This document shows positions 1 to 64,000 of a stretch of 64,000 nucleotides of DNA, piece by piece. The position numbers were made by a program, and so were the translations under genes. Within the stretch, counting starts at the first letter, position 1. Each line of letters begins with the position of its first letter. The notes beneath the pieces were generated by a model. The model made no database searches and was not told the origin of the DNA. It was given only the letters and a program-made list of their open reading frames with translations. Location: NCBI RefSeq assembly GCF_004362865.1, contig NZ_SNYI01000003.1:558001-622000 (forward strand), read 5' to 3'. The DNA comes from Zeaxanthinibacter enoshimensis (lineage in GTDB: Bacteria; Bacteroidota; Bacteroidia; Flavobacteriales; Flavobacteriaceae).

Positions 1-2157
1 AGGTACATTTATACCCAGTTCTATAGCGAAGTCAGATACGGCTTCCACCGCCTCATACAGGCGGGCATCTTCTCCCTCATTATTGCAGGGCCACATCCAG
101 TTGGCAGACAGGGAAACGGACCTGAGGCCTTCCTCCAGGGGAGCCCAGACGATATTGGTCAGTGCCTCTGCAATACTGTTGCGACTACCGGCTGCAGGAT
201 CGATCAGTGCAGATACGGGCGAATGGCCGATAGAGGTCGCTATCCCGGCATCGTTCCTGAAATCGAGCGCCATTACCCCGCAATTATTGAGGGGTAACTG
301 CAGAGGACCAACACATTGTTGTTTTGCTACCCGACCGCCCACACATCGATCTACTTTATTGGTCAGCCAGTCCTTGCAGGCCACCGCTTCCATCTGCAGC
401 AGCTGTTCCAGGTACTGGTGTAATTTTTCCGACTGGTACTCCGGGGCTTTATAATTTCGTTCCACGCTCTGGTCTGTCATGACCATCTTAGGTGAGCTGC
501 CGAACATTTCAGACAGTTCTAAATCCATTGGAGACTTAATGCCATCCCCGGCCTTAAAGGTAAAACGGTGATCCCCGGTTACATCGCCCACCACGTACAT
601 CGGTGCACGTTCCCTCTCAGAGATGCGTTGCAGCAGGTCCAGGTCTTTTTCGCCCAGTACCAGTCCCATCCGTTCCTGGGATTCGTTCCCGATGATCTCT
701 TTGGCAGAGAGGGTAGGGTCTCCCACCGGGAGTTTATCCAGTTCAATGGCGCCCCCGGTCTCTTCTACGAGTTCAGAAAGGCAATTCAGGTGTCCCCCGG
801 CTCCGTGGTCGTGAATGGATACTATTGGATTATCTTTCCCTTCAACCATACCGCGGATGGCATTAGCTGCTCTTTTCTGCATTTCGGGGTTGGATCGCTG
901 AACCGCGTTCAGGGTGATTGCAGAGCTGAAAGCTCCTGTATCGGCGCTGGAAACGGCGGCCCCGCCCATCCCGATACGGTAATTATCACCCCCAAGGATC
1001 ACGATCTTGTCTCCCTTCGCAGGGACATCTTTCAGGGCCTGGTCGGCTTTCCCATAGCCGATACCCCCGGCGAGCATAATGACCTTGTCAAAACCGAGTT
1101 TCCTGTTGTCTTCTTCATGTTCAAAAGTAAATAGCGAACCGGCAATTAGGGGCTGCCCGAACTTATTCCCGAAATCAGAAGCCCCGTTCGAAGCTTTGAT
1201 CAGGATATCCAGTGGTGTCTGGTACAGCCACGGCCGTTCCTCCATCCCGTTTTCCCAGGACCGGCCTTCTGCAAGCCTGGGGTAGGAGGTCATGTAAACT
1301 GCTGTTCCTGCCAGGGGCAGGGAGCCTTTTCCACCTGCGAGGCGGTCACGGATTTCTCCCCCGGATCCTGTCGCTGCCCCGTTGAAGGGTTCTACCGTCG
1401 TAGGGAAATTGTGAGTCTCCGCTTTCAGGGATAATACCGATTCAAAGGGTTCCTCGGTGTAATAATCGGGTTGGTCTGCACGGCTGGGTGCAAACTGGGT
1501 TACAACGGGCCCCTTGACAAAAGCCACATTATCTTTGTAAGCCGAAACGATGCTGTTCGGGTTCTTTTCAGATGTCTTACGGATCATCTTAAAAAGAGAA
1601 CTGGGTTTTTCCTTCCCGTCAATGACAAATGTGCCGTTAAAGATCTTGTGCCTGCAATGTTCTGAATTCACCTGGCTGAAACCAAATACTTCAGAATCAG
1701 TAAGGGGGCGACCCAGTTTTTCGGAAAGTTGTTCCAGGTAGGATACCTCTTCTTCGTTCAGTGCCAGTCCTTCCTGCTGGTTGTAAGCAGCAATATCTTC
1801 AATATCTTTTACGGGCTCCGGGCTAAGATCTACAGTGAATATATCCTGTGTGAGGGCCTCGTATTTCTGGGAAAGCATGGGATCAAACTTCTTGTCATCT
1901 GCGCTCGAAGCATGGAATTCTTCTATCCTTATGATCCCGCTGATGCCCATATTCTGGGTGATCTCGGTGGCGTTGGTACTCCAGGGAGTGATCATGGCTG
2001 CCCTGGGCCCAATAAAAAAGGCGTCAATTGACGCCCTGTCCATACTGGGTTGATTACCAAAAAGCCAAACCAGTTTAGCAGTGTCTTCTGCGCTTAGCGG
2101 TTGCTTGGTCTGAACTGCGAATATCTTTGATTGAGGGTCCCCGAAAAAATGGATCAT
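1..2157 (-). CDS. purL: Phosphoribosylformylglycinamidine synthase PurL, N-terminal 719 residues (cut by window start)
   Basis: The minus-strand frame stays open from the ATG at 2157 to base 1, so 719 residues are visible and the gene continues outside the window. PurL is the ATP- and glutamine-dependent enzyme that turns FGAR into FGAM in purine synthesis. Recognisable stretches, in order, are VNSEHCRHKIFNG, KAETHNFPTTVEPFNGAATG, GGEIRD, SIHDHGAGGH and NESQERMGLV. These are typical of the large single-chain PurL (about 1,200-1,300 residues in proteobacteria and Bacteroidetes), including its N-terminal PurS-like part and the first AIRS-like domains. The glutaminase domain must lie beyond the edge. 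It follows the rRNA methylase gene on the same strand after 91 bases, with a probable promoter of its own. The identification is secure; only the missing half is unknown. Confidence 0.96.
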   Translation of the reverse strand, partial: MIHFFGDPQSKIFAVQTKQPLSAEDTAKLVWLFGNQPSMDRASIDAFFIGPRAAMITPWSTNATEITQNMGISGIIRIEEFHASSADDKKFDPMLSQKYEALTQDIFTVDLSPEPVKDIEDIAAYNQQEGLALNEEEVSYLEQLSEKLGRPLTDSEVFGFSQVNSEHCRHKIFNGTFVIDGKEKPSSLFKMIRKTSEKNPNSIVSAYKDNVAFVKGPVVTQFAPSRADQPDYYTEEPFESVLSLKAETHNFPTTVEPFNGAATGSGGEIRDRLAGGKGSLPLAGTAVYMTSYPRLAEGRSWENGMEERPWLYQTPLDILIKASNGASDFGNKFGQPLIAGSLFTFEHEEDNRKLGFDKVIMLAGGIGYGKADQALKDVPAKGDKIVILGGDNYRIGMGGAAVSSADTGAFSSAITLNAVQRSNPEMQKRAANAIRGMVEGKDNPIVSIHDHGAGGHLNCLSELVEETGGAIELDKLPVGDPTLSAKEIIGNESQERMGLVLGEKDLDLLQRISERERAPMYVVGDVTGDHRFTFKAGDGIKSPMDLELSEMFGSSPKMVMTDQSVERNYKAPEYQSEKLHQYLEQLLQMEAVACKDWLTNKVDRCVGGRVAKQQCVGPLQLPLNNCGVMALDFRNDAGIATSIGHSPVSALIDPAAGSRNSIAEALTNIVWAPLEEGLRSVSLSANWMWPCNNEGEDARLYEAVEAVSDFAIELGINVP

Positions 2158-2181
2158 GACAAGGCTGCTTTTAAGAAAGCA

Positions 2182-2189
2182 CAAATTTA
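2182..2189 (-). promoter_or_regulatory. purL: Probable -7 element of the purL promoter
   Basis: On the minus strand the bases read TAAATTTG, an exact match to the Bacteroidetes TAnnTTTG element, about 25 bases before the purL ATG. No clear TTTG is seen at the right distance for the -33 box, so the assignment rests on the -7 element and its position alone. Confidence 0.5.
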
Positions 2190-2248
2190 CACCTTTAAAA
2201 CGTATTTCATAGTGCTAAAAGTTAACAGCCTTGCCCCTGTATTGTTAA

Positions 2249-3460
2249 TTACTTACGCTCAAGTTCTGCCATATAAAATCCGTCGAACCCGCTTTTATGA
2301 GCGTAGATCTGCTGTTCACGCAGCAGGGTAAATTCGGATCCTCTTTCGGAGGCGAGGAATTCCTGCACCTGCTGCCTGTTCTCTTGTGGCAGGATAGAGC
2401 AAGTAGCATAGACCATCTTCCCACCAGTCTTGACCATTTGAGAATAATCGGCCAGTAATTCCTGCTGTGTCCTGGTGATTTTCTCCAGGAAGCCCGGTTC
2501 CATCTTCCATTTTGCGTCCGGGTTTCGTCTCAGTATGCCCAACCCGGTACAGGGAGCATCGATCAGGACCCGGTCGGCAGAGCCATGTAGTTTCTTGATG
2601 ACTTTAGAGCTGTCTATGACCCTGGTCTCGATGTTGTGGGCACCGTTACGCCTTGCCCTTCTTTTTAATTCTTTTAGTTTCCCGGAATAGATATCCAGGG
2701 CGATCACCTGGCCTTTATTTTCCATAAGAGCTGCAAGATGAAGGGATTTACCCCCGGCTCCTGCACAGGCGTCTACCACCCTCATCCCCGGGGAAACTTC
2801 CAGGTATGGTGCTACCAGCTGGGAGGAGGCATCCTGCACCTCGAACAAGCCATCTTTAAAGGCTTGGGTCACGAATACATTACCTCTTTCCACTAATTTC
2901 AGGGCGTGGGGATAGCCGGGAATGGTTTGTGTGGCCACCCCTTCGCCGGTCAGGAATTGTTTTAATTGCGGGGTGGTGGTTTTCAAGGTGTTGACGCGAA
3001 GGATAACATCGGCTTGTTCATTCAATGCCGCTAACTCTTTGGTCCAGACCTTTTCCCCAAGGGAAGCAACTCCCAGTTCATCCAGCCAGTCCGGAACGGA
3101 TTCCCGGAATTTTCTTTCCTTGGAAAGGGCATCGAACCTTCCTTTTATCCGCCTGGCCGGGGTGGGTTCAAACTGGTTCCAGTCCGGGATGGGAATTCCC
3201 CTCAGTACGGCCCATACAGAAAACATACGGAAGAGTTTCGGCCTGTCAAAGGGTTCCTTGATCTCTGCTATTTCGGCATAGAGCCGTTTCCATCGGACAA
3301 TATCGTAGGTGGTTTCCGCAATAAATCCGCGGTCCCTTGATCCCCATCGCGAATCGCGTTTTAAAAGTTTCTGTACCACTTTATCGGCGTATTCCCCTTC
3401 GTTAAAGATCAGGTGGAGTCCATCTATTACGGCAAATACCAGGTTTCTGTGCAGGCGCAT
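2249..3460 (-). CDS. RsmB/NOP-family rRNA cytosine-C5 methyltransferase
   Basis: This 403-residue protein looks like an SAM-dependent RNA m5C methyltransferase of the RsmB/NOP2 family, which methylates 16S rRNA in the cytoplasm. The SAM-binding loop is VVDACAGAGGKS (about residues 230-241). The motif IV cysteine is in IDAPCTGLG and the catalytic motif VI cysteine in YATCSILPQEN; both are needed for m5C chemistry. The N-terminal 130 residues are helical and resemble the NusB-like RNA-binding part of RsmB but are only loosely conserved. Length fits the family (E. coli RsmB is 429). The gene starts at an ATG followed by RLHRNLVF and is transcribed toward purL. Which cytosine it modifies cannot be told from sequence alone. 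Confidence 0.88.
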   Translation of the reverse strand: MRLHRNLVFAVIDGLHLIFNEGEYADKVVQKLLKRDSRWGSRDRGFIAETTYDIVRWKRLYAEIAEIKEPFDRPKLFRMFSVWAVLRGIPIPDWNQFEPTPARRIKGRFDALSKERKFRESVPDWLDELGVASLGEKVWTKELAALNEQADVILRVNTLKTTTPQLKQFLTGEGVATQTIPGYPHALKLVERGNVFVTQAFKDGLFEVQDASSQLVAPYLEVSPGMRVVDACAGAGGKSLHLAALMENKGQVIALDIYSGKLKELKRRARRNGAHNIETRVIDSSKVIKKLHGSADRVLIDAPCTGLGILRRNPDAKWKMEPGFLEKITRTQQELLADYSQMVKTGGKMVYATCSILPQENRQQVQEFLASERGSEFTLLREQQIYAHKSGFDGFYMAELERK

Positions 3461-3542
3461 GCTTTTTTAATTTAGGCCGCAAAGGTACCGTTTTAGAACT
3501 GAAGGCTTTATAAAATTATTGAAATTGTAAAAGAGGTGGCCA

Positions 3543-3569
3543 TAAAAAAAGGAAGCCTGTCAGGCTTCC
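3543..3569 (-). terminator. Rho-independent terminator after the 113-residue secreted protein gene
   Basis: A perfect stem GGAAGCCTG/CAGGCTTCC (3551-3569) is followed on the minus strand by a run of seven T (3544-3550). It lies 16 bases past the stop of the gene ending at 3585. Confidence 0.85.
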
Positions 3570-3584
3570 CTTATGATGTCTCCG

Positions 3585-3926
3585 TTAGGCTACGATATAA
3601 TACCCCCGGTGCTTTTTGTAGAGAATATTGTTAAACCGATAGAATTTCTTCCCGTTCACTACCACTTTGGTGTAGCCCCGTGGTAATCTTTTGATCCTGA
3701 TCCCCTTGGGAGCAGCGACAACCACGTATCCCCGGTTGTGCCTGGCATACCATACGCCTTTTGAAAAATGGAATGCCTTTCCCTGATGATGCACAAGCTT
3801 CGGCTTATGGATTTTCGTCACGACAACACCCTGCTTGGGATAAACTTTCACAACCCGCTGGGCCTGTAATGACATTATTGAAACAAAGAACAAACTGATG
3901 ATCCATACTAAAGTGAGCTTTTTCAT
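3585..3926 (-). CDS. Small secreted protein, DUF6515-like
   Basis: A 113-residue protein with a clean signal peptide (MKKLTLVWIISLFFVS, cleavage near SLQAQ at about residue 22), so probably periplasmic or surface-associated. The mature part is rich in Lys, Tyr, Val and Gly. It ends with GYTKVVVNGKKFYRFNN and HRGYYIVA, a pattern like the DUF6515 family of short Bacteroidetes exported proteins. It contains no cysteine and no enzyme motif. It stands alone between two intrinsic terminators, so it is a single-gene transcript. The function is unknown; the family match is from memory of its sequence pattern and should be treated as likely, not certain. Confidence 0.7.
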   Translation of the reverse strand: MKKLTLVWIISLFFVSIMSLQAQRVVKVYPKQGVVVTKIHKPKLVHHQGKAFHFSKGVWYARHNRGYVVVAAPKGIRIKRLPRGYTKVVVNGKKFYRFNNILYKKHRGYYIVA

Positions 3927-3983
3927 AACTTAAGATTTAATGGTTACTGTTTCTTTGATTCGATTAAAGCAGAAGGGTTTAAC

Positions 3984-4011
3984 AAAAAAGAAGCCCGAGG
4001 GCTTCTTTTTT
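3984..4011 (-). terminator. Terminator downstream of the ECF sigma operon
   Basis: The bases form the stem AAGCCC/GGGCTT extended by A and T runs on both sides (AAAAAAGAAGCCC and GGGCTTCTTTTTTA), so it can work in both directions. It lies about 20 bases past the stop of the last gene of the minus-strand sigma operon (4033). Confidence 0.85.
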
Positions 4012-4032
4012 ATGCAGTTCATCGAATTAGCG

Positions 4033-4491
4033 TTAATTCCTCCTGCCGGCTTGCTTCTCACTGTATCGTTTGATCAGTTGACGACGGAATTCATATTCTG
4101 CACGGAACATCATCAGGGTCTTCCTGGCCGAGATCGTCCTGGCGATCCGGCTAAAGTATTCCTTGTCCAGTTCTTCCTGTTGTTCCTCCAGTTCCAGGTA
4201 TCGCTCCAGCAACTTCTGGGCTTCTGATTCGCCAATAGATTCAGCGCTTCTCAGTCTTTCATAGATCTCCTTCTTTTCCGTTTCCCGGAGCGCTTCTTTC
4301 TTCTCCTCGTACTCGTTATAGAGCGGCCAGAATACTTCAGCTTCCTTCGCAGACAAAGATAAACGCTCAGTGAAAAAAGCCACTTTCAGCGCTTTCAGCT
4401 TGCTGCGGTCAGGTTTATTCTGCCCGTAAAAGACCGTTGATGTCATTAGCATCAGCAAGAACAGCCCTATGTATAATATCTTATTCATCAA
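4033..4491 (-). CDS. Periplasmic 'sensor of ECF sigma factor'-type protein (CpxP/Spy-like helical protein)
   Basis: This 152-residue protein has a signal peptide (about residues 1-23, ending in TVFYGQ). Behind it is an almost entirely helical, charged mature part (EAEVFWPLYNEYEEKKEALR and further Glu/Lys/Arg-rich segments), much like the CpxP/Spy fold of periplasmic stress chaperones. Flavobacterial relatives beside ECF sigma genes are usually named 'sensor of ECF-type sigma factor', although I know of no proof of that role. Its start overlaps the end of the membrane protein gene by 11 bases, so the two are translated together. I infer an envelope-stress sensing or chaperone role from the operon; no catalytic motif is present. 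Confidence 0.75.
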   Translation of the reverse strand: MMNKILYIGLFLLMLMTSTVFYGQNKPDRSKLKALKVAFFTERLSLSAKEAEVFWPLYNEYEEKKEALRETEKKEIYERLRSAESIGESEAQKLLERYLELEEQQEELDKEYFSRIARTISARKTLMMFRAEYEFRRQLIKRYSEKQAGRRN

Positions 4492-4993
4492 TACTAAAAT
4501 TTAAATCGTCTATATCTTCAAGAGATTCATCGAGGTAATCCATAAGCTGTTCCCTGTCAATATTATCATCCAACAGGTCTTGTACCTCCAGTTCGTCCAC
4601 AGGAATTACCTGGGCGATCTCGTATTCATTTAGTTCTATATCCTTGTTCTCAAAATAGGCTTCAATCTCTCCTTTGGCCAGGTCATCAAAACCAAGTTCG
4701 TTATTCCCGGGTCCGAAGAGGGAGAAAGTAAGGAGGAGAATGGCTGCTGCCGAAACGGCACTTACCCAATACTTGCGATAGCTTTTTAATTGTATCACCT
4801 TAGGTTCGGGCTTTTGCATTTTCGCCTTCAGCCGTTCTTCAAAGGATTCAAAATATCCGTCGGGAACAGCCATACCGGTCTCAGCCGGGAGGTTTCCCCC
4901 GGATTCTTCCATACGGGCTTTCAGCCTGGCTTCAAATGATTCAAAGTAGTTGTGAGGAACTTTGAACCCGCTATTTTCAGGTTTTTTCTTCAT
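4481..4993 (-). CDS. Single-pass membrane protein, probable anti-sigma factor with a duplicated cytoplasmic motif
   Basis: This 170-residue protein sits between an ECF sigma gene and a periplasmic helical protein, the usual place for an anti-sigma factor. It has a cytoplasmic Lys/Arg-rich N-terminal half, one membrane span (about residues 76-94, YWVSAVSAAAILLLTFSLFG) and an acidic C-terminal domain with many Asp, Glu and Leu. The N-terminal half holds two near-identical copies of a 17-residue motif: VPHNYFESFEARLKARM (12-28) and VPDGYFESFEERLKAKM (43-59). The classic zinc-binding HxxxCxxC motif of ZAS anti-sigma factors is absent. The membrane topology and sigma-binding role are inferred; the repeat and the span are seen directly. 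Confidence 0.72.
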   Translation of the reverse strand: MKKKPENSGFKVPHNYFESFEARLKARMEESGGNLPAETGMAVPDGYFESFEERLKAKMQKPEPKVIQLKSYRKYWVSAVSAAAILLLTFSLFGPGNNELGFDDLAKGEIEAYFENKDIELNEYEIAQVIPVDELEVQDLLDDNIDREQLMDYLDESLEDIDDLNFSIDE

Positions 4994-5027
4994 GTGTATT
5001 ACTTTGATGCCATTTAGAACAAAAGGT

Positions 5028-5570
5028 TTAATCTTCCTTCAGGAATGCTTCTATTTTTTTGGTAGCCAGGTGGTAAGAGGCTTTTAGTCCTCCAACAGAA
5101 GTTTCCAGGATTTCCGAGATCTCTTCGTATTTCAGCTCCTCGAAATATTTCATGTTGAACACCAGCTTTTGTTTCTCCGGCAGGGTGGCAATGGCCTTCT
5201 GAAGTTTCAGTTGAATCTCGTCTCCCTCAAAATATACATCTGCTTTCAGGTTTTCTGCCAGTTGCTCCTGCAGCTCATTTCCTGTGACTCCAAGTTTCCT
5301 TGATTTGGTCTTGAGGAACATCAGGGCTTCGTTGGTGGCGATCCTGTACATCCAGGAAAACAGTTTGCTTTCGCCCTTGAACCCTTCAATATTTTTAAAG
5401 ACTTTTATAAAGGTATTTTGCAGTACATCATCAGCATCGTCATGGTCCATGACAATTTTCCGGATATGCCAGTACAGTCGTTCCTTGTAGGTCGTTACAA
5501 GTACTTCAAAAGCCTGCGGCTGGGTATCCTTATTCTGTAGTTGGTCTACTAAGGTCTTTTCGGCGATCAA
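5028..5570 (-). CDS. ECF-type RNA polymerase sigma factor
   Basis: A 180-residue sigma-70-like protein with only regions 2 and 4, as in extracytoplasmic-function sigma factors. Region 2 includes DDADDVLQNTFIKVFKNI and FSWMYRIATNEALMFLK (about residues 42-90). Region 4 includes LPEKQKLVFNMKYFEELKYE and the helix-turn-helix EISEILETSVGGLKASYHLA. The reading frame begins with a TTG codon at 5570; no ATG precedes the conserved part, so TTG is the best start. It heads an operon with the membrane protein and the periplasmic protein downstream. The upstream region carries a candidate ECF-type promoter, suggesting that it controls its own expression. Target genes are unknown. Confidence 0.92.
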   Translation of the reverse strand: MIAEKTLVDQLQNKDTQPQAFEVLVTTYKERLYWHIRKIVMDHDDADDVLQNTFIKVFKNIEGFKGESKLFSWMYRIATNEALMFLKTKSRKLGVTGNELQEQLAENLKADVYFEGDEIQLKLQKAIATLPEKQKLVFNMKYFEELKYEEISEILETSVGGLKASYHLATKKIEAFLKED

Positions 5571-5592
5571 ATCCTGGTTTGTTATACTAATG

Positions 5593-5619
5593 AGACAACT
5601 CCTTTCTGAAAAGGTTTAA
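5593..5619 (-). promoter_or_regulatory. Candidate ECF promoter of the sigma operon
   Basis: On the minus strand TTAAACC (ending near 5613) and GTCT (5593-5596) are 16 bases apart, about 25 bases before the sigma start codon. The AAC/GTC pairing at this spacing resembles ECF promoters in general. The TTAAACCTTTT block recurs before the next gene of this operon (5021-5033) and before the S41 peptidase gene (37401). This is inference from pattern only. Confidence 0.4.
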
Positions 5620-5699
5620 TCCGGTGATCTTAAAACGGCTTAATTTTTTATTTCGTGTACCAGGAAAAATCTATTATGCCTGCAACCAGTGATTTATGA

Positions 5700-7526
5700 T
5701 CATCCCCTGAGGGATTGCATCTCCACCAGGTTCTTATACACCCCGTTCTTAGCCAGTAATTCATTGTGGGTGCCCTGTTCGGCGATCTTTCCCTTTTGCA
5801 TTACGATGATCTTATGCGCGTTCTGTATGGTCGATAACCGGTGGGCGATCACCACGGAGGTCCTGTTCTGCATCATTTTCTCCAGCGCATCCTGTACAAG
5901 TCGTTCGCTTTCGGTGTCCAATGCAGAGGTAGCTTCATCCAGGATCATTATCGGCGGATTTTTCAGTACTGCCCTGGCAATAGAAAGTCTTTGTTTCTGA
6001 CCCCCGCTCAGTTTGTTTCCACTGTCCCCGATATTAGTGTCATATCCTTTGGGAAGCGAAGTGATGAATTCATGGGCGTTCGCGATCTTGGCGGCTTCGA
6101 TGATCTCTTCTTCTGTCGCATTTTCTTTTCCCAGGCCGATGTTGTTCCTCACCGTATCATTAAAAAGTATGGAATCCTGGGTAACCAGGCCCATCAGGTG
6201 GCGTAGTGATATTTTTTCTATACTCCGTATATCAGTTCCGTCAATCCTGATACTCCCCTCGTTAACGTCGTAAAAACGGGTTAGCAGGTTGGCAATGGTA
6301 CTTTTACCACTCCCGGACTGCCCCACAAGGGCAACCATACTGCCTTTAGGCACTTCCAGGCTGAAATCTTTCAGGACGTATTCGTCTTCGTATTTGAAGG
6401 AAACATTTTCCAGGTTAAGGCCGTGTTCAAAGCTCTCTTTTCGGATGGCTGCAGGCTGGTCCCTGATGGGATTTTCGGTCTCCAAGATCTCCAGGACCCG
6501 TTCTGCGGCAGCATTTCCTTTTTTCACCCCGTAGGAGGCCTTGCTGATCGACTTAGCCGGGGTAAGAATATTGTAGGCGAGGCCCATGTATGCGATAAAG
6601 GAAGAAGCGTCCAGGGTCTGGTCTACCAATACCATCTTACCTCCGAACCACAGTAATACCCCTATGACAAGGATACCCAGGAATTCACCCGTTGGTGAAG
6701 CCAGGTTCTGCCGGTTCAGCAAAGTGTTGGAAAAACGGAAGAAGCGGGTAGTGGATGCTTTGAACATCTGGTAAAAGCGATCTTCGGCATTAAAAGCCTT
6801 GATGACCCTTAGTCCACCCAGGGTTTCTTCTACGATAGAGAGGAAATTACCCTGTTCTTTCTGCACCCGGTCCGATTTCTTCTTCAGTGATTTCCCGATG
6901 GCTGAAATGATCATCCCGGCCAGGGGAATAAAGATAAATACGAATATTGTAAGCTTTACACTGATAAAGAACATCACGATGATAGTAAACAAGATGGTCA
7001 GCGGTTCCCGCACGATCAGCTCAAGTATTGAGAGGAAGCTATGCTGTATCTCCAGCACATCTGAAGTGATCCTGGCAATGACATCGCCCTTCCTCTTCTC
7101 TGAATAGAAAGAAACCGGCAGGTCCACGATCTTACGGTACATAGCATTCCGGACATCTTTCAGGACCCCGTTCCTCAGGAAGGTGATGTAATACATCGCC
7201 AGGTAATTGAACAGGTTCTTGAGCAGGAACAGGAAAAGTACCAGCCCGATCACCAGCACCAGCCCTTTCATTTCGTCATCACCGGAATAGCCCGTAACCT
7301 GGTAATTCAGGTAGTCCTGTACGAAGGTCTTTAAATCCCCGATCCCCGTATATACGGGAGCTTCATAAACTTTCCTGGATTTGTCGAACAGTACATCCAG
7401 CATCGGGATCAGGGCGGCAAAGGAAAGCGCACTGAACAAGGCATAGAGCACGTTAAAGAAAATATTGAGGTACCCGTAAGTACTGTATGGCTTCGCAAAG
7501 CGAAGGATCTTTTTAAAATACTCCAT
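5700..7526 (-). CDS. ABC exporter, permease fused to ATPase (MsbA-like)
   Basis: A 608-residue half-transporter of the ABCB type. The N-terminal 310 residues hold about six membrane spans. The C-terminal ATPase has Walker A GQSGSGKST (about 390), signature LSGGQKQR (about 497), Walker B IMILDEATSALD and the H-loop in VIAHRLST. Proteins of this shape work as homodimers in the inner membrane and export lipids, lipid A precursors or drugs; the MsbA/lipid-flippase role is the commonest for flavobacterial members but the substrate cannot be read from the sequence. Its ATG shares one base with the stop of the phosphohexomutase gene (TAATG), which implies translational coupling. Confidence 0.88.
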   Translation of the reverse strand: MEYFKKILRFAKPYSTYGYLNIFFNVLYALFSALSFAALIPMLDVLFDKSRKVYEAPVYTGIGDLKTFVQDYLNYQVTGYSGDDEMKGLVLVIGLVLFLFLLKNLFNYLAMYYITFLRNGVLKDVRNAMYRKIVDLPVSFYSEKRKGDVIARITSDVLEIQHSFLSILELIVREPLTILFTIIVMFFISVKLTIFVFIFIPLAGMIISAIGKSLKKKSDRVQKEQGNFLSIVEETLGGLRVIKAFNAEDRFYQMFKASTTRFFRFSNTLLNRQNLASPTGEFLGILVIGVLLWFGGKMVLVDQTLDASSFIAYMGLAYNILTPAKSISKASYGVKKGNAAAERVLEILETENPIRDQPAAIRKESFEHGLNLENVSFKYEDEYVLKDFSLEVPKGSMVALVGQSGSGKSTIANLLTRFYDVNEGSIRIDGTDIRSIEKISLRHLMGLVTQDSILFNDTVRNNIGLGKENATEEEIIEAAKIANAHEFITSLPKGYDTNIGDSGNKLSGGQKQRLSIARAVLKNPPIMILDEATSALDTESERLVQDALEKMMQNRTSVVIAHRLSTIQNAHKIIVMQKGKIAEQGTHNELLAKNGVYKNLVEMQSLRG

Positions 7527-9235
7527 TAACTGATTTTCATTTCCGCGATGATCCTGTCGATCTTGGCATCCAGTTCTGCACTTACCTTCTCAAAATCTTT
7601 CGCCCTTTGCAGGGGCGCGTTGATGCTGATATAGAATTTGATCTTAGGCTCTGTACCACTGGGCCTGGCTGCCACCCGTGTTCCGTCTGCGGCCACGTAG
7701 ATCAGTACATTAGACTTTGGCAGGTCCAGTTTCTCGGTCTCCCCGGTTTTAAGGTTCCTGGCTTCCCCACTGTTGTAGTCCTCTATTCGCACTACTTCTG
7801 ATCCGTCTATGGATTTGAAAGGGGATTCGCGCAGGTCTACCATCATTTGTTTGATCTCTTCAGCTCCGCTGATTCCCTTCTTGGTCAGGGAAACAAGTTT
7901 CTCTTTATAGAACCCGTATTTCACATAGGCCTGGATAAGTGCTTCGTAAAAAGAACTTCCGTTGGCCTTGGCCATAGCCCCGATCTCGCAAGCAAGCAGG
8001 GTAGAAGTAACGGCATCCTTATCGCGGACAAAATCGCCCACCATAAATCCAAAACTTTCCTCACCGCCACCGATAAAGTGCTGATCCGGGTGGTCCTTGA
8101 TCATTTTAGCGATCCATTTAAAGCCGGTGAGCCCGGTCTTGCATTCTACTTTGTAGGCGTCTGCAAGGGAGTGCATCATCGGGGTGGAAACGATGGTGGA
8201 GGCGATGAATTCATTGCCTTCAAAACCTTGTTTTTTTCTTTCCTCGAGCAGGAACTCGGTCATCAGGATCATAGTCTGGTTCCCGTTCAGTAACTGCATT
8301 TCGCCTTCAAGGTTACGCACAGCGATTCCCAGCCTGTCGCTATCGGGATCAGTACCGATGACAATATCAGCCTGCAACTCCCTGGCTTTAGCCAGCGCCA
8401 TTTCCAAAGCTTCGGGTTCCTCGGGATTGGGTGATTTAACCGTGGGGAAGTTGCCGTCGGGTTTGGCCTGTTCCTCTATGACGGTAACATGCTTGTAACC
8501 GGCTTGTTTCAACACTTCGGGAATGACGGTTATGGATGTGCCGTGCAAGGAAGTAAAAACGATCTTAAAATCGTCTTTCCCGGGGGCATTGAAATCCCCA
8601 TTCTTTACAGAGGCCTTGATAAAGGCATCATCAACCTCGCTGCTGATAAGCTGGATCAGCTCTTCCTTCGCCTTAAAGTTGATATCTTCATATCGCAGGC
8701 TGTCTATTTCTTCGATGATCTCCTTATCCTGTGGCGGGACGATCTGCCCTCCATCGGTCCAGTACACCTTGTAGCCATTATATTCCGGCGGATTGTGTGA
8801 AGCAGTCAACACAATTCCGGCCTGGCAGTCCAGGTGCCTTACGGCAAAGGATAATTCGGGCGTAGTACGCAGTTCCGAGAACAGGTATACTTTTATCCCG
8901 TTAGCCGATAGTACCTCGGCTACGGTCTTGGCAAGGGTATCGCTATTGTGTCGGCAATCGTATGCGATGACCACCTTCAGTTCTTGATCGGGGTATACTC
9001 TTTCCAGGTAATTACTGAGTCCCTGGGTGCTTTTGCCAAGAGTATATTTATTGATGCGGTTGGTACCTACTCCCATGATACCGCGCATACCGCCGGTACC
9101 AAATTCGAGATTCTTATAGAAACGTTCCTTGAGTTCTTCGTGGTCCTTCTCAATGAGGTCCTGTATTTCTTTCTTTACCTGCGGATCAAAAAAATCGGTG
9201 AGCCAGGTCTTTGCGGTATCTATTACTGAATTCAT
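7526..9235 (-). CDS. Phosphohexomutase (phosphoglucomutase/phosphomannomutase family)
   Basis: A 569-residue alpha-D-phosphohexomutase. The phosphoserine loop is TASHNPPEYNGYKVY (about residues 143-157), the metal-binding loop is GTDPDSDRLG, the sugar-specificity loop GGGEESFGF, and the phosphate-binding loop RPSGTEPKIKFYIS lies near the C-terminus. It interconverts hexose-1- and 6-phosphates, feeding sugar nucleotides, glycogen or trehalose. Length and motifs fit the longer 'phospho-sugar mutase' (PgcA-like) group, about 570 residues, common in Bacteroidetes and Firmicutes. Whether glucose, mannose or both are used cannot be told. It is the first gene of a two-gene unit with the exporter downstream. 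Confidence 0.92.
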   Translation of the reverse strand: MNSVIDTAKTWLTDFFDPQVKKEIQDLIEKDHEELKERFYKNLEFGTGGMRGIMGVGTNRINKYTLGKSTQGLSNYLERVYPDQELKVVIAYDCRHNSDTLAKTVAEVLSANGIKVYLFSELRTTPELSFAVRHLDCQAGIVLTASHNPPEYNGYKVYWTDGGQIVPPQDKEIIEEIDSLRYEDINFKAKEELIQLISSEVDDAFIKASVKNGDFNAPGKDDFKIVFTSLHGTSITVIPEVLKQAGYKHVTVIEEQAKPDGNFPTVKSPNPEEPEALEMALAKARELQADIVIGTDPDSDRLGIAVRNLEGEMQLLNGNQTMILMTEFLLEERKKQGFEGNEFIASTIVSTPMMHSLADAYKVECKTGLTGFKWIAKMIKDHPDQHFIGGGEESFGFMVGDFVRDKDAVTSTLLACEIGAMAKANGSSFYEALIQAYVKYGFYKEKLVSLTKKGISGAEEIKQMMVDLRESPFKSIDGSEVVRIEDYNSGEARNLKTGETEKLDLPKSNVLIYVAADGTRVAARPSGTEPKIKFYISINAPLQRAKDFEKVSAELDAKIDRIIAEMKIS

Positions 9236-9331
9236 GGATATACTTTGGAGTTGAACAGTATAAAATTACGTTAGAAAATTGAATTTACGGGGCTTCCCCC
9301 GATATTCATCGGCTGGGCAGGGCCAGCCCGG

Positions 9332-10279
9332 TTATTCGTTAAGGCGATCGATGATCTTGTAACTAGGGCCCTGCTTCTTGTTCCTCAATATGATCTCCCC
9401 AAGAAAACCGGCGAGGAAAAACTGTGTCCCGATGATCATTGCGGTAAGGGCCACGAAAAATTGTGGGCGATCCGTAATCAGCCTGTCATAAGGATTGATA
9501 AAAAGCTTGTCTATGCCCAGGTAAAGGGCAAATCCAAAGCCGATAATAAACATGAGAACACCCAGGGCGCCGAAGAGGTGCATGGGCCTGCGCCCAAATT
9601 TGGACACAAACCAGATGGTGATCAGGTCCAGGAAACCGTTGATAAATCGTTCCATACCAAATTTTGTCCTGCCGTATTTACGGGCCTGGTGCTGTACTAT
9701 TTTTTCGCCAATCCTCGGGTAGCCGGCATTTTTGACCAATACCGGGATATAGCGATGCATTTCGCCCGAGACCTCGATGTTCTTAACCACATCAGAACGG
9801 AACGCTTTCAGCCCGCAGTTAAAGTCGTGCAACCGCACCCCGGAGGTACGACGTGCAGCCCAGTTGAAAAGCTTCGACGGCAGGTTTTTACTAAAAACAG
9901 AATCGTAGCGTACTTTTTTCCAGCCGGAAACCAGGTCAAAAGAGTCCCTGCTGATCATTTCGAAAAGCTCGGGGATCTCCTCGGGGTTATCCTGCAGATC
10001 GGCATCCATGGTGATGACCACTTCACCGCGGGCCTGAAGGAACCCGGCGTGCAAGGCCTGCGATTTTCCGAAATTCTTGGAAAAACGAATCCCTTTTACA
10101 CAGGGATTCTTGCGCGCCAGGGAAACTATCCGGTCCCAGGAACCGTCGTTACTACCGTCGTCAATAAATAAGATCTCGTATGAGTACTGATTGGATTTCA
10201 TCACCCGGACGATCCAATCGTGTAATTCCTCTAAGGACTCCTCTTCATTGAGCAGGGGAATAACTACCGATATGTTCAT
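9332..10279 (-). CDS. Family 2 glycosyltransferase with two C-terminal membrane spans (DPM1/GtrB-like)
   Basis: A 315-residue GT2 enzyme. The nucleotide-sugar fold starts at VVIPLLNEEESLEEL and has FIDDGSNDGS and the metal-binding TMDADLQDNPEEIPEL segment. Two membrane helices follow at about residues 230-255 and 270-295. This architecture matches polyprenyl-phosphate glycosyltransferases (DPM1, GtrB, ArnC-like) that charge undecaprenyl phosphate with one sugar for cell-envelope glycosylation or lipid modification. The donor sugar cannot be predicted. It is transcribed with, but separated by about 100 bases from, the phosphohexomutase downstream; a short GGCTGG/CCAGCC hairpin without a T run lies just past its stop. 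Confidence 0.9.
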   Translation of the reverse strand: MNISVVIPLLNEEESLEELHDWIVRVMKSNQYSYEILFIDDGSNDGSWDRIVSLARKNPCVKGIRFSKNFGKSQALHAGFLQARGEVVITMDADLQDNPEEIPELFEMISRDSFDLVSGWKKVRYDSVFSKNLPSKLFNWAARRTSGVRLHDFNCGLKAFRSDVVKNIEVSGEMHRYIPVLVKNAGYPRIGEKIVQHQARKYGRTKFGMERFINGFLDLITIWFVSKFGRRPMHLFGALGVLMFIIGFGFALYLGIDKLFINPYDRLITDRPQFFVALTAMIIGTQFFLAGFLGEIILRNKKQGPSYKIIDRLNE

Positions 10280-10322
10280 AATGTATTTCGCCTATTTCTC
10301 CCCAAAAGTACAATATTACTTC

Positions 10323-10841
10323 TTAATAGGCGGGCCGGGATTTCTTCATGACCAGGCCTGCGATAAGACCTATGATCAGTCCGGAAATGATGCTGATAAT
10401 AAGGATCACCGGGTAACCGATCCAGAAGAATTTCATTCCCATTTCCTTTTGTTGCGCAGCCTGGTCAGCGGTGAGCTGGCCGGATTCTACCAGTTCTGCC
10501 ATTTGGATATCCATTACCTTGGAGGCAAAATCAGGATCCAGGAAATTGGTCAGGATAAGCTGGTACACAATAAAGATCAGGGCGGAGACCAGGGAAATTC
10601 CTGCACCCAGTTTCAGGGCTTCACTCAACGTCAGGTATCCTTCATTCGCTTTCTTATACGCATGGATACCAAAGACGATCACCGCGGCAGACATCACTAC
10701 GGAAATTACCTGGTTAAGGGGTTCACGGGAGGTATGAGCATCCATGGAAAAGAGCATGAGTGCAAAAATGATACTCAGGCCGCCGAGGATGGCGCCATAG
10801 GTTAATGAGAATTTTCCGGTGGTTGGTGGTTTAGTTTCCAT
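10323..10841 (-). CDS. DUF4199 family membrane protein
   Basis: A 172-residue protein with four predicted membrane helices (around residues 17-33, 45-62, 80-100 and 140-165). An extramembrane stretch rich in Glu, Gln and Ala separates helices 3 and 4 (MDIQMAELVESGQLTADQAA). This layout matches DUF4199, a family largely confined to Bacteroidetes, often encoded next to a DPM1-like glycosyltransferase as here (gap 43 bases, same strand). That association suggests a helper role in envelope glycolipid synthesis, but no function is established. The C-terminus is basic (MKKSRPAY). Confidence 0.85.
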   Translation of the reverse strand: METKPPTTGKFSLTYGAILGGLSIIFALMLFSMDAHTSREPLNQVISVVMSAAVIVFGIHAYKKANEGYLTLSEALKLGAGISLVSALIFIVYQLILTNFLDPDFASKVMDIQMAELVESGQLTADQAAQQKEMGMKFFWIGYPVILIISIISGLIIGLIAGLVMKKSRPAY

Positions 10842-10943
10842 AATTAAATTAGGTTGATCAGTTGGTTAGTTAGTATTTGAACCTTTACATTTGTTACAGA
10901 TTAAAGGTACATTTTTTTTGTGTTCTTTTTTTTGATAAAGATT

Positions 10944-10972
10944 GTTGTTTCCTCAAAAAAAGATTACATTTG
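10944..10972 (+). promoter_or_regulatory. rpmE2: Promoter of rpmE2
   Basis: GTTG at 10944-10947 and an exact TAnnTTTG element (TACATTTG, 10965-10972) are 17 bases apart, matching the Bacteroidetes -33/-7 pattern. Transcription should begin near 10978, leaving a leader of about 32 bases. A second exact -7 element (10886-10893) lies further upstream and might be a tandem promoter. Confidence 0.7.
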
Positions 10973-11009
10973 CAGCCTTAAATTTTAGATAGATTAAAGC
11001 AGATTTGCG

Positions 11010-11306
11010 ATGAAAAAAGGTATACACCCAGAAAATTATAGATTAGTAGCGTTTAAAGACATGTCTAACGAGGATGTTTTTATTACGAAATCTACTGCGG
11101 AAACCAAAGAGACATTGACGGTTGATGGTGTTGAATATCCTCTGGTGAAATTAGAGATCTCAAGAACATCGCATCCTTTCTACACCGGTAAGTCTAAACT
11201 TATTGATACCGCTGGACGAATTGATAAGTTCAAGAGCAAGTACAAGAAATTCAAGAAAGAAGAGGCTAAAGCTCCAGAAGCTGACGCTAAATCTGAGAAG
11301 AAATAA
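11010..11306 (+). CDS. rpmE2: Ribosomal protein L31, type B
   Basis: A 98-residue 50S protein beginning [19 protein letters not shown] and containing [20 protein letters not shown], the typical L31 core. It has no cysteine at all, so it is the zinc-independent C- form (type B, YkgM-like). The last 15 residues form a Lys/Ala/Glu-rich tail beyond the core. It is a single-gene transcript with its own promoter and a strong terminator. In organisms that have both types, type B replaces the zinc form under zinc shortage; many Bacteroidetes appear to have only type B, which would make it constitutive here. Whether a C+ copy exists elsewhere cannot be seen. Confidence 0.96.
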
Positions 11307-11336
11307 GGGAATAATTCTTCATTCCTGAAAGAATGT

Positions 11337-11373
11337 ACGCCCCCGATAGAACATCGGGGGCGTTATTTTTTTA
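11337..11373 (+). terminator. rpmE2: Intrinsic terminator of rpmE2
   Basis: A perfect 11-base-pair stem (ACGCCCCCGAT/ATCGGGGGCGT, loop AGAAC) is followed by TTATTTTTTT. It lies 30 bases after the rpmE2 stop and about 20 bases before the next start codon. Confidence 0.93.
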
Positions 11374-11394
11374 ATTTTATCCCAAAATTCTTCC

Positions 11395-12576
11395 ATGAAC
11401 TGTATTCTTTACGACGGGCCGGAACGCGGCTCCTTGCTTCCTTTTACATTTACCCGCCCGGTATGTGATGTACGGATCGGGATCCTCACCATCCGTGAAA
11501 AATGGGAACACCGGTTGAAGACCGGGGTCTCCTGCCATACAGAAGAATACCTTGCTGAGAAATTTCCCCTGAAACTGCAAAAAGACAACCTTTTTATCAA
11601 TGGTGGCGTGCTGCCCGATGACCAACTCCTGAAGGCCCTGGAAGATCTTGAAACAGGCCAGGCTTTAAGTCGTGATGGAGAACGGATCGCTTACCGTGCC
11701 GAGGGTATTATGCCGGAGGAAGAACTGGAAAAACTGGAAACCATCGAGTTCAGTTCTGAATACACGAGGATCAGGAATACCTGGGATATTTTTTCCCTGA
11801 ACGGGATCGCCCTCGAAGCCGATTTTGAAATGCTGACCAAAGGCCGTAAAAGTGCAGCAATTTCATCAACCAACGGACTGATCAATCCTGAACGCATCTT
11901 CCTTGAAGAAGGAGCCAGGGTAGAATACTGTATCCTGAATGCTACAGAGGGACCTATCTATATTGGCAGGGATGCCGAGGTGATGGAAGGCTGTAATATC
12001 CGTGGGGGCTTTGCCCTGGGCGAACACGGCGTGGTGAAGATGGGAGCCAAGATCTACGGCCCCACAACGGCAGGACCTTACTGCAAGATAGGGGGGGAGA
12101 TCAGTAACTCCGTACTCTTTGGCTACTCCAGCAAAGGTCATGATGGTTACCTTGGAAACTCCGTACTGGGAGAATGGTGCAATATAGGGGCCGACTCAAA
12201 CACCTCTAACCTGAAGAACAATTACGCCAAAGTAAAACTCTGGAACTATAATACGGGGCGGTTTGAACAGACCGGGCTGCAATTCTGCGGCCTGATGATG
12301 GGGGATCACAGTAAATCCGCCATCGATACCATGTTCAATACAGGAACTGTAGTGGGGGTGAGTACCAACATTTTCTCTGCCGGTTTCCCCAGGAATTTTG
12401 TACCAAGCTTTAGCTGGGGAGGAGCCTCTGGATTTACGACATACCAGACTTCCAAGGCTTTTGAGACCGCCAAGGTAGTGATGGCCAGGAGGAATATAGA
12501 TTTCTCAGACATGGAAGCGCGGATCCTGCAAGCTGTGTTTGAGCAGACACGTAAATACAGGAAAGACGAGTCTTAA
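11395..12576 (+). CDS. GlmU-like sugar nucleotidyltransferase-family protein (NTP_transf_4)
   Basis: A 393-residue protein with a nucleotidyltransferase-like N-terminal half and a left-handed beta-helix C-terminal half. The latter shows hexapeptide spacing such as VEYCILNATEGPIYIGRDAE, MEGCNIRG and GEISNSVLFGYSSKGHDGYL. This is the order seen in GlmU. However, the N-terminus reads MNCILYDGPERGSLLPFTF and lacks the canonical LxxGxGTRM nucleotide-binding loop, as is usual in the NTP_transf_4 family, common in Bacteroidetes as 'GlmU family protein'. A role in UDP-GlcNAc or other activated-sugar synthesis is plausible but unproven. It follows rpmE2 after a terminator and precedes mtaB. Confidence 0.8.
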   Translation: MNCILYDGPERGSLLPFTFTRPVCDVRIGILTIREKWEHRLKTGVSCHTEEYLAEKFPLKLQKDNLFINGGVLPDDQLLKALEDLETGQALSRDGERIAYRAEGIMPEEELEKLETIEFSSEYTRIRNTWDIFSLNGIALEADFEMLTKGRKSAAISSTNGLINPERIFLEEGARVEYCILNATEGPIYIGRDAEVMEGCNIRGGFALGEHGVVKMGAKIYGPTTAGPYCKIGGEISNSVLFGYSSKGHDGYLGNSVLGEWCNIGADSNTSNLKNNYAKVKLWNYNTGRFEQTGLQFCGLMMGDHSKSAIDTMFNTGTVVGVSTNIFSAGFPRNFVPSFSWGGASGFTTYQTSKAFETAKVVMARRNIDFSDMEARILQAVFEQTRKYRKDES

Positions 12577-12644
12577 GTCCTGCCAGCCTGTTTATTAGGA
12601 ATTTTTAAGACCACCTCTGTCTTCGTCCTTCGGATCAAAGGTGG

Positions 12645-12652
12645 TATATTTG
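12645..12652 (+). promoter_or_regulatory. mtaB: Probable -7 element of the mtaB promoter
   Basis: TATATTTG is an exact TAnnTTTG match, 30 bases before the proposed TTG start. The -33 side is weak (TTCG near 12629). The 5' part overlaps an ACCACCT/AGGTGGT inverted repeat (12610-12616 with 12639-12645) that might form a hairpin at the end of the preceding transcript. Confidence 0.5.
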
Positions 12653-12681
12653 CAGTCCTTTAATCGGAAAAGCATCAGAAA

Positions 12682-14013
12682 TTGAAAAAGAAAGTCGCTT
12701 TTTATACCCTGGGTTGCAAACTGAACTTCTCAGAGACGTCGACCATTGCTCGTGGTTTCGAGGAAGAGGGATTTGAGAAAGTCTCTTTTGCAGACCCGGC
12801 AGATATGTACGTGATCAATACCTGTTCCGTTACAGAGAATGCTGACAAGCGATTTAAAACTATCGTGAAGCAGGCCCAGCAGGCGAACCCGGATGCATTT
12901 ATTGCGGCAATTGGCTGTTATGCCCAATTGAAACCCGAGGAACTGATCGCTGTGAACGGGGTAGACCTGGTACTGGGCGCTTCAGAGAAATTCAAGCTTA
13001 CCGATTACATCAACGATCTCAGTAAGAATGATTTTGGCGAGATCCACGCCTGCGAGATCGAGGATGTGGACCAGTATATAGGGAGTTATGCCATAGGAGA
13101 CAGGACCCGGGCATTCCTGAAGGTACAGGACGGCTGTGATTATAAATGTACCTACTGTACTATCCCGCTTGCCCGTGGAATCTCGCGTAGTGATGCATTA
13201 CCCAATGTATTGAAGAACGCCTCGGAGATCGCTTCGCAGGGGATCAAGGAGATAGTGCTGACCGGTGTAAATATTGGCGATTACGGAAAAGGAGAATTCG
13301 GTAACAAAAAACATGACCATACCTTTCTTGACCTGGTCAAGGCCCTGGATACCGTTGAGGGAATTCACAGGCTGCGCATCTCATCCATAGAGCCCAACCT
13401 TCTGAAGAACGAGACGATCGACTTCGTCGCGGAAAGCGACACCTTTGTGCCTCATTTCCATATCCCGCTGCAGAGTGGGAGTGACGACATCCTAAAAAAG
13501 ATGCGCCGGCGCTACCTGACTGATCTTTATTCAGACAGGGTTGCCCGGATCCGGCAGGTGATGCCGGATGCATGTATAGGAGTGGATGTTATTGTGGGCT
13601 TTCCCGGCGAAACAGACGAACATTTTCTCGAGACCTACCATTTCCTGAATGAACTGGATATTTCTTACCTCCACGTCTTCACGTATTCTGAAAGGGACAA
13701 TACTCTTGCAGCGAATATGGAGAACCCGGTTCCTAAAAGGGTCAGGGCAAAAAGAAGTAAGATGCTGAGAGGGTTATCTGTGAAAAAGCGCCGTGCATTT
13801 TACGAAAGCCAGTTGGGAAGCCGTCAGACCGTACTTTTTGAAGGTGAGAATAAGCAGGGGTATATCCATGGCTTTACCGAGAATTACGTTAAGGTGAAGG
13901 CGCCCTGGGATCCTGCCCTTGTCAATACCCTGCACGAGGTTGTCCTGGATCGTATAGATGAAGACGGGTTGGTGCGATTTGAATTTGCGCGGGAACACGC
14001 CAGGGTAGTATAA
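12682..14013 (+). CDS. mtaB: tRNA t6A37 methylthiotransferase MtaB
   Basis: A 443-residue radical-SAM methylthiotransferase that converts t6A at position 37 of tRNA to ms2t6A. The N-terminal domain carries the three cluster cysteines C12 (TLGCKLN), C48 (INTCSVT) and C79 (AIGCYAQ). The radical-SAM cluster is C152-x3-C156-x2-C159 (GCDYKCTYC). The C-terminal 65 residues fit a TRAM RNA-binding domain. TLGCKLN and the overall length separate MtaB from MiaB and RimO. The start is a TTG at 12682: the conserved sequence starts right after it and the next ATG would remove the first cysteine. A -7 promoter element lies 30 bases upstream. Confidence 0.93.
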   Translation: MKKKVAFYTLGCKLNFSETSTIARGFEEEGFEKVSFADPADMYVINTCSVTENADKRFKTIVKQAQQANPDAFIAAIGCYAQLKPEELIAVNGVDLVLGASEKFKLTDYINDLSKNDFGEIHACEIEDVDQYIGSYAIGDRTRAFLKVQDGCDYKCTYCTIPLARGISRSDALPNVLKNASEIASQGIKEIVLTGVNIGDYGKGEFGNKKHDHTFLDLVKALDTVEGIHRLRISSIEPNLLKNETIDFVAESDTFVPHFHIPLQSGSDDILKKMRRRYLTDLYSDRVARIRQVMPDACIGVDVIVGFPGETDEHFLETYHFLNELDISYLHVFTYSERDNTLAANMENPVPKRVRAKRSKMLRGLSVKKRRAFYESQLGSRQTVLFEGENKQGYIHGFTENYVKVKAPWDPALVNTLHEVVLDRIDEDGLVRFEFAREHARVV

Positions 14014-14038
14014 AAAAAAACCTCCCGATTGGGAGGTT
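14012..14038 (-). terminator. Terminator of the small GNAT gene, overlapping the mtaB stop
   Basis: The stem AACCTCCC/GGGAGGTT (loop GATT) is followed on the minus strand by nine T (14012-14020). On the plus strand no T run follows, so it serves the minus-strand gene ending at 14046. Its T run begins inside the mtaB stop codon. Confidence 0.85.
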
Positions 14039-14045
14039 GATAGGA

Positions 14046-14339
14046 TCATATCCTGATGCCAACGGGCAGCATCTCTTTGTATTGTCTGTTCTTTCGAACA
14101 AAGCCTGCAATCTCAGGACTAGTTGGAACTACTCTTAAATTCTCCTCCTGGATATGGTGCAGTACTGATTTGATAAAATCTTCTGTAAACCCTTCTTTCG
14201 TAATCTCTTCCGGAACTACCAGTTTGGTAAGAAATACTTTCCTCTCTTGTGAAGAATATTCAATCTTAGCCAAGTGACCATCAACTGTTGTTTCAAATTG
14301 ACGCAGGAAGCTGTTGTCCTTAATTGCTACTTCATTCAT
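14046..14339 (-). CDS. Small GNAT-fold N-acetyltransferase (NATD1/YjdJ-like)
   Basis: A 97-residue protein of the short GCN5-related group typified by YjdJ and human NATD1. Hallmarks are the beta-strand segment HLAKIEYSSQERKVFLTKLVV, the helix LVxxVLxHIxEEN-like region (FIKSVLHHIQEENLRVVPTS) and the closing RKNRQYKEMLP. The usual family Cys-Pro (CPF) at the active-site side is replaced by TSPEIAGF. The acceptor substrate of the group is unknown. It is a single-gene unit with its own terminator, convergent with mtaB. The identification is by pattern and length; catalytic activity is not assured. Confidence 0.7.
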   Translation of the reverse strand: MNEVAIKDNSFLRQFETTVDGHLAKIEYSSQERKVFLTKLVVPEEITKEGFTEDFIKSVLHHIQEENLRVVPTSPEIAGFVRKNRQYKEMLPVGIRI

Positions 14340-14505
14340 ATGGTTTATTTTTAGTGTATCCTCAGAAAAAAAATTACGATCGAAAAGTATCGTAACTTTG
14401 GTATTGGTAAGGGGTGTGGTGTATTTATATTTTTAGCCGAATCTTTTTACAAATCCAGCACAAAAGTAATCAAAAAAATGCTAATTTCCTAGTAAAATCA
14501 AGATA

Positions 14506-15177
14506 TTGAGCGATATACCCCAAACGCGTATCCCGGTTTATCTGATGCCTGGCCTGGCAGCTAATCCCAGTATTTTTGAAAATATCCGGCTACCGGATGA
14601 TACCTTCGAAATACATCGGCTGGAGTGGTTTGTCCCGGAGCGGGGAATGAGCCTGCAGCAGTATGCAGAAAAAATGGCCGAACAGGTAAAGGGAGAACAT
14701 CCTGTACTGCTCGGAGTTTCCTTCGGGGGGCTGCTCGTCCAGGAGATGGCGCGCTTCCTTGATCCCCGGAAAGTGATCATAGTCTCCAGTGTCAAAAACA
14801 AGGGAGAGCTTCCCAGGCGATTGATATTCGCTCGCTACACCCATATCCATAAATTATTACCGACCGGCCTGATCAATAATGTAGAACTACTTGCAAAATA
14901 TGCTTTTGGGGAGACCGTGACCAAGCGGCTGAAACTTTATGAACAATACCTTTCCCTGAGGGATAAGTATTATATAGATTGGTCTATTGATAAGATCGTG
15001 AACTGGCAGCAGAAAGATTGTATGCCGGGGGTAGTTCATATCCATGGGGACCAGGATGCTGTTTTCCCTAAGGAACATATCGGGGAATGTATCACGGTAA
15101 AAGGCGGGACACACACAATGATATTGCATCGTGCACGTTGGTTCAATGAGAACCTGCCTGAAATTATTTTGAAATAG
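14506..15177 (+). CDS. Alpha/beta-hydrolase-like protein
   Basis: A 223-residue protein of the alpha/beta-hydrolase type. The nucleophile elbow is GVSFGGLLVQEMARF (GxSxG, Ser at about residue 73), preceded by the YLMPGLAANPSIFE oxyanion-side loop. A candidate Asp lies in HIHGDQDAVFP, and the last catalytic His in KGGTHTMILHRA. All three triad positions are therefore present. There is no signal peptide, so it should be cytoplasmic. The frame opens at a TTG (14506); the first ATG, 13 codons later, falls inside the conserved first strand, so TTG is preferred. The substrate is unknown. It is about 45 bases before the transglycosylase gene but that gene has its own promoter. Confidence 0.78.
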   Translation: MSDIPQTRIPVYLMPGLAANPSIFENIRLPDDTFEIHRLEWFVPERGMSLQQYAEKMAEQVKGEHPVLLGVSFGGLLVQEMARFLDPRKVIIVSSVKNKGELPRRLIFARYTHIHKLLPTGLINNVELLAKYAFGETVTKRLKLYEQYLSLRDKYYIDWSIDKIVNWQQKDCMPGVVHIHGDQDAVFPKEHIGECITVKGGTHTMILHRARWFNENLPEIILK

Positions 15178-15200
15178 GGAAGGACTATTTAATACCTTTG
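15168..15200 (+). promoter_or_regulatory. Promoter of the lytic transglycosylase-cls unit
   Basis: TTTG (15168-15171) and TACCTTTG (15193-15200) are 21 bases apart, a good match to the Bacteroidetes -33/-7 pattern. The -33 box overlaps the last codons of the preceding hydrolase gene. The start codon follows 21 bases after the -7 element. Confidence 0.72.
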
Positions 15201-15221
15201 AAAGACAAAATAAAATAAAAA

Positions 15222-16178
15222 ATGCGCTTACTGAAAAATATACTGATGGGAATGGGAATAGTGATGGTGATAAGCACCCTGGTGTTTGCAGTTCAACAGC
15301 AGGATCCCATGGAAATGCGTTCGGAAAACGAGGTGCAGCAAACTGTAGATAAGAATGTTGCCAAGAGTTATACGATCACCCCGATCGATATTCCCGAAGA
15401 CCTGAATTTTGCAGGAGAGCCTGTGCCCCAGGAGGACCCGGAGATCATGGAAAGAGTAGACAGGGAATTCCTGGTGAATACCTACTGGCAGTCTAATGCC
15501 CTCTTGCTGATGAAAAGGGCACATAAGTATTTCCCCGTTATAGAACCTATCCTTGCCCGCAACGGTATTCCTGACGATTTTAAATACCTGGCGGTGGCAG
15601 AAAGCGGGCTGCAGAACGTGGTTTCCCCGGCAGGAGCTACCGGGTTCTGGCAGATCATGAAGGCGACAGGTCGCGAATACGGGCTGGAGATCAACGATAA
15701 CGTTGATGAGCGGTACCATCTTGCCAAGGCTACCGAAGCTGCATGTAAGTACCTGCAGAAGTATAAGAATAAGTACGGTACGTGGACCCTGTCTGCGGCT
15801 GCATATAATGCAGGGACAGGGTCTATTGATAAATTCATGGGAATACAGGAAGTAGATGATTATTACGACCTCTTACTGGGTGAAGAGACCGGGCGTTACG
15901 TTTTCCGGATCATGGCGATCAAGGAAATTCTCAGCAACCCTGAAAAATATGGTTTTAAACTGGAGCAGGACGATTATTATACCCAGGTTCCCACCTATGA
16001 AGTAGAGGTAGATGAACCTGTCAGCAATTTTGCAAAATTTGCGAAGATGTACGGGATCAATTATAAAATACTTAAAAGACACAACCCCTGGCTCAGGGAA
16101 CCACACCTGAATAACAGCTCAAGGAAGAAATACAGTATCGAGATCCCCAAGGAAGGTTACTACAATATGAAGCCCTGA
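15222..16178 (+). CDS. Lytic transglycosylase (SLT family, MltD-like)
   Basis: A 318-residue murein-cleaving enzyme. An N-terminal hydrophobic segment (about residues 4-24, ILMGMGIVMVISTLVFAV) acts as a signal peptide or anchor. The SLT domain spans about 110-235 with the catalytic Glu in AVAESGLQNVVSPAGATGFW, then WQIMKATGREYGL and the YNAGTGSID motif. After it comes a degenerate region ending in YGINYKILKRHNPWL, which resembles one LysM-like repeat. It cleaves the MurNAc-GlcNAc bond of peptidoglycan in the periplasm, forming 1,6-anhydroMurNAc. Its stop overlaps the start of cardiolipin synthase (TGATG), so the two envelope enzymes are translationally coupled. Confidence 0.9.
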   Translation: MRLLKNILMGMGIVMVISTLVFAVQQQDPMEMRSENEVQQTVDKNVAKSYTITPIDIPEDLNFAGEPVPQEDPEIMERVDREFLVNTYWQSNALLLMKRAHKYFPVIEPILARNGIPDDFKYLAVAESGLQNVVSPAGATGFWQIMKATGREYGLEINDNVDERYHLAKATEAACKYLQKYKNKYGTWTLSAAAYNAGTGSIDKFMGIQEVDDYYDLLLGEETGRYVFRIMAIKEILSNPEKYGFKLEQDDYYTQVPTYEVEVDEPVSNFAKFAKMYGINYKILKRHNPWLREPHLNNSSRKKYSIEIPKEGYYNMKP

Positions 16179-17641
16179 TGGTGCAATACATTCAAGATCA
16201 CTGGTGGAAGTTGTTGTTAGTGCTGAACTACCTGCTGGTGATCGTATTTTCCATTCTCATTGTATTGCGGAACAGCAACCCGGTAAAAACACTCTCTTAT
16301 ATTTTTGCCCTAGCAACGCTCCCATTCCTGGGGCTGCTGGTCTATTATTTTGTCGGACAGGATTACAGGAAGAACAAGATCTTTGAAAAGAAATATTTCC
16401 TGGACGATGCCAAGCTTAAAAGCTGGCGGGAGCGATTTAAGCTGGACAGGGATGAACGGGAAGACTTTGAAGAGGAATTTGGGGAAGGACTGGCCAAGAT
16501 CCACAGGTTGCTGCGTTATAACGAGAGATCTGTACTTACCTTTGATAACGAGGTAGATATCCTGGTGAATGGGGAAGTGAAATTTGAACGCCTTCGGCAA
16601 GATCTTAGAAAGGCTAAAAAACATATTCACATGGAATACTTTGTATTCCTCGATGATGAACTAGGGAGAGACCTGATAGATATCCTGGTAGAAAAGGCTG
16701 CAGATGGTGTAAAAGTTCGCCTGCTCTATGACGATGTAGGAAGTAAATTCGCTGCGGCTACAAAGAAAAAAATGAACGAAAGTGGGATTGCCCATTTTCC
16801 CTTTATGCCCGTACACCTCCCCAAATTTGCCAGTAAGCTCAATTACAGGGATCATCGAAAGATCGTGGTGATAGATGGTTCTGTTGGCTATGTGGGCGGG
16901 ATCAACGTCAATAAGAAATACGATAACAGCTATGATAACCCCAGGTACTGGAGAGATACCCACCTGCGGATAGAAGGGCCGGCAGTAGGTTCACTGCAGG
17001 CGTCATTTTTGCTGAGCTGGGATTTTTGTAACAATGAGGAAGAAGAACTCATCAACGAGTTTTTCCCGGAGCACAAACCGGAATGCAGCGACCCGGTAGG
17101 GGTGCAGATCGCGGCCAGCGGACCGGACACCGACTGGGCCAATATCATGGAGGCTATGTTCACTGCGATCAATACTGCGAGGGAATATATATACATTACA
17201 ACGCCTTATCTTATACCCAATAACGCCATGCTCACAGCCTTATCCACGGCGGGTCGCAGCGGGGTGGATGTCAGGATCATAATTCCCTACGAATCGGATT
17301 CCTGGGCAGCACAGTACGCTACAGATTCCTACATAGAGGAATTGCTGAGATCAAAGGTGAAAATATTCAGGTATACCAAGGGATTTATACATTCCAAGAC
17401 CATGGTCTTAGACGATATCTTTTCCAGTATTGGGACCGCAAACCTCGATTACCGCAGCTTTTCCATCAACTTTGAGATCAACGCCCTGCTTTACAACCGT
17501 AACAAGGCATTAGAAATGAAAGAACTCTTTGAAAAAGACCTGGAAGACTGTGACGTGGTAGACCTTGACAGGTGGTTAGAGAGGGGGATCCGCAGGAAGC
17601 TGCAGGAATCCTTTAACCGCTTATGGGCACCTTTGCTCTGA
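16178..17641 (+). CDS. cls: Cardiolipin synthase (phospholipase D family)
   Basis: A 487-residue membrane enzyme that joins two phosphatidylglycerol molecules into cardiolipin. Two N-terminal membrane helices lie at about residues 10-32 and 40-60. Both HKD motifs are present: NYRDHRKIVVIDGSVGYVGG at about 225-244 and FIHSKTMVLDD at about 405-415. Each supplies the His and Lys of the PLD active site. Length and layout match bacterial ClsA. The ATG uses the last base of the transglycosylase stop. The gene ends directly against the convergent membrane-TPR gene with no bases between their stop codons. Confidence 0.93.
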   Translation: MVQYIQDHWWKLLLVLNYLLVIVFSILIVLRNSNPVKTLSYIFALATLPFLGLLVYYFVGQDYRKNKIFEKKYFLDDAKLKSWRERFKLDRDEREDFEEEFGEGLAKIHRLLRYNERSVLTFDNEVDILVNGEVKFERLRQDLRKAKKHIHMEYFVFLDDELGRDLIDILVEKAADGVKVRLLYDDVGSKFAAATKKKMNESGIAHFPFMPVHLPKFASKLNYRDHRKIVVIDGSVGYVGGINVNKKYDNSYDNPRYWRDTHLRIEGPAVGSLQASFLLSWDFCNNEEEELINEFFPEHKPECSDPVGVQIAASGPDTDWANIMEAMFTAINTAREYIYITTPYLIPNNAMLTALSTAGRSGVDVRIIIPYESDSWAAQYATDSYIEELLRSKVKIFRYTKGFIHSKTMVLDDIFSSIGTANLDYRSFSINFEINALLYNRNKALEMKELFEKDLEDCDVVDLDRWLERGIRRKLQESFNRLWAPLL

Positions 17642-18157
17642 TCAGATCTTCTTCATCTGCTGCTGCATCATCTTTATCTGCTCGTTCAGCATGTTATTCT
17701 TGTCCAGTTTCTTCGCTTCTGATAAAAGGGTCTGGGCTTCTCTCTTGCGCCTTTTCTGCATTGCAATTCCCGCCAGGCTCAGTTTGGCCATGGCCAGGTC
17801 ATAGTCCATATTAAGTCCCAGTTTCAAAGCCTTTCTGAAATACTTTTCTGCTTGCGTAAGGTTCTTTTGTGAGTAGATGATGCCAAAAAGATAATTGTAG
17901 TATCCTTCTTGTTTCTCGGTAAGGGCTGCAGAAGGATTTTTGATCCGCCCAAGCCACTTCTCGGTACCGGCAAGGTCTTGTTTCCGCATCCTCAGGAAAG
18001 CCAACAATAAGAACTCGTTCCTGAAATAAAGAAATATGAAGATCAGGGAAAAAAGGATAAGGAAGATCCCGTTACCGATTTCACCTTCAATGAACTGGTA
18101 TACGGCAAAAGCGATGATAAGGGCGGCTATAACGAGTTTGATGTTTTTGTTGAACAT
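17642..18157 (-). CDS. Membrane-anchored TPR-like protein of unknown function
   Basis: A 171-residue protein with two adjacent N-terminal membrane helices (about residues 8-25 and 28-45). A cytoplasmic helical part follows. It contains YYNYLFGIIYSQKNLTQAEKYFRKALKLG, which fits one or two tetratricopeptide repeats, and ends in a Lys/Met/Gln-rich tail. TPR domains bind other proteins, so an assembly or scaffold role is possible, but no partner is indicated. Its start is one base away from the stop of the DUF6263-like gene on the same strand, so the two form an operon. Confidence 0.68.
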   Translation of the reverse strand: MFNKNIKLVIAALIIAFAVYQFIEGEIGNGIFLILFSLIFIFLYFRNEFLLLAFLRMRKQDLAGTEKWLGRIKNPSAALTEKQEGYYNYLFGIIYSQKNLTQAEKYFRKALKLGLNMDYDLAMAKLSLAGIAMQKRRKREAQTLLSEAKKLDKNNMLNEQIKMMQQQMKKI

Positions 18158-18158
18158 G

Positions 18159-19043
18159 TTAGTCTTGTATTAATGTATAGGTTATTGTTGATTTTATAGA
18201 TGTAGGTACGGCAACCTCGCCCAGGGCCATGGGGGAGGAGTAGCCTTTGGAATTGCTTTCCACGTTCATGGAACGTACAAAGCCCGATTCGCGCAGGGTA
18301 ACCAGCCTGGTATGCTGTAGCCCCTCCAGTTCAATGGGGCTGTCCGGTTGGTCAATTTTTATTTTTATCCGGGCTTTACCCAGGATTGTGGCCTTTGAAG
18401 GCTGTAGTTCTTCCAGGGTCCAGTCATTCCTGGCCGACAATTTTCCCTGGTACTGGTTAGACCAGTGATCACCGACCTTAACCTCATGATCGGGATAAAA
18501 GTAAGTCAGTTGTTTAAAGCTATTGGCCAGCGCCTGGGAGCCGAAATCCCGCTCCAGGGAGGCCTGCATCAGCATCCTCGAATATTCGTCTTCCAGGCCG
18601 GATGCATCGACCATTTTTTGAGTTAGGGCATCCCCGCCACTGACTTCCAGCACGTTCCCGTTGCGTGACATCAGTATTTTTATGGGGGATTCCAGCAGGG
18701 AATGAAATACCTTTGAATCCTGGTCGTCTTCTGCGGGATTGCCTGCATTGACCTCTAAAAGGCTGCCTTGCAGGTTAGAAGATAAGGCAATATTGAGCTC
18801 CTTGAAAGTAACGGTGATCTGGTAGTGATCCTGCTGCATGCCGGTCACTGTGAATTTCATCACGCTCTCCATGGTATTGGTGACTACGTGTGGCCCCTGT
18901 GGCATTTCCTGCACGATCTGCTGCCGGGCTTCCTGCCGGATGATAAACTCATCGCCTTTCTCCAGGGAATACCGCAGGGTTGTCTGACCAAATCCCAGGC
19001 TGGCAAGGCATAAAAGAAGGCATATGGAGACTGATCTGATCAT
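18159..19043 (-). CDS. Exported protein, DUF6263-like
   Basis: A 294-residue protein with a signal peptide (MIRSVSICLLLCLASLGFG, cut before QTTLRY at about 20). The mature part is mostly beta-strand. It opens with LRYSLEKGDEFIIRQEARQQ and includes FYPDHEVKVGDHWSNQYQG; this 'L..KG..y....' opening with a later 'vkvGDsW' motif is the pattern I associate with DUF6263 in Bacteroidetes. No enzyme motif is visible; a periplasmic or outer-membrane-facing role is likely. It is the first gene of a two-gene unit with the TPR protein. Confidence 0.65.
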   Translation of the reverse strand: MIRSVSICLLLCLASLGFGQTTLRYSLEKGDEFIIRQEARQQIVQEMPQGPHVVTNTMESVMKFTVTGMQQDHYQITVTFKELNIALSSNLQGSLLEVNAGNPAEDDQDSKVFHSLLESPIKILMSRNGNVLEVSGGDALTQKMVDASGLEDEYSRMLMQASLERDFGSQALANSFKQLTYFYPDHEVKVGDHWSNQYQGKLSARNDWTLEELQPSKATILGKARIKIKIDQPDSPIELEGLQHTRLVTLRESGFVRSMNVESNSKGYSSPMALGEVAVPTSIKSTITYTLIQD

Positions 19044-19112
19044 GGGTTCCGGGTACTGCAGGAATGCAGCCGCAAAAGTAATAAAAACTATCGGAAATAT
19101 TTTCTAATTCCA

Positions 19113-19143
19113 TTTGGCAAAGCGAAAAGTCTTCGTATATTTG
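19113..19143 (+). promoter_or_regulatory. rpmH: Promoter of rpmH
   Basis: TTTG (19113-19116) and TATATTTG (19136-19143) are 19 bases apart, an excellent -33/-7 pair. Transcription should begin near 19150, giving a leader of nearly 60 bases. That leader contains a GAGGAG/CTCCTC hairpin (19156-19161 with 19170-19175). Confidence 0.78.
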
Positions 19144-19206
19144 CGCCCAGATTTTGAGGAGCGTGAAGTCTCCTCGACATAACAGCAGCATCAAAATTTT
19201 TCCAGA

Positions 19207-19365
19207 ATGAAAAGAACATATCAGCCCTCAAAAAGGAAGAGAAGGAATAAACATGGTTTTAGAGAACGCATGGCAACCGTTAATGGAAGAAAGGTGCTGG
19301 CTAGTAGAAGAGCCAAAGGAAGAAAGAAGCTTTCTGTATCCTCTGAGCCGAGACACAAGAAATAA
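19207..19365 (+). CDS. rpmH: Ribosomal protein L34
   Basis: A 52-residue, strongly basic protein, [18 protein letters not shown], then [20 protein letters not shown], ending [11 protein letters not shown]. This is the universal L34 sequence with a short C-terminal extension typical of Bacteroidetes. It is a structural part of the 50S subunit. It is easy to miss because of its size. It has its own strong promoter, a hairpin in the leader, and a terminator 24 bases after its stop. In many bacteria rpmH lies next to rnpA and dnaA; here it is a single-gene unit ahead of carB. Confidence 0.97.
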
Positions 19366-19388
19366 TGAATAAATATTCATAAATAAAG

Positions 19389-19424
19389 AGGTGTTACTTT
19401 TTAAAAGTAGCACCTTTTTTTTTG
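19389..19424 (+). terminator. rpmH: Intrinsic terminator of rpmH
   Basis: AGGTGTTACTTT pairs with AAAGTAGCACCT (one G-T wobble) and is followed by a run of T (CCTTTTTTTTTTG), just before carB. Confidence 0.9.
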
Positions 19425-19456
19425 TTTTGTAGTTACCCCCAGAATAATCCCGTACT

Positions 19457-22309
19457 ATGCCAAAAAGAAAAGAATTAAAAAGTGTATTGATTATAGGTTC
19501 CGGCCCAATTATCATCGGCCAGGCCTGCGAATTTGATTACTCCGGATCCCAGGCGCTTCGTTCCCTGAGAGAAGATGGTATCGAAACCATCCTGATCAAC
19601 AGTAACCCGGCGACCATCATGACAGACCCTTCCATGGCAGATCATGTCTACCTGTTGCCCCTGACAACCAAGTCTATTATAAAGGTGCTGAAAAAGCACC
19701 CTAATATCGATGCTGTGCTCCCTACCATGGGAGGGCAGACAGCCTTGAACCTCTGTATTGAAGCCGCAGAAAAAGGAATCTGGGAAGATTTTGATACCGA
19801 GATCATCGGTGTGGATATCGACGCCATCAATATTACCGAGGATCGTGAGAAGTTCCGTGAACTGATGGAGAAGATCGGGATCGGGGTACCGCCACAGGCT
19901 TCGGCTACCTCTTTCCTGAAAGGTAAAGAGATCGCCCAGGAATTCGGGTTTCCCCTGGTGATCAGGGCTTCCTACACCCTGGGTGGTGCAGGGGCTTCTA
20001 TAGTGCACCGGCAGGAAGATTTTGACGAACTGCTCAGTATCGGACTGGAAGTATCACCCATCCACGAGGTGATGATCGACAAAGCCCTTATCGGGTGGAA
20101 GGAATACGAGCTCGAATTACTGCGCGATGCCAATGACAACGTAGTGATCATCTGTACTATTGAGAATATGGATCCTATGGGGATCCACACAGGGGATTCT
20201 ATCACTGTGGCACCGGCCATGACACTTTCGGATCGTACTTTCCAGCGGATGCGGGATATGGCGATCAAAATGATGCGGAGTATCGGTGATTTTGCCGGGG
20301 GATGTAATGTTCAGTTTGCCGTAAGTCCTGATGATGAAGAGGATATCATCGCAATCGAGATCAACCCGCGGGTTTCCAGGTCTTCCGCACTGGCTTCCAA
20401 GGCGACCGGGTATCCTATTGCAAAAGTGGCTACGAAACTGGCCGTGGGCTACCACCTGAATGAACTGGATAACCAAATCACCAAGTCGACCTCTGCGCTC
20501 TTTGAACCATCTGTGGATTACGTGATCGTGAAAATCCCACGCTGGAATTTCGATAAGTTTGAAGGCTCTGACAGGACCCTGGGCTTACAGATGAAGTCGG
20601 TGGGCGAGGTGATGGGAATCGGACGCTCATTCCAGGAAGCACTCCATAAAGCGACCCAGTCCCTGGAGATCAAAAGAAATGGCCTTGGGGCTGATGGTAA
20701 AGGATATACCGATTACGAGACCATCATCCAGAAACTCACCGTTCCCAGCTGGGACAGGGTATTCGTGATCTACGACGCAATACAGCTGGGCATCCCGCTG
20801 AGCCGTATCCACGATATCACCAAGATAGATATGTGGTTCCTGAAGCAGTATGAAGAACTCCATTGCCTGGAGAAAGAGATAACCAAGTACACGGTAGAAA
20901 GCCTGCCAAGAGAGCTACTACTGGAAGCTAAACAAAAAGGTTTTGCCGATCGGCAGATCGCCCATATGCTCGACTGTTACGAGAGCGAGGTACATAAAAA
21001 AAGGATGTCGCAGGACATAAAGCGGGTGTACAAACTTGTTGATACCTGTGCGGCCGAATTTAAAGCGGTAACTCCCTATTACTACTCGACTTTCGAAGAA
21101 GAGATAGAAACTGCAGACGGGAAGCGTTATGTAGCAAATGACAGCGATGTTTCCGACAGGAAGAAGATCGTCGTCCTGGGCTCCGGGCCAAACAGGATAG
21201 GGCAGGGGATCGAATTTGATTACTGCTGTGTTCACGGGGTACTTGCAGCGGCCGAATGCGGTTACGAGACCATTATGATCAACTGTAACCCGGAAACTGT
21301 GTCCACCGATTTTGATACGGCAGACAAGCTTTATTTTGAGCCGGTGTTCTGGGAACATATCTACGATATTATCCTGCACGAGAAACCGGAGGGTGTTATT
21401 GTACAGCTGGGAGGGCAAACTGCTCTTAAACTGGCAGAAAAACTGGATAAATACGGGATCAAGATCATCGGTACCAGTTTTGATTCGCTGGACCTGGCCG
21501 AAGACCGTGGAAGTTTCTCCAGGTTATTACAGGAAAATGATATTCCTTACCCGGAATTTGGTGTAGCCGAAAATGCGGATGAAGCTCTTGAGCTGGCCGA
21601 TAAACTGAAATTCCCATTATTGGTTCGCCCGTCTTATGTACTGGGAGGACAGGGAATGAAGATCGTTATCAATAAGGAAGAACTGGAAGAACACGTAGTT
21701 GACCTACTGCGCAAGATCCCGAACAACAAGCTATTACTGGATCATTATCTGGATGGAGCTATCGAGGCCGAAGCAGATGCTATCTGTGACGGGGAGGATG
21801 TTTACATTATCGGTATCATGGAACACATAGAGCCTTGTGGGATCCACTCCGGGGATTCTAATGCGACCCTCCCACCTTTTAACCTTGGAGAGTTCGTGAT
21901 GCAACAGATCAAGGACCATACCCGTAAGATAGCCCTGGCACTTAAAACCGTTGGACTTATTAATATCCAGTTTGCCATCAAAGATGACAAGGTGTTTATC
22001 ATTGAAGCCAATCCAAGGGCTTCGAGAACAGTACCGTTCATTGCCAAAGCCTACGGGGAGCCATATGTAAACTATGCGACCAAGGTGATGCTGGGTGATA
22101 AGAAGGTAAAGGATTTTAAATTTAATCCACAACTGGAAGGGTTCGCGATCAAGCAGCCTGTATTCTCCTTTAACAAGTTCCCTAATGTGAACAAGAACCT
22201 GGGGCCTGAAATGAAGAGTACAGGGGAAAGTATCCTGTTCATCGATAACCTGAAGGACGACGAATTCTATAATCTCTATACCAGGAGGAAGATGTACCTG
22301 AGTAAATAA
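19457..22309 (+). CDS. carB: Carbamoyl-phosphate synthase large subunit (short form)
   Basis: A 950-residue protein that makes carbamoyl phosphate from bicarbonate, ATP and ammonia delivered by CarA, for pyrimidines and arginine. The two homologous ATP-grasp halves are evident: IIGSGPIIIGQACEFDYSGS with GGQTALNL in the first, VVLGSGPNRIGQGIEFDYCC with LGGQTALKL in the second. IEINPRVSRSSALASKATGY and FIIEANPRASRTVPF are the paired metal-binding segments. E. coli CarB has 1,073 residues. This one stops after the second synthetase unit (NLYTRRKMYLSK), so the roughly 120-residue MGS-like allosteric domain is missing, with no frameshift visible. carA is not adjacent. A terminator follows. Confidence 0.95.
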   Translation: MPKRKELKSVLIIGSGPIIIGQACEFDYSGSQALRSLREDGIETILINSNPATIMTDPSMADHVYLLPLTTKSIIKVLKKHPNIDAVLPTMGGQTALNLCIEAAEKGIWEDFDTEIIGVDIDAINITEDREKFRELMEKIGIGVPPQASATSFLKGKEIAQEFGFPLVIRASYTLGGAGASIVHRQEDFDELLSIGLEVSPIHEVMIDKALIGWKEYELELLRDANDNVVIICTIENMDPMGIHTGDSITVAPAMTLSDRTFQRMRDMAIKMMRSIGDFAGGCNVQFAVSPDDEEDIIAIEINPRVSRSSALASKATGYPIAKVATKLAVGYHLNELDNQITKSTSALFEPSVDYVIVKIPRWNFDKFEGSDRTLGLQMKSVGEVMGIGRSFQEALHKATQSLEIKRNGLGADGKGYTDYETIIQKLTVPSWDRVFVIYDAIQLGIPLSRIHDITKIDMWFLKQYEELHCLEKEITKYTVESLPRELLLEAKQKGFADRQIAHMLDCYESEVHKKRMSQDIKRVYKLVDTCAAEFKAVTPYYYSTFEEEIETADGKRYVANDSDVSDRKKIVVLGSGPNRIGQGIEFDYCCVHGVLAAAECGYETIMINCNPETVSTDFDTADKLYFEPVFWEHIYDIILHEKPEGVIVQLGGQTALKLAEKLDKYGIKIIGTSFDSLDLAEDRGSFSRLLQENDIPYPEFGVAENADEALELADKLKFPLLVRPSYVLGGQGMKIVINKEELEEHVVDLLRKIPNNKLLLDHYLDGAIEAEADAICDGEDVYIIGIMEHIEPCGIHSGDSNATLPPFNLGEFVMQQIKDHTRKIALALKTVGLINIQFAIKDDKVFIIEANPRASRTVPFIAKAYGEPYVNYATKVMLGDKKVKDFKFNPQLEGFAIKQPVFSFNKFPNVNKNLGPEMKSTGESILFIDNLKDDEFYNLYTRRKMYLSK

Positions 22310-22332
22310 GAGCAATACTCTTAAAATATACA

Positions 22333-22369
22333 ACCCCTTGTTCCCAGTGAGCAAGGGGTATTATTTTTC
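22333..22369 (+). terminator. carB: Intrinsic terminator of carB
   Basis: ACCCCTTG pairs with CAAGGGGT (22333-22340 with 22352-22359) and is followed by ATTATTTTT. The T run overlaps the last codons of the convergent yceI-like gene. A-rich sequence on the other side may allow weak termination in both directions. Confidence 0.85.
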
Positions 22370-22906
22370 TGAAGGCTGCAGCTCCATGCTGACTGACACC
22401 TTCACTTCCTGTGCAATCTTTTTAAACAATAACCGGGGGACCCTGATATCAAAATCTTCGGGCCTGGCTATAAATTCAGTTTCCAGGACGAGGTTCTCGC
22501 CTCGCTGCCGTATAGCGGCCACGGTACTGATCTCCCTTTCGATCTCCCGGATCGTCAGTACACCATTTAAAGGGTACTCTTCCCGCAGTATACTATCATT
22601 ACGGAAGCCTGCTAATGTTCCCCTGAAAGTGGCTTTTGGAAATTTCCCGGATTCGATGTAATTCTCATTAAAATGTTCTTCCATCAGTTTTTTCCGGAAC
22701 CGGAAATCCCGGATCAGTAACACTGCTCCAATATCACCATTATCCTTTTTGAAAATGCCATTGACCTCGGAATTTATTGCATTGATGTCCTCCAGGGGGG
22801 TTGATGCATTAAAGCGAATCTCCCCTGTACGCGTGGTGTAGGTAGCCTGGGCTTGTACACAAAGTACAGCCAGGAGATACCAGATTATGGTGAGTTGCCT
22901 CGTCAT
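22361..22906 (-). CDS. YceI family periplasmic protein
   Basis: A 181-residue protein with signal peptide MTRQLTIIWYLLAVLCVQAQA. The lipocalin-like YceI barrel follows: TRTGEIRFNASTPLEDINA near the start and the characteristic ESGKFPKATFRG in the middle. YceI proteins bind polyisoprenoid or other amphiphilic molecules in the periplasm. The frame extends 67 codons upstream, but that part overlaps the cytochrome gene and encodes no sensible protein; the ATG at 22906 directly precedes a proper signal peptide and overlaps the cytochrome stop by four bases (ATGA). It is therefore the second gene of a coupled pair with the cytochrome lipoprotein. Confidence 0.88.
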   Translation of the reverse strand: MTRQLTIIWYLLAVLCVQAQATYTTRTGEIRFNASTPLEDINAINSEVNGIFKKDNGDIGAVLLIRDFRFRKKLMEEHFNENYIESGKFPKATFRGTLAGFRNDSILREEYPLNGVLTIREIEREISTVAAIRQRGENLVLETEFIARPEDFDIRVPRLLFKKIAQEVKVSVSMELQPSEK

Positions 22907-23265
22907 TCCGGGAATCCTGCATCTACCCATGCCTGTATGGCATTCCTGGCTGAAACCGGTAATCGCCCGTCCGGAGGCATAGGGTTGGTTGTACTGTTGA
23001 TCCTGCCCAACAGGTTCCTGCTTTGCACTGCACTTCTCACCTGTTGCAAGGTAGTGAGAGACATAGGAGCATTTTGGGTTGGCGGGTTGCCGTGGCAACT
23101 TGTACAATTTGACTGGATTATAGGTCGGATATTTGCGGTGTAAGTGACGCTTTCATTATCCGGGTCGTCCGGGGGTATCACCCCATCGGAGTTATCGCTG
23201 CTGGAACAGCCTATAGTGATTGCCCCAAGGAAAAGAATGGCGGGCCTGGTCAGATATCGTATCAT
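22903..23265 (-). CDS. Small mono-heme c-type cytochrome lipoprotein
   Basis: A 120-residue lipoprotein. The ATG at 23265 starts MIRYLTRPAILFLGAITIGC, with the lipid-modified Cys at 20, followed by a Ser/Asp/Pro-rich linker. A single heme-binding CTSCH lies at residues 54-58. A possible distal Met ligand lies in TNPMPPDG, and the domain ends RNAIQAWVDAGFPE, as in small periplasmic cytochromes of the PSD1/cytochrome-c type. An upstream in-frame ATG (23331) would put 22 polar residues ahead of the signal peptide and is rejected. It should be an electron carrier tethered to a membrane. Its stop overlaps the YceI start. Confidence 0.85.
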   Translation of the reverse strand: MIRYLTRPAILFLGAITIGCSSSDNSDGVIPPDDPDNESVTYTANIRPIIQSNCTSCHGNPPTQNAPMSLTTLQQVRSAVQSRNLLGRINSTTNPMPPDGRLPVSARNAIQAWVDAGFPE

Positions 23266-23507
23266 GATCGGAACATTTAGATGGGTTAGGCGTATTAAAA
23301 CACTTCTTAGAGTGTAGCTTCCGCAGTTCACTATTAAAGATAGTGAAAAGTATGAGGTCTATAACAAGATGGGCGCTAACAGGAAAGGTTGCTTGTTCAG
23401 GATCCTTAAAGGAAGGTTTCCAGTTGGCGGTTACCCTGCATACCTGGCCGACTAAAATATTTCGTATGTTTAATAGTAAATAGGATCACTGTAAAAGCTT
23501 ATATACG

Positions 23508-24365
23508 ATGAAAAGATATGCCTGGTTTTTAATGTTATTCTTCCCTGTGTTTTTATGGTCGCAGGATGATCTGCTCGCTGAAATAGACAAGAAGGACAAT
23601 GATATGGTGGCCGAGGCGGCATTTAAGGGTTTAAAGATCGTCAACTTTGAGTCGACCAAGATGCTCAGCAAACGTGAATTCTATTTCATCGTAGCGCACC
23701 GGTTTGGTAGTATAAAGAATGGGTTCGACGATTTTTTCGGGCTCGATTTTGCAAATACCCGCCTTCATTTCCTGTATGGGATCAGTGACGGGCTCAATAT
23801 TTCAATAGCGAGGAGTTCATTTAACAAGACCTATGATACTTCGTTAAAGTACCGCCTGCTGAACCAAAGAGCTGGCGAAAGTCCGGTCACCCTTGTAGGT
23901 TACAGCCAGCTAGCCGTTAATACGCTGCTGGAAGAGGCCCTGATCCTCCGACCGGTCGATTTCTCGGACCGCCTGTCGTTTACACAACAGTTGCTGATCT
24001 CCAGGAAATTCAATGATAAGCTTTCGCTGGAATTAATGCCTACGTATTTCCACGAGGGATACACCGCTTATGCGCCACAGGAAAATTCGCAATACGCCCT
24101 GGGGCTAGGGGGGCGGTATAAGTTAGGGAAACGATGGAGCGTTAACGTAGACTATGGCTGGCACCTTAACCGGGCCGATGGTTCGCCCTTCGTGAACCCG
24201 CTTTCCATCGGGGTCGACATAGAGACGGGCGGCCACGTATTCCAGCTGCATTTTACCAACGCCCAGCCCACTTTTGAGAGCGGGTTCCTCGGTAATGCAG
24301 TCGGGGACTGGGGTTCAGGGGATATCTACTTCGGATTTAACCTGAGCCGGGTCTTTAATTTTTGA
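23508..24365 (+). CDS. DUF5777 family outer-membrane beta-barrel protein
   Basis: A 285-residue protein with signal peptide MKRYAWFLMLFFPVFLWSQ. Alternating hydrophobic/polar strands typical of an outer-membrane barrel follow. Diagnostic segments are REFYFIVAHRFGSIKNGFDDFFGLD and IETGGHVFQLHFTNAQ, then GDIYFGFNLSRVF ending in an aromatic residue as barrel proteins do. These fit the DUF5777 family. It is divergent from the cytochrome-YceI pair across 242 bases. In Bacteroidetes these three families often sit together, which suggests a shared role in respiration or lipid-electron handling, but none is established. Confidence 0.82.
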   Translation: MKRYAWFLMLFFPVFLWSQDDLLAEIDKKDNDMVAEAAFKGLKIVNFESTKMLSKREFYFIVAHRFGSIKNGFDDFFGLDFANTRLHFLYGISDGLNISIARSSFNKTYDTSLKYRLLNQRAGESPVTLVGYSQLAVNTLLEEALILRPVDFSDRLSFTQQLLISRKFNDKLSLELMPTYFHEGYTAYAPQENSQYALGLGGRYKLGKRWSVNVDYGWHLNRADGSPFVNPLSIGVDIETGGHVFQLHFTNAQPTFESGFLGNAVGDWGSGDIYFGFNLSRVFNF

Positions 24366-24366
24366 T

Positions 24367-25779
24367 TCAGACTTCCCAGTTTGTATGGAATATACCTTCC
24401 CGGTCCGTACGTTCGTAAGTGTGGGAACCGAAGTGATCGCGCTGTGCCTGGATGAGGTTGAGCGGCAACCTGGAGGAGGTAAATGCATCAAAATACGTCA
24501 GGGCATTGGATAGTCCCGGCAACGGGATACCATTCAACGCGCCGTAACTTACCAGGGTCCTGGCAGCGTTTACGGTAGATTGAACCTTCCCTGTGAACTC
24601 GGGAGACATCAACAGGTTTACCAGCTTCTTATCCTGGGAGTAAGCGCTGGCAATATCTTCGAGCAGGCCTGCCCTGATGATACATCCGGCCCGCCATATC
24701 TTAGCAATGGTGGTCATGTCTAATTCGTACCCGTATTCTTTGGAAGCCTCTGCTAATTGGTGCATTCCCTGGGCGTAGGTTATAATAAAAGCAAAATAAA
24801 GTGCATTTTCGGCCAGTTCTTCCAGGGCGCCTTCGGTCATAGGCTGGATCTCCGGGCGGTCATAGACCTGATCGGCAGCAACGCGATCGTCTTTCAGGGC
24901 AGAGATCTCACGCATGCTCACGGCTATATCGATAGTCGGGATGGGGATACCCAGGTCCATGGCATTCTGGGAAGTCCATTTTCCTGTTCCCTTCTGTTTT
25001 GCCTTATCCAGGATCTTATCAACCAGCGATCCTTCTCCTAAATCATCTTTCTGATCAAAGATCTGGGCCGTGATCTCCACGAGAAAAGACTGCAGCCTTC
25101 CCCGGTTCCATTCGGAAAAGGTCTGGTGAAGTTGCTCGTTGCTCAGTCCCCCCGATTTCTTAAGCAGGTCATAAATTTCCGAGGTGAGCTGCATCAGGCC
25201 GTATTCTATCCCGTTGTGTACCATTTTCACGTAGTTTCCGGCCGATTTGGGCCCCAGGTAAGCTACGCAGGGTTCTCCTTCAAATTTGGCGGCAACGGCC
25301 TCGAAAATAGGTTTTACTTCGCTGTATCCCTGTTTAGAACCCCCAGGCATAATGCTCGGCCCGCGTCGGGCTCCCTTAGCACCCCCTGAAACCCCGGCGC
25401 CAAAGAAATTAATGCCTTTCTCGCTCAGGTAGGCCTCGCGCCTGTCTGTATCGGTAAAAAAGGAATTTCCACCGTCAATGATGATATCGCCTTTGTCCAG
25501 GTGGGGAAGAAGGTTATCGATAACGGCATCCACGATCTTCCCGGCAGGAACCAGCAGCATGATCTTTCTTGGAGTACTGAGCGACTTTACAAAAGTAGGC
25601 AGGTCTGTAGTAGCATCTACCTTAGACCTGTCCCCGCCTTCTTCCTGCAGGGCCTGTACCTGGCCAGCGTCCAGGTCGTACCCAAAGGCAGTAAATCCGT
25701 TGTCTGCAACATTCAGGATAAAGTTCCTGCCCATCACACCCAGTCCAATCAATCCAAAATCATACGTGTTTTCCTTCAT
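24367..25779 (-). CDS. gnd: 6-phosphogluconate dehydrogenase, decarboxylating
   Basis: A 470-residue enzyme of the oxidative pentose phosphate pathway, converting 6-phosphogluconate to ribulose 5-phosphate, CO2 and NADPH. The dinucleotide loop is GLIGLGVMGRNFILNVADNG. The substrate-binding signature is FFGAGVSGGAKGARRGPSIM, with the catalytic Lys region NYVKMVHNGIEYGLMQ, and the all-helical C-terminal domain ends YERTDREGIFHTNW. Length matches the long E. coli form. The gene is divergent from zwf-pgl across 175 bases. An exact -7 element on the minus strand (TACTTTTG, 25869-25876) is a possible start of transcription, giving a leader of about 85 bases. Confidence 0.96.
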   Translation of the reverse strand: MKENTYDFGLIGLGVMGRNFILNVADNGFTAFGYDLDAGQVQALQEEGGDRSKVDATTDLPTFVKSLSTPRKIMLLVPAGKIVDAVIDNLLPHLDKGDIIIDGGNSFFTDTDRREAYLSEKGINFFGAGVSGGAKGARRGPSIMPGGSKQGYSEVKPIFEAVAAKFEGEPCVAYLGPKSAGNYVKMVHNGIEYGLMQLTSEIYDLLKKSGGLSNEQLHQTFSEWNRGRLQSFLVEITAQIFDQKDDLGEGSLVDKILDKAKQKGTGKWTSQNAMDLGIPIPTIDIAVSMREISALKDDRVAADQVYDRPEIQPMTEGALEELAENALYFAFIITYAQGMHQLAEASKEYGYELDMTTIAKIWRAGCIIRAGLLEDIASAYSQDKKLVNLLMSPEFTGKVQSTVNAARTLVSYGALNGIPLPGLSNALTYFDAFTSSRLPLNLIQAQRDHFGSHTYERTDREGIFHTNWEV

Positions 25780-25954
25780 AATGTTCTTGTTTCAATACAT
25801 TTTTGCCGCTTTGCCCGGGAACAATCCCTAAAGAAACTAAAATAACTTTATCTTAGTCTGGCGAATATCAAAAGTAACCAATTTATCTGTTCCTTTCGGC
25901 CTACTTTCCTATTTCGGGAGCACCGGTTTACAGTCAATAAAAAAAGAGCACTGC

Positions 25955-27490
25955 ATGAATAAAACTTCCAATCAAATGTTAATCATCTTCGGGGCATCGG
26001 GAGACCTGACTGCCAGGAAACTGATCCCGGCCCTGTTCAACCTGTACAAGGACGATCACCTCCCTGAAAAATTCGTGGTGCTGGGGGTGAGCAGGAGTGA
26101 TCTTACGGATGTTTCCTTCCGTAAGAAGGTGGTAACCGAAAGCAGTTACCTGGAAGAGGATCTGGGGAAGGAAGAGAAGGAGTATGTGGATAAATTTGCA
26201 GACAAGATCTTTTACGAGGACCTCGGTAAATCCTATGACACCGATTATACCAACCTGGCGCACCGCATCTCGGATCTGAATACCAAGTACGGCACAGAGA
26301 ATAATTACATCTATTACCTTTCCACACCACCCAATATTTATGAGACGGTAGCCAAGAACCTCCATAAACAAGGCCTGACGGAGGAATCAAACGGGTGGAA
26401 ACGCTTTATTGTGGAAAAACCTTTTGGTTACGACCTGAAATCTGCCCGGGAACTTAATAATGCACTACACCAGTATTTCAAAGAAAACCAGATCTATCGT
26501 ATAGATCATTACCTGGGGAAAGAAACGGTACAGAACCTGCTCGTGACCCGTTTTGCGAACAGTATCTTTGAACCTTTATGGAACCGGAACTATATCCACC
26601 ATATTGAGATTACGAACGCGGAAAGCGTAGGCGTAGAGAAACGCGGCGGGTATTACGATAAATCAGGGGCCCTGCGTGATATGTTCCAGAACCACCTGCT
26701 GCAGATCGTTTCCCTGGTAGCCATGGAACCCCCGATCGGGGACGAGGCAGAGGAGATCCGCAACGAGAAGGTGAAAGCGCTCAAATCCCTGCGGATCATG
26801 AAGGACCACAAAACAATCCACGATCATACCATCCGAGGGCAGTACCTGGCGGCCGAGATCAATGGAGAGAAAGTGAAAGGTTACCGTGAAGAGGAGGGAG
26901 TAGATCCAGATTCTACCACCGAGACTTATGCGGCCATTAAGTTCTTCGTCGATAACTGGCGATGGAAAGATGTTCCTTTTTACGTACGGACGGCAAAACG
27001 TATGCCGACCAAGGTAACGGAGATCGTCATCCATTTTAAATCGACCCACCACCAGATATTTACTGATTCTGCCGGGATCACAAATAAGGATAACCAGCTG
27101 ATCATAAGAATTCAGCCTGATGAAGGTATCCTTATCAAGTTCGGGGTCAAAGTTCCCGGGCAGGGGTTCAAGGTAGAGCGCACTAACCTGGACTTTTACT
27201 ATTCCAGCCTCAGCGATACCAACCTGATGACGGCTTATGAACGTCTCTTGCTGGACGCCATGCAGGGCGATGCTACGCTGTACGCCCGGGCGGATGAAGT
27301 AGAGGCAGCCTGGGAGTTCGTGGATCCTATCCTGGACTACTGGCAGAATGGCGAGGACGTGGTCACATACGGCTATTCAGCAGGAGTATGGGGCCCCAAG
27401 AATGCAGATGAACTGATAGACGGATTATACATGTGGCGGAACCCGGGAGAACACCTTGCGGATGACCCCGGTTTCTGCGTGATAAAATAG
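25955..27490 (+). CDS. zwf: Glucose-6-phosphate 1-dehydrogenase
   Basis: A 511-residue enzyme that oxidises glucose 6-phosphate to 6-phosphogluconolactone, the entry to the oxidative pentose phosphate pathway. The coenzyme loop is IIFGASGDLTARKL (residues 9-22). The active-site signature is YRIDHYLGKETVQN with the catalytic His, and EKPFGYDLKSA carries the conserved Lys-Pro. Length is as in E. coli Zwf (491) with a modest extension. It is followed after only five bases by pgl, so the two are co-transcribed, and it diverges from gnd. Coenzyme preference cannot be read safely from the sequence. Confidence 0.96.
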   Translation: MNKTSNQMLIIFGASGDLTARKLIPALFNLYKDDHLPEKFVVLGVSRSDLTDVSFRKKVVTESSYLEEDLGKEEKEYVDKFADKIFYEDLGKSYDTDYTNLAHRISDLNTKYGTENNYIYYLSTPPNIYETVAKNLHKQGLTEESNGWKRFIVEKPFGYDLKSARELNNALHQYFKENQIYRIDHYLGKETVQNLLVTRFANSIFEPLWNRNYIHHIEITNAESVGVEKRGGYYDKSGALRDMFQNHLLQIVSLVAMEPPIGDEAEEIRNEKVKALKSLRIMKDHKTIHDHTIRGQYLAAEINGEKVKGYREEEGVDPDSTTETYAAIKFFVDNWRWKDVPFYVRTAKRMPTKVTEIVIHFKSTHHQIFTDSAGITNKDNQLIIRIQPDEGILIKFGVKVPGQGFKVERTNLDFYYSSLSDTNLMTAYERLLLDAMQGDATLYARADEVEAAWEFVDPILDYWQNGEDVVTYGYSAGVWGPKNADELIDGLYMWRNPGEHLADDPGFCVIK

Positions 27491-27495
27491 ATTTT

Positions 27496-28215
27496 ATGGA
27501 AGTAAAGATATACGAATCAAAGGCCGATGTTGCGGCCGCTTTCTGCGATTTTCTGCAGGAGGAACTCAGCCAGAAGAAAATGTATCATATCGCCCTTTCC
27601 GGAGGGAGCACACCACAGGGGGTCTTTGACCTGCTGGCAACGGATAAATACAAAGATATAGACTGGTCCGGGGTACACCTTTACTGGGGCGACGAACGCT
27701 GTGTGCCTCCCATCGATGAGCAAAGTAATTACAGGATGACCAAGGAGCACCTGTTGTCCGGGATCAATATCCCGGCAGAGAATGTTCACCGCATCCGGGG
27801 GGAAGATATTCCCAGCCAGGAGGCCTGGAGGTACAGCCGTTTCCTTGAGGAAAAATTACCACAGGCTAACCAGCTGCCAAGATTTGACCTGCTGATGCTG
27901 GGCATGGGGGATGACGGGCATACCGCTTCTGTATTCCCTCACCAGATGGAACTCTGGGATGCAGAAGAGCCATGCGTGGTGGCCGATCACCCGGAAACCG
28001 GGCAGAACCGTGTCAGCCTGAGCGGAAAGATCATCAACAATGCCGCGATCGTAGCCTTCCTGGTCACAGGGGCAAACAAAGCAGAAAAAGTAGAAGAGAT
28101 CCTGGAGAAAAAAGGTAATTACAAAGCGTATCCCGCCAACAGGGTACAACCTGTAGACGGGGAATTATTCTGGTTCCTGGATAAGGCAGCAGCCAAAGGG
28201 GTCAACGAAGATTGA
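27496..28215 (+). CDS. pgl: 6-phosphogluconolactonase
   Basis: A 239-residue DevB/SOL-type lactonase that hydrolyses 6-phosphogluconolactone, the step between zwf and gnd. Typical motifs are ALSGGSTPQGVFDLL, the WGDERCVPP block, LLMLGMGDDGHTASVFP with the catalytic His, and ANKAEKVEEIL. It lies five bases after zwf. Its last 14 bases overlap the convergent thioesterase gene. With zwf and gnd it completes the oxidative branch in one locus. Confidence 0.95.
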   Translation: MEVKIYESKADVAAAFCDFLQEELSQKKMYHIALSGGSTPQGVFDLLATDKYKDIDWSGVHLYWGDERCVPPIDEQSNYRMTKEHLLSGINIPAENVHRIRGEDIPSQEAWRYSRFLEEKLPQANQLPRFDLLMLGMGDDGHTASVFPHQMELWDAEEPCVVADHPETGQNRVSLSGKIINNAAIVAFLVTGANKAEKVEEILEKKGNYKAYPANRVQPVDGELFWFLDKAAAKGVNED

Positions 28216-28747
28216 CACTGACATTCTCACCCTCGATAAGCGGCAGGTATTCTGAGATATCAAATCCTTTGCGTTCAAATTTATTGCCCCGGTCATGGGC
28301 CTGTTCCTTGTAGTATTTACTCCGGGCAAAACGGCGCACACTGTCTGCATCCTCGATCAGCAGCCCCGGCACTTTGATGTTGTTTCCATCCGCGTCTTTG
28401 GCCACCATGGTGAAATACGAGGAGTTGCAATGCTTCTTTTTGCCGGTAGTGATATTTTCTGACTCTACCCGGACTCCGACTACCATCGAAGTCTTCCCGG
28501 TATAGTTGATCGAAGCTTTAAGGGTAACCAGTTCTCCAACTTCTATTGGGTTCAGGAAATTTACCCGGTTTACTGAAGCCGTAACGCAATAGCTCTGGGA
28601 ATGTTTGGATGCACAGGCAAAAGCGATCTGGTCCATCAGGTTCAGAATATACCCCCCGTGCACCTTGCCCCCGAAATTGGAATGGGAGGGGAGCATCAGT
28701 TCTGTAAGGGAGACCCTGGTCTCTTTAACGGTCTTAAAATCTTTCAT
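28202..28747 (-). CDS. Acyl-CoA thioesterase (hotdog fold)
   Basis: A 181-residue single hotdog domain of the acyl-CoA thioesterase II/YciA-BACH group. It includes PSHSNFGGKVHGGYILNLMD with the conserved Asn/Gly and Asp, followed by ASVNRVNFLNPIEVGELV, the usual strand-forming segment. It hydrolyses fatty acyl-CoA in the cytoplasm. A tail of about 50 residues after the domain ends in FDISEYLPLIEGENVSVNLR. The 3' end overlaps pgl by 14 bases tail-to-tail, and the gene lies two bases after the small membrane protein gene upstream, so the three minus-strand genes rmuC, the small membrane protein and this one form an operon. Chain-length preference is unknown. Confidence 0.87.
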   Translation of the reverse strand: MKDFKTVKETRVSLTELMLPSHSNFGGKVHGGYILNLMDQIAFACASKHSQSYCVTASVNRVNFLNPIEVGELVTLKASINYTGKTSMVVGVRVESENITTGKKKHCNSSYFTMVAKDADGNNIKVPGLLIEDADSVRRFARSKYYKEQAHDRGNKFERKGFDISEYLPLIEGENVSVNLR

Positions 28748-28749
28748 TA

Positions 28750-29115
28750 TTATCTTCTGAAATGGGGTGAACTGTCGGGCTCTACCGCGGTGATAAAGTA
28801 TTTGGTGTCGCCAAGCCAGAAAAACGTGGCATAGCGCTCTGTATATTGCAGCTTTACATATTCTCCCTGGTATTCCTTTAATTTTTCGATCACTTCCTGG
28901 TCCTTGTCCAGTACGGAGAAACTGAAGATCTGCGCCCCGGAGATCCCCTGGCTGATCTGCCCTTCCCAGGTCTTGGCGATCACTCCTTTGCGACTGATCT
29001 TGATCAGTTCCCCGGAGCGTACACCTTCACTGTAGGGTACAAAATAAACGAAGGCGTATATGGCTGCCATCAGGGCAAATACCACTATGAGGAAAATTCC
29101 CAGGGCTTTTTTCAT
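28750..29115 (-). CDS. Small single-span membrane or exported protein of unknown function
   Basis: A 121-residue protein with one N-terminal hydrophobic helix (about residues 4-28, ALGIFLIVVFALMAAIYAFV). A soluble domain follows with SEGVRSGELIKISRKGVIAKTWEGQI and KEYQGEYVKLQYTERY. No motif of catalysis or binding is apparent. Flavobacterial relatives are sometimes labelled '6-phosphogluconate dehydrogenase', which the sequence does not support; it has no Rossmann fold, and the real gnd is 3 kb away. It overlaps rmuC by four bases (ATGA) and is followed by the thioesterase. Confidence 0.72.
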   Translation of the reverse strand: MKKALGIFLIVVFALMAAIYAFVYFVPYSEGVRSGELIKISRKGVIAKTWEGQISQGISGAQIFSFSVLDKDQEVIEKLKEYQGEYVKLQYTERYATFFWLGDTKYFITAVEPDSSPHFRR

Positions 29116-30473
29116 AAATTGAGTTTACGGACCTCTTGTTGTTCTTCATCCTCTTCCTGCTCCCCGGCTCGTTTTAACAGGTTTTCAGGAAGGGACTTTT
29201 TGGCTTTCGCGCCCATTCTTTTCAGCTTTTCGATGGTCGTAACGATATTCCCACGACCTTCCACCAGTTTGTTCATTGCACCACGATACTCCGTACGGGC
29301 ATCTTCCATTTTTTTGCCCACCTTGGTCAGGTCTGTGACAAAGCCTTCAAACTTGTCGTAGAGTGCTCCGGCCTGCCGGGCGATCTCGATGGCATTCCGG
29401 CGTTGTTTTTCATTGCTCCACATACTGTCTATGGTCCTTAAAGTAGCCAACAGGGTAGAAGGGGTTACGATCACGATATTCCTCTCGAATGCCTTATTGT
29501 AGATCGAGGTGTCACGGTTGATGGCAATAGAAAAAGCAGTTTCTATAGGAACAAACAGCAACACGAAATCCGGGCTCTCCATCTCGTAGAGGTCCTCGTA
29601 TTTCTTGGCGGAAAGCTGGTCCACATGCCTTGTGAGGGAATTGATGTGAGCCTTGAGGAAACGCTCCCTGTCCTCATCTTCTTCGGCATTGACAAAACGC
29701 TCGTAGTCGGTCAGGGACACTTTGGAATCCACTACCATCTTCTTACCATCGGGCAGGTGGATAATCACATCGGGCAGTACACGCCTGCCATCTTCGTTCT
29801 GGAAACTTTGTTGCACGGTGTATTCCCGGTCTTTTTCCAGGCCGGATTTTTCGAGGACCCGTTCCAGTACCAGCTCTCCCCAGTTCCCCTGCATTTTGCT
29901 GTCTCCTTTGAGGGCCTTGGTCAGGTTCTCGGCCTCCTGGGTGATCTTCAGGTTCTGGCTCTGCAGGTTGAGCAGTTGTTCTTTAAGTGCTGAATGAATG
30001 CTGATATTCTCCTTCTGGCTGTCCTCTACCTTCTTTTCAAAATGCAGGATCTTTTCCTGCAGAGGGCTCAGGATATTTTTAATGTTCTCCTTGTTCTGTT
30101 CTGTGAACTTGGAACTCTTTTCGTCCAGGATTTTATTGGCCAGGTTCTCAAATTCTTTGGTAAATTTCTCCTGCAGCTTGGCAACTTCCTGCTGTTGTTC
30201 CTGGTTTTTGCGTTCCAGGTTGACCAGGTCTGATTCGTACCTGGTATTTTGTATGCTCAGTTGTTCTTTCTGCAAACGGAGTTCCCTGATCTCGTTCAGT
30301 TGTTGTTCTGCTCGTTTTTCAGCCTCTCCCAGGGCATACCTCAATTGCTGTTCGCGCTCTACCAGGGCACTCTGGCTGCTTTTTACTTTCAGGGCACGGA
30401 TATAGTTCCCCAGGAAAAAGCCCAGGAGCAGGGTGATAAAGGCGATAAGGATATAAATTGTAGTCGGGTCCAT
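29112..30473 (-). CDS. rmuC: DNA recombination protein RmuC
   Basis: A 453-residue protein with an N-terminal membrane anchor (IYILIAFITLLLGFFLGNYI). A long coiled coil of about residues 30-190 follows, rich in Glu, Gln, Lys and Leu. The conserved RmuC nuclease-like core begins at KMQGNWGELVLERVLEKSGL and includes LPDVIIHLPDGKKMVVDSKVSL and FVPIETAFSIA. RmuC limits inversions at short inverted repeats; the core is related to the PD-(D/E)xK nucleases. The frame extends 44 codons upstream but the ATG at 30473 directly precedes the membrane anchor and is chosen. It leads the minus-strand operon with the small membrane protein and thioesterase. Confidence 0.93.
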   Translation of the reverse strand: MDPTTIYILIAFITLLLGFFLGNYIRALKVKSSQSALVEREQQLRYALGEAEKRAEQQLNEIRELRLQKEQLSIQNTRYESDLVNLERKNQEQQQEVAKLQEKFTKEFENLANKILDEKSSKFTEQNKENIKNILSPLQEKILHFEKKVEDSQKENISIHSALKEQLLNLQSQNLKITQEAENLTKALKGDSKMQGNWGELVLERVLEKSGLEKDREYTVQQSFQNEDGRRVLPDVIIHLPDGKKMVVDSKVSLTDYERFVNAEEDEDRERFLKAHINSLTRHVDQLSAKKYEDLYEMESPDFVLLFVPIETAFSIAINRDTSIYNKAFERNIVIVTPSTLLATLRTIDSMWSNEKQRRNAIEIARQAGALYDKFEGFVTDLTKVGKKMEDARTEYRGAMNKLVEGRGNIVTTIEKLKRMGAKAKKSLPENLLKRAGEQEEDEEQQEVRKLNL

Positions 30474-30534
30474 CAGCGGGTTGTTTGGTATGGGTAAAGA
30501 TAGGAGTTTGCCGCTAAAATTGCGGGCCATTTCG

Positions 30535-31329
30535 CTAGGATACGATCTTAAAATTCCCGGTTTGTGAATCAAAAGAGATGATATCTCCCGGGAACAGGGA
30601 CTCAAAGCGTTTCTGTTCGATCAGTTCGCAGGGAGCCCCAAAGGGGTTCTCCTGGTTATCGAGGATCAGCATCCGGTCGCACAACTGTATAGCCAGGCCG
30701 ATCTCGTGGGTGGTAAAGAGGATGGTCTTCTTCATTTCGTGCGAGATGCGCTGCAGTAATTTAAGGATCTGCACCTTGTGGTAGAGGTCCAGGTGGGTGG
30801 TGGGTTCATCGAGCAGCATCAGCGGGGTGTCCTGTGCGAGGGCCCTGGCGATCAGTACTTTCTGCATCTGCCCATCACTGAGTTCATAGCATTTCTTGGA
30901 GTGCGAATTCTGCAGGCCGACCATGGCCAGTGCCTCGGCGATCTTTTCCTTATCTGCAGCTTCCAGTTTGCCGATCCAGTTGGTATAGGGTTGCCTGCCT
31001 AATTGCACCAATTCCCAGACCGCCAGGTTTTTGGTGGCCAGGGGTTCCGTAAGTACAAGGCTGACGGTTTCTGCCAGTTCGCGGTTCTTAAAAGAATCGA
31101 GGTTCCGGCCGATAAGGCTTACTTGTCCGGACAGCGGGGATTGGACCTGCCCCAGCGTTCTGAGCAGGGTAGATTTCCCGATCCCGTTTACCCCCACGAT
31201 AGCTGCAAAATCTCCGGCCTGCAGCCCGAAGGAAATCTTGTCCGCTACGATCCTGGCACCCTGTTTTGCCGGGTACCCTACCGCTAATTGTGCGGCTTCA
31301 AGGGCAAATTCTTTCTGTTCTGTGTTCAT
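30535..31329 (-). CDS. btuD: Cobalamin-type ABC transporter, ATP-binding protein (BtuD-like)
   Basis: A 264-residue FecE/BtuD-type ATPase. Walker A is GVNGIGKST, the signature is ELSDGQMQKVLIARAL, and Walker B is LMLLDEPTTHLDLY. The open frame starts at a TTG four codons earlier (31341), but the ATG at 31329 gives a normal N-terminus. It powers uptake across the inner membrane together with the permease and binding protein encoded just upstream. Iron-siderophore and B12 systems of this family look alike. The B12 assignment comes from the neighbouring cobalamin riboswitch and receptor. The gene starts 57 bases after the permease stop. Confidence 0.86.
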   Translation of the reverse strand: MNTEQKEFALEAAQLAVGYPAKQGARIVADKISFGLQAGDFAAIVGVNGIGKSTLLRTLGQVQSPLSGQVSLIGRNLDSFKNRELAETVSLVLTEPLATKNLAVWELVQLGRQPYTNWIGKLEAADKEKIAEALAMVGLQNSHSKKCYELSDGQMQKVLIARALAQDTPLMLLDEPTTHLDLYHKVQILKLLQRISHEMKKTILFTTHEIGLAIQLCDRMLILDNQENPFGAPCELIEQKRFESLFPGDIISFDSQTGNFKIVS

Positions 31330-31386
31330 GGTACGAGACAAAAATACGGTTTAATGTCGGGAAGTAAGAGGGCTGTGTTTGTGGCA

Positions 31387-32418
31387 TTAAAAAATCATTT
31401 TCCGTTTGCGGACCAGCAGCCAGATGACTACCGGGGCACCGATGACCGAGGTGATGGCATTTATGGGCAATACGTAAGAAGATGAAGGTACCTGCGCCAG
31501 GGTATCACAGAGCAATAACAGAATAGCACCATACAGGATGACGGCGGGGACCAGGACCTTATGATCCGTAGTATCAAAGATCTGCCGGGTCAGGTGAGGC
31601 ACGGCAAGGCCAATAAAGGCAACTGGACCTGCAAAGGCAGTGATCGCACCAGCTAATAACCCGGTGGCACCTATAATGATATACCGTGAACGCTGAAGAG
31701 AGGTTCCCATACTACGGGCGTAATGTTCGCCTAACAACAGCGCATTTAGCGGTTTTATGGAGAGGATACTCAGCCCGGTGCCCACCAGCAGGATGAGGCC
31801 TAATAAGCCCAATTGCGGCCAGGAGAGGTTCCCCAGGCTGCCATAGGACCAGAAAATATACTGACGCAATTTCTCTGCATTAGAAAAGTAAGAGAGTACG
31901 GTAACTACGGCGGTGGTAACACTTCCGAACATCAGCCCAATAATTAGCAGGGCCATAGTGTCTTTGATCCGGGCTGCAACGCCTATCACGGCAAGCAAAA
32001 CCAGGAAACTTCCTGCGCTGGCAGCCAGGGCCAGGGTAACATCATTGATCAACAGGCTGCCTACCCACCCGGAGATCAGCCCCGATCCCATGATGAGCAG
32101 GGCTACACCCAGGCTGGCCCCTGAACTTATCCCGAGTACAAAAGGCCCGGCCAGGGGATTGCGGAACAGGGTCTGCATCAGCAGCCCGCTCAGGGAGAGG
32201 CCACTGCCTACAAGGATGGCTGTAAATGCTTTTGGTAAACGGTAATTCCAGATGATGTAACGCCAGGATTCTTCTTCCACCGCCCTCCCCAGGATGGCGT
32301 TAAATGTATCTTTCAGAGGTATGGCCACCGAACCTAAACCCGTATTAAGGAGAAAGGCTGCGACCAAAAGCAACAGCAGTAAAAGGAACGGGATTCGGTA
32401 TGATCTTACGGGTTTCAA
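31387..32418 (-). CDS. btuC: Cobalamin-type ABC transporter, permease (BtuC-like, FecCD family)
   Basis: A 343-residue inner-membrane permease with about ten hydrophobic helices. Typical FecCD motifs are YRLPKAFTAILVGSGLSLSG, MQTLFRNPLAGPFVLGISSG and the cytoplasmic coupling loop GPVAFIGLAVPHLTR. It forms the channel dimer that receives substrate from the binding lipoprotein. Its ATG overlaps the binding-protein stop by four bases (ATGA). B12 rather than iron-siderophore is inferred from the riboswitch-controlled receptor across the divergent promoter region. Confidence 0.87.
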   Translation of the reverse strand: MKPVRSYRIPFLLLLLLLVAAFLLNTGLGSVAIPLKDTFNAILGRAVEEESWRYIIWNYRLPKAFTAILVGSGLSLSGLLMQTLFRNPLAGPFVLGISSGASLGVALLIMGSGLISGWVGSLLINDVTLALAASAGSFLVLLAVIGVAARIKDTMALLIIGLMFGSVTTAVVTVLSYFSNAEKLRQYIFWSYGSLGNLSWPQLGLLGLILLVGTGLSILSIKPLNALLLGEHYARSMGTSLQRSRYIIIGATGLLAGAITAFAGPVAFIGLAVPHLTRQIFDTTDHKVLVPAVILYGAILLLLCDTLAQVPSSSYVLPINAITSVIGAPVVIWLLVRKRKMIF

Positions 32419-33566
32419 TCGGCCAGGGGTTTAAAGAAAAAGGGTTGGTGATCTGGCAGTAAGCCGGGGTGTAGCAGGGACACCAGGTCTTTCAGCACCA
32501 GGTCCGGACGGTTGGGGGCCAGTTCATAATACAGGAGACCGCCTGTCTCCCCGGTTGTACGTGCAAAGGTATATACCTGCCTTTCCCGGAAAGCCCGGAA
32601 CTGGCTGTAATGCCGGTTGGCGGCACCCATTTCTTTATAGCTTGTGTACTGTGATGGGGAAACCCAGCTGTCTGCATTTTTGGCAGTTTCCAGCACACTT
32701 TCAACGCTCAGTGAGAGGCTGCCGCTATCCTCGTTATCACTCCAGAGGTAATTGGCATTGGCATCTTCAAGGAAGCGCGCCATCCAGCTGTTACCCCCTG
32801 GCAGGTACCAGATATCCTTATATAGTGCACCACAGAGCACTGTGGGTCTTTCCGGGGCATCGGCAGCAAGTTTCCTGGCTGCCAGGTAATCCTGTTCTAT
32901 CTGGCTGAAGATGCTGTCAGCTTCCTGTTCCTTACCGAAAAATGGGGCAAAGAATTTGATCCATTCAGCTTTTCCAAGGGGGGAACTTTCGGTCCAGTCC
33001 CCGTTGTAGACTACCGGAATCCCGGATCGCTGGATCACATCGTAAGCCTGGTTCCTGTTGTCGATAGAGAATCCTACCACCAGGTCGGGCTGCAGGGCCA
33101 GCAGTTTTTCTGTGTTTACGGCCTCGTTGCTACCCACATCGGTTATTTGTCCCGCCTCGATACGTTTCCGGGTCTTCTCTGAAGAGATGTACCTTGTTTC
33201 CGGGAAACCCACCAATTTAATTTCCACACCCAGGGATTCCAGGGCAGGGATATGGGTAGTAGAAGTTACAACAATACGCTCCACCGGGGTTGCGATAATA
33301 GCGTCATAGGCGTCCTTGTCAAAGGTGGTAAAGGCCAGTTGTTCCCGTGGGACCAGCAGGTAACGAAATGGTTTCTCCGCCCCTGGCCAGGGAGATCTTA
33401 CTTCCACCAGGCTTATCCCGTTGGCTTCCCGGCTGATGGATAAGCCATCGGCATAGGTCACAACAGTGGTATCCTGCAAGGAGGGGGATGCTATACTTTC
33501 CTGCTTCTTTTCCGGTTTACAGGAAATAATGCTGACGAGAACAAAGAGGATTAGGAGTCTTTTCAA
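32415..33566 (-). CDS. btuF: Cobalamin-type ABC transporter, substrate-binding lipoprotein (BtuF-like)
   Basis: A 383-residue lipoprotein with lipobox cysteine at 16 (LFVLVSIISCKPEKK). The mature protein is a type III helical-backbone binding protein: RIVVTSTTHIPALESLGVEI opens the first lobe and LLALQPDLVVGFSIDN is a typical strand of the family. It would capture substrate delivered through the outer-membrane receptor and hand it to BtuC. It is longer than E. coli BtuF (266) by an N-terminal segment of about 75 residues. It heads the minus-strand btuF-btuC-btuD operon and has its own promoter facing away from the riboswitch. Confidence 0.85.
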   Translation of the reverse strand: MKRLLILFVLVSIISCKPEKKQESIASPSLQDTTVVTYADGLSISREANGISLVEVRSPWPGAEKPFRYLLVPREQLAFTTFDKDAYDAIIATPVERIVVTSTTHIPALESLGVEIKLVGFPETRYISSEKTRKRIEAGQITDVGSNEAVNTEKLLALQPDLVVGFSIDNRNQAYDVIQRSGIPVVYNGDWTESSPLGKAEWIKFFAPFFGKEQEADSIFSQIEQDYLAARKLAADAPERPTVLCGALYKDIWYLPGGNSWMARFLEDANANYLWSDNEDSGSLSLSVESVLETAKNADSWVSPSQYTSYKEMGAANRHYSQFRAFRERQVYTFARTTGETGGLLYYELAPNRPDLVLKDLVSLLHPGLLPDHQPFFFKPLAD

Positions 33567-33588
33567 AGCGTTGTTTGTGGATCGGTAC

Positions 33589-33619
33589 CAAAAGTAATAT
33601 TAAATAAAAGTTGAACAAA
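33589..33619 (-). promoter_or_regulatory. btuF: Promoter of the btuFCD operon
   Basis: On the minus strand TTTG (33616-33619) and TACTTTTG (33589-33596) are 19 bases apart, an exact match to the Bacteroidetes pattern. The btuF ATG is at 33566, so the leader is only about 15-20 bases, too short for any riboswitch. Confidence 0.75.
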
Positions 33620-33639
33620 ATTGTTTACCTTGGCTGCCG

Positions 33640-33846
33640 AATATTGGTTCGCAATGCTTTTCTGAGTATTGGGATTAAAAGGGAATCCGGTGATACCAGG
33701 CGTAATGCCTTGTAAAATCCGGAGCTGTTCCCGCAACTGTAAGCTCAGTCCCCTGTTAAGGGGATGCCTGCTGCAACTTCAACACCACTGCCGTGATAAT
33801 GGCGGGAAGGTATGCAGACAGGACGCAAGCCAGGAGACCTGCCTTG
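33640..33846 (+). ncRNA. Cobalamin (adenosylcobalamin-type) riboswitch upstream of btuB
   Basis: The plus strand shows the full set of conserved blocks. GGGAA at 33681 is followed by GGTGA. AATCCGGAGCTGTTCCCGC runs into AACTGTAA (about 33715-33742). Next come CCACTGCC with the partner GGGAAGG (33784-33810). The B12 box AAGCCAGGAGACCTGCC (33827-33843) matches the consensus perfectly. It binds B12 in the nascent mRNA and shuts off the downstream gene. Between the aptamer and the btuB ATG (33927) two small hairpins are possible: TAAACTT/AAGTTTA (33864-33884) and GTATGG/CCATAC (33886-33905). No T run follows them, which favours control of translation. It is the main content of the 360-base gap between btuF and btuB. 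Confidence 0.96.
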
Positions 33847-33926
33847 TTCAAACAAATCATCATTAAACTTCGGGAAAAAGTTTAGGTATGGTCATACACC
33901 CATACTCCCGTTAAATCAAACACCAA

Positions 33927-35795
33927 ATGAACAAAAGACCAATTATCTTTTGTAGCGCCTTGTTGGCGTACGCCTGTGTATATGCACAGGAGATCCCCGG
34001 GGACTCTGCCAAGGTAGAGATCCTGGATGAGGTTGTTGTCAGTGACAGCCGCTTTGCCCTGAAAAGGGAGTATTCCGGAAAGACCGTGATCAGTATCGGT
34101 CCGGAAGAATTACAAAAATATTCAGGCCGTTCTGTGGCCGAGGTGATCAATACCCGCAGCGGGCTGGAGATTGCAGGCAGCAGGGGCAGGCCCGGCGAGG
34201 TGCTGGGCGTTTATGCCCGGGGAGGGCGCGGGCGTCAGGTCCTCGTCCTGATCGACGGGGTGAGGGTTACAGACCCCTCTTCTTTTGCACAGGAATACGA
34301 CCTGCGCTACCTGGGTACCGATAATATCGAGTCCATAGAGATCATCAAGGGAGCTGCCAGTACCTTATACGGTTCCAATGCTGCCACGGCAGTGATCAGT
34401 ATCACCACCAGGAAAGCCTCGGGGGAGACTGCCAGCGGGAACTTTGAGAGCAGCATGGGCACCAACCAGTCGCATGACAAACAGCAATACAAGCTGGCAG
34501 AGTTTAGCAGTAATGCCCGGGTAGATGGTACCCTTGGTGATTTCAGCTACAAGACCAGTTTCTCTAGCGCCTATTCGGACAACCTTTCATCGCTGGTCAC
34601 CCCGGGAGACGAGGAAGATGAGTTCTCACGTTTCCAGGCCAACCTTAGCCTGGGGTACCGGTTTTCCCCTAAGAGCAGCCTGAGGGTATATGGTAACCAG
34701 AGCAAATTGCGATCAGATTACGATGAGTCCTTTGGCTTACAGGATGCACCTTACCAGTTTCGCAGTGAACAGAAAAGAGCCGGCCTGGCCGGGATAATCG
34801 GCTACAGGAATGGAGACATAAATATCAATGCCGCGGTATCCGAATTTGAATCTGAGAACATCAGTGCTTTCCCGGGAACCTTCAGGGGGCAGACCTGGGT
34901 AGTCGATGCTTTTAATAAGTACACATTTAACGATAAGTTCTATACGCTGTTCGGGATCAACTATAACAAGGAGAAGGCAGTGCTGGAAGGTGATCAGTCT
35001 TTTACCCTGCTGGATCCTTATGTGAACGCGGTGTATGTATCCGGCACAGGACTGAACCTGAACGCGGGTCTTCGTCTAAATACGCATTCGGAATACGGGG
35101 AGCAAATGGTATACAACCTAAATCCTTCTTATTCCATCGCTGCAGGGGAAGGATATGTAAAAGTACTGGCCTCCTGGGCCACCTCTTATATTACGCCCTC
35201 CTTATCACAGCTTTTCGGGGCCTTTGGTGCCAACCCGGAGCTGGAGCCGGAAACCGACCGGACCCTTGAAGGGGGGCTGGAATGGGCAGCATCAGACCGA
35301 TTCCGTACTTCGGTACTTTACTTTAACCGGGAAGAAGAGAACTTCGTGTTCTTTGACAACGTAGCTTTTGTGTATAACAATGCTGCCAATACGGTCAAAG
35401 CCGAGGGGGTGGAACTGGAGGTTTCCTGGCTTGCTTCGGAAAAGTGGTCGGTCAGCGGTAATTATACATTCACCGAACGCAGCGGGGACAGTGCCATCCG
35501 GATCCCAAAACATAAGCTGAATGCCAGTATAGATTACAGCTTCGGGGAGGAGGGAGTGCTGTCGCTTCGTTATGCCTACACCGGGAGCAGGAGGGACACG
35601 GATTTCAGCACTTTTACCGATGTTGAACTGCAACCTTTTTCCCTGCTGCATCTTTATGCTTCAAAGGAGCTGATCCCCGGCAGGCTGAAAGTTTTCCTGA
35701 ATGCCGAGAATATCCTGAATGAGGATTATACAGAAGTCCTGGGATTCAGTACCCGGGGACGGAATCTCCGGCTCGGGTTTATCCTGGACCTTTAA
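33927..35795 (+). CDS. btuB: TonB-dependent receptor, vitamin B12 type (BtuB-like)
   Basis: A 622-residue outer-membrane receptor. The signal peptide is MNKRPIIFCSALLAYACVYAQ; a TonB-box-like EILDEVVVS follows. The plug domain spans about 45-160 and includes VLVLIDGVRVTDPS and IEIIKGAASTLYGSNAATA. The rest is a 22-strand-type barrel ending in RGRNLRLGFILDL. Length matches E. coli BtuB (614) and is far shorter than SusC-type receptors. The cobalamin riboswitch directly upstream fixes the likely substrate as B12 or a related corrinoid. It diverges from the btuFCD operon and is followed by a symmetrical hairpin. Confidence 0.92.
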   Translation: MNKRPIIFCSALLAYACVYAQEIPGDSAKVEILDEVVVSDSRFALKREYSGKTVISIGPEELQKYSGRSVAEVINTRSGLEIAGSRGRPGEVLGVYARGGRGRQVLVLIDGVRVTDPSSFAQEYDLRYLGTDNIESIEIIKGAASTLYGSNAATAVISITTRKASGETASGNFESSMGTNQSHDKQQYKLAEFSSNARVDGTLGDFSYKTSFSSAYSDNLSSLVTPGDEEDEFSRFQANLSLGYRFSPKSSLRVYGNQSKLRSDYDESFGLQDAPYQFRSEQKRAGLAGIIGYRNGDININAAVSEFESENISAFPGTFRGQTWVVDAFNKYTFNDKFYTLFGINYNKEKAVLEGDQSFTLLDPYVNAVYVSGTGLNLNAGLRLNTHSEYGEQMVYNLNPSYSIAAGEGYVKVLASWATSYITPSLSQLFGAFGANPELEPETDRTLEGGLEWAASDRFRTSVLYFNREEENFVFFDNVAFVYNNAANTVKAEGVELEVSWLASEKWSVSGNYTFTERSGDSAIRIPKHKLNASIDYSFGEEGVLSLRYAYTGSRRDTDFSTFTDVELQPFSLLHLYASKELIPGRLKVFLNAENILNEDYTEVLGFSTRGRNLRLGFILDL

Positions 35796-35802
35796 AAATG
35801 GA

Positions 35803-35824
35803 ACGGCCCGCAATTGCGGGCCGT
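35803..35824. terminator. Symmetrical hairpin between btuB and the S41 peptidase gene, probable bidirectional terminator
   Basis: A perfect 22-base palindrome, ACGGCCCGCAA/TTGCGGGCCGT, lies eight bases after the btuB stop. On the minus strand it is followed by TCCATTTTTA, on the plus strand by CTTAATTC, so the T runs are weak on both sides. It separates two convergent genes. Confidence 0.65.
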
Positions 35825-35848
35825 CTTAATTCTGTTGCTCGATAGTAA

Positions 35849-37330
35849 TTATTGTATCTCGGGCAGGTAAAAGTCCTTGTCCAGTACCATGTTGTCCTTA
35901 AGCGGGCTGAACATTTTGCTGGAGGTGAAAGCCTCTGCAGGCATCTCTACCGTGAAATCAAACTTGGCACCGGCACCGGTGATCTCCTGGATAGCCCTGG
36001 CCAGCAGGGGTTCATCGAGCTCCCCAAGTACGCCCAGGTTCTCCAGGTCTTCCTGTAATTCGATCTCCGGAGCAAATCCCCCGGTGTAATCCGAGAATCC
36101 GACCGAGTTCTCGTTTCTTCCTACCAATGGCTGGATCGCCCAGCTATTGTCCGGGTTGATATTGTTCTCCCGTGATGGGGTATAGATATATGGTGCTCCT
36201 TGCCTGTTAGGGTCATCCACCATGGTCAGGGAGAATTCGTTCTTTCCCCTGGTGGTAGTACCTACCTGTATCACGTTAATGTACGGATCTAATCCATTGA
36301 TCACCAATTCGCTTGCAGACGCTGTGCTACTGGTCGTCAGTACATAAACCCTGCTAAGGTTAAGGGTGTTTATGGGGGTGCCGCTCCCTGTAGTGGCCGC
36401 GAAATAGTCTTCCAGGTCTGAAGGACTGAAAGCTGCCTGGATCTTATCGTTCCAGCGCTGGCGGATATATAATTCATTGGTATTGGTACCGTAGATCATG
36501 CTGGAGAGCAGCCTGGAGGAATTCACTGAACCTCCGCCGTTATAACGGAAATCTATTACCAGCTCGGTAGCTCCATCGGCCTTCAGCTGACCAAAGGCTT
36601 CATTCAGCTGTTCGTCGAATTCATTGGTAAAGCCATTGTACATCAGGTAACCGATCTTGGTGCCACTAACGTCAAAGGTTTTAGTTATAAAGACGGGATT
36701 CTCCTGGAAACCTTCTTCCTTGGTAAGGGTCACTTCTTCGCCGTTCGCACTGATCTGTCCATCGGTAATATTGGCCATGGTCAGCGTATACGTAGCATTA
36801 TCACCAAATAGTAATTCGGTATAATTATTCCTGGTCAGGGTAACACCATCAACCCCTATAAAAATATCACCTCTCTCAATATTCTTGGTAGAAGCATCAG
36901 AATTCGGGATGATATATCTTACATAACCAAATATGTCATCACTATTAGAAAAAGCCACTAAGCCGAATTCCATCCCGTTATTTTGGGAGATACCTGATAA
37001 ATTCTGGGTAAGTTCTTTATAATCTTCACTGAGAAAACTAAATCGATCATCTGAAAATAACAGCACATCAAAATAGAAAGTTTCCGGATTTGGATTAGCT
37101 TCCAGGAAGTCGGTGTATTCAGCGTCCGTCGCAAATGCGTCATCGGCCAGTATATCTACTTCCCCCTGCCAGAAATACCATAGGTTCATGGCCTTGTACA
37201 TAAAATCCTGTACATCCAGGTTAGCGGCATTCGGATCCGGACCATCCGGTTTGGTGACACCGTCATCGTCTTTGTTGCATCCTGAGAGGAGCAACCCGAA
37301 CCCCAACAGGAACCCGGTTAAATAGTTCAT
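35849..37330 (-). CDS. S41 family (C-terminal processing type) peptidase lipoprotein
   Basis: A 493-residue lipoprotein counting from the ATG at 37330: signal MNYLTGFLLGFGLLLSGC with Cys 18. The frame runs back to 37375; a GTG three codons earlier (37339) would add two lysines and is also plausible. The middle part resembles a PDZ domain (SDASTKNIERGDIFIGVDG). The tail-protease S41 core includes LVIDFRYNGGGSVNSSRLL, the catalytic Ser in TTSSTASASELVINGL and the Lys in TTRGKNEFS. It is a cell-envelope serine peptidase of unknown substrate. It is divergent from an ECF sigma operon, with AAGGTTTAA motifs in the shared upstream region. Confidence 0.85.
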   Translation of the reverse strand: MNYLTGFLLGFGLLLSGCNKDDDGVTKPDGPDPNAANLDVQDFMYKAMNLWYFWQGEVDILADDAFATDAEYTDFLEANPNPETFYFDVLLFSDDRFSFLSEDYKELTQNLSGISQNNGMEFGLVAFSNSDDIFGYVRYIIPNSDASTKNIERGDIFIGVDGVTLTRNNYTELLFGDNATYTLTMANITDGQISANGEEVTLTKEEGFQENPVFITKTFDVSGTKIGYLMYNGFTNEFDEQLNEAFGQLKADGATELVIDFRYNGGGSVNSSRLLSSMIYGTNTNELYIRQRWNDKIQAAFSPSDLEDYFAATTGSGTPINTLNLSRVYVLTTSSTASASELVINGLDPYINVIQVGTTTRGKNEFSLTMVDDPNRQGAPYIYTPSRENNINPDNSWAIQPLVGRNENSVGFSDYTGGFAPEIELQEDLENLGVLGELDEPLLARAIQEITGAGAKFDFTVEMPAEAFTSSKMFSPLKDNMVLDKDFYLPEIQ

Positions 37331-37375
37331 CTTTTTCACAATTGTTTTTTTTGGGGGAACCGCGGTTCTTGCCAT

Positions 37376-37413
37376 AAGGTTTAATTTATATTAAAGTCTA
37401 AAAAGGTTTAAAA
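37376..37413 (-). promoter_or_regulatory. Two TTAAACCTT repeats upstream of the S41 peptidase gene
   Basis: On the minus strand TTTTAAACCTTTT (37401-37413) and ATTAAACCTT (37376-37385) are separated by 15 bases, directly in front of the open frame. The same TTAAACCTTTT block appears twice in the first sigma operon (5021-5033 and 5609-5621). It may be the recognition element of an ECF sigma factor; this is inference from repetition. Confidence 0.35.
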
Positions 37414-37564
37414 AGGGGCATTTTCCCGGTTCCGGTTTTTTTTGCAATTTAATTCAATTATCGTTCCAAAATGGGGAAAGTAAAATTCTGAACGTATATC
37501 GATGCCTTTTAAATTGAATAAAGTCCCCCAATTTACTCACATCCTGAATAAAAAAAAATATTTT

Positions 37565-37589
37565 GTAACAAAATTCGTCCATCTTCGTC
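37565..37589 (+). promoter_or_regulatory. Candidate ECF-type promoter of the second sigma operon
   Basis: TGTAAC (AAC at 37567-37569) and CGTC (37586-37589) are exactly 16 bases apart, the classic AAC/CGTC arrangement of ECF sigma promoters, about 25 bases before the sigma ATG. This suggests that the sigma factor transcribes its own operon. Confidence 0.55.
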
Positions 37590-37613
37590 ATCCTAGTGTA
37601 AAACCACCTGAAG

Positions 37614-38150
37614 ATGGTTACGATAGCGAATCAACCTGAAATGAACCAATCAGAATTCCTTCAAGCGGTAATGCCTGTCAAGGACAAGCTCTACCGATTA
37701 GCCAAACGGCTGCTGGTGTCCAAAGAAGAAGCCGAGGACGCCACCCAGGAGGTGCTGATGAAATTATGGGCCGGTAAGAAGAATATGTCTAATTACCGCA
37801 GTGTAGAGGCCTTTGCCATGACCATGACCAAGAATTTCTGCCTTGACCGGCTGAAATCAAAGTCGGCCGGCAACCTGAAACTGGTGCATACCAATTACAC
37901 GGACTCGTCCCCATCCCTGCAGCAGCAGGTAGAGGCCAGGGACAGTGCCGGGTGGGTAAGCCGGATCATGGAAGAGTTACCCGAACAACAGAAACTGGTA
38001 TTACAGTTAAGAGATGTAGAGGAATATGAATTTGAAGAGATCGGCGAAATGCTGGGAATGAACCCCACCGCCGTACGAGTGGCCCTGTCAAGGGCGCGTA
38101 AAGCAGTCAGAGAGAAATTATTAGAAAAACACAGCTATGGAATCGGATAA
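37614..38150 (+). CDS. ECF-type RNA polymerase sigma factor
   Basis: A 178-residue sigma-70-like protein. Region 2 includes KEEAEDATQEVLMKLWAGK and the -10 recognition helix SVEAFAMTMTKNFCLDRLKS (about residues 40-85). Region 4 includes LPEQQKLVLQLRDVEEYE and the helix-turn-helix FEEIGEMLGMNPTAVRVALSR. The ATG at 37614 is chosen; a second ATG nine codons on (MNQSEFLQ) is an alternative. Its end overlaps the next gene by 14 bases, which is usual for a sigma/anti-sigma pair. A promoter of ECF type precedes it. Confidence 0.93.
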   Translation: MVTIANQPEMNQSEFLQAVMPVKDKLYRLAKRLLVSKEEAEDATQEVLMKLWAGKKNMSNYRSVEAFAMTMTKNFCLDRLKSKSAGNLKLVHTNYTDSSPSLQQQVEARDSAGWVSRIMEELPEQQKLVLQLRDVEEYEFEEIGEMLGMNPTAVRVALSRARKAVREKLLEKHSYGIG

Positions 38151-38574
38151 AATAAAAAAATTAATCGACAGCTATTTCGAGGCAGAGACCACGATAGCTG
38201 AAGAGCAGGAGATCCGGGAGTATTTCCGGAAAGGTGAAGTAGCCCCCGAGCTGCAGAAATACGGCCCGATGTTTGATCACTTCGCCCAGGCTAAAGAAGA
38301 GACCTATACCGGCAGTATGCCCCGGAGGTCCAGGAAGAAGATATATTCCTGGTTATCGGTTGCGGCTGTTATCGGGTTAGGACTTGGGCTCTTCCTCGAG
38401 AACCGGTACAGTGAACAGCAACAGGAACAGGAACAGGAACAGGCAGAATATGCCTACCAGCAGACCAGGAAAGCACTGCAATTACTGGCCAGTAACCTGG
38501 AAAGAGGTACAGAGAAGGTCGCTTACCTGCAAGAATTTGAAATAGCCACTGAAAAAATTTATAACAACCCTTAA
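38137..38574 (+). CDS. Single-span membrane protein, probable anti-sigma factor
   Basis: A 145-residue protein. The cytoplasmic N-terminal part (KIKKLIDSYFEAETTIAEEQ, then EIREYFRKGEV) is the pattern commonly seen in Bacteroidetes proteins encoded after ECF sigma genes. One membrane helix spans about residues 70-87 (WLSVAAVIGLGLGLFL). The outer part starts with an alternating Gln/Glu run (about 92-102) encoded by GAACAG repeats. No zinc motif is present. The overlap with the sigma gene and the topology make an anti-sigma role likely but unproven. Two DUF4252 proteins follow in the same operon and may be part of the response. Confidence 0.75.
   Translation: MESDKIKKLIDSYFEAETTIAEEQEIREYFRKGEVAPELQKYGPMFDHFAQAKEETYTGSMPRRSRKKIYSWLSVAAVIGLGLGLFLENRYSEQQQEQEQEQAEYAYQQTRKALQLLASNLERGTEKVAYLQEFEIATEKIYNNP
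38413..38442 (+). repeat. Hexanucleotide GAACAG tandem repeat within the anti-sigma gene
   Basis: About five copies of GAACAG (one reads CAACAG) encode the Glu/Gln run just after the membrane helix. A change in copy number would keep the reading frame. Confidence 0.8.
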
Positions 38575-38584
38575 AAATGCAATC

Positions 38585-39133
38585 ATGAGAAAATTAGTAT
38601 TGGTAGTAATGTTGGCCGTTGCCCCCCTGGCCATGCAAGCACAGTCTGTCTTTGACAGGTTTGAAGATATAGACGGGGTCACCTCGGTGGTCGTGAACAA
38701 GAATATGTTCAACCTGTTGGTAAAGATGGACGTGGATGTCGATGATCCTGAAGCCAAAGAATTCATGGACATCGCCAAAAGCCTGAGCGGGCTGAAGGTC
38801 TTCGTGACCCAGAGTCCGAAGGTAAGCACGGATATGAAGACCACCGTGGACAAATACCTCAAGTCTTCTTCCCTGGAAGAACTGATGCGGGTAAAGGATA
38901 AGGATGCGAACGTTAAGTTCTACATTAAACAGGGCAAGGACGAAGATCATGTCAGTGAACTGCTGATGTTCGTCACCGGGATCAACAACACGGGAGTCAA
39001 GATCGAGGATCGCGAGATCGAGACCGTATTGCTCTCCCTGACCGGTGATATCGACCTTACCAAGATCGGGGCCCTGACCAAGAAGATGGACCTGCCCCAG
39101 GAGCTTAATAAAGCACAGAAGAGTAACAAGTAA
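38585..39133 (+). CDS. DUF4252 family exported protein
   Basis: A 182-residue protein with signal peptide MRKLVLVVMLAVAPLAMQAQ. The DUF4252 pattern follows: SVFDRFEDIDGVTSVVVNKN at the start of the mature part, a central SLSGLKVFVTQSPKV, then VSELLMFVTGINNT and a Lys-rich end. The family is almost exclusive to Bacteroidetes and has no known function. The protein is probably periplasmic. It follows the anti-sigma gene by ten bases, and a second DUF4252 gene follows, so both are likely produced together under the sigma factor. Confidence 0.87.
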   Translation: MRKLVLVVMLAVAPLAMQAQSVFDRFEDIDGVTSVVVNKNMFNLLVKMDVDVDDPEAKEFMDIAKSLSGLKVFVTQSPKVSTDMKTTVDKYLKSSSLEELMRVKDKDANVKFYIKQGKDEDHVSELLMFVTGINNTGVKIEDREIETVLLSLTGDIDLTKIGALTKKMDLPQELNKAQKSNK

Positions 39134-39140
39134 TTAGAGT

Positions 39141-39168
39141 GCCTGCTCCCGCTTCAACGGGGGCAGGC
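39141..39168 (+). other. Strong hairpin between the two DUF4252 genes
   Basis: GCCTGCTCCCG pairs with CGGGGGCAGGC (one G-T wobble, loop CTTCAA) seven bases after the first DUF4252 stop. No T run follows, so it is more likely an mRNA-processing or stability element, or partial terminator, than a full terminator. Confidence 0.6.
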
Positions 39169-39198
39169 TATTACAACTATAACCTAACCCTGATTAAG

Positions 39199-39738
39199 AT
39201 GAAAATTATAACCGCATTTCTGGGCATGGCCCTGTTACTGAGCGTAGTGTCCTGCGATTCATCGCCGAGCCTGCAGGAGTATTACGTGGACAATTCTGAA
39301 AATCCCAATTTCATTGCGATAGACCTGCCGGCCAGCCTGTTGAATATCGAAGAAGCCGAATTACCGGAGGAGCAGCGGGAAGCACTGCGTTCCCTGAGAA
39401 AACTAAACATCCTTGCTTTTAAAAGAACCGGCAGTAACCAGGCCGAATTTGAACTGGAGAAAGGGAAGGTGAGCGAGATCCTGAAAGGGAGTCGCTATAA
39501 AGACCTGATGAAGATCAATTCACCGGAAATGAAGGGCATGGTGAAGTACCAGGGGGATGACGACGCCATAGACGAAGTGGTCATCTACGGGAATAACAAT
39601 GAAAAAGGTTTTGCCCTGGTACGCGTACTGGGAGAAGATATGAACCCGGCACACCTGATGAACCTGGTCAAAGCCATTCAGAAATCGGATTTCCAGGGAG
39701 AGCAGCTAGGCGCCCTGAAGGATTTTATTTCTGATTAA
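39199..39738 (+). CDS. DUF4252 family lipoprotein
   Basis: A 179-residue lipoprotein with lipobox Cys at 19 (MALLLSVVSCDSSPS). The ATG at 39199 is chosen; the frame is open further upstream but that stretch covers the intergenic hairpin and encodes no signal. The mature sequence parallels the neighbouring DUF4252 protein: PNFIAIDLPASLLN, ALRSLRKLNILAFKRTG, VIYGNNNEKGFALVRVLGED and LMNLVKAIQ. It thus looks like a diverged paralogue, one soluble and one lipid-anchored. The function is unknown. It is the last gene of the second sigma operon; the next gene (purB) converges on it. Confidence 0.84.
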   Translation: MKIITAFLGMALLLSVVSCDSSPSLQEYYVDNSENPNFIAIDLPASLLNIEEAELPEEQREALRSLRKLNILAFKRTGSNQAEFELEKGKVSEILKGSRYKDLMKINSPEMKGMVKYQGDDDAIDEVVIYGNNNEKGFALVRVLGEDMNPAHLMNLVKAIQKSDFQGEQLGALKDFISD

Positions 39739-39762
39739 ACTGCCAGATAGATACACTTATTC

Positions 39763-41106
39763 TTATATCCCTGTATAATTCTGCGGGGATATTTTTTTGA
39801 GATCAGCTTTAACCGAATCCTCCACCTCCAGGGTATCGATAAAGTCCGCCATCACCTGCTTGGTGATCGCCTGGTTGGTCCGGGTCAGGCCTTTCAGGGC
39901 CTCGTAAGGGTTAGCATACCCTTCTCTTCTCAGGATCGTTTGTATGGCTTCTGCGACCACGGCCCAGTTATTTTCCAGGTCCTGGTCTACTTTCTCCTCG
40001 TTCAGCAATAATTTGTTCAGGCCCTTCATACTGGCTTTAAAAGCGATCACGGTATGTGCAAAAGGCACACCCACATTTCGGAGTACAGTACTGTCGGTCA
40101 GGTCGCGTTGCAGCCTGGATACGGGTAATTTGGCAGCCAGGTGCTCAAACAGCGCATTGGCAATCCCCAGGTTACCCTCGGAATTTTCAAAGTCGATCGG
40201 GTTCACCTTGTGTGGCATGGCAGAAGAACCAACTTCCCCGGCGACGATCTTTTGTTTAAAGTAGTCCATGGAGACATAGGTCCAAAAATCCCTGTCCATA
40301 TCTATGACGATGGTATTTATCCGCTTCATGGCGTCAAAAAGAGCAGCCATATGATCGTAATGTTCAATCTGGGTGGTAGGGAAGGAGTGGTGCAGTCCCA
40401 GGCGGTCTTGCACGAAATTCCGTCCGAATGCCTGCCAGTCCGTCTGCGGGTAAGCCACCTTATGGGCGTTGTAGTTCCCGGTTGCGCCACCGAATTTGGC
40501 TGCAGACGGGATATCGTTCAATAGGTTAAATTGTTCCTTCAGCCGGGTGACATATACCGCGATCTCCTTACCCAGGCGGGTAGGGGAAGCGGGCTGCCCA
40601 TGGGTTCGGGCCAGCATGGGTACCTCTGCCCATCGTTCTGCCATTTCTGCAAGCAACGCCTCCAGTTCCTGGTAAAGTGGCACGTAAACCTCGTTCAGGG
40701 CTTCTTTTATAGACAATGGGATAGCGGTATTGTTTATATCCTGGGAGGTAAGGCCAAAATGGATAAATTCCTTACTCTCGGAAAGGCCCAGGACATCAAA
40801 CTTTTGTTTGATAAAATATTCCACCGCCTTTACGTCGTGGTTGGTAGTCCTTTCAATTTCTTTTATCTGCTCCGCATCAGCGGTATTGAAATCCTGGTAG
40901 ATGGCCCGCAAAGAAGGGAATGTGCCTTTATCTACCCCGTTCAGTTGTGGCAGGGGAAGTTCGCATAAAGCGATAAAATACTCGATCTCTACCCGGACCC
41001 TGTATTTGATCAGTGCGTATTCGGAAAAATAATTTTCCAGTTGGGCTACCTTGTTACGGTAGCGCCCGTCCAGCGGGGAGATGGCATTCAATTGACTAAG
41101 GCCCAT
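39763..41106 (-). CDS. purB: Adenylosuccinate lyase
   Basis: A 447-residue lyase that acts twice in purine synthesis: it releases fumarate from SAICAR and from adenylosuccinate. The fumarase/aspartase superfamily signature is GSSAMPHKVNPIDFENSEGN with the catalytic Ser loop. Other active-site parts are THGQPASPTRLGKEIA and EFIHFGLTSQDINNTA. Length and motifs match the E. coli-type PurB (456). The start LSQLNAISPLDGRYRN is typical. It is on the opposite strand from, and 24 bases away from, the DUF4252 operon. The HEAT-like protein gene lies upstream on the same strand. Confidence 0.96.
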   Translation of the reverse strand: MGLSQLNAISPLDGRYRNKVAQLENYFSEYALIKYRVRVEIEYFIALCELPLPQLNGVDKGTFPSLRAIYQDFNTADAEQIKEIERTTNHDVKAVEYFIKQKFDVLGLSESKEFIHFGLTSQDINNTAIPLSIKEALNEVYVPLYQELEALLAEMAERWAEVPMLARTHGQPASPTRLGKEIAVYVTRLKEQFNLLNDIPSAAKFGGATGNYNAHKVAYPQTDWQAFGRNFVQDRLGLHHSFPTTQIEHYDHMAALFDAMKRINTIVIDMDRDFWTYVSMDYFKQKIVAGEVGSSAMPHKVNPIDFENSEGNLGIANALFEHLAAKLPVSRLQRDLTDSTVLRNVGVPFAHTVIAFKASMKGLNKLLLNEEKVDQDLENNWAVVAEAIQTILRREGYANPYEALKGLTRTNQAITKQVMADFIDTLEVEDSVKADLKKISPQNYTGI

Positions 41107-41186
41107 TATCGGTACTTTTAGGTTGTGTTTTACAGGAAAAAGGCAAAGATAACCATTCCGGTCTCAGTTCAAAAAGGATATAGGAT

Positions 41187-41768
41187 TTAGCTGTCAGATA
41201 GCCTGGGGAGGATATGGCGCGCCCTGGCCCTGAAGGCCGGGGATTCTCCGGCATAGCGGTTTTCTATAAGCGCCTTAAGTTCCGTATGGATCCAGGGAAA
41301 ACGAATTCCGAGCAGGTAGAGGCTGCTCATGGCAAAGGCTTTTGCTGCCGGTTTATTCGGGCCAAGTAACCAACTAAAGCACTGGCTGGTCAGTTTCCCG
41401 AGGTCTTCTTCCCGGAACCATTCCAGGAACAGCGGGTCTTTCTTCTTAAAACATTGCAACAACATAAGCTCCGTGATCTTGGCCAGCGGCCTGATGGCCC
41501 GCTGTTCAGTAATAGTATCCAGCTGGTCCAGGAAGGCATGGTAGGATTCCAGCAGGTATTCCGGTTTTTTTACCGCGACCTGTTCAAGGATCAGAAGAGC
41601 TTTGTAGCTCATTAATTTTTCAGGGCTAAAAGCCAGGTTAAAAAGAGGAGCTACCATCCCGGGGTTGCTAAAGATCACCCCTGCCTTTTGTAAGCGGTTG
41701 GTTTTGGAAACCAGGGTGCCGGCAACCCAGGCCTGCAGGTCTTCCGGGATAGTGTCATGGTTGCTCAT
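41187..41768 (-). CDS. Helical (HEAT/ARM-like) cytoplasmic protein of unknown function
   Basis: A 193-residue, almost all-helical protein without signal peptide or membrane span. Repeated two-helix units are suggested by LFNLAFSPEKLMSYKALLIL, SYHAFLDQLDTITEQRAIRP and AFAMSSLYLLGIRFPWIHTE, which looks like HEAT or armadillo packing. The ATG at 41768 is chosen; the open frame to 41843 overlaps the sirtuin gene. It lies between cobB and purB on the same strand. Relatives in this position are sometimes mislabelled as adenylosuccinate lyase; no lyase motif is present. Role unknown. Confidence 0.65.
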   Translation of the reverse strand: MSNHDTIPEDLQAWVAGTLVSKTNRLQKAGVIFSNPGMVAPLFNLAFSPEKLMSYKALLILEQVAVKKPEYLLESYHAFLDQLDTITEQRAIRPLAKITELMLLQCFKKKDPLFLEWFREEDLGKLTSQCFSWLLGPNKPAAKAFAMSSLYLLGIRFPWIHTELKALIENRYAGESPAFRARARHILPRLSDS

Positions 41769-41784
41769 TGCTGTAGAAATATTT

Positions 41785-42477
41785 TCAACGATCTGCAAGG
41801 GCATCCAAGATCTTGGGAACCCCACTGACGGCACTTTCTGCATAGATCTCCAGGTTCCTGAAATCCCTTTCAGACACGCTGGGTTTTGGGTCTACAAAGT
41901 AGATAGGTGTATCGTCCGGGGCATAATGTACCAACCCGGCGGCGGGGTATACCTGCATGGAAGTACCAACGATAATAAGAATGTCCGCCTCGCTGGTGAG
42001 CCTCGCAGCTTCGGGCATCAGGGGTACTTCTTCCCCGAACCAGACAATATGTGGCCGAAGCTGGTGCCCCCGTTCACACCGGTCTCCCCAGCATATATCT
42101 TTTGCCCAGTGGAACGGTTCTGACCCGGGCCCGGTACTGCGTGCCTTGAGTAGTTCTCCATGAAGATGCAGCACGTTGCTGCTGCCCGCTCTTTCGTGCA
42201 GGTCATCCACGTTCTGGGTGATGATATGTACTTCGTAGTATTCTTCTAAGGCTACCAGTGCTTTATGCGCGGCATTTGGCTGTACCTGCAGTAACTGCCG
42301 TCGTCGCTGGTTGTAAAAATCGAGCACCAGCTCGGGGTTCCTGGCAAAGCCGGAGGGAGAAGCGACTTCCATGACGTCGTGGCCCTCCCAAAGCCCATTG
42401 GCATCCCGGAATGTTTTAAGTCCGCTTTCCGCACTGATCCCGGCGCCTGTTAATGCAATCACTCTCTTTTTCATCAT
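41785..42477 (-). CDS. cobB: Sir2-family NAD-dependent deacylase (CobB-like, class III), zinc cysteines missing
   Basis: A 230-residue sirtuin. The NAD-binding motif is ALTGAGISAESGLKTFRD. TQNVDDLHERAG and HLHGEL supply the nicotinamide pocket and the catalytic His (H106). Y55 and R58 in FYNQRRR match the acyl-pocket Tyr-x-x-Arg of class III enzymes such as CobB and SIRT5, so removal of succinyl or other acidic acyl groups is likely. The canonical four zinc cysteines are not there: only C129 and C134 occur in the segment KDICWGDRCERGHQLRPHIV. The start may be either of two adjacent Met codons. It diverges from trmH across 32 bases. Confidence 0.9.
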   Translation of the reverse strand: MMKKRVIALTGAGISAESGLKTFRDANGLWEGHDVMEVASPSGFARNPELVLDFYNQRRRQLLQVQPNAAHKALVALEEYYEVHIITQNVDDLHERAGSSNVLHLHGELLKARSTGPGSEPFHWAKDICWGDRCERGHQLRPHIVWFGEEVPLMPEAARLTSEADILIIVGTSMQVYPAAGLVHYAPDDTPIYFVDPKPSVSERDFRNLEIYAESAVSGVPKILDALADR

Positions 42478-42509
42478 AATTAAAGATACGTTTTTCTTAA
42501 TTTCGGCCT

Positions 42510-43184
42510 ATGGTCGATATGGAATTGTTAACATACCTGGAAGACTTCCTGTCCCCGGAGCGCCGTGCGAGATTCGAGGAGATCCTGGAGAAGAGAACCC
42601 GTTTTATCACCGTGGCTACCGAGGATGTCTGGCAGATGCACAATGCAAGCGCAGTGATCCGCAGCTGTGAGGCTTTCGGTGTTCAGCAGGCCCACCTGAT
42701 CGAAGGCAAGTTCGGGGATAAGCTGGACCGAAAGATCGCCAGGGGTGCACAGAAATGGGTCGATGTTTACCGGCATGAGGATTCCACGTCCTGCATGCAG
42801 CATTTACGATCATCGGGGTACAGGATCGTGGCAACCTCACCCCATGCCACTTCATCTTCCCTGGCCGATTTTCAGCTGGATCGACCCACCGCTTTTTTCT
42901 TCGGTACGGAAAAAGAGGGATTAAGCCAGGAGGTAATGCAGAATGCAGATGCCTATCTCGCCATCCCGATGGCCGGATTCACAGAAAGCCTTAATATCTC
43001 TGTCTCCGCTGCTATTATCCTGCACGAGCTGACTAACCGGCTGCGATCATCAGATCTACCCTGGCAACTCAGCGATGCAGAAAAGCTTGAAAAACGGATG
43101 GACTGGACCCGCAAATCAATTAAAAGCCTGGAGGCTATAGAAGCACGATTCCAGCGGGAACGGGATTCAAAAAGCGACAAATAA
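42510..43184 (+). CDS. trmH: SpoU-family tRNA 2'-O-methyltransferase (TrmH)
   Basis: A 224-residue SPOUT methyltransferase with the three SpoU motifs: HNASAVIRSCEAFGV (motif 1), FFGTEKEGLS (motif 2) and IPMAGFTESLNISVSAAIIL (motif 3, the trefoil knot that binds SAM). The N-terminal extension and the 224-residue length match TrmH, which methylates the 2'-O of G18 in tRNA, better than the longer RlmB. The ATG at 42510 lies very close to a TAATTTCG -7-like element (42498-42505), so either the mRNA is nearly leaderless or the next ATG (42519, MELLTY) is used. Confidence 0.87.
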   Translation: MVDMELLTYLEDFLSPERRARFEEILEKRTRFITVATEDVWQMHNASAVIRSCEAFGVQQAHLIEGKFGDKLDRKIARGAQKWVDVYRHEDSTSCMQHLRSSGYRIVATSPHATSSSLADFQLDRPTAFFFGTEKEGLSQEVMQNADAYLAIPMAGFTESLNISVSAAIILHELTNRLRSSDLPWQLSDAEKLEKRMDWTRKSIKSLEAIEARFQRERDSKSDK

Positions 43185-43257
43185 TTTTATTTCCTGCCCT
43201 AGGTAAAGACTTGGATTTCCGTTAATTTTAGTTCATTAACCCATTAATGAACAAATC

Positions 43258-43674
43258 ATGAAACTTACCCCTTACCTCGCCTTTGACGGCAATTGCCAGG
43301 AGGCTATGGAATATTATAAAGAGCTGTTGAACGGAACCCTGGACGTAAAGAAGTTTGCAGATGCGCCGGAGACCATGGAGACCCCTGATTTTATGATGCA
43401 AAAGGTCATGCACGCCCAATTGCAATTCGGGGACCAGAAGATCTATGCCTGTGACACCATGCAACCCAACCTGGTTCGGGGAAATGACCTGCACCTAAGT
43501 CTTAATATTCTCGATGCCGAGGAAGCTGCGGCGGTTTTTAACGGGCTGGCTGAGGGCGGAGAGATCAATATGCCGTTCAAAGATGTTTTCTGGGGTGGGA
43601 AGTTCGGGATGGTGAAAGACAGATTTGGTACCCAGTGGATGATCAGCACGGAAGAGATGGGAGCCAGTACCTGA
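43258..43674 (+). CDS. VOC-fold protein (PhnB/3-demethylubiquinone-like)
   Basis: A 138-residue protein of the vicinal oxygen chelate superfamily in the PhnB-like group. Typical opening MKLTPYLAFDGNCQEAMEYY, the strand MHAQLQFGDQKIYACD, and the closing FWGGKFGMVKDRFGTQW with WMIST. The group covers glyoxalase-like and resistance proteins as well as many of unknown function; metal ligands cannot be assigned with confidence. It starts a run of three plus-strand genes (VOC, SRPBCC, VOC). Confidence 0.82.
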   Translation: MKLTPYLAFDGNCQEAMEYYKELLNGTLDVKKFADAPETMETPDFMMQKVMHAQLQFGDQKIYACDTMQPNLVRGNDLHLSLNILDAEEAAAVFNGLAEGGEINMPFKDVFWGGKFGMVKDRFGTQWMISTEEMGAST

Positions 43675-43750
43675 ACAATTTAGTAGTAGTGCTGAGAGGT
43701 CAACCGCATATTTTCTTATCTTTAATAGTCTAACCAACACCTTATTCCTC

Positions 43751-44320
43751 ATGATCACAGCACTATATATTCTCGGCGGGATCGTACTGTTAGTCATCGT
43801 CCTGGCAGTAATCGCTCCAAAAAGTTATGATGTAAACCGGAGTATCACGGTAAAGCGTCCCCGCAAGGACGTCTTTGAATACCTGAAATACCTGAAGAAC
43901 CAGGCCGAATGGTCTCCCTGGGAAAAAAAAGACCCCAACATGGAAAAGAAATTTACCGGTACGGACGGTACAGTGGGAGCCATCAGTTCCTGGAAAGGAA
44001 ATAAAGATGTGGGAGAAGGGGAGCAGGAGATTACTGCTATCCATGAAGGAGAACGGGTAGACGGGGAGCTGCGCTTCTTTAAACCATGGAAATCACAGTC
44101 TGCCTGCTACCTGATCACGGAAGATGCAGGGAAAGACAGTACGAAGGTGACCTGGGGGTTCAGTGGTAAGAACAAATTTCCCATGAGTATCATGATGTTG
44201 TTCATGAATATGGATAAAGCCGTCGGGAAGGATTTTGAAGAAGGGCTCAGCAGTTTAAAGGCCAGGCTGGAGAAAGAACCATCCAGGCCCAGGACGGATA
44301 AAAAGATCGCCCACGGTTAA
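43751..44320 (+). CDS. SRPBCC family protein (polyketide cyclase/START-like) with an N-terminal membrane helix
   Basis: A 189-residue protein. One membrane helix lies at residues 3-22 (TALYILGGIVLLVIVLAVIA). The helix-grip fold follows: NRSITVKRPRKDVFEYLKYL, QAEWSPWEKKDPNM, and a C-terminal long helix. This is the 'SRPBCC/polyketide cyclase' type of ligand-binding domain. Anchoring to the membrane suggests a lipid-like ligand, but no ligand is known. It lies 76 bases after one VOC gene and 14 before another, so the three may be co-transcribed. Confidence 0.82.
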   Translation: MITALYILGGIVLLVIVLAVIAPKSYDVNRSITVKRPRKDVFEYLKYLKNQAEWSPWEKKDPNMEKKFTGTDGTVGAISSWKGNKDVGEGEQEITAIHEGERVDGELRFFKPWKSQSACYLITEDAGKDSTKVTWGFSGKNKFPMSIMMLFMNMDKAVGKDFEEGLSSLKARLEKEPSRPRTDKKIAHG

Positions 44321-44334
44321 AACAAGCGCCACCT

Positions 44335-44715
44335 ATGAAAAATAATATGATAGGCTGGGTAGAGATTCCCGTAACCGATATGGACCGCGCCAAGAAATTC
44401 TACGATACCGTTTTCCAGATAGATATACAGGTACATAATTTGGGCCCCCTGGTGATGGGTTGGTTTCCTTTTGCCGAGGATAAACCCGGCTCTACCGGTT
44501 CCCTGGTGTTGCACAAGGATTGGTATAAACCGAGTGATTCGCATGGGCCACTGGTCTATTTCTCTTCGGCCGATGTACAACAAGAACTGGATCGGGTGGA
44601 ACGCGCCGGGGGGAAGATCATGAACCCCAAAACCCTGATCAAAGAAGATGTGGGGTATATGGCGGTCTTCAGGGATACGGAGGGCAACAGGATCGCCCTG
44701 CATTCTCGGAAATAG
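44335..44715 (+). CDS. VOC-fold protein (glyoxalase-like)
   Basis: A 126-residue VOC protein. MIGWVEIPVTDMDRAKKFYD is the usual beta-alpha opening, HGPLVYFSSADVQQELDRVE lies in the middle, and YMAVFRDTEGNRIALHS carries the conserved Glu-Gly-Asn turn of the second metal-binding module. Such proteins isomerise or cleave small carbonyl or aromatic compounds, or merely bind them; the substrate is not predictable. It is 14 bases after the SRPBCC gene and converges with the amylase gene. Confidence 0.82.
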   Translation: MKNNMIGWVEIPVTDMDRAKKFYDTVFQIDIQVHNLGPLVMGWFPFAEDKPGSTGSLVLHKDWYKPSDSHGPLVYFSSADVQQELDRVERAGGKIMNPKTLIKEDVGYMAVFRDTEGNRIALHSRK

Positions 44716-44718
44716 GTC

Positions 44719-46413
44719 TTAGCTGGAAGGCACTTCGAGCAGGGCTGTATCGTAAGGGTTATCCAGGATAACCTTACCATTCTTCACCACTACCTCGGTG
44801 TTGGAATAAGCGTCGTATAAGGTGGTGCCATCCCCAAAGAAACCTTTTACCCAAAGTGACTTTTTACCTTTCGGAAGATCTAGACCGATCACTACTTTAT
44901 CCTTGAAATCACTATCAGTGTAAGTTCGGCTGAACACATAAGGCGATTTGCCTAATCGTTTGTGCTTGCCTGCTCCCACGGCAGGGTGGTTGCGGCGGAA
45001 CTGCCCCAGTTTCTGCCAATGGGTTAATATTTCTTTGGTGGCTGTGCTGTCTATATCTTCCCAGTTCATAAAAGACCTGAGGGTAGCATCCCCTTCGGTG
45101 CCTTCAATCGTAAGGTCCCTGCTGGTCTCGTCCCCGTAATAGATCTGCGAGGCACCAGGGGTCAGTAACAAGACGTTAGCTGCTTTAAAAGGTTTTTCCC
45201 GCTCCTTGTCCCAGGGGTTGCCATCATCATGTGAGGAGAGGTAGTTCATAAAGCCTTTGTCCTTGAACTTGGTGTGGAGAAGGTCACTGTACTTGCTAAA
45301 GATGGTTTCGTAATCTTTATCGGCGTCGGACTTCAGTTCAAAGTTGATCAGGCTTTTAAAACCGTGATCAAAGTAATCCACTTTTTTATCTCCCAGGTCA
45401 AATTCGCGCCCGCCGGAGACACCGTAGTTGTACACTTCCCCAACCATAAAGAAAGGTTCATCATCCAGGACTTCATCCGGGTGCTTGTTCTTCCAGTTCT
45501 GGAAAGCGTAGGATGCCTCTTCATAAAGATCCTGCCATGATTCTTCGTTCACATGTTTTACGGTATCCACCCGGAAACCGTCTATACCCATATCGTTCAC
45601 GTAATCGGTAAGCCATTTGATGAGGTAAAAACGCGGCGCCCTCGGATGCCCTGTCCTGTCAAAGAAGGTGTTCAGTTCATCGAGTTCCGTGCTCAGCCGG
45701 CCTTCTTCCTTCCATTTAGCTAAAAGCGCATCCGGAAGTACAACAGGCTCATCAGATTCCGTGTAAATGTCCGGCAGGTTTTCGACCAGCGTACATTCTG
45801 TAGTATTCTCGTAAGTGGTAAACTGGCAGGGAGGACCTGTCCTGACCCACTCATCCGGCCATACCGGGTCTTCTTCGGTAACCGGGCCGGTGTGGTTGAT
45901 CACCACGTCCATCAGGATACGAATCCCATGATCGTGGGCAGTCTCTACCAGCTTCGCCAGTTCTTTCCTGGTTCCGAAATTAGGATCCAGGGCTGTCCAG
46001 TCTTTTGCCCAGTATCCGTGGTAACCGTAGGTGTTCCCGGTGCCTTCATCAGTTGCTCCATGGATCTGTTCTACGACAGGGGTAAACCAAATGGCATTAA
46101 CGCCCAGTTTATCAAAATATCCTTGTTCTATCTTGTGGGTTATCCCGGCTATATCCCCGCCCATAAAACCGCGTAGTTTCCCGGTTTCCTTGTTCCGGTC
46201 AAAATTGATGTCGTTTTCCGGATTGGCATTGAAGAAACGGTCGGTGAGGAGGAAGTAGACATTGGCGCCTTCCCAGGTGAAAGGAGCATTGTTTTCCTTT
46301 ATTTGCTCGACACTGTCCATGACCATGGTCGTATCATTTTCCGTCGTTTTCTTTTCTTGTTTGCAGCTAAAAAGGAAACAGGAAATTGCCACGGCAATAA
46401 ACAGATTCTTCAT
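44719..46413 (-). CDS. Alpha-amylase family (GH13) lipoprotein
   Basis: A 564-residue glycoside hydrolase with lipobox Cys 17 (IAVAISCFLFSCKQEK), so anchored in the periplasm or on the surface. The four GH13 regions are present: DVVINHTGP (I), GFRVDTVKHV with the nucleophile Asp (II), FMVGEVYNYG with the acid Glu (III) and YLSSHDDGN (IV). A C-terminal beta-domain ends in VVKNGKVILDNPYDTALLE. It should hydrolyse alpha-1,4-glucans such as starch, glycogen or maltodextrin. No SusC/SusD pair, transporter or regulator is close by, which is unusual for a Bacteroidetes amylase. Confidence 0.92.
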   Translation of the reverse strand: MKNLFIAVAISCFLFSCKQEKKTTENDTTMVMDSVEQIKENNAPFTWEGANVYFLLTDRFFNANPENDINFDRNKETGKLRGFMGGDIAGITHKIEQGYFDKLGVNAIWFTPVVEQIHGATDEGTGNTYGYHGYWAKDWTALDPNFGTRKELAKLVETAHDHGIRILMDVVINHTGPVTEEDPVWPDEWVRTGPPCQFTTYENTTECTLVENLPDIYTESDEPVVLPDALLAKWKEEGRLSTELDELNTFFDRTGHPRAPRFYLIKWLTDYVNDMGIDGFRVDTVKHVNEESWQDLYEEASYAFQNWKNKHPDEVLDDEPFFMVGEVYNYGVSGGREFDLGDKKVDYFDHGFKSLINFELKSDADKDYETIFSKYSDLLHTKFKDKGFMNYLSSHDDGNPWDKEREKPFKAANVLLLTPGASQIYYGDETSRDLTIEGTEGDATLRSFMNWEDIDSTATKEILTHWQKLGQFRRNHPAVGAGKHKRLGKSPYVFSRTYTDSDFKDKVVIGLDLPKGKKSLWVKGFFGDGTTLYDAYSNTEVVVKNGKVILDNPYDTALLEVPSS

Positions 46414-46551
46414 AATTCCAGATTTTGTCTAAAACTATAAAATGTTAAGAGAACTATAAAATATATTTCCCTTTAAATAGGGTCTCCAGGCAAGGGTGGT
46501 TGCCCTGCTGTAAGATCGTAAAATTGAGTGAATTGCCGGAAAGAGCAGTTT

Positions 46552-47325
46552 TTAATTTCCCCGGTTCAGGACCTTGTATTCTTCATAACAACTGCTGATA
46601 GCGTCGAGGATCTGCAGATCGTTTGCTGTCTGGATAAAAGATTCGGAGTAATTACAATTAGAAAGGATGTCCTCTATATCCACTTTTTCCAGTTGGAGGA
46701 GTTCGGTAAGGGTTTCCCTGTCAAATTTGGATGCCAGGAGGTCACGGATCTGGTCGTCTTCTTTCATCTGCCGCAGTTTACGCATCTGACGGGGTCTTTT
46801 CCCGAAAAGGTTGCGAAGCAGGTCGGCAGGATTCAGGATAGCTCCTAATACCTTGGTGACTGCGCTGGGATTCTTGTTCCCGGCTTCATAACTCTTGGAG
46901 AGACCAGAAATGCTGTACTGGTAAGCCGTATTGATCGGGAGGTTCTTTACGTCGATCTCGAGGAAACCTGTGAGTTGGTAGGGCCTGATGATCACCTCTT
47001 CCAAAGCATAGGCAAGTTCTGTCAGCGCGATACGGGTATCTGCAAACTTGAACATATCATTGGTCACCCGGACTTTTTGAGGTTTAAAGCCGAGGTAGGT
47101 AAGGTAGAGCGTGTCGTTTACGGCTGCCGGGATCCTGAATTTCCCCTTAGAATCAGAGATGGTTCCCTTTACCTGGTTAAGGTTGATGACGTGCACGCTT
47201 TCCAGTGGTTCATCGGTCTGGGCATTGACAATTATAGCTTCAATTTCCTGTGGATCCTGGGCCTTTTCCTGGGAAAAGGCAACCAGGCCGATACAGGTAA
47301 ACAGTAAGGCGATCGTTTTTTTCAT
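46552..47325 (-). CDS. Exported protein with carboxypeptidase-regulatory-like (CarboxypepD_reg) domain
   Basis: A 257-residue protein. The signal peptide is MKKTIALLFTCIGLVAFSQ. The transthyretin-like domain follows (about 25-110): EAIIVNAQTDEPLESVHVIN, GTISDSKGKFRIPA and YLGFKPQKVRV. These domains usually precede TonB-dependent receptors; here it is followed by a helical, Lys/Asp/Leu-rich part with no barrel, so the protein stands alone. Relatives occur widely in Bacteroidetes with unknown function. It lies 66 bases after the DEAD-box gene's end on the same strand relative order, upstream of the amylase by 138 bases. Confidence 0.78.
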   Translation of the reverse strand: MKKTIALLFTCIGLVAFSQEKAQDPQEIEAIIVNAQTDEPLESVHVINLNQVKGTISDSKGKFRIPAAVNDTLYLTYLGFKPQKVRVTNDMFKFADTRIALTELAYALEEVIIRPYQLTGFLEIDVKNLPINTAYQYSISGLSKSYEAGNKNPSAVTKVLGAILNPADLLRNLFGKRPRQMRKLRQMKEDDQIRDLLASKFDRETLTELLQLEKVDIEDILSNCNYSESFIQTANDLQILDAISSCYEEYKVLNRGN

Positions 47326-47391
47326 GAATGGTAATCAACTACGAATAAAACAAAATTTTAGCCCTTCTGGTATATTTTAGAATACAATTAA

Positions 47392-49146
47392 CTAAAAGTA
47401 ACCGTCGCGTTTCTTACTTCTCCTTTTTCCAGGCTTGCCGGAATCACTCTTGCTGAAGCTCTTTTTGGATTTAGGTCCGCGATCGCGATCCTTCATCCTG
47501 CGGCCACCCTTCTTTTTCTTGCGTCCACCGCCTTGTTCCGGGGCACCTGAGATCTCGACGTTTACAAAACGACCTTTCACCTTAAAGTCGGTAAAATGAC
47601 TCAGGATAAATTCGGTTAGCTGTGCTTCTGTATTAAAGAAAGAGAAACTATCTTTTACATCTACTTTATAGATATCGTCTTTTTCCAGACCCAGGGTATC
47701 TCTCAGGAAATCTTTAAGAGACATCCAGTCGTACCCGTCACGCTCCCCAACATTAATGAAGTAGCGTACAGAGCCATCACTTGGGATCTGCCCGTTTCCG
47801 GCGGCACCATCCCGCTTACCGGCATCGGTATTGAGGTCCTTGGATTTGTTATAGTAGTTAAAGAACCTGGTAAATTCTACCGAGATCATTTTTTTAATAA
47901 GTTCTTCCCTGTCCAGTCCTTCGAACACATCGTAGATAGCAGGTAGGTAACTTTCAACTTCCTTGTTCACTTTCGTATCCCTGATCTTGCTGGCCAGGTG
48001 GTACAATTGTATCTCGCAGATTTCCATTCCCGAAGGAATCGGTTTGGCGATGAATTTCTGCTGTATCTTTTTCTCGATGGCGCTGATCTTCCGCATCTCG
48101 CTGCGGGTGATGATCACCATAGAGATCCCTGATTTCCCGGCACGGCCCGTTCTCCCGCTACGGTGAGTATAGGTCTCTATTTCGTCAGGAAGCTGGTAAT
48201 TGATCACGTGGGTGATATCATCCACATCAATACCTCTCGCAGCAACATCTGTAGCGACAAGCATCTGTATCTGCTTCTTACGGAAGGCGTTCATGACCAT
48301 ATCCCTCTGGTTCTGGCTGAGATCGCCATGCAGTGCGCCTGCATTATAACCGTCTTCGATCAGTTTTTCCGCAACTTTCTGAGTATCCCTCTTGGTACGG
48401 CAGAAGACAACCGAGAAAATGTCCGGGTTAGCGTCTGCAAGCCTTTTCAGGGCAGGGTAACGATCGCGACCACCGACTACGTAATATTCGTGCTGTACAT
48501 TGTCTGTACCCGAGTTCTTGGTACCCACGGTGATCTCCTTGGGTTTATGCATGAACTTCTTAGAGATGGTAGCCACCTCTTTAGGCATGGTTGCCGAAAA
48601 CAACCAGGTAGATTTATCTTCAGGGGTATTGGAAAGAATATCCTTGATATCCTCGTAGAATCCCATGTTCAGCATTTCATCTGCCTCATCCAGGATACAG
48701 TATTCAATTTTAGAGATATCAACCATCCCGCGGCTGATCATATCTTTCATCCTTCCGGGAGTGGCTACCACGATCTGTGCGCCGCGTTTCACCTGCTTTG
48801 CCTGCTCCGTAATACTTGCTCCACCATAGATAGCTACGGTGTTAAGACCTTTTACGTACTTGGAGTAGAGTTGCATTTCATTGGTGATCTGCAAACAGAG
48901 TTCCCGGGTAGGGGAAAGGATAAGTCCCTGGGTAGTCCGGCTGGCCGCATCAATCTTCTGGATCAGCGGGAAACCAAAGGCCGCAGTTTTTCCCGTCCCG
49001 GTCTGCGCAAGGGCTACCAGGTCGGTCTCGTTCTGTAAAAGAATTGGGATGGCTTTTTCCTGAACCTCGGAAGGTGATTCAAATCCAAGGTCTGCAATAG
49101 CATTCAACAGGGGCATATCCAGCCCCAGTGCTTCAAATTTTGTCAT
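47392..49146 (-). CDS. DEAD-box ATP-dependent RNA helicase (DbpA/CsdA type)
   Basis: A 584-residue RNA helicase. Motifs in order: AQTGTGKTAAFGFPL (I), SPTRELCLQI (Ia), TPGRMKDM (Ib), DEADEML (II), FSATMP (III), VATDVAARGIDV (V) and HRSGRTGRAGKSG (VI). After the two RecA domains comes the DbpA-type RNA-binding domain (about 455-545, with RYFINVGERDGYDWMSLKDF). The tail is a basic, low-complexity Gly/Lys/Arg/Ser region. It probably unwinds rRNA during ribosome assembly or helps mRNA decay and cold growth. It is preceded by 232 bases with no other gene. Confidence 0.93.
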   Translation of the reverse strand: MTKFEALGLDMPLLNAIADLGFESPSEVQEKAIPILLQNETDLVALAQTGTGKTAAFGFPLIQKIDAASRTTQGLILSPTRELCLQITNEMQLYSKYVKGLNTVAIYGGASITEQAKQVKRGAQIVVATPGRMKDMISRGMVDISKIEYCILDEADEMLNMGFYEDIKDILSNTPEDKSTWLFSATMPKEVATISKKFMHKPKEITVGTKNSGTDNVQHEYYVVGGRDRYPALKRLADANPDIFSVVFCRTKRDTQKVAEKLIEDGYNAGALHGDLSQNQRDMVMNAFRKKQIQMLVATDVAARGIDVDDITHVINYQLPDEIETYTHRSGRTGRAGKSGISMVIITRSEMRKISAIEKKIQQKFIAKPIPSGMEICEIQLYHLASKIRDTKVNKEVESYLPAIYDVFEGLDREELIKKMISVEFTRFFNYYNKSKDLNTDAGKRDGAAGNGQIPSDGSVRYFINVGERDGYDWMSLKDFLRDTLGLEKDDIYKVDVKDSFSFFNTEAQLTEFILSHFTDFKVKGRFVNVEISGAPEQGGGRKKKKGGRRMKDRDRGPKSKKSFSKSDSGKPGKRRSKKRDGYF

Positions 49147-49378
49147 AATAGGTAATTCTTATAAATCGCAAATAGTTGTGTTGTCTAGAGCGATCTTCTT
49201 ATAAGAACCTGTTTGCCCGTTACAACACCTGCGCTACCGGCGGCGTTAATTCGGCCGCAAAGGTACTGTTAATTATCCATACAACAGGTATATTGTGTTA
49301 TCTTATTGTTAATCAACATTATACCTAATGACTCAGGGGCCTCCGGGCCTTTGTGTTTGCCACGCCTGGGTACGATTA
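49147..49378. other. Gap between the DEAD-box helicase and rdgB; no gene seen
   Basis: No coding frame or RNA gene is supported. The gap holds the minus-strand leader of the helicase gene. A GGCCTCCGGGCC inverted repeat (about 49339-49350) is present but has no T run. Confidence 0.5.
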
Positions 49379-49978
49379 TCAGTTTTTTATCCGAGTTGTG
49401 CTCCGGGAATCGAGGAATTCGACCAATTTCCGGAATGCTTTCCCGCGGTGACTGATACTGTTTTTAACATCTGCAGGTAATTCGGCAAATGTCTTCTGGT
49501 ATCCATCAGGACGGAAAACCGGGTCATAACCAAATCCTCCTTCCCCGGCGAGTTCGCCGGTGATCACCCCGTGTACTTCGCCGCTGAACAGGTGTTGTTC
49601 CTCATCCAGGTTAAGGGCGATCACGGTCCTGAAATGGGCAGAACGATCCTCTTTCCCTTCTAATTCCTTTAAAAGCCGGTGGATATTATCAGTAGAATTC
49701 TTACCCGGCCCGGCGTAGCGTGCGGAGTATACCCCTGGGGCTCCATCCAGGGCAGCGACCAGTAGTCCTGTATCATCGGCAAAGCATGGGAGGCCATAAT
49801 TATGACTGACATGGTTGGCCTTAAGAATAGCATTACCCTGCAGCGTTTCGGCGGTTTCCGGGATCTCTTCCAGGCAACCGATATCGTCGAGGGATTGTAA
49901 GTGAATGTTTTCGGGAAGCATACGCTGTATCTCCTCCAGTTTCTTGGGATTATGCGTGGCAAATACCAGGTTGATCAT
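49379..49978 (-). CDS. rdgB: XTP/dITP pyrophosphatase (RdgB/HAM1 family)
   Basis: A 199-residue nucleotide house-cleaning enzyme that hydrolyses non-canonical purine triphosphates such as dITP and XTP to monophosphates. The N-terminal SHR-like signature MINLVFATHNPKKLEEIQRM is clear. Next come FADDTGLLVAALDGAPGVYS with the metal-binding Asp pair, GFGYDPVFRPDGYQKTFAEL, and NSISHRGKAFRKL with the conserved Ser-His-Arg. Length matches the family. It diverges from the methyltransferase gene across 56 bases. Confidence 0.95.
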   Translation of the reverse strand: MINLVFATHNPKKLEEIQRMLPENIHLQSLDDIGCLEEIPETAETLQGNAILKANHVSHNYGLPCFADDTGLLVAALDGAPGVYSARYAGPGKNSTDNIHRLLKELEGKEDRSAHFRTVIALNLDEEQHLFSGEVHGVITGELAGEGGFGYDPVFRPDGYQKTFAELPADVKNSISHRGKAFRKLVEFLDSRSTTRIKN

Positions 49979-50022
49979 ATTTATGAATTAAATGGGCCGG
50001 GGTATTAGTGGTCCAAAAATAG

Positions 50023-50030
50023 TAATTTTG
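50023..50030 (+). promoter_or_regulatory. -7 element very close to the methyltransferase start codon
   Basis: TAATTTTG matches TAnnTTTG exactly, but only four bases separate it from the first ATG (50035). No good -33 box is seen. If used, the mRNA would be leaderless or start at the second ATG (50041). Confidence 0.4.
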
Positions 50031-50034
50031 AGGC

Positions 50035-50493
50035 ATGACTATGAAACTGAAAATTCCGCCTGCACTTGTCTTCCTGTCTTTTGCGATCCTGATGTACCTC
50101 TTGGATTTTTGGTTGCCGGTAGGGGAGTTCGAATTCTTTGGCAGGAAATGGATGATATACGCCTTAACAGGGATCGCTATATTGGTAAGCCTGGTAGCCC
50201 TTTTGCAATTCTCACGAGCCGGTACCACAATCGATCCCAGGGATCCCGCTAAATCTAAGGTGCTGGTAACAACGGGTATCTATAATTACACACGGAATCC
50301 CATGTACCTTGCGTTGCTTCTTTTACTACTTGCCTGGGGGCTCTACCTCGGTAATGCATTCAATACCTTACTCGCAGCGCTATTTGTCGCGTATATGAAC
50401 CGGTTCCAGATCCTTCCTGAAGAAGAGAGCCTGGAAAAGGAATTCGGCCAGGTGTATCGTACCTATTGTATGGCTGTCCGGAGATGGTTCTGA
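50035..50493 (+). CDS. Isoprenylcysteine carboxyl methyltransferase-like integral membrane protein
   Basis: A 152-residue membrane protein with about four helices. The SAM-binding C-terminal half carries GIYNYTRNPMYLALLLLLLA and EEESLEKEFGQVYRTYC, which are diagnostic for the ICMT/PEMT-like methyltransferases. The bacterial members have varied or unknown substrates; true protein prenyl-cysteine methylation is not expected here. It may start at the first ATG (50035) or the second (50041). It diverges from rdgB. Confidence 0.85.
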   Translation: MTMKLKIPPALVFLSFAILMYLLDFWLPVGEFEFFGRKWMIYALTGIAILVSLVALLQFSRAGTTIDPRDPAKSKVLVTTGIYNYTRNPMYLALLLLLLAWGLYLGNAFNTLLAALFVAYMNRFQILPEEESLEKEFGQVYRTYCMAVRRWF

Positions 50494-50583
50494 TAGATGA
50501 TAAGCTAATCCAGTAATAATTTATTTTATTATCGATTTAGGTAATATTTTACTACATTAGCGTTATCATTAATAAAGACCAGT

Positions 50584-51195
50584 ATGATCGCCATTATCAC
50601 CGGTGATATTATTAATTCTGAAGAATACCGTGCCTCGGAATGGATGGAGGTGCTGAAAAATTATTTTCTGGAATTGGGCAACTCCCCGGCCGACTGGGAG
50701 TTTTACCGGGGTGATGAGTTCCAGATTCGACTCCCGGCAGAGCGTGCTTTAAAAACTGCAATTGCTATAAAGGCTCGGATAAAAATGTTTAAAAACCTGG
50801 ATGTGAGGATGGGGATCGGACTTGGAGACGAAACCTACAGGGGCCCGAAGGTTAGTGAATCTAATGGAACAGCCTACCAGAGATCCGGACGGACCTTTGA
50901 ACGCCTTAAAGATGAGAAGGTACACTTGGCTATATCCAGTGGTAATGCAAGGCAAGACAGGACGTTAAACCTTATCCTGCTGCTGGCGCTCGACTTTATG
51001 AACGACTGGAGCCAGGTTTCTGCTGAGATAATGGTGCTTCTCCTGAAGGACCCTCACGCCCCCCAGAACCAGATTGCCGAAGAGTTAGGGATCAAGCAGT
51101 CTGCAGTAAGCCAGCGATTCAAACGAGCCCGGAAAGACCTGGTCCTGTCAGTCCTCCGCCATTATAATTCCACCTTAAAAGATCTTATTCAATGA
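50584..51195 (+). CDS. SatD family protein: nucleotide-cyclase-like domain plus winged-helix domain
   Basis: A 203-residue protein fitting the SatD family. The first 120 residues start MIAIITGDIINSEEY and include WEFYRGDEFQIRL and VRMGIGLGDETY, a layout that recalls the class III cyclase/GGDEF-like ferredoxin fold (RGDEF here, in the place of GGDEF). The last 70 residues hold a helix-turn-helix: PQNQIAEELGIKQSAVSQRF followed by KRARKD, suggesting DNA binding. I infer a ligand-responsive transcription regulator; cyclase activity is uncertain. Its stop overlaps the DUF3307 gene start by four bases (ATGA), so the two are made together. Confidence 0.8.
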   Translation: MIAIITGDIINSEEYRASEWMEVLKNYFLELGNSPADWEFYRGDEFQIRLPAERALKTAIAIKARIKMFKNLDVRMGIGLGDETYRGPKVSESNGTAYQRSGRTFERLKDEKVHLAISSGNARQDRTLNLILLLALDFMNDWSQVSAEIMVLLLKDPHAPQNQIAEELGIKQSAVSQRFKRARKDLVLSVLRHYNSTLKDLIQ

Positions 51196-51908
51196 TGCTA
51201 TTCCTTAAACTGCTGCTCGCCCATTTGCTGGGGGATTTTTTGCTGCAGCCACAGCGATGGACCATCCACCAGGACGCCAATAAAATCACTTCCAAATACC
51301 TTTACCTGCATATATTCCTCCATTTTGTACTGGTATGGCTGGTCCTCTGGGACCTCTCACTTTGGTACCTGGCAGCAGCGATAGCTGTCAGTCACTACCT
51401 GATAGACCTGCTGCGCCTGTATATCCAGGGAAAGTTCCAATACCGCCGTATTCCTTTTATGCTGGGCCAGTTATTGCATGTAGCTGTACTTGGGTTAGTA
51501 GCATATTACATGGCCACTCCCCGGGTGGTATTCGGGGACTTATTCTCCGGATTTAACTGGGCATTACTGACGGCCCTTGTCTTTGTGACCCAGCCAGTAG
51601 CCGTACTGATGGCTTACTTACTGGAAGGAATGTCTGACCAGATAGAGACCGATCATAAATCCCTGCCTAACGCCGGGCGCTATATAGGGATCCTGGAGCG
51701 TTTGTTTGTGCTGGTTTTCATTGTGATCGGGCGATGGGATGCTATCGGTTTGTTAATCACGGCCAAATCCGTCTTCCGTTTTAATGATCTCAAAGAAAGT
51801 AACAGCCGTAAACTTACCGAGTATATCCTAATAGGAACCTTGCTGAGTTTTGGATTCGCTATTCTTACAGGCCTGTTATATAACTACTTCATCTATAATT
51901 TTGCCTGA
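51192..51908 (+). CDS. DUF3307 family integral membrane protein
   Basis: A 238-residue protein with six or so hydrophobic helices. The opening LLLAHLLGDFLLQPQRW is diagnostic of DUF3307, with the His and Asp-Phe conserved in the first helix and SHYLIDLLRLY in the third. Charged His and Asp residues inside membrane segments hint at a metal-binding or catalytic site, as in membrane-embedded hydrolases, but no activity is known. It is translationally coupled to the SatD-like regulator. The pair is known in other bacteria as neighbours (sat operon of streptococci). Confidence 0.8.
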   Translation: MMLFLKLLLAHLLGDFLLQPQRWTIHQDANKITSKYLYLHIFLHFVLVWLVLWDLSLWYLAAAIAVSHYLIDLLRLYIQGKFQYRRIPFMLGQLLHVAVLGLVAYYMATPRVVFGDLFSGFNWALLTALVFVTQPVAVLMAYLLEGMSDQIETDHKSLPNAGRYIGILERLFVLVFIVIGRWDAIGLLITAKSVFRFNDLKESNSRKLTEYILIGTLLSFGFAILTGLLYNYFIYNFA

Positions 51909-52070
51909 TAAAAAATAGCCGCGATTGAGGAATTCTGAATTTAGGCAGGCATAAAAAATGAATCCTGCACAAATCTGCATCATCGCTTGGATCAAACATA
52001 GTTTTAATGTTTTAAGTTCATTTCCGTCCAATTTAATTTTTACTTTTAGCCCTTAATAAAAGTTGGATCC

Positions 52071-53963
52071 ATGATAGAAGCGGGAAGAAAATACGTGTTT
52101 GATTTTGACAGCACCCTTACCCGGGTTGAGGCCCTGGACGTGCTGGCGGAAATGAGCTTGAAAGACAGATCTAACCGGGACGAAGTGATCAGGGAGATCC
52201 AGAAGATCACCAACCTTGGGATAGACGGGGATATCTCGTTTACAGAGTCACTGGAGCGGCGTATCCGCCTACTGGAAGCGCACAGGGACGACCTGCCCAG
52301 GCTGGTAGAGGAATTGAGACAGAAGATCTCCAAAAGTATCGCGTCTAATAAAGAATTCTTCGATAAATTCTCGGAGGATATCTATGTGATCTCCTGTGGG
52401 TTCAAAGAATTTATAGATCCTATCGTAGCTGAATATAATATACCATCAGAACGGGTTTTTGCCAATACATTCGAATTCGATGAAGATGGCCGGATTGTTG
52501 GTTTCGACAAAGGTAACGTGCTGGCGAGCCACAACGGGAAGATTCAATGTCTAAAGGATCTGGACCTGGATGGGGAAGTGCAGGTTATAGGTGATGGATA
52601 CAGTGATTATGTTATGCGTGAAGCCGGCATCGCTGATAAATTCTTTGCTTATACAGAAAATGTGCACCGTGAAAAAGCTACCCAGGCTGCAGATCACGTG
52701 GCTCCTAACCTTGATGAATTTTTATTTGTGAACGATTTGCCCAGAAATATCTCGTACCCTAAGAACCGTATTAAGATCCTGTTACTGGAGAATGTGCACC
52801 CCGCTGCCTTTGATAACCTGGCAGAAGATGGTTTTTCTGTTGAATTGGTAAAGCACAGTCTTTCCGAAGAGGAACTTATTGAAAAAATAAGAGGGGTTCA
52901 TGTGCTGGGGATCCGCTCCAAGACACAGGTAACAAAAAAAGTACTCGATGCTGCTAATAAATTATTGGTGGTGGGTGCTTTTTGTATCGGTACCACGCAA
53001 ATTGATCTCGATTACTGCAAGAAGAAGGGCGTGGTAGTTTTCAACGCACCCTACAGTAACACCCGCTCGGTTGTGGAACTTGCCATAGGGCAGATCATTA
53101 TGCTGATGCGCAGCATTTTTCCAAGGAGCACCGAGATACATGGAGGGCAGTGGAACAAGACCGCCGAGAATTCCAGGGAAGTCAGGGGCAAGAACCTGGG
53201 GATCGTGGGGTATGGTAATATCGGGAAACAATTGTCGGTACTGGCAGAAGCTATGGGAATGCGAGTTTACTTCTATGATATCGAAGAAAAACTGGCCCTT
53301 GGAAATGCCAAGTCGTGTGCTACGCTGGAAGACCTGCTGAATGTTTCTGACGTCGTCTCCCTGCATATTGATGACAATAAGGCCAATAAGAATTTTATAG
53401 GGGAACGCGAGTTCCGTCAGATGCGCGAGGGGGCAGTACTGCTGAACCTGTCACGTGGCTTCGTGGTAGACATTCCTGCCCTTGTTCAGGCGTTGAAGTC
53501 AGGTAAACTTGCCGGTGCAGCTGTTGATGTATATCCGGAAGAACCCAGGAGTAACGGCCCGTTTGAAACGGAATTACGCGGTTTGAATAATGTGATCCTT
53601 ACCCCGCATATTGGGGGAAGTACGGAAGAAGCCCAGCGTGATATTGCCGATTTTGTACCCAATAAGATCATGGGATATATTAATTCAGGGAATACGGTCG
53701 ATGCCGTGAATTTCCCGAATATACGCCTGCCAAAACAAGACAATGCGCACAGGTTCCTTCACATTCATAAGAATGTGCCGGGAGTTATGGCAAAGATCAA
53801 CGAAGTGCTGGCCAGGTACGAGATGAATATTACAGGGCAATACCTGTCTACGGACAGCGATGTGGGGTACGTGATCTCTGACCTGAACAAGGAATACAAC
53901 AAGGAAGTGATACAGGCTTTAAAAAAGGTAGAGAATACCATTAAATTCCGCGTGCTCTACTAA
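52071..53963 (+). CDS. serA: Fused phosphoserine phosphatase-like / D-3-phosphoglycerate dehydrogenase (SerB-SerA)
   Basis: A 630-residue fusion. Residues 1-215 form a HAD phosphatase of SerB type: nucleophile loop FDFDSTLTR (Asp 11, Asp 13), Ser 108 in VISCGFKEF, Lys 157 and the Asp loop GDGYSDYVM (174-182). Residues 232-555 form phosphoglycerate dehydrogenase: Rossmann loop GIVGYGNIGK (377-386), catalytic Arg in NLSRGF, Glu in DVYPEEP and His 513 in TPHIGGST. Residues 560-630 are an ACT domain (HKNVPGVMAKINEVL) that normally senses serine. The two halves would catalyse the first and last steps of serine synthesis. A TACTTTTA -7-like element lies at 52041-52048. No frameshift separates the halves. 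Confidence 0.93.
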   Translation: MIEAGRKYVFDFDSTLTRVEALDVLAEMSLKDRSNRDEVIREIQKITNLGIDGDISFTESLERRIRLLEAHRDDLPRLVEELRQKISKSIASNKEFFDKFSEDIYVISCGFKEFIDPIVAEYNIPSERVFANTFEFDEDGRIVGFDKGNVLASHNGKIQCLKDLDLDGEVQVIGDGYSDYVMREAGIADKFFAYTENVHREKATQAADHVAPNLDEFLFVNDLPRNISYPKNRIKILLLENVHPAAFDNLAEDGFSVELVKHSLSEEELIEKIRGVHVLGIRSKTQVTKKVLDAANKLLVVGAFCIGTTQIDLDYCKKKGVVVFNAPYSNTRSVVELAIGQIIMLMRSIFPRSTEIHGGQWNKTAENSREVRGKNLGIVGYGNIGKQLSVLAEAMGMRVYFYDIEEKLALGNAKSCATLEDLLNVSDVVSLHIDDNKANKNFIGEREFRQMREGAVLLNLSRGFVVDIPALVQALKSGKLAGAAVDVYPEEPRSNGPFETELRGLNNVILTPHIGGSTEEAQRDIADFVPNKIMGYINSGNTVDAVNFPNIRLPKQDNAHRFLHIHKNVPGVMAKINEVLARYEMNITGQYLSTDSDVGYVISDLNKEYNKEVIQALKKVENTIKFRVLY

Positions 53964-53964
53964 T

Positions 53965-54438
53965 TTATTCGTGGTGGTAGGGTTCATTTCTCAGGATAGT
54001 AAAAGCACGATAAAGCTGTTCTACGGCAAATAGCCGCACCATCTGGTGAGAGAAGGTCATTTTAGAGAGGCTGATCTTGCCCCTGGCAGCACTGTACACG
54101 GCCTCGCTGAAACCGTAGGCGCCTCCTATACACAATACCCAGGTTTTGATTCCGGCATTCATTTGTTTTTGCAGGTATCCTGCGAAATTTACAGAAGTGA
54201 ACTGTTTACCGTTCTCATCCAGTAACACCAGTACATCGGTGGGCTTTAACCGCTTCAGGATAGCCTCGCCTTCTTTCTCTTTTTGTTGTTGGGGACTGAT
54301 ATTCTTTGTATTCTTAAGGTCCGGGATGATCTCAGTTTCAAACCGCACATAATGTTGCAACCTTTTTTCGTATTCCGCGATCAGCTCTGAAAGTTCGTTC
54401 CGGTCCGTTTTTCCGACGGCAAGCAGCTTTATGGTCAT
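53965..54438 (-). CDS. rlmH: 23S rRNA pseudouridine-1915 N3-methyltransferase RlmH
   Basis: A 157-residue SPOUT methyltransferase that methylates pseudouridine 1915 in helix 69 of 23S rRNA on the assembled ribosome. The knot region is VLCIGGAYGFSEAVY followed by SLSKMTFSHQMVRLFAVEQL and the end YRAFTILRNEPYHHE, which is virtually the family consensus. Length matches E. coli RlmH (155). It ends one base from the serA stop in convergent orientation and diverges from nadC. Confidence 0.97.
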   Translation of the reverse strand: MTIKLLAVGKTDRNELSELIAEYEKRLQHYVRFETEIIPDLKNTKNISPQQQKEKEGEAILKRLKPTDVLVLLDENGKQFTSVNFAGYLQKQMNAGIKTWVLCIGGAYGFSEAVYSAARGKISLSKMTFSHQMVRLFAVEQLYRAFTILRNEPYHHE

Positions 54439-54522
54439 AGGGCAAATATAGAATTTTAGGTAAATTCAATTTCCGCGGTGGTATTAGTTTTTACTAATTT
54501 AGCGAGGAACAATCCAGATTAT

Positions 54523-55380
54523 ATGATATCAGAAGAACAATTCAGGGAAGAGATTGCAGGTATAATCGCCAACGCGGTGCGGGAAGATGTCGGTGACGGG
54601 GATCACAGCTCCTTGGCCTGTATCCCTGCAGATGCCGTCGGGAAGGCCCAGTTGCTGGTAAAAGATAAAGGTATAGTTGCCGGGGTTGAATTTGCCCGGG
54701 AAGTATTCGCCTACGTGGATCCAGAGCTGGAAATGGAGACCCTGATCCCTGATGGATCCCCCGTAGAGTTCGGGGATATCGTTTTTTATGTCAGCGGACG
54801 CTCACAAAGTATTCTTAAAGCAGAACGACTGGTCCTTAACGGGATGCAGCGAATGAGTGCCATTGCTACCAAGACACGTAAATACGTCCGGTTATTAGAA
54901 GGGACCAATACCCGGATCCTCGATACCCGGAAGACTACCCCCGGGATCAGGGCACTGGAGAAATGGGCAGTCCAAATTGGCGGGGGGCAGAACCACCGCT
55001 TTGCATTGTACGATATGATCATGTTAAAAGATAACCATATCGATTTTGCAGGGGGTATAACCGCGGCCATTGAGAAAACCAAGCAATACCTGAAAGATAC
55101 CGGCCGTGACCTGAAGATCATTGTTGAGGCACGTAACCTGGACGAGGTTGCAGAAATTTTGAAAGCAGGAGGTATTCACCGTATCCTGCTCGACAATTTT
55201 AATTTCCAGGAGACCGAAAAGGCCGTGAAGATGATAGGGGATAAAAGTCAGTCTGAGTCTTCCGGGGGGATCAATGAAAATACGATCAGGCGATACGCCC
55301 TATGTGGGGTGGATTATATTTCTTCAGGAGCACTTACTCATTCGGTTTATAATATGGACTTCAGCTTAAAAGCCGTTTAA
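54523..55380 (+). CDS. nadC: Nicotinate-nucleotide pyrophosphorylase (quinolinate phosphoribosyltransferase)
   Basis: A 285-residue enzyme of de novo NAD synthesis: quinolinate plus PRPP gives nicotinate mononucleotide, pyrophosphate and CO2. Motifs include REDVGDGDHSSLAC, the substrate loop LDTRKTTPGIRALEKWAVQIGG (split here across Arg, Lys and Thr contacts), GGGQNHRFALYDMIMLKDNH and the closing GVDYISSGALTHS. The ATG at 54523 begins MISEEQFREEI; an upstream in-frame start at 54478 is rejected as it overlaps promoter-like sequence. It is followed without any gap by the BrkB-type gene (TAA then ATG), so it leads a four-gene run to priA. Confidence 0.95.
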   Translation: MISEEQFREEIAGIIANAVREDVGDGDHSSLACIPADAVGKAQLLVKDKGIVAGVEFAREVFAYVDPELEMETLIPDGSPVEFGDIVFYVSGRSQSILKAERLVLNGMQRMSAIATKTRKYVRLLEGTNTRILDTRKTTPGIRALEKWAVQIGGGQNHRFALYDMIMLKDNHIDFAGGITAAIEKTKQYLKDTGRDLKIIVEARNLDEVAEILKAGGIHRILLDNFNFQETEKAVKMIGDKSQSESSGGINENTIRRYALCGVDYISSGALTHSVYNMDFSLKAV

Positions 55381-56349
55381 ATGTCCAGGGAAATTGAAGA
55401 ACGAATTGATAAAATCCCTGTTCTTAATACCATAGCCCGGGGACTTAAACGCATAAAACTACCTGATTTTGAAGGTCTTACCCTATATGACCTGATGGAA
55501 ATGTACATCGTGGGAATTTTCCAGGGAGCGCTGTCAACCAGGGCCAGTTCTATTGCGTTCAGCCTTTTCCTGGCTCTTTTTCCTTTACTCATATTCCTGG
55601 TAACGCTGATCCCTTTCGTGATCCCGCTGGTCAATGTAGGGGAGGCAACCTTTGATACCCAATTCCTGCATTTCCTGGAATCTTTCCTCCCGACGGCCAC
55701 CAGTGAATATTTTTCCGATATCTACCTTCAGATCAAGGACCAGAAGAGCGGGGGAGTCCTGTCATCCGCTTTCCTTTTGTCCATATTCTTAATGGCAAAC
55801 GGAGTTAATTCGATTTTTGGAGGATTTGAGAATTCTTACCATATAGAACTGACCCGGAACTTTTTTAAGCAGTACGCCTATGCACTCATGGTAGGCCTGA
55901 TACTATCAGTCTTACTGATCTTTGGAGCTGTGGTCTACGTTTACGTTGAATTCTATGTCCTGGATTCGCTGAATGTCTGGGCAGCCAGGACCCGGGGATA
56001 TGATCTCACTGAAAATAAGATCGTGGGGGCAAGGGTTGGTAAAGCGCTGTTCTTCATCCTGTTGTCTTATCTCACCACTGCGATCCTCTATTATTTTGGG
56101 ACAGCTGAAGGGAAGAAGGCAAGATTTTTTTCGTTCGGAGCACTGATGACCACAATTTTGTTCGTTATTACCTCGTATCTTTTCGGGATCTACGTAGACA
56201 GTTTTTCCCGTTACAATGAATTATATGGAGCCCTTGGAGGATTATTAATACTGATGGTCTATATATGGCTGAATTCTAACATATTGTTGTTGGGATTTGA
56301 ACTTAATGCAACCCTGAATTATTTAAAGAAACAGCATAGAAACCCATGA
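55381..56349 (+). CDS. YihY/virulence factor BrkB family membrane protein
   Basis: A 322-residue protein with six hydrophobic helices. LSTRASSIAFSLFLALFPLL is the family hallmark, and YGALGGLLILMVYIWLNSNI with LLGFELNA is the conserved end. The family was once named 'ribonuclease BN', a label since withdrawn; the real role is unknown, possibly a transporter. It begins directly after the nadC stop and overlaps the DUF2147 gene by four bases (ATGA). Confidence 0.9.
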   Translation: MSREIEERIDKIPVLNTIARGLKRIKLPDFEGLTLYDLMEMYIVGIFQGALSTRASSIAFSLFLALFPLLIFLVTLIPFVIPLVNVGEATFDTQFLHFLESFLPTATSEYFSDIYLQIKDQKSGGVLSSAFLLSIFLMANGVNSIFGGFENSYHIELTRNFFKQYAYALMVGLILSVLLIFGAVVYVYVEFYVLDSLNVWAARTRGYDLTENKIVGARVGKALFFILLSYLTTAILYYFGTAEGKKARFFSFGALMTTILFVITSYLFGIYVDSFSRYNELYGALGGLLILMVYIWLNSNILLLGFELNATLNYLKKQHRNP

Positions 56350-56786
56350 AGAAGCAATTGATCCTGACCGTTGGAATATTTTTCGCTGCCGTGTACATGG
56401 CCAGCGCCCAGAATTGCTTTGGACTCTGGAAGACCATCGATGACCGTACAGGAAAACCGAAAGCCCTGGTAGAGATCTACGAGGAAGACGGCCGGATGTA
56501 CGGCCGCGTGCAGGAGATCCTGGAAGAAGGTCGTGAAGGTGCTGTCTGTGAGAACTGTGAAGGTAAAAAGAAGAACCAACCTATAGAAGGGATGCAGATA
56601 ATACAAGGTCTTGAACCGGATGGGGATGGAGAATGGTCCGGGAGTACTATCTTTGATCCTGAAAAAGCAATGACCTTTCGCTGCAAGATTTGGTTAGACC
56701 CGGAAGATCCTGATAAATTGAAGGTCCGGGGGTATATGGCCTTCTTGTACCGCACCCAAACCTGGGTCAGGGCTGAATATAACTGA
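56346..56786 (+). CDS. DUF2147 family exported protein
   Basis: A 146-residue protein with signal peptide (about 1-21, VGIFFAAVYMASAQ). The DUF2147 pattern follows: GLWKTIDDRTGKPKALVEIY, then the Cys pair VCENCEGKKKNQP, QIIQGLEPDGDGEWSGSTIF and a closing KLKVRGYMAFLYRTQTWVR. Such proteins are small periplasmic lipocalin-like barrels of unknown function. The two cysteines four residues apart could form a disulfide. It overlaps the BrkB gene and precedes priA by 25 bases. Confidence 0.88.
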   Translation: MKKQLILTVGIFFAAVYMASAQNCFGLWKTIDDRTGKPKALVEIYEEDGRMYGRVQEILEEGREGAVCENCEGKKKNQPIEGMQIIQGLEPDGDGEWSGSTIFDPEKAMTFRCKIWLDPEDPDKLKVRGYMAFLYRTQTWVRAEYN

Positions 56787-56811
56787 CAACAGCCAATATC
56801 CTTAACTCAGT

Positions 56812-59268
56812 ATGGACGAGTATATCGAAGTTGTACTTCCTATACCCATAGAGAAAGCATTCACTTATAAAATAAACCCTGCGTACGCCGCACGGCTTCG
56901 GGTAGGCATGCGCGTTGCTGTCCCTTTTGGAAAGTCCAAACACTACACCGGCCTTGTTTATACCCTTGGAGTAACTGCTCCTACAGCCTACGAGGCAAAA
57001 GAAATAGATTTGGTACTGGACGAGGTGCCAACGGTCAACGAAACCCAACTAAAGCATTGGGAATGGATAGCCTCTTACTATATGTGCACTTTAGGCGAAG
57101 TGGTTAGGGCAGCTTTGCCCGGTGCATTCTTGCTGGAGAGTGAAACCGTGATCACGGCCAACAAGGAGGCAGAGGTGGATGAGGAAGCGCTGAGGGATGA
57201 TGAATTCCTGGTATTTGAAGCCCTTCAGCACCAGTCTTCACTGAGGGTACAGGATATCATGGCCATAGTGGAAAAAAAGAATGTATTGCAGTTGCTGAAC
57301 CGCCTGATAGACAAAGAGGTGATACAGGTGCACGAGACCCTGCAGGAACAGTACAGCCCCAAAATGGTTTCCTACATCAGGCTGGATGCAGCCTATGGTG
57401 AAGAAAATGCCCTGGAAGCGTTGATAGGAGAATTGTCCCGGGCCCCGAAGCAGCGCGTGGCGGTTCTTTCTTTGTTCCAGCTGCAGGGTACCACAGAGAA
57501 GCCGGTCTCGTTAGAAAAACTGGAGAAGGAAAGCGGGGTGTCCCGCACTGTAATTCGCTCCCTGGTGAAGAAGGGAGTACTGGAAGAATACCAATTGCGT
57601 AAGGACCGGGTAAGTTATGATAAGGATTCGGGCACAGAAAGCAGTAAAGACCTTAATCCTATACAATCGAATGCCCTTGAGAATATAAAGCAGCAGTTTA
57701 ACCAGGATAAGGTGACTCTTCTGCATGGGGTAACCTCTTCGGGCAAGACCGAAGTATATGTCAAATTAATAGAAGAGACCCTGGAGCAGGGGAAGCAGGT
57801 TTTATATTTATTACCTGAGATTGCACTCACCACCCAGTTGATCGAAAGGTTACAATCCTATTTCGGTCACCGGATCACGGTATACCATTCACGTTATAAT
57901 TTACAGGAGCGGGTAGAGGCCTGGAACAATGTACTGCAGTGCAGGGAAAAAGCGAGTATTGTCATGGGGGCACGTTCGGCCATGTTCCTTCCTTTCAAGG
58001 ACCTAGGACTGGTGATCGTTGACGAGGAACATGAGAATTCATTTAAACAGTATGACCCGGCGCCCCGGTACCATGCCCGGGATGCGGCTATCGTGCTTGG
58101 ACATCTTCACAAAGCAGCTATCTTGCTGGGTTCTGCTACCCCCAGCGTAGAGAGTTTTCACAACGCCCGGACAGGAAAATACGGCTATGCCAGGATAGAC
58201 CGTCGCTATGGTGAGGTGCTGATGCCGGAAATTGAACTGGTGGATATTTCCGAACAGTATCGTAAAAAGCGAATGAAAGGACATTTTTCCGAACGCCTGG
58301 TAGAGGAGATGGCCGATGCCCTGGAGCACTCCGGGCAGATCATCCTTTTCCAGAACAGGAGAGGGTTTGCCCCCATCGTGGAATGTACCACATGCGGACA
58401 TTCTCCCCAATGCCCTAATTGTGATGTCAGCCTGACCTTTCATCAATACAGTAAACAACTTCGCTGTCATTATTGTGGGCACCACTACGGATTGCCGGAG
58501 GCCTGCGAGGCCTGTGGAAACGCAACCCTGGACACCAAAGGTTTCGGGACAGAACAGGTGGAGGCAGAAGTGAAGGAACTTTTCCCGGAAGCCAAGGTGG
58601 CCCGGATGGACCTGGACACTACGCGCGGAAAGCATTCATACGCCAAGATCATCCACGCCTTTGAAGAGCAGGAACTGGATATCCTTGTGGGGACCCAGAT
58701 GGTCACCAAGGGGCTCGATTTCCGGAATGTTCGACTCGTGGGTATCATGAATGCTGATGCATTGCTGAATTTTCCTGACTTCAGGGCGCACGAACGCAGT
58801 TTCCAGTTGTTGACCCAGGTGGCAGGGAGAGCCGGCAGAACTAAGGATCGCGGAAGAGTTCTGATACAGACCTATAATCCCTACCACCAGATCCTGCAAC
58901 AGGTGAGTTCAGGGGATTACGAGGCGATGTATAAAGAACAGTTATACGAGAGGGAACAATATAAGTACCCCCCGGTGAACCGGATCATCAAGATCACCTT
59001 TAAGCATAAGAATTACGACCAAGTGAATGAAGCGGCCGAATGGTTCTCCCAGGGGTTGCGAAATGCGTTTCGCTCCCAGGTTCTCGGCCCGGAATTCCCC
59101 CCGGTATCCCGAATCAGGAACCAGTACATTAAGAATGTCTTACTGAAGATCCCGGGTGGCCAGTCACTTGCTCAAACAAAAAAAAGCATTAAAAGAATTG
59201 AACGTTCCTTTAATGCTATTTCTAAATTCAGATCGGTCAGAGTAATTTATAATGTCGACTATGTATGA
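56812..59268 (+). CDS. priA: Primosomal protein N' (replication restart helicase PriA)
   Basis: An 818-residue 3'-to-5' DNA helicase that reloads the replisome at stalled forks. The N-terminal fork-binding domain starts YIEVVLPIPIEKAFTYKIN. Walker A is LLHGVTSSGKTEVY; Walker B is VIVDEEHENSFKQ. The zinc region holds ECTTCGHSPQCPNCDVSLTF and LRCHYCGHH with ACEACG, eight cysteines as two clusters. GTQMVTKGLDFRNVRLVGIM and VAGRAGRTKDRG are the late helicase motifs. Length is slightly above E. coli PriA (732) as in other Bacteroidetes. It ends six bases from the convergent response-regulator gene. Confidence 0.97.
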   Translation: MDEYIEVVLPIPIEKAFTYKINPAYAARLRVGMRVAVPFGKSKHYTGLVYTLGVTAPTAYEAKEIDLVLDEVPTVNETQLKHWEWIASYYMCTLGEVVRAALPGAFLLESETVITANKEAEVDEEALRDDEFLVFEALQHQSSLRVQDIMAIVEKKNVLQLLNRLIDKEVIQVHETLQEQYSPKMVSYIRLDAAYGEENALEALIGELSRAPKQRVAVLSLFQLQGTTEKPVSLEKLEKESGVSRTVIRSLVKKGVLEEYQLRKDRVSYDKDSGTESSKDLNPIQSNALENIKQQFNQDKVTLLHGVTSSGKTEVYVKLIEETLEQGKQVLYLLPEIALTTQLIERLQSYFGHRITVYHSRYNLQERVEAWNNVLQCREKASIVMGARSAMFLPFKDLGLVIVDEEHENSFKQYDPAPRYHARDAAIVLGHLHKAAILLGSATPSVESFHNARTGKYGYARIDRRYGEVLMPEIELVDISEQYRKKRMKGHFSERLVEEMADALEHSGQIILFQNRRGFAPIVECTTCGHSPQCPNCDVSLTFHQYSKQLRCHYCGHHYGLPEACEACGNATLDTKGFGTEQVEAEVKELFPEAKVARMDLDTTRGKHSYAKIIHAFEEQELDILVGTQMVTKGLDFRNVRLVGIMNADALLNFPDFRAHERSFQLLTQVAGRAGRTKDRGRVLIQTYNPYHQILQQVSSGDYEAMYKEQLYEREQYKYPPVNRIIKITFKHKNYDQVNEAAEWFSQGLRNAFRSQVLGPEFPPVSRIRNQYIKNVLLKIPGGQSLAQTKKSIKRIERSFNAISKFRSVRVIYNVDYV

Positions 59269-59274
59269 TTTTAG

Positions 59275-59967
59275 TTAAACGTTGCTCAAAGCTTCTGCAA
59301 GTTCCGATTTTTTATTTCGGCTTAGTGGAATAGATCTTCCCCCCACTTCAACATTCTTACTGTTGAACTTCTCGATTTTCTCAAGGTTCACAATGTAAGA
59401 TTTGTGGATTCTCAGGAATTTATCTTCCGGTAATTGCTTTTCAAAAGCCTTCATGGTAGATAGGATAACGATGTTGGCTTCGTCTGTTACCAGTTTAATA
59501 TAGTCTCCAAGAGCTTCGATCCATTTGATGTCATTTAAAATGACTTTACGTTTCTTAAGATTACTCTTTACAAAAATGTGCTCTTCATCTTCGTTTACCT
59601 GGTGTAACTGCTCAAATTTAGCAACAGCTCTTTTCACGGAGGCATCAAACCTCGCCATGGTGATGGGTTTGTGCAGGTAATCGGTGACGTCGTAGTCAAA
59701 AGCCTTTAAGGCATAATCGGGTTTCCCTGTGATAAGAATTACCTGTGGTCTGTTCTCCAGGGACTCGAGTAGGTCGAATCCGCTGATGATGGGCATTTCA
59801 ACATCCAGGAAAATAAGGTCTATTTCGTTGTTTTTGAGTCCGTTTTTAGCTTCAATAGCATTACTGTACTCGGCAACAAGGGCTAGGTTTGGATGATTGT
59901 TCACCAACTTGGCAACTGCCATACGCTGCATTGATGAATCATCAACGACAATGCTTCTTAGTTTCAT
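59275..59967 (-). CDS. LytTR-type response regulator
   Basis: A 230-residue two-domain regulator. The receiver domain has VVDD at the start, the phospho-acceptor Asp 55 in LIFLDVEMP, and the Lys in LHKPI. The C-terminal LytTR DNA-binding domain includes IKWIEALGDYIKLVTDE, FLRIHKSYIVNLEKIEKFN and IPLSRNKKSEL. It would activate or repress target genes when phosphorylated. No histidine kinase gene is visible within the window, so its partner is elsewhere. It diverges from the ribosomal protein operon across 233 bases. Confidence 0.93.
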   Translation of the reverse strand: MKLRSIVVDDSSMQRMAVAKLVNNHPNLALVAEYSNAIEAKNGLKNNEIDLIFLDVEMPIISGFDLLESLENRPQVILITGKPDYALKAFDYDVTDYLHKPITMARFDASVKRAVAKFEQLHQVNEDEEHIFVKSNLKKRKVILNDIKWIEALGDYIKLVTDEANIVILSTMKAFEKQLPEDKFLRIHKSYIVNLEKIEKFNSKNVEVGGRSIPLSRNKKSELAEALSNV

Positions 59968-60145
59968 AAATGGGTTGATTTGTGGGGTTAAATCATAGAC
60001 AAATTACTGAAAATTCGACGGATACGGCAATAAAAGTTTTAAACATTGTATCCCCATACGGTATCTTGTCATGATCTGAATTTGGGTTTTAGGTTAAGTT
60101 TAATTTGACGGTTCTTCTGTTTATAACGAACATTTTTACTATTTC

Positions 60146-60176
60146 TTGTGAATCGACTGAATAATTATTACTTTTG
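60146..60176 (+). promoter_or_regulatory. rpsF: Promoter of the rpsF-rpsR-rplI operon
   Basis: TTG (60146-60148) and TACTTTTG (60169-60176) are 20 bases apart, matching the -33/-7 pattern. The rpsF ATG is at 60201, giving a leader of about 20 bases. Confidence 0.75.
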
Positions 60177-60200
60177 CGCTCCTTAAAAATGTAAATTAAT

Positions 60201-60539
60201 ATGAACCATTACGAAACTGTTTTCATTCTGAATCCCGTTCTATCTGACACACAGATAGAGGAAACAGTTAAGAAATTCGAGGATTTCTTAAGCAAATTTG
60301 AGGCCAAGATGGTCTCTAAAGAGAACTGGGGCCTGAAAAAATTGGCGTACCCGATCCAACACAAGAAAAGTGGCTTTTATCACTTATTCGAATTCCAAGC
60401 TCCAGGAGAGGCCATTGGTCCTTTTGAGCAGGAGTTCAGGAGAGATGAGCGCATTATGCGCTTTCTGACCGTTAAGCTGGATAAACATGCAATCGCATGG
60501 GCAGAAAAAAGAAGAACAAAGTTAAAAGCTAAAGCGTAA
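60201..60539 (+). CDS. rpsF: Ribosomal protein S6
   Basis: A 112-residue 30S protein: [20 protein letters not shown], then [20 protein letters not shown] and [17 protein letters not shown]. It binds the central domain of 16S rRNA together with S18. The C-terminus is short and basic, without the Glu tail of E. coli S6. It is the first gene of a three-gene operon and diverges from the response regulator. Confidence 0.98.
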
Positions 60540-60544
60540 GGATT

Positions 60545-60841
60545 ATGGCAACGTTACAACAACAGGCGAAAGGTAAAAAAGATGGGGAGATCAGGTATCT
60601 GACCCCATTGAATATTGAGACCAACACGCAGAAGAAATATTGCAGGTTTAAGAAGTCTGGTATTAAATATATCGACTACAAGGATCCGGATTTCCTCATG
60701 AAATTGGTAAACGAACAAGGTAAGTTATTACCTAGAAGACTAACAGGAACCTCATTAAAGTACCAGCGTAAAGTAGCACAAGCTGTTAAGCGTGCTCGTC
60801 ATTTGGCTCTGATGCCTTATGTTGGTGATTTATTAAAGTAA
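60545..60841 (+). CDS. rpsR: Ribosomal protein S18
   Basis: A 98-residue 30S protein, longer than E. coli S18 (75) because of an N-terminal extension. The conserved core is [20 protein letters not shown] followed by [20 protein letters not shown] and [15 protein letters not shown]. It forms a heterodimer with S6. It lies five bases after rpsF. There is no ssb gene between S6 and S18, unlike in Firmicutes. Confidence 0.98.
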
Positions 60842-60855
60842 TAAAGAAAAGGATC

Positions 60856-61308
60856 ATGGAACTTATTTTAAGAGAAGACGTACAGAACCTTGGCTTTAAG
60901 GACGATGTGGTTAATGTTAAGAATGGATACGGTAGAAACTACCTTATTCCTAACGGCCTTGCCACCCTCGCAACTCCTTCTGCAAAGAAAGTGTTGGCAG
61001 AGAACTTAAAGCAAAAGGCACATAAAGAAAAGAAGGTTATTGATGCTGCCAACAAAACGGCTGAAGCATTAAAGACATTGGAGATCAAAATTCCTGCAAA
61101 AGTTGGAGCGGCCGATAAATTATTCGGTTCCGTTACAAATATGGACCTGGCTGCGGCTTTGGAAAAGGAAGGACACGAGATCGACAAGAAATATATTATG
61201 ATCAAAGGAGGCGCCATTAAAAGGGCTGGGCCATACGAGGCCGAGATCCGACTGCACCGCGAGGTGATCGTGGAGTTTCCGTTCGAGGTTGTGGCTGATA
61301 AACAATAG
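60856..61308 (+). CDS. rplI: Ribosomal protein L9
   Basis: A 150-residue 50S protein: MELILREDVQNLGFKDDVVN, then VKNGYGRNYLIPNGLA (the N-terminal rRNA-binding domain), a long connecting helix rich in Lys and Ala, and the C-terminal domain ending REVIVEFPFEVVADK. L9 helps limit frameshifting and ribosome stacking. It follows rpsR by 14 bases and closes the operon, with a terminator 30 bases on. Confidence 0.98.
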   Translation: MELILREDVQNLGFKDDVVNVKNGYGRNYLIPNGLATLATPSAKKVLAENLKQKAHKEKKVIDAANKTAEALKTLEIKIPAKVGAADKLFGSVTNMDLAAALEKEGHEIDKKYIMIKGGAIKRAGPYEAEIRLHREVIVEFPFEVVADKQ

Positions 61309-61337
61309 TTTACAGTCTATATGTCCCCTGAATATAC

Positions 61338-61370
61338 AAAGGAGTTATGTGCGCATAGCTCCTTTTTTAT
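61338..61370 (+). terminator. Intrinsic terminator of the rpsF-rpsR-rplI operon
   Basis: AAGGAGTTATG pairs with CATAGCTCCTT (one G-T wobble, loop TGCG), followed by TTTTTTATTTTA. Confidence 0.9.
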
Positions 61371-61407
61371 TTTATATTTATCCTCTAGCTAACTTAAATT
61401 AACACTT

Positions 61408-64000
61408 ATGAAATCCAGATTATTACTGGTTGTGACCCTACTTTTCACAGGGTATGCTGCCATTGCGCAGGTTACGACATCTAACATCCGTGGGACCGTA
61501 GCGGATGGACAAGGTGAAGTTTTGTTCGGTGCTAACATTGTTGCCGTTCACACGCCTACCGGCACCAAGTACGGTGCTATTACCAATGAAGACGGACGTT
61601 TTAACCTTTTGAACCTTAGGGTTGGCGGTCCCTATGTACTGACAGCTTCCTACGTTGGATTCAAAACCCAGACTGTTGATGATATTTTCCTGACCCTGGG
61701 TAAAACCTTTAACCTTGACCTGGAACTGGTAGAGGAAAGTCAGGCACTTGATGAAGTAGTCGTCGTATCGGACCGAACCGGAACCTTCGGGAGTGACCGT
61801 ACCGGGGCTGAGACCAGTGTAGGGCGCAGGGAACTGACAAGGTTACCCACCATCTCGCGATCGGCCGAAGATTTTGCCAGGCTGGAGCCAACGGCATCTT
61901 CTGGTGCTTCGGGAATTTCTTTCGGGGGACGGAATGACCAGTATAACAACTTTTCACTGGATGGGGCCATCTTTAATAACCCTTTCGGACTGGATGCTGC
62001 AACCCCCGGAGGGCAGACCAGTGCCCAGCCGATCTCCCTGGATGCGATAGACCAGATCCAGGTAACTACAGCTCCTTACGATGTGACCCAGTCAGGGTTT
62101 ACAGGAGCATCCGTTAACGCGGTAACCAAAAGTGGTACCAATGAATTTTACGGAACCGCTTACGGGTTCTTCAGGAATGATGATCTCACCGGTGGCAAGA
62201 TCAACGGGGATGATGTCTTCAAAACAGGACTGGAGCAGGTACAATATGGTGCCAGTATAGGGGGTCCTATCATCAAGAACAAATTGTTCTTCTTCGTAAA
62301 CTTTGAAAAAGACGACCTGACTTCCCTGGGTACAAACGGATTTGTACCGAACCGCGGAACAGGTGCTATTAATGAGTCCAGGGTATCTGCTTCTGATTTC
62401 CAGCTGGTACAGGACCTATTGAGCCAGGTGGTGATCGGGCAGGATGAGCAGGGTAATGATATATTTTACAATCCGGGAAGGTTTGAAGGATTCAACTTTG
62501 ACCAGCAATCGACTAAAGGAATCTTTAAGATCGACTGGAACATCAATGACAAGAACCGTCTGGCGGTTATTTATAATTTCCTGAATGCTTCCAAGGAAAA
62601 GCCTGCACACCCTTCGGCACTTGGATTCAGGGGGCCAAACCAGAGTACTTTACAATTTGAGAATACAGGATACGAGATCAATAACAATATCCGCTCTGTA
62701 CAGATCGAATTAAACAGTACCCTTTCGGATAACGCAACTAACAAGCTGCAGGTCGGGTACACGCATTTCGATGATTTCCGAAATCCTCTGTCCACACCTG
62801 CACCGACAATTACTATCCTGGATGCAAGTGGTAGTTCTAATTACATTATCGCCGGGCACGAGCCATTCTCTATCAACAATACCCTGGATCAGAAAGTTTT
62901 CCAGCTGACCAACAACCTGAGCTTCTTTAAAGGAGACCATACATATACCGTAGGTTTCTCTTTTGAGAAATTCCAGTTCGACAACTCGTTCAACCTTGGG
63001 GCTTACGGGGCGCAGGGAGTATTCTTCCCGACAACAACTATTGCTGATTTCCCGAACTTTGCCAGCTCCGGTGACCTGCAGGCAGCTTTTGATGCAGCCA
63101 TCAGTGCTGAAAGGAGCCTGGAAGCAAATGGTGTAGGTAATCCCGGAGGCTGGTCTCTGGCTGAAACCAATGTAGGCCAGATGGCTTTTTATGCACAGGA
63201 CGAATGGAATATCGCGGAGAACTTTAAGCTGACCTATGGCCTGCGTTTTGACAAACCGCTGTACTTTGACACTGCTGCTAAAGTGCGTGAGAATATTGAT
63301 CGTAAAGGAGGAGCCAACGGAACCTATATCCCATCAATTGAGTACACGGATCCTGAGACAGGGGAGGCCGTATTCCTGGATTCTGAAAAGATGCCGACCA
63401 ATGATTGGCTGATCTCTCCAAGGGTAGGTTTCAACTGGGATGTACATGATGATAACACCCTCCAGATCCGCGGTGGTTCAGGGGTGTTTACAGGACGATT
63501 CCCATTTGTATGGCTGGGTAACCAGGTACAAGGAGTGGATTTCTTCTTCTACCAGTTAGTGGATCCTGATTTCAAATTCCCACAGGTTTGGAGAACCAAT
63601 ATCGGTCTTGACAAGAGTCTTGAGAACGGGATAGTGCTGACTGCTGACCTGGCCTATACCAAAGACCTGAATGCTGCCCACGTACAGAACTGGGGGCTTG
63701 ACACTCCTTCTGCCACATTGAACGGGGTAGATAACAGGGCGGTATACACTAATGATGATAAGTCCCAGATCTTTGGCGGACCAACCAGTGCATTTGTGTT
63801 TACTAATTCAGATAAAGGACGTGTATGGAACGCCTCTTTCAAAGCCCAGAAGAACTTTGATAATGGCTTGTATACCCTGTTGGCATACAGTTACCTGAAC
63901 TCAAAAGAGGTGAACTCAATTGAAGCGGAGATCACAGGGGATGCCTTTGTAGGGAACGCGATCGTAGGGAATGCCAATGAAGATGTTTTGGCTTTCTCTC
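61408..64000 (+). CDS. Oar-like TonB-dependent receptor, first 864 residues (cut by window end)
   Basis: The frame is open from the ATG at 61408 to the last base of the window. The signal peptide is MKSRLLLVVTLLFTGYAAIA with Ala-Gln at the cut. A carboxypeptidase-regulatory-like domain follows (about 24-105: IRGTVADGQGEVLFGANIVA, SYVGFKTQ). Then come a TonB-box-like ALDEVVVVSDR and the plug (about 130-235: GGRNDQYNNFSLDGAIFNNP, QIQVTTAPYDVTQSGFTGAS). The beginning of a long barrel carries AYGFFRNDD, the pattern of the Oar family of large receptors (about 1,000-1,100 residues). It lies in the outer membrane; the ligand is unknown (peptide or protein cargo has been suggested for relatives). It follows the L9 terminator by about 40 bases. 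Confidence 0.92.
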   Translation, partial: MKSRLLLVVTLLFTGYAAIAQVTTSNIRGTVADGQGEVLFGANIVAVHTPTGTKYGAITNEDGRFNLLNLRVGGPYVLTASYVGFKTQTVDDIFLTLGKTFNLDLELVEESQALDEVVVVSDRTGTFGSDRTGAETSVGRRELTRLPTISRSAEDFARLEPTASSGASGISFGGRNDQYNNFSLDGAIFNNPFGLDAATPGGQTSAQPISLDAIDQIQVTTAPYDVTQSGFTGASVNAVTKSGTNEFYGTAYGFFRNDDLTGGKINGDDVFKTGLEQVQYGASIGGPIIKNKLFFFVNFEKDDLTSLGTNGFVPNRGTGAINESRVSASDFQLVQDLLSQVVIGQDEQGNDIFYNPGRFEGFNFDQQSTKGIFKIDWNINDKNRLAVIYNFLNASKEKPAHPSALGFRGPNQSTLQFENTGYEINNNIRSVQIELNSTLSDNATNKLQVGYTHFDDFRNPLSTPAPTITILDASGSSNYIIAGHEPFSINNTLDQKVFQLTNNLSFFKGDHTYTVGFSFEKFQFDNSFNLGAYGAQGVFFPTTTIADFPNFASSGDLQAAFDAAISAERSLEANGVGNPGGWSLAETNVGQMAFYAQDEWNIAENFKLTYGLRFDKPLYFDTAAKVRENIDRKGGANGTYIPSIEYTDPETGEAVFLDSEKMPTNDWLISPRVGFNWDVHDDNTLQIRGGSGVFTGRFPFVWLGNQVQGVDFFFYQLVDPDFKFPQVWRTNIGLDKSLENGIVLTADLAYTKDLNAAHVQNWGLDTPSATLNGVDNRAVYTNDDKSQIFGGPTSAFVFTNSDKGRVWNASFKAQKNFDNGLYTLLAYSYLNSKEVNSIEAEITGDAFVGNAIVGNANEDVLAFS

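What the first reader, a model, noticed from the sequence alone, without database searches (positions are those of the whole stretch)
50584..51908. SatD-DUF3307 pair: a cyclase-like sensor with a winged helix coupled to a membrane protein
The SatD-like protein seems to join a degenerate GGDEF/class III cyclase-like domain (RGDEFQ and MGIGLGD segments, residues about 40-85) to a helix-turn-helix. It overlaps by four bases a polytopic DUF3307 protein with in-membrane His and Asp residues. I infer a self-contained one-component system: a nucleotide-binding regulator controlling, or reporting on, a membrane enzyme or transporter. The family names and their pairing are known. The cyclase resemblance and regulatory model are my inference, and neither protein has an established role here.
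Basis: partly seen in the sequence, partly recalled or inferred. Interest (0 to 1): 0.55.

Follow-up and report, generated by a model that had tools for sequence, protein, structure and literature searches.

The report
Self-regulated SatD–membrane protein gene pair
A two-gene unit found in bacteria and archaea makes a nucleotide-cyclase-shaped DNA-binding protein and a membrane protein, and its promoter carries evenly spaced repeats that the first protein probably binds; what the unit does for the cell is still unknown.

Summary
In detail: SatD (50584-51195) and the DUF3307 protein (51192-51908) overlap by ATGA. The cyclase inference is well supported by fold: the SatD model (pLDDT 91.5) matches GTP cyclohydrolase III, class III cyclases, GGDEF and Cas10 (Z about 11-13), and both putative metal aspartates are conserved. 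The class III Asn/Arg pair is not, and the HTH shows no wing.

DUF3307 is one of several N-terminal arrangements. In 247 Bacteroidota genomes SatD and this domain each occur in 86, together in 83. (2) satD promoters carry repeats with a 28- or 29-bp period (31 of 50 non-redundant loci; 3 of 265 controls), also in haloarchaea; the window has three degenerate copies at 50500-50574. Half-site type goes with recognition-helix type where both could be classed. (3) No other gene recurs in more than 3 of 26 loci.

Best reading: SatD is a dedicated, cooperative, probably NTP-responsive autoregulator of a two-gene module. That it restrains a harmful partner is plausible but unshown.

The parts
50500..50518 (+). 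operator-like repeat 1 (ATAAGCTAATCCAGTAATA), 28 bp from the next; degenerate
   Evidence: folded at 28 bp; coordinates; lag-28 self-similarity of the 150-base region reached by 1 of 2000 shuffles at that lag, by 165 of 2000 at any lag 8-70
50528..50546 (+). operator-like repeat 2 (ATTATCGATTTAGGTAATA)
   Evidence: same phase in same-genus loci L006 and L011
50556..50574 (+). operator-like repeat 3 (ATTAGCGTTATCATTAATA), ends 9 bases before the satD ATG
50584..51195 (+). satD, 203 aa: cyclase-like domain plus HTH
   Evidence: PF16264; model pLDDT 91.5, pTM 0.88
50584..50943 (+). nucleotidyl-cyclase-like domain, residues 1-120 (strands 2-10, 38-41, 45-51, 73-81, 115-118)
   Evidence: VIA-align Z 13.2 to GTP cyclohydrolase III (2.5 A, 106 residues); about 11-12 to class III cyclases, GGDEF and Cas10
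50605..50607 (+). Asp8 on strand 1, putative metal ligand
   Evidence: 65 of 66 rows of A4 (one gap) and 24 of 24 of A1; metal role inferred
50710..50724 (+). Gly43-Asp44-Glu45-Phe46-Gln47 hairpin, like GGDEF/GGDD motifs
   Evidence: 66 of 66 rows of A4 for all five residues; A1: G and D 24 of 24, E 19, F 22, Q 23 of 24
51028..51141 (+). helix-turn-helix, residues 149-186, no wing in the model
51192..51195 (+). ATGA overlap of stop and start
   Evidence: the same -4 overlap in 56 of 117 loci with a partner
51192..51908 (+). partner membrane protein, 238 aa (DUF3307 + C-terminal domain)
51198..51515 (+). DUF3307 domain, residues 3-108, with His/Asp set; one of several N-terminal arrangements
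   Evidence: (PF11750 8.7e-24); model poor here
51573..51905 (+). unnamed SatD-coupled membrane domain, residues 128-238; conserved G166 E169 R170 K192 L213 G215 S219 (window numbering)
   Evidence: alignments; no Pfam hit; hhalign 99.8 and 98.9% between architectures; block means of pLDDT 83-95 over residues 161-238

Best explanation
SatD is a dedicated one-component autoregulator of its own two-gene operon. Its N-terminal half is a nucleotidyl-cyclase-fold domain that keeps both putative metal-binding aspartates but lacks the class III catalytic Asn/Arg pair, so it most likely binds a metal-NTP as a signal rather than making a cyclic nucleotide. Its HTH binds, probably as dimers and cooperatively, a phased array of about two to four usually palindromic sites spaced 28 or 29 bp apart upstream of satD. 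This sets the level of SatD and of the overlapping membrane partner. The constant part of the partner is a helical domain of about 100 residues with conserved Glu, Arg and Lys; it is found alone, with an unnamed N-terminal membrane region, or, as here, fused to DUF3307. Shown by computation: fold, conserved pairing, array, and correspondence of half-site with recognition helix in the loci that could be classed. Inferred: DNA binding itself, repression rather than activation, NTP binding, and any direct contact between the two proteins.
For: Fold. Conserved D8 and G43-D44. Pairing: 117 of 129 loci; 89 of 95 SatD matches in 247 Bacteroidota genomes have the C-terminal domain beside them, all 89 downstream; the four plasmid loci tested, from haloarchaea, Agrobacterium and Sphingomonas, have it too. 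Array: best self-similarity lag 28 or 29 in 80 of 129 loci against 16 of 668 control upstream regions; 31 of 50 after reduction to under 50% SatD identity against 3 of 265; palindromy phased at 28/29 above shuffles, 15.86 against 13.28. Half-site classes go with helix classes: GGTTNAA with AVYKN-like in 19 of 19, TGTTTCA with IWKRR-like in 10 of 10, TTAGC/GCTTAT with VSQR-like in 5 of 5, TGAAGC with AVYQ in 5 of 5 (classes chosen after the motifs had been seen). L116 (Calditrichota) has an AVSQ helix and GCTTATA-like sites although its closest SatD relatives are not of the window's type. GGTT-type sites in 10 genomes are at background, 47 against 43 for the reversed pattern; the only pairs 28, 29 or 56 bp apart, three, fit satD's own promoter. 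In L113, L118, L102, L120 and L100 a site runs into TTGAC(A/T), like a -35 box (read by eye), which favours repression.
Against: No binding or expression data. Profile-profile comparison of the SatD N-domain with GGDEF or Guanylate_cyc gives no significant score (3.9% and 1.2%; GGDEF against cyclase, two accepted relatives, gives 1.7%), so kinship rests on fold and motif register. In the window the repeats are degenerate: palindromy is not above shuffles (14; shuffles 12-16), and its best lag score is matched at some lag by 165 of 2000 shuffles. 80 of 129 loci, the window among them, could not be given a half-site class, and helix and half-site also share ancestry. 13 of 50 non-redundant loci have a best lag other than 28/29 or 56-58. 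L111 has an AVYQ helix but GGTTTA-like sites. The genome scan is weak: the strict pattern shows a pair at satD in only 3 of the 10 genomes whose arrays are known, so arrays elsewhere could be missed.
Confidence: 0.62

Rival explanations
1. Guard or toxin-antitoxin reading: SatD keeps the membrane partner harmless by repression, by contact, or by a nucleotide it makes or binds; loss of SatD or of the nucleotide frees a damaging membrane protein. Not exclusive of the best explanation.
For: In PMC11323703 (passages) satD is the single accessory gene in the upper quarter of essentiality scores, essential in emm1, emm28 and emm49 strains of Streptococcus pyogenes yet present in 178 of 249 genomes. 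Two-gene autonomy: no other gene recurs in more than 3 of 26 loci. Small partners of 105-115 aa occur. Overlapping genes and autoregulatory sites resemble toxin-antitoxin operons (general knowledge). Panoptes (mCpol + 2TMbeta) works this way and is described as a toxin-antitoxin system (passages of PMC12657230).
Against: No toxicity data. The S. pyogenes partner was not examined here. No PADLOC model matched the six proteins scanned. The pair sits stably behind a methyltransferase gene in 9 loci, the window's among them. The partner model is all helix, without the 2TMbeta beta-barrel.
Confidence: 0.3
2. SatD is an active nucleotidyl cyclase or polymerase whose product is the ligand of the partner membrane protein.
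For: Fold close to class III cyclases, GGDEF and Cas10 palm domains; both putative metal aspartates conserved.
Against: The class III transition-state Asn/Arg positions are not conserved (residue 99 is His, Tyr or Gln in A4; 103 varies). The best Z match is GTP cyclohydrolase III, which makes no cyclic nucleotide (recalled). The phased DNA sites need no enzyme.
Confidence: 0.12
3. SatD controls a stress or transport membrane protein, in line with the 'secretion and acid tolerance' name, and the partner is a transporter or membrane enzyme.
For: The name comes from the Streptococcus mutans sat operon (statements and reference entries seen; the 2001 paper itself is not held). DUF3307 has an invariant His/Asp set that could bind metal and is the commonest N-terminal part in the Bacteroidota survey, 60 of 90.
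Against: The title of the 2001 paper credits acid tolerance to Ffh, not SatD. DUF3307 is not found in 96 of 117 partners of the mixed sample. No solved structure clearly resembles the partner (best Foldseek E 1.2, no Z of 8 or more).
Confidence: 0.2
4. The two genes are neighbours by chance.
For: None found.
Against:: co-occurrence odds ratio about 1457 (Fisher p 6e-58, not corrected for phylogeny) and the same gene order across phyla and two domains.
Confidence: 0.01

Closest known systems
Panoptes (mCpol + 2TMbeta)
   Same: Two genes; a small cyclase/Cas10-palm-like protein next to a membrane protein
   Different: SatD carries an HTH and a phased promoter array; the partner is modelled all-helical without a beta-barrel; no product and no defence shown
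SatD family PF16264 / Streptococcus mutans sat operon
   Same: SatD is a member by curated cut-off
   Different: The Streptococcus operon was not examined here; cyclase fold, DNA array and partner domain are not described in the passages and listings seen
Class III nucleotidyl cyclases, GGDEF domains, GTP cyclohydrolase III, Cas10 palm
   Same: Ferredoxin-like fold, Asp on strand 1 and a GD(E)F-type hairpin
   Different: No class III Asn/Arg pair; no detectable profile similarity; fused to an HTH
DUF3307 PF11750
   Same: Residues 3-108 of the partner match well; stand-alone forms occur in IMG/VR viral contigs
   Different: 62 of 64 Bacteroidota matches have the SatD-coupled C-terminal domain within 600 bases on the same strand
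Autoregulated toxin-antitoxin operons
   Same: Regulator gene first, overlapping partner, operator-like repeats upstream, patchy occurrence (86 of 247 genomes)
   Different: Antitoxic and toxic functions untested; partner often about 240 aa and multi-helical

Membership tests
SatD (PF16264) | Score above the curated cut-off (29 bits) | tested here: met
   37.5 bits; all 66 members of A4 match at E up to 0.1
DUF3307 (PF11750) | Score above the curated cut-off (23 bits) | tested here: met
   84.4 bits, residues 3-108 only
Nucleotidyl cyclase / GGDEF superfamily | Ferredoxin-like cyclase fold | tested here: met
   Z 13.2 to 2qv6 (2.5 A, 106 residues); the other listed rows Z 10.7-11.9, most at 2.4-3.5 A over 107-121 residues; five Cmr2 (Cas10) rows align 156-163 residues at 6.8-7.4 A. 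Foldseek best E 3.8e-4, prob 1.00
Nucleotidyl cyclase / GGDEF superfamily | Two metal-binding acidic residues (strand 1; strand 2-3 hairpin) | tested here: met
   D8 and D44 conserved; their metal role is inferred from position and register
Nucleotidyl cyclase / GGDEF superfamily | Detectable profile similarity | tested here: inconclusive
   hhalign 3.9% and 1.2%; the positive pair GGDEF-cyclase scores 1.7%
Class III nucleotidyl cyclase (active enzyme) | Transition-state Asn and Arg on the helix after strand 4 | tested here: not met
   Residue 99 is H, Y or Q in A4, residue 103 varies; positions equated by motif register, not by superposition
Class III nucleotidyl cyclase (active enzyme) | Cyclic nucleotide product | not testable with these tools
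   needs enzymology
Winged-helix regulator | Beta wing beside the HTH | tested here: not met
   No strand in residues 119-203 of the model
Panoptes | 2TMbeta effector with beta-barrel | tested here: not met
   Partner model has helices only (its N-terminal half is poorly modelled)
Toxin-antitoxin system | Autoregulatory operator sites for the antitoxin | tested here: inconclusive
   Phased array and helix/half-site correspondence; binding not tested
Toxin-antitoxin system | Partner toxic unless SatD is present | not testable with these tools
   Indirect hint only: satD essential yet accessory in S. pyogenes (PMC11323703 passages)

The most novel reading that the evidence does not exclude
SatD is a nucleotide-gated guard. 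NTP-bound cyclase-fold domains assemble SatD as a helical stack on operator sites phased at 28-29 bp (about 2.7 turns) and hold an otherwise damaging membrane effector off; a fall or change in a nucleotide releases both the promoter and the effector. This would be a guard system in which a cyclase fold acts as sensor and DNA-bound clamp, shared by bacteria and archaea, with exchangeable effector N-domains of which DUF3307 is one.
Probability: 0.15. Interest if true: 0.87.

Novelty: new variant of a known kind. Interest (0 to 1): 0.68.

Why it matters
Two families of unknown function become one testable module. The operator spacing (28 or 29 bp) is kept across phyla and in haloarchaea while the site sequence and recognition helix change, which points to a geometric constraint on the DNA-bound SatD assembly. 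The partner carries an unnamed, widespread membrane domain that is the real signature of the pair. It also offers an explanation to test for why satD is essential yet accessory in Streptococcus pyogenes.

Tried and rejected
Rejected: chance adjacency; DUF3307 as the defining partner; winged helix. A wide regulon for the GGTT-type sites found no support (47 matches against 43 for the reversed pattern in 10 genomes), but that test is weak, since the strict pattern shows a pair at satD itself in only 3 of the 10; a first pattern (6 genomes) was badly chosen and found one site, in Hahella. No such scan was made of the window's own genome.

Led nowhere: sequence search of PDB with SatD alone or as a profile (matches in the HTH part only); PADLOC (six proteins); SatD in the phage records (query L051) and in viral contigs (pattern TLGDEFQ, which does not cover the window's RGDEFQ form): none; PDB fold search with the partner (best E 1.2, Z at most 7.6; the DUF3307 half of that model is poor, block means of pLDDT 51-74, so its fold stays open). 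Homology of the other long N-terminal region to DUF3307: hhalign 11%, undecided. DUF3307 rows from viral loci misaligned and were left out of the partner model. Literature: nothing found on SatD as cyclase-like or DNA-bound, or on the pair, (open-licence PubMed Central only; one search listed 40 of 319 papers, swamped by other meanings of SATD). SatD of Firmicutes was not reached: no Firmicutes title among the best 80 of 419 loci. Defence-island enrichment was not tested.

Rows dropped before counts: five weak SatD matches (E 2.8e-4 to 8.7e-4); L001 (same place as L007); seven short or cut loci when references were listed; A4 used 65 of the 73 SatD references listed there, A8 48 of the 64 partner references. 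L002-L130 hold redundant genomes (for example L022 and L051), hence the reduced sets of 112, 91 and 50.

Full report
OBSERVATION. SatD scores above the Pfam cut-off (PF16264, 2.6e-9) with HTH families within residues 149-186; DUF3307 (PF11750, 8.7e-24) covers only residues 3-108 of 238. The window's genome has one DUF3307 match and one clear SatD match (a second at E 8.7e-4 is weak).

SATD HAS A CYCLASE FOLD. AlphaFold2 with 66 rows (window protein plus related-loci loci only) gave pLDDT 91.5 and pTM 0.88, with strands 2-10, 38-41, 45-51, 73-81, 115-118 and helices between, then an all-helical C-terminal part. Foldseek against PDB: best E 3.8e-4, a class III cyclase (Ma1120) and a Csm complex chain; 4 matches at E of 0.001 or less, GGDEF and further cyclases just below. 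VIA-align on the top 1000: Z 13.2 GTP cyclohydrolase III, 11.9 Rv1625c cyclase, 11.8 Cmr2 (Cas10, but at 6.8 A over 160 residues), 11.7 GGEEF domain. D8 on strand 1, S12, G43 and D44 in the strand 2-3 hairpin, G95 and W142 are invariant (D8 but for one gap) in A4 (66 rows) and in A1 (24 rows). The class III Asn/Arg positions are not kept. Profile-profile scores to GGDEF and cyclase alignments are not significant, but neither is GGDEF against cyclase; the alignments found put D8 and GDEF in the expected register. So the fold is well supported, common descent likely, catalysis doubtful. The DNA-binding part has no strands, hence no wing.

THE CONSTANT PARTNER IS NOT DUF3307. Aligning the downstream proteins of 24 SatD loci showed that conservation lies in the last ~100 residues; 11 to 12 of these partners are about 105-115 aa and hold only that part. 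In L002-L130 (129 loci, redundant, all found through SatD), 117 have this domain in a gene downstream, at gaps of -115 to 376 bases: 21 with DUF3307, 74 with another long N-terminal region, 22 short (at least L054, L117 and L122 of these may be fragments); 56 of 117 overlap by exactly four bases. Of the 12 without it, four contigs end within about 130 bases of satD (L024, L048, L069, L127); L109 and L114 have a membrane-like ORF cut by the contig end and L113 a short one; L046, L082, L091, L099 and L107 show no recognisable partner. The domains of the three architectures are homologous (hhalign 99.8 and 98.9%), whereas DUF3307 and the other N-terminal region are not detectably so (11%). None of nine partners of the short and other-N types, nor the window's C-terminal fragment, has a Pfam hit above a cut-off. 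Conserved residues include G, E-R, K, R, Y and S. In the window partner this part is modelled with block means of pLDDT 83-95 over residues 161-238 as helices; the DUF3307 half is poor. No PDB match worth naming.

CO-OCCURRENCE. In 247 Bacteroidota genomes (counted): SatD in 86, the C-terminal domain in 86, both in 83. Of 95 SatD matches (five weak ones dropped) 89 have the domain within 1.5 kb on the same strand, all 89 downstream. Of 99 domain matches 90 have SatD near, and 60 of these 90 have DUF3307: in this phylum the DUF3307 form is the commonest. Of 64 DUF3307 matches 60 have SatD near and 62 the domain. By record title SatD also occurs in Balneolaceae, Ignavibacteria, Gammaproteobacteria, Chloroflexi, Spirochaetes, Calditrichota and others, and on plasmids of Agrobacterium, Sphingomonas and haloarchaea. 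In the four plasmid loci tested the next gene has the domain, with DUF3307 in Halorientalis; the Haloplanus neighbour is annotated DUF3307. In 26 non-redundant loci with long flanks no cluster other than SatD (22) and the partner (23) recurs in more than 3. In 9 loci, the window's among them, a methyltransferase gene (window 50035-50493) lies upstream, so the site is stable locally.

PHASED OPERATOR ARRAY. Upstream 150-base stretches of satD repeat themselves at 28 or 29 bp: mean identity 0.368 and 0.375 against 0.292 over all lags; best lag 28 or 29 in 80 of 129 loci against 16 of 668 control regions upstream of other long ORFs. Reduced at 50% SatD identity: 31 of 50 (6 more at 56-58) against 3 of 265 (10 at 56-58). 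Repeated 8-mers: mean 4.0 copies against 2.5 in shuffles and 2.6 in controls. Many repeats are palindromes of about 17-21 bp, clear by eye in L059, L061, L085, L088 and L113; three palindromes in phase score 15.86 against 13.28 in shuffles, with the excess only at 28 and 29 among 11 spacings tried. Two haloarchaeal plasmid loci show lag 29 (Z 3.9, 4.0), Sphingomonas and Agrobacterium lag 28 (Z 4.1, 3.3); Natronosalvus has two visible palindromes but a weak score (1.6). The window has three degenerate copies (50500-50518, 50528-50546, 50556-50574): lag 28 is its best lag and is reached by 1 of 2000 shuffles at that lag, but by 165 of 2000 at any lag, and its palindromy is not significant; same-genus loci L006 and L011 keep the phase.

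WHO BINDS IT. Half-site classes, chosen after the motifs had been seen, go with recognition-helix classes: GGTTNAA 19 of 19 with AVYKN-like helices, TGTTTCA 10 of 10 with IWKRR-like, TTAGC/GCTTAT 5 of 5 with VSQR-like, TGAAGC 5 of 5 with AVYQ; ten further loci fell into four small classes, and 80 of 129, the window among them, had too few exact matches to class. Shared ancestry could produce part of this, but L116 (Calditrichota), whose nearest SatD relatives are of the general type, has an AVSQ helix together with GCTTATA-like sites. L111 goes the other way: AVYQ with GGTTTA-like sites. In 10 genomes GGTT-type single sites are at background (47 against 43), and the only three pairs 28, 29 or 56 bp apart fall at coordinates that fit the satD promoters of L073, L059 and L065; the pattern misses most known arrays, so this is weak evidence for a dedicated target.

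FUNCTION. The most economical reading is cooperative autoregulation by an NTP-responsive cyclase-fold protein, with a coupled membrane partner. A spacing of 28-29 bp (about 2.7 turns) puts successive dimers on different faces, which suggests a helical stack on DNA; this is inference. The guard or toxin-antitoxin reading is attractive because of the Tn-seq meta-analysis in Streptococcus pyogenes (passages of PMC11323703) and the logic of Panoptes (passages of PMC12657230), but the streptococcal partner was not seen here and no toxicity is known. Other notices of satD: a proteomic difference between S. pyogenes sublineages (PMC10210942, passage), an sRNA target in S. suis annotated 'DNA-binding protein' (PMC12005413, passages), and a Fusobacterium nucleatum annotation paper that calls it a virulence candidate (PMC10326533, passages).

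NOVELTY. Family names and adjacency are known to annotators: 'DUF3307 domain-containing protein' follows 'SatD family protein' in PLSDB records. The fold, the array with conserved spacing, and the unnamed partner domain were not found in print with searches, which cover open-licence papers only.

Noticed in passing
window 52071-53963: One long ORF whose start reads like a phosphoserine phosphatase and whose rest like a D-3-phosphoglycerate dehydrogenase (a SerB-SerA-like fusion), downstream of the pair; read from the translation only.
   Followed up: no
window 50035-50493: Phospholipid/isoprenylcysteine methyltransferase-like gene (PF04191) just upstream, kept in front of satD in 9 loci, the window's among them (L005, L006, L007, L011, L014, L016, L019, L020, L021).
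   Followed up: partly
window 51465-51467 (residue 92 of the partner): The nearly invariant Asp of the DUF3307 DQxxH motif is Gly in the window and in same-genus loci L006 and L011: a possibly altered metal site.
   Followed up: no
window genome G000: No match to GGDEF (PF00990) or Guanylate_cyc (PF00211) in the window's genome; SatD may be among its few cyclase-fold proteins.
   Followed up: no
L136 (Agrobacterium pAt) 4583-6204: Genes annotated 'antitoxin' and 'nucleotidyltransferase and HEPN domain-containing protein' lie near the SatD pair.
   Followed up: no
L131 2989-3507, L132 2968-3360: Stand-alone DUF3307-like proteins with the His/Asp motifs in large viral contigs; PHROG 2470, 'membrane protein', matches the window's DUF3307 part.
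   Followed up: partly
L136 3819-4091: The Agrobacterium partner is annotated as 90 aa and starts inside the C-terminal domain; the true start may lie upstream.
   Followed up: no
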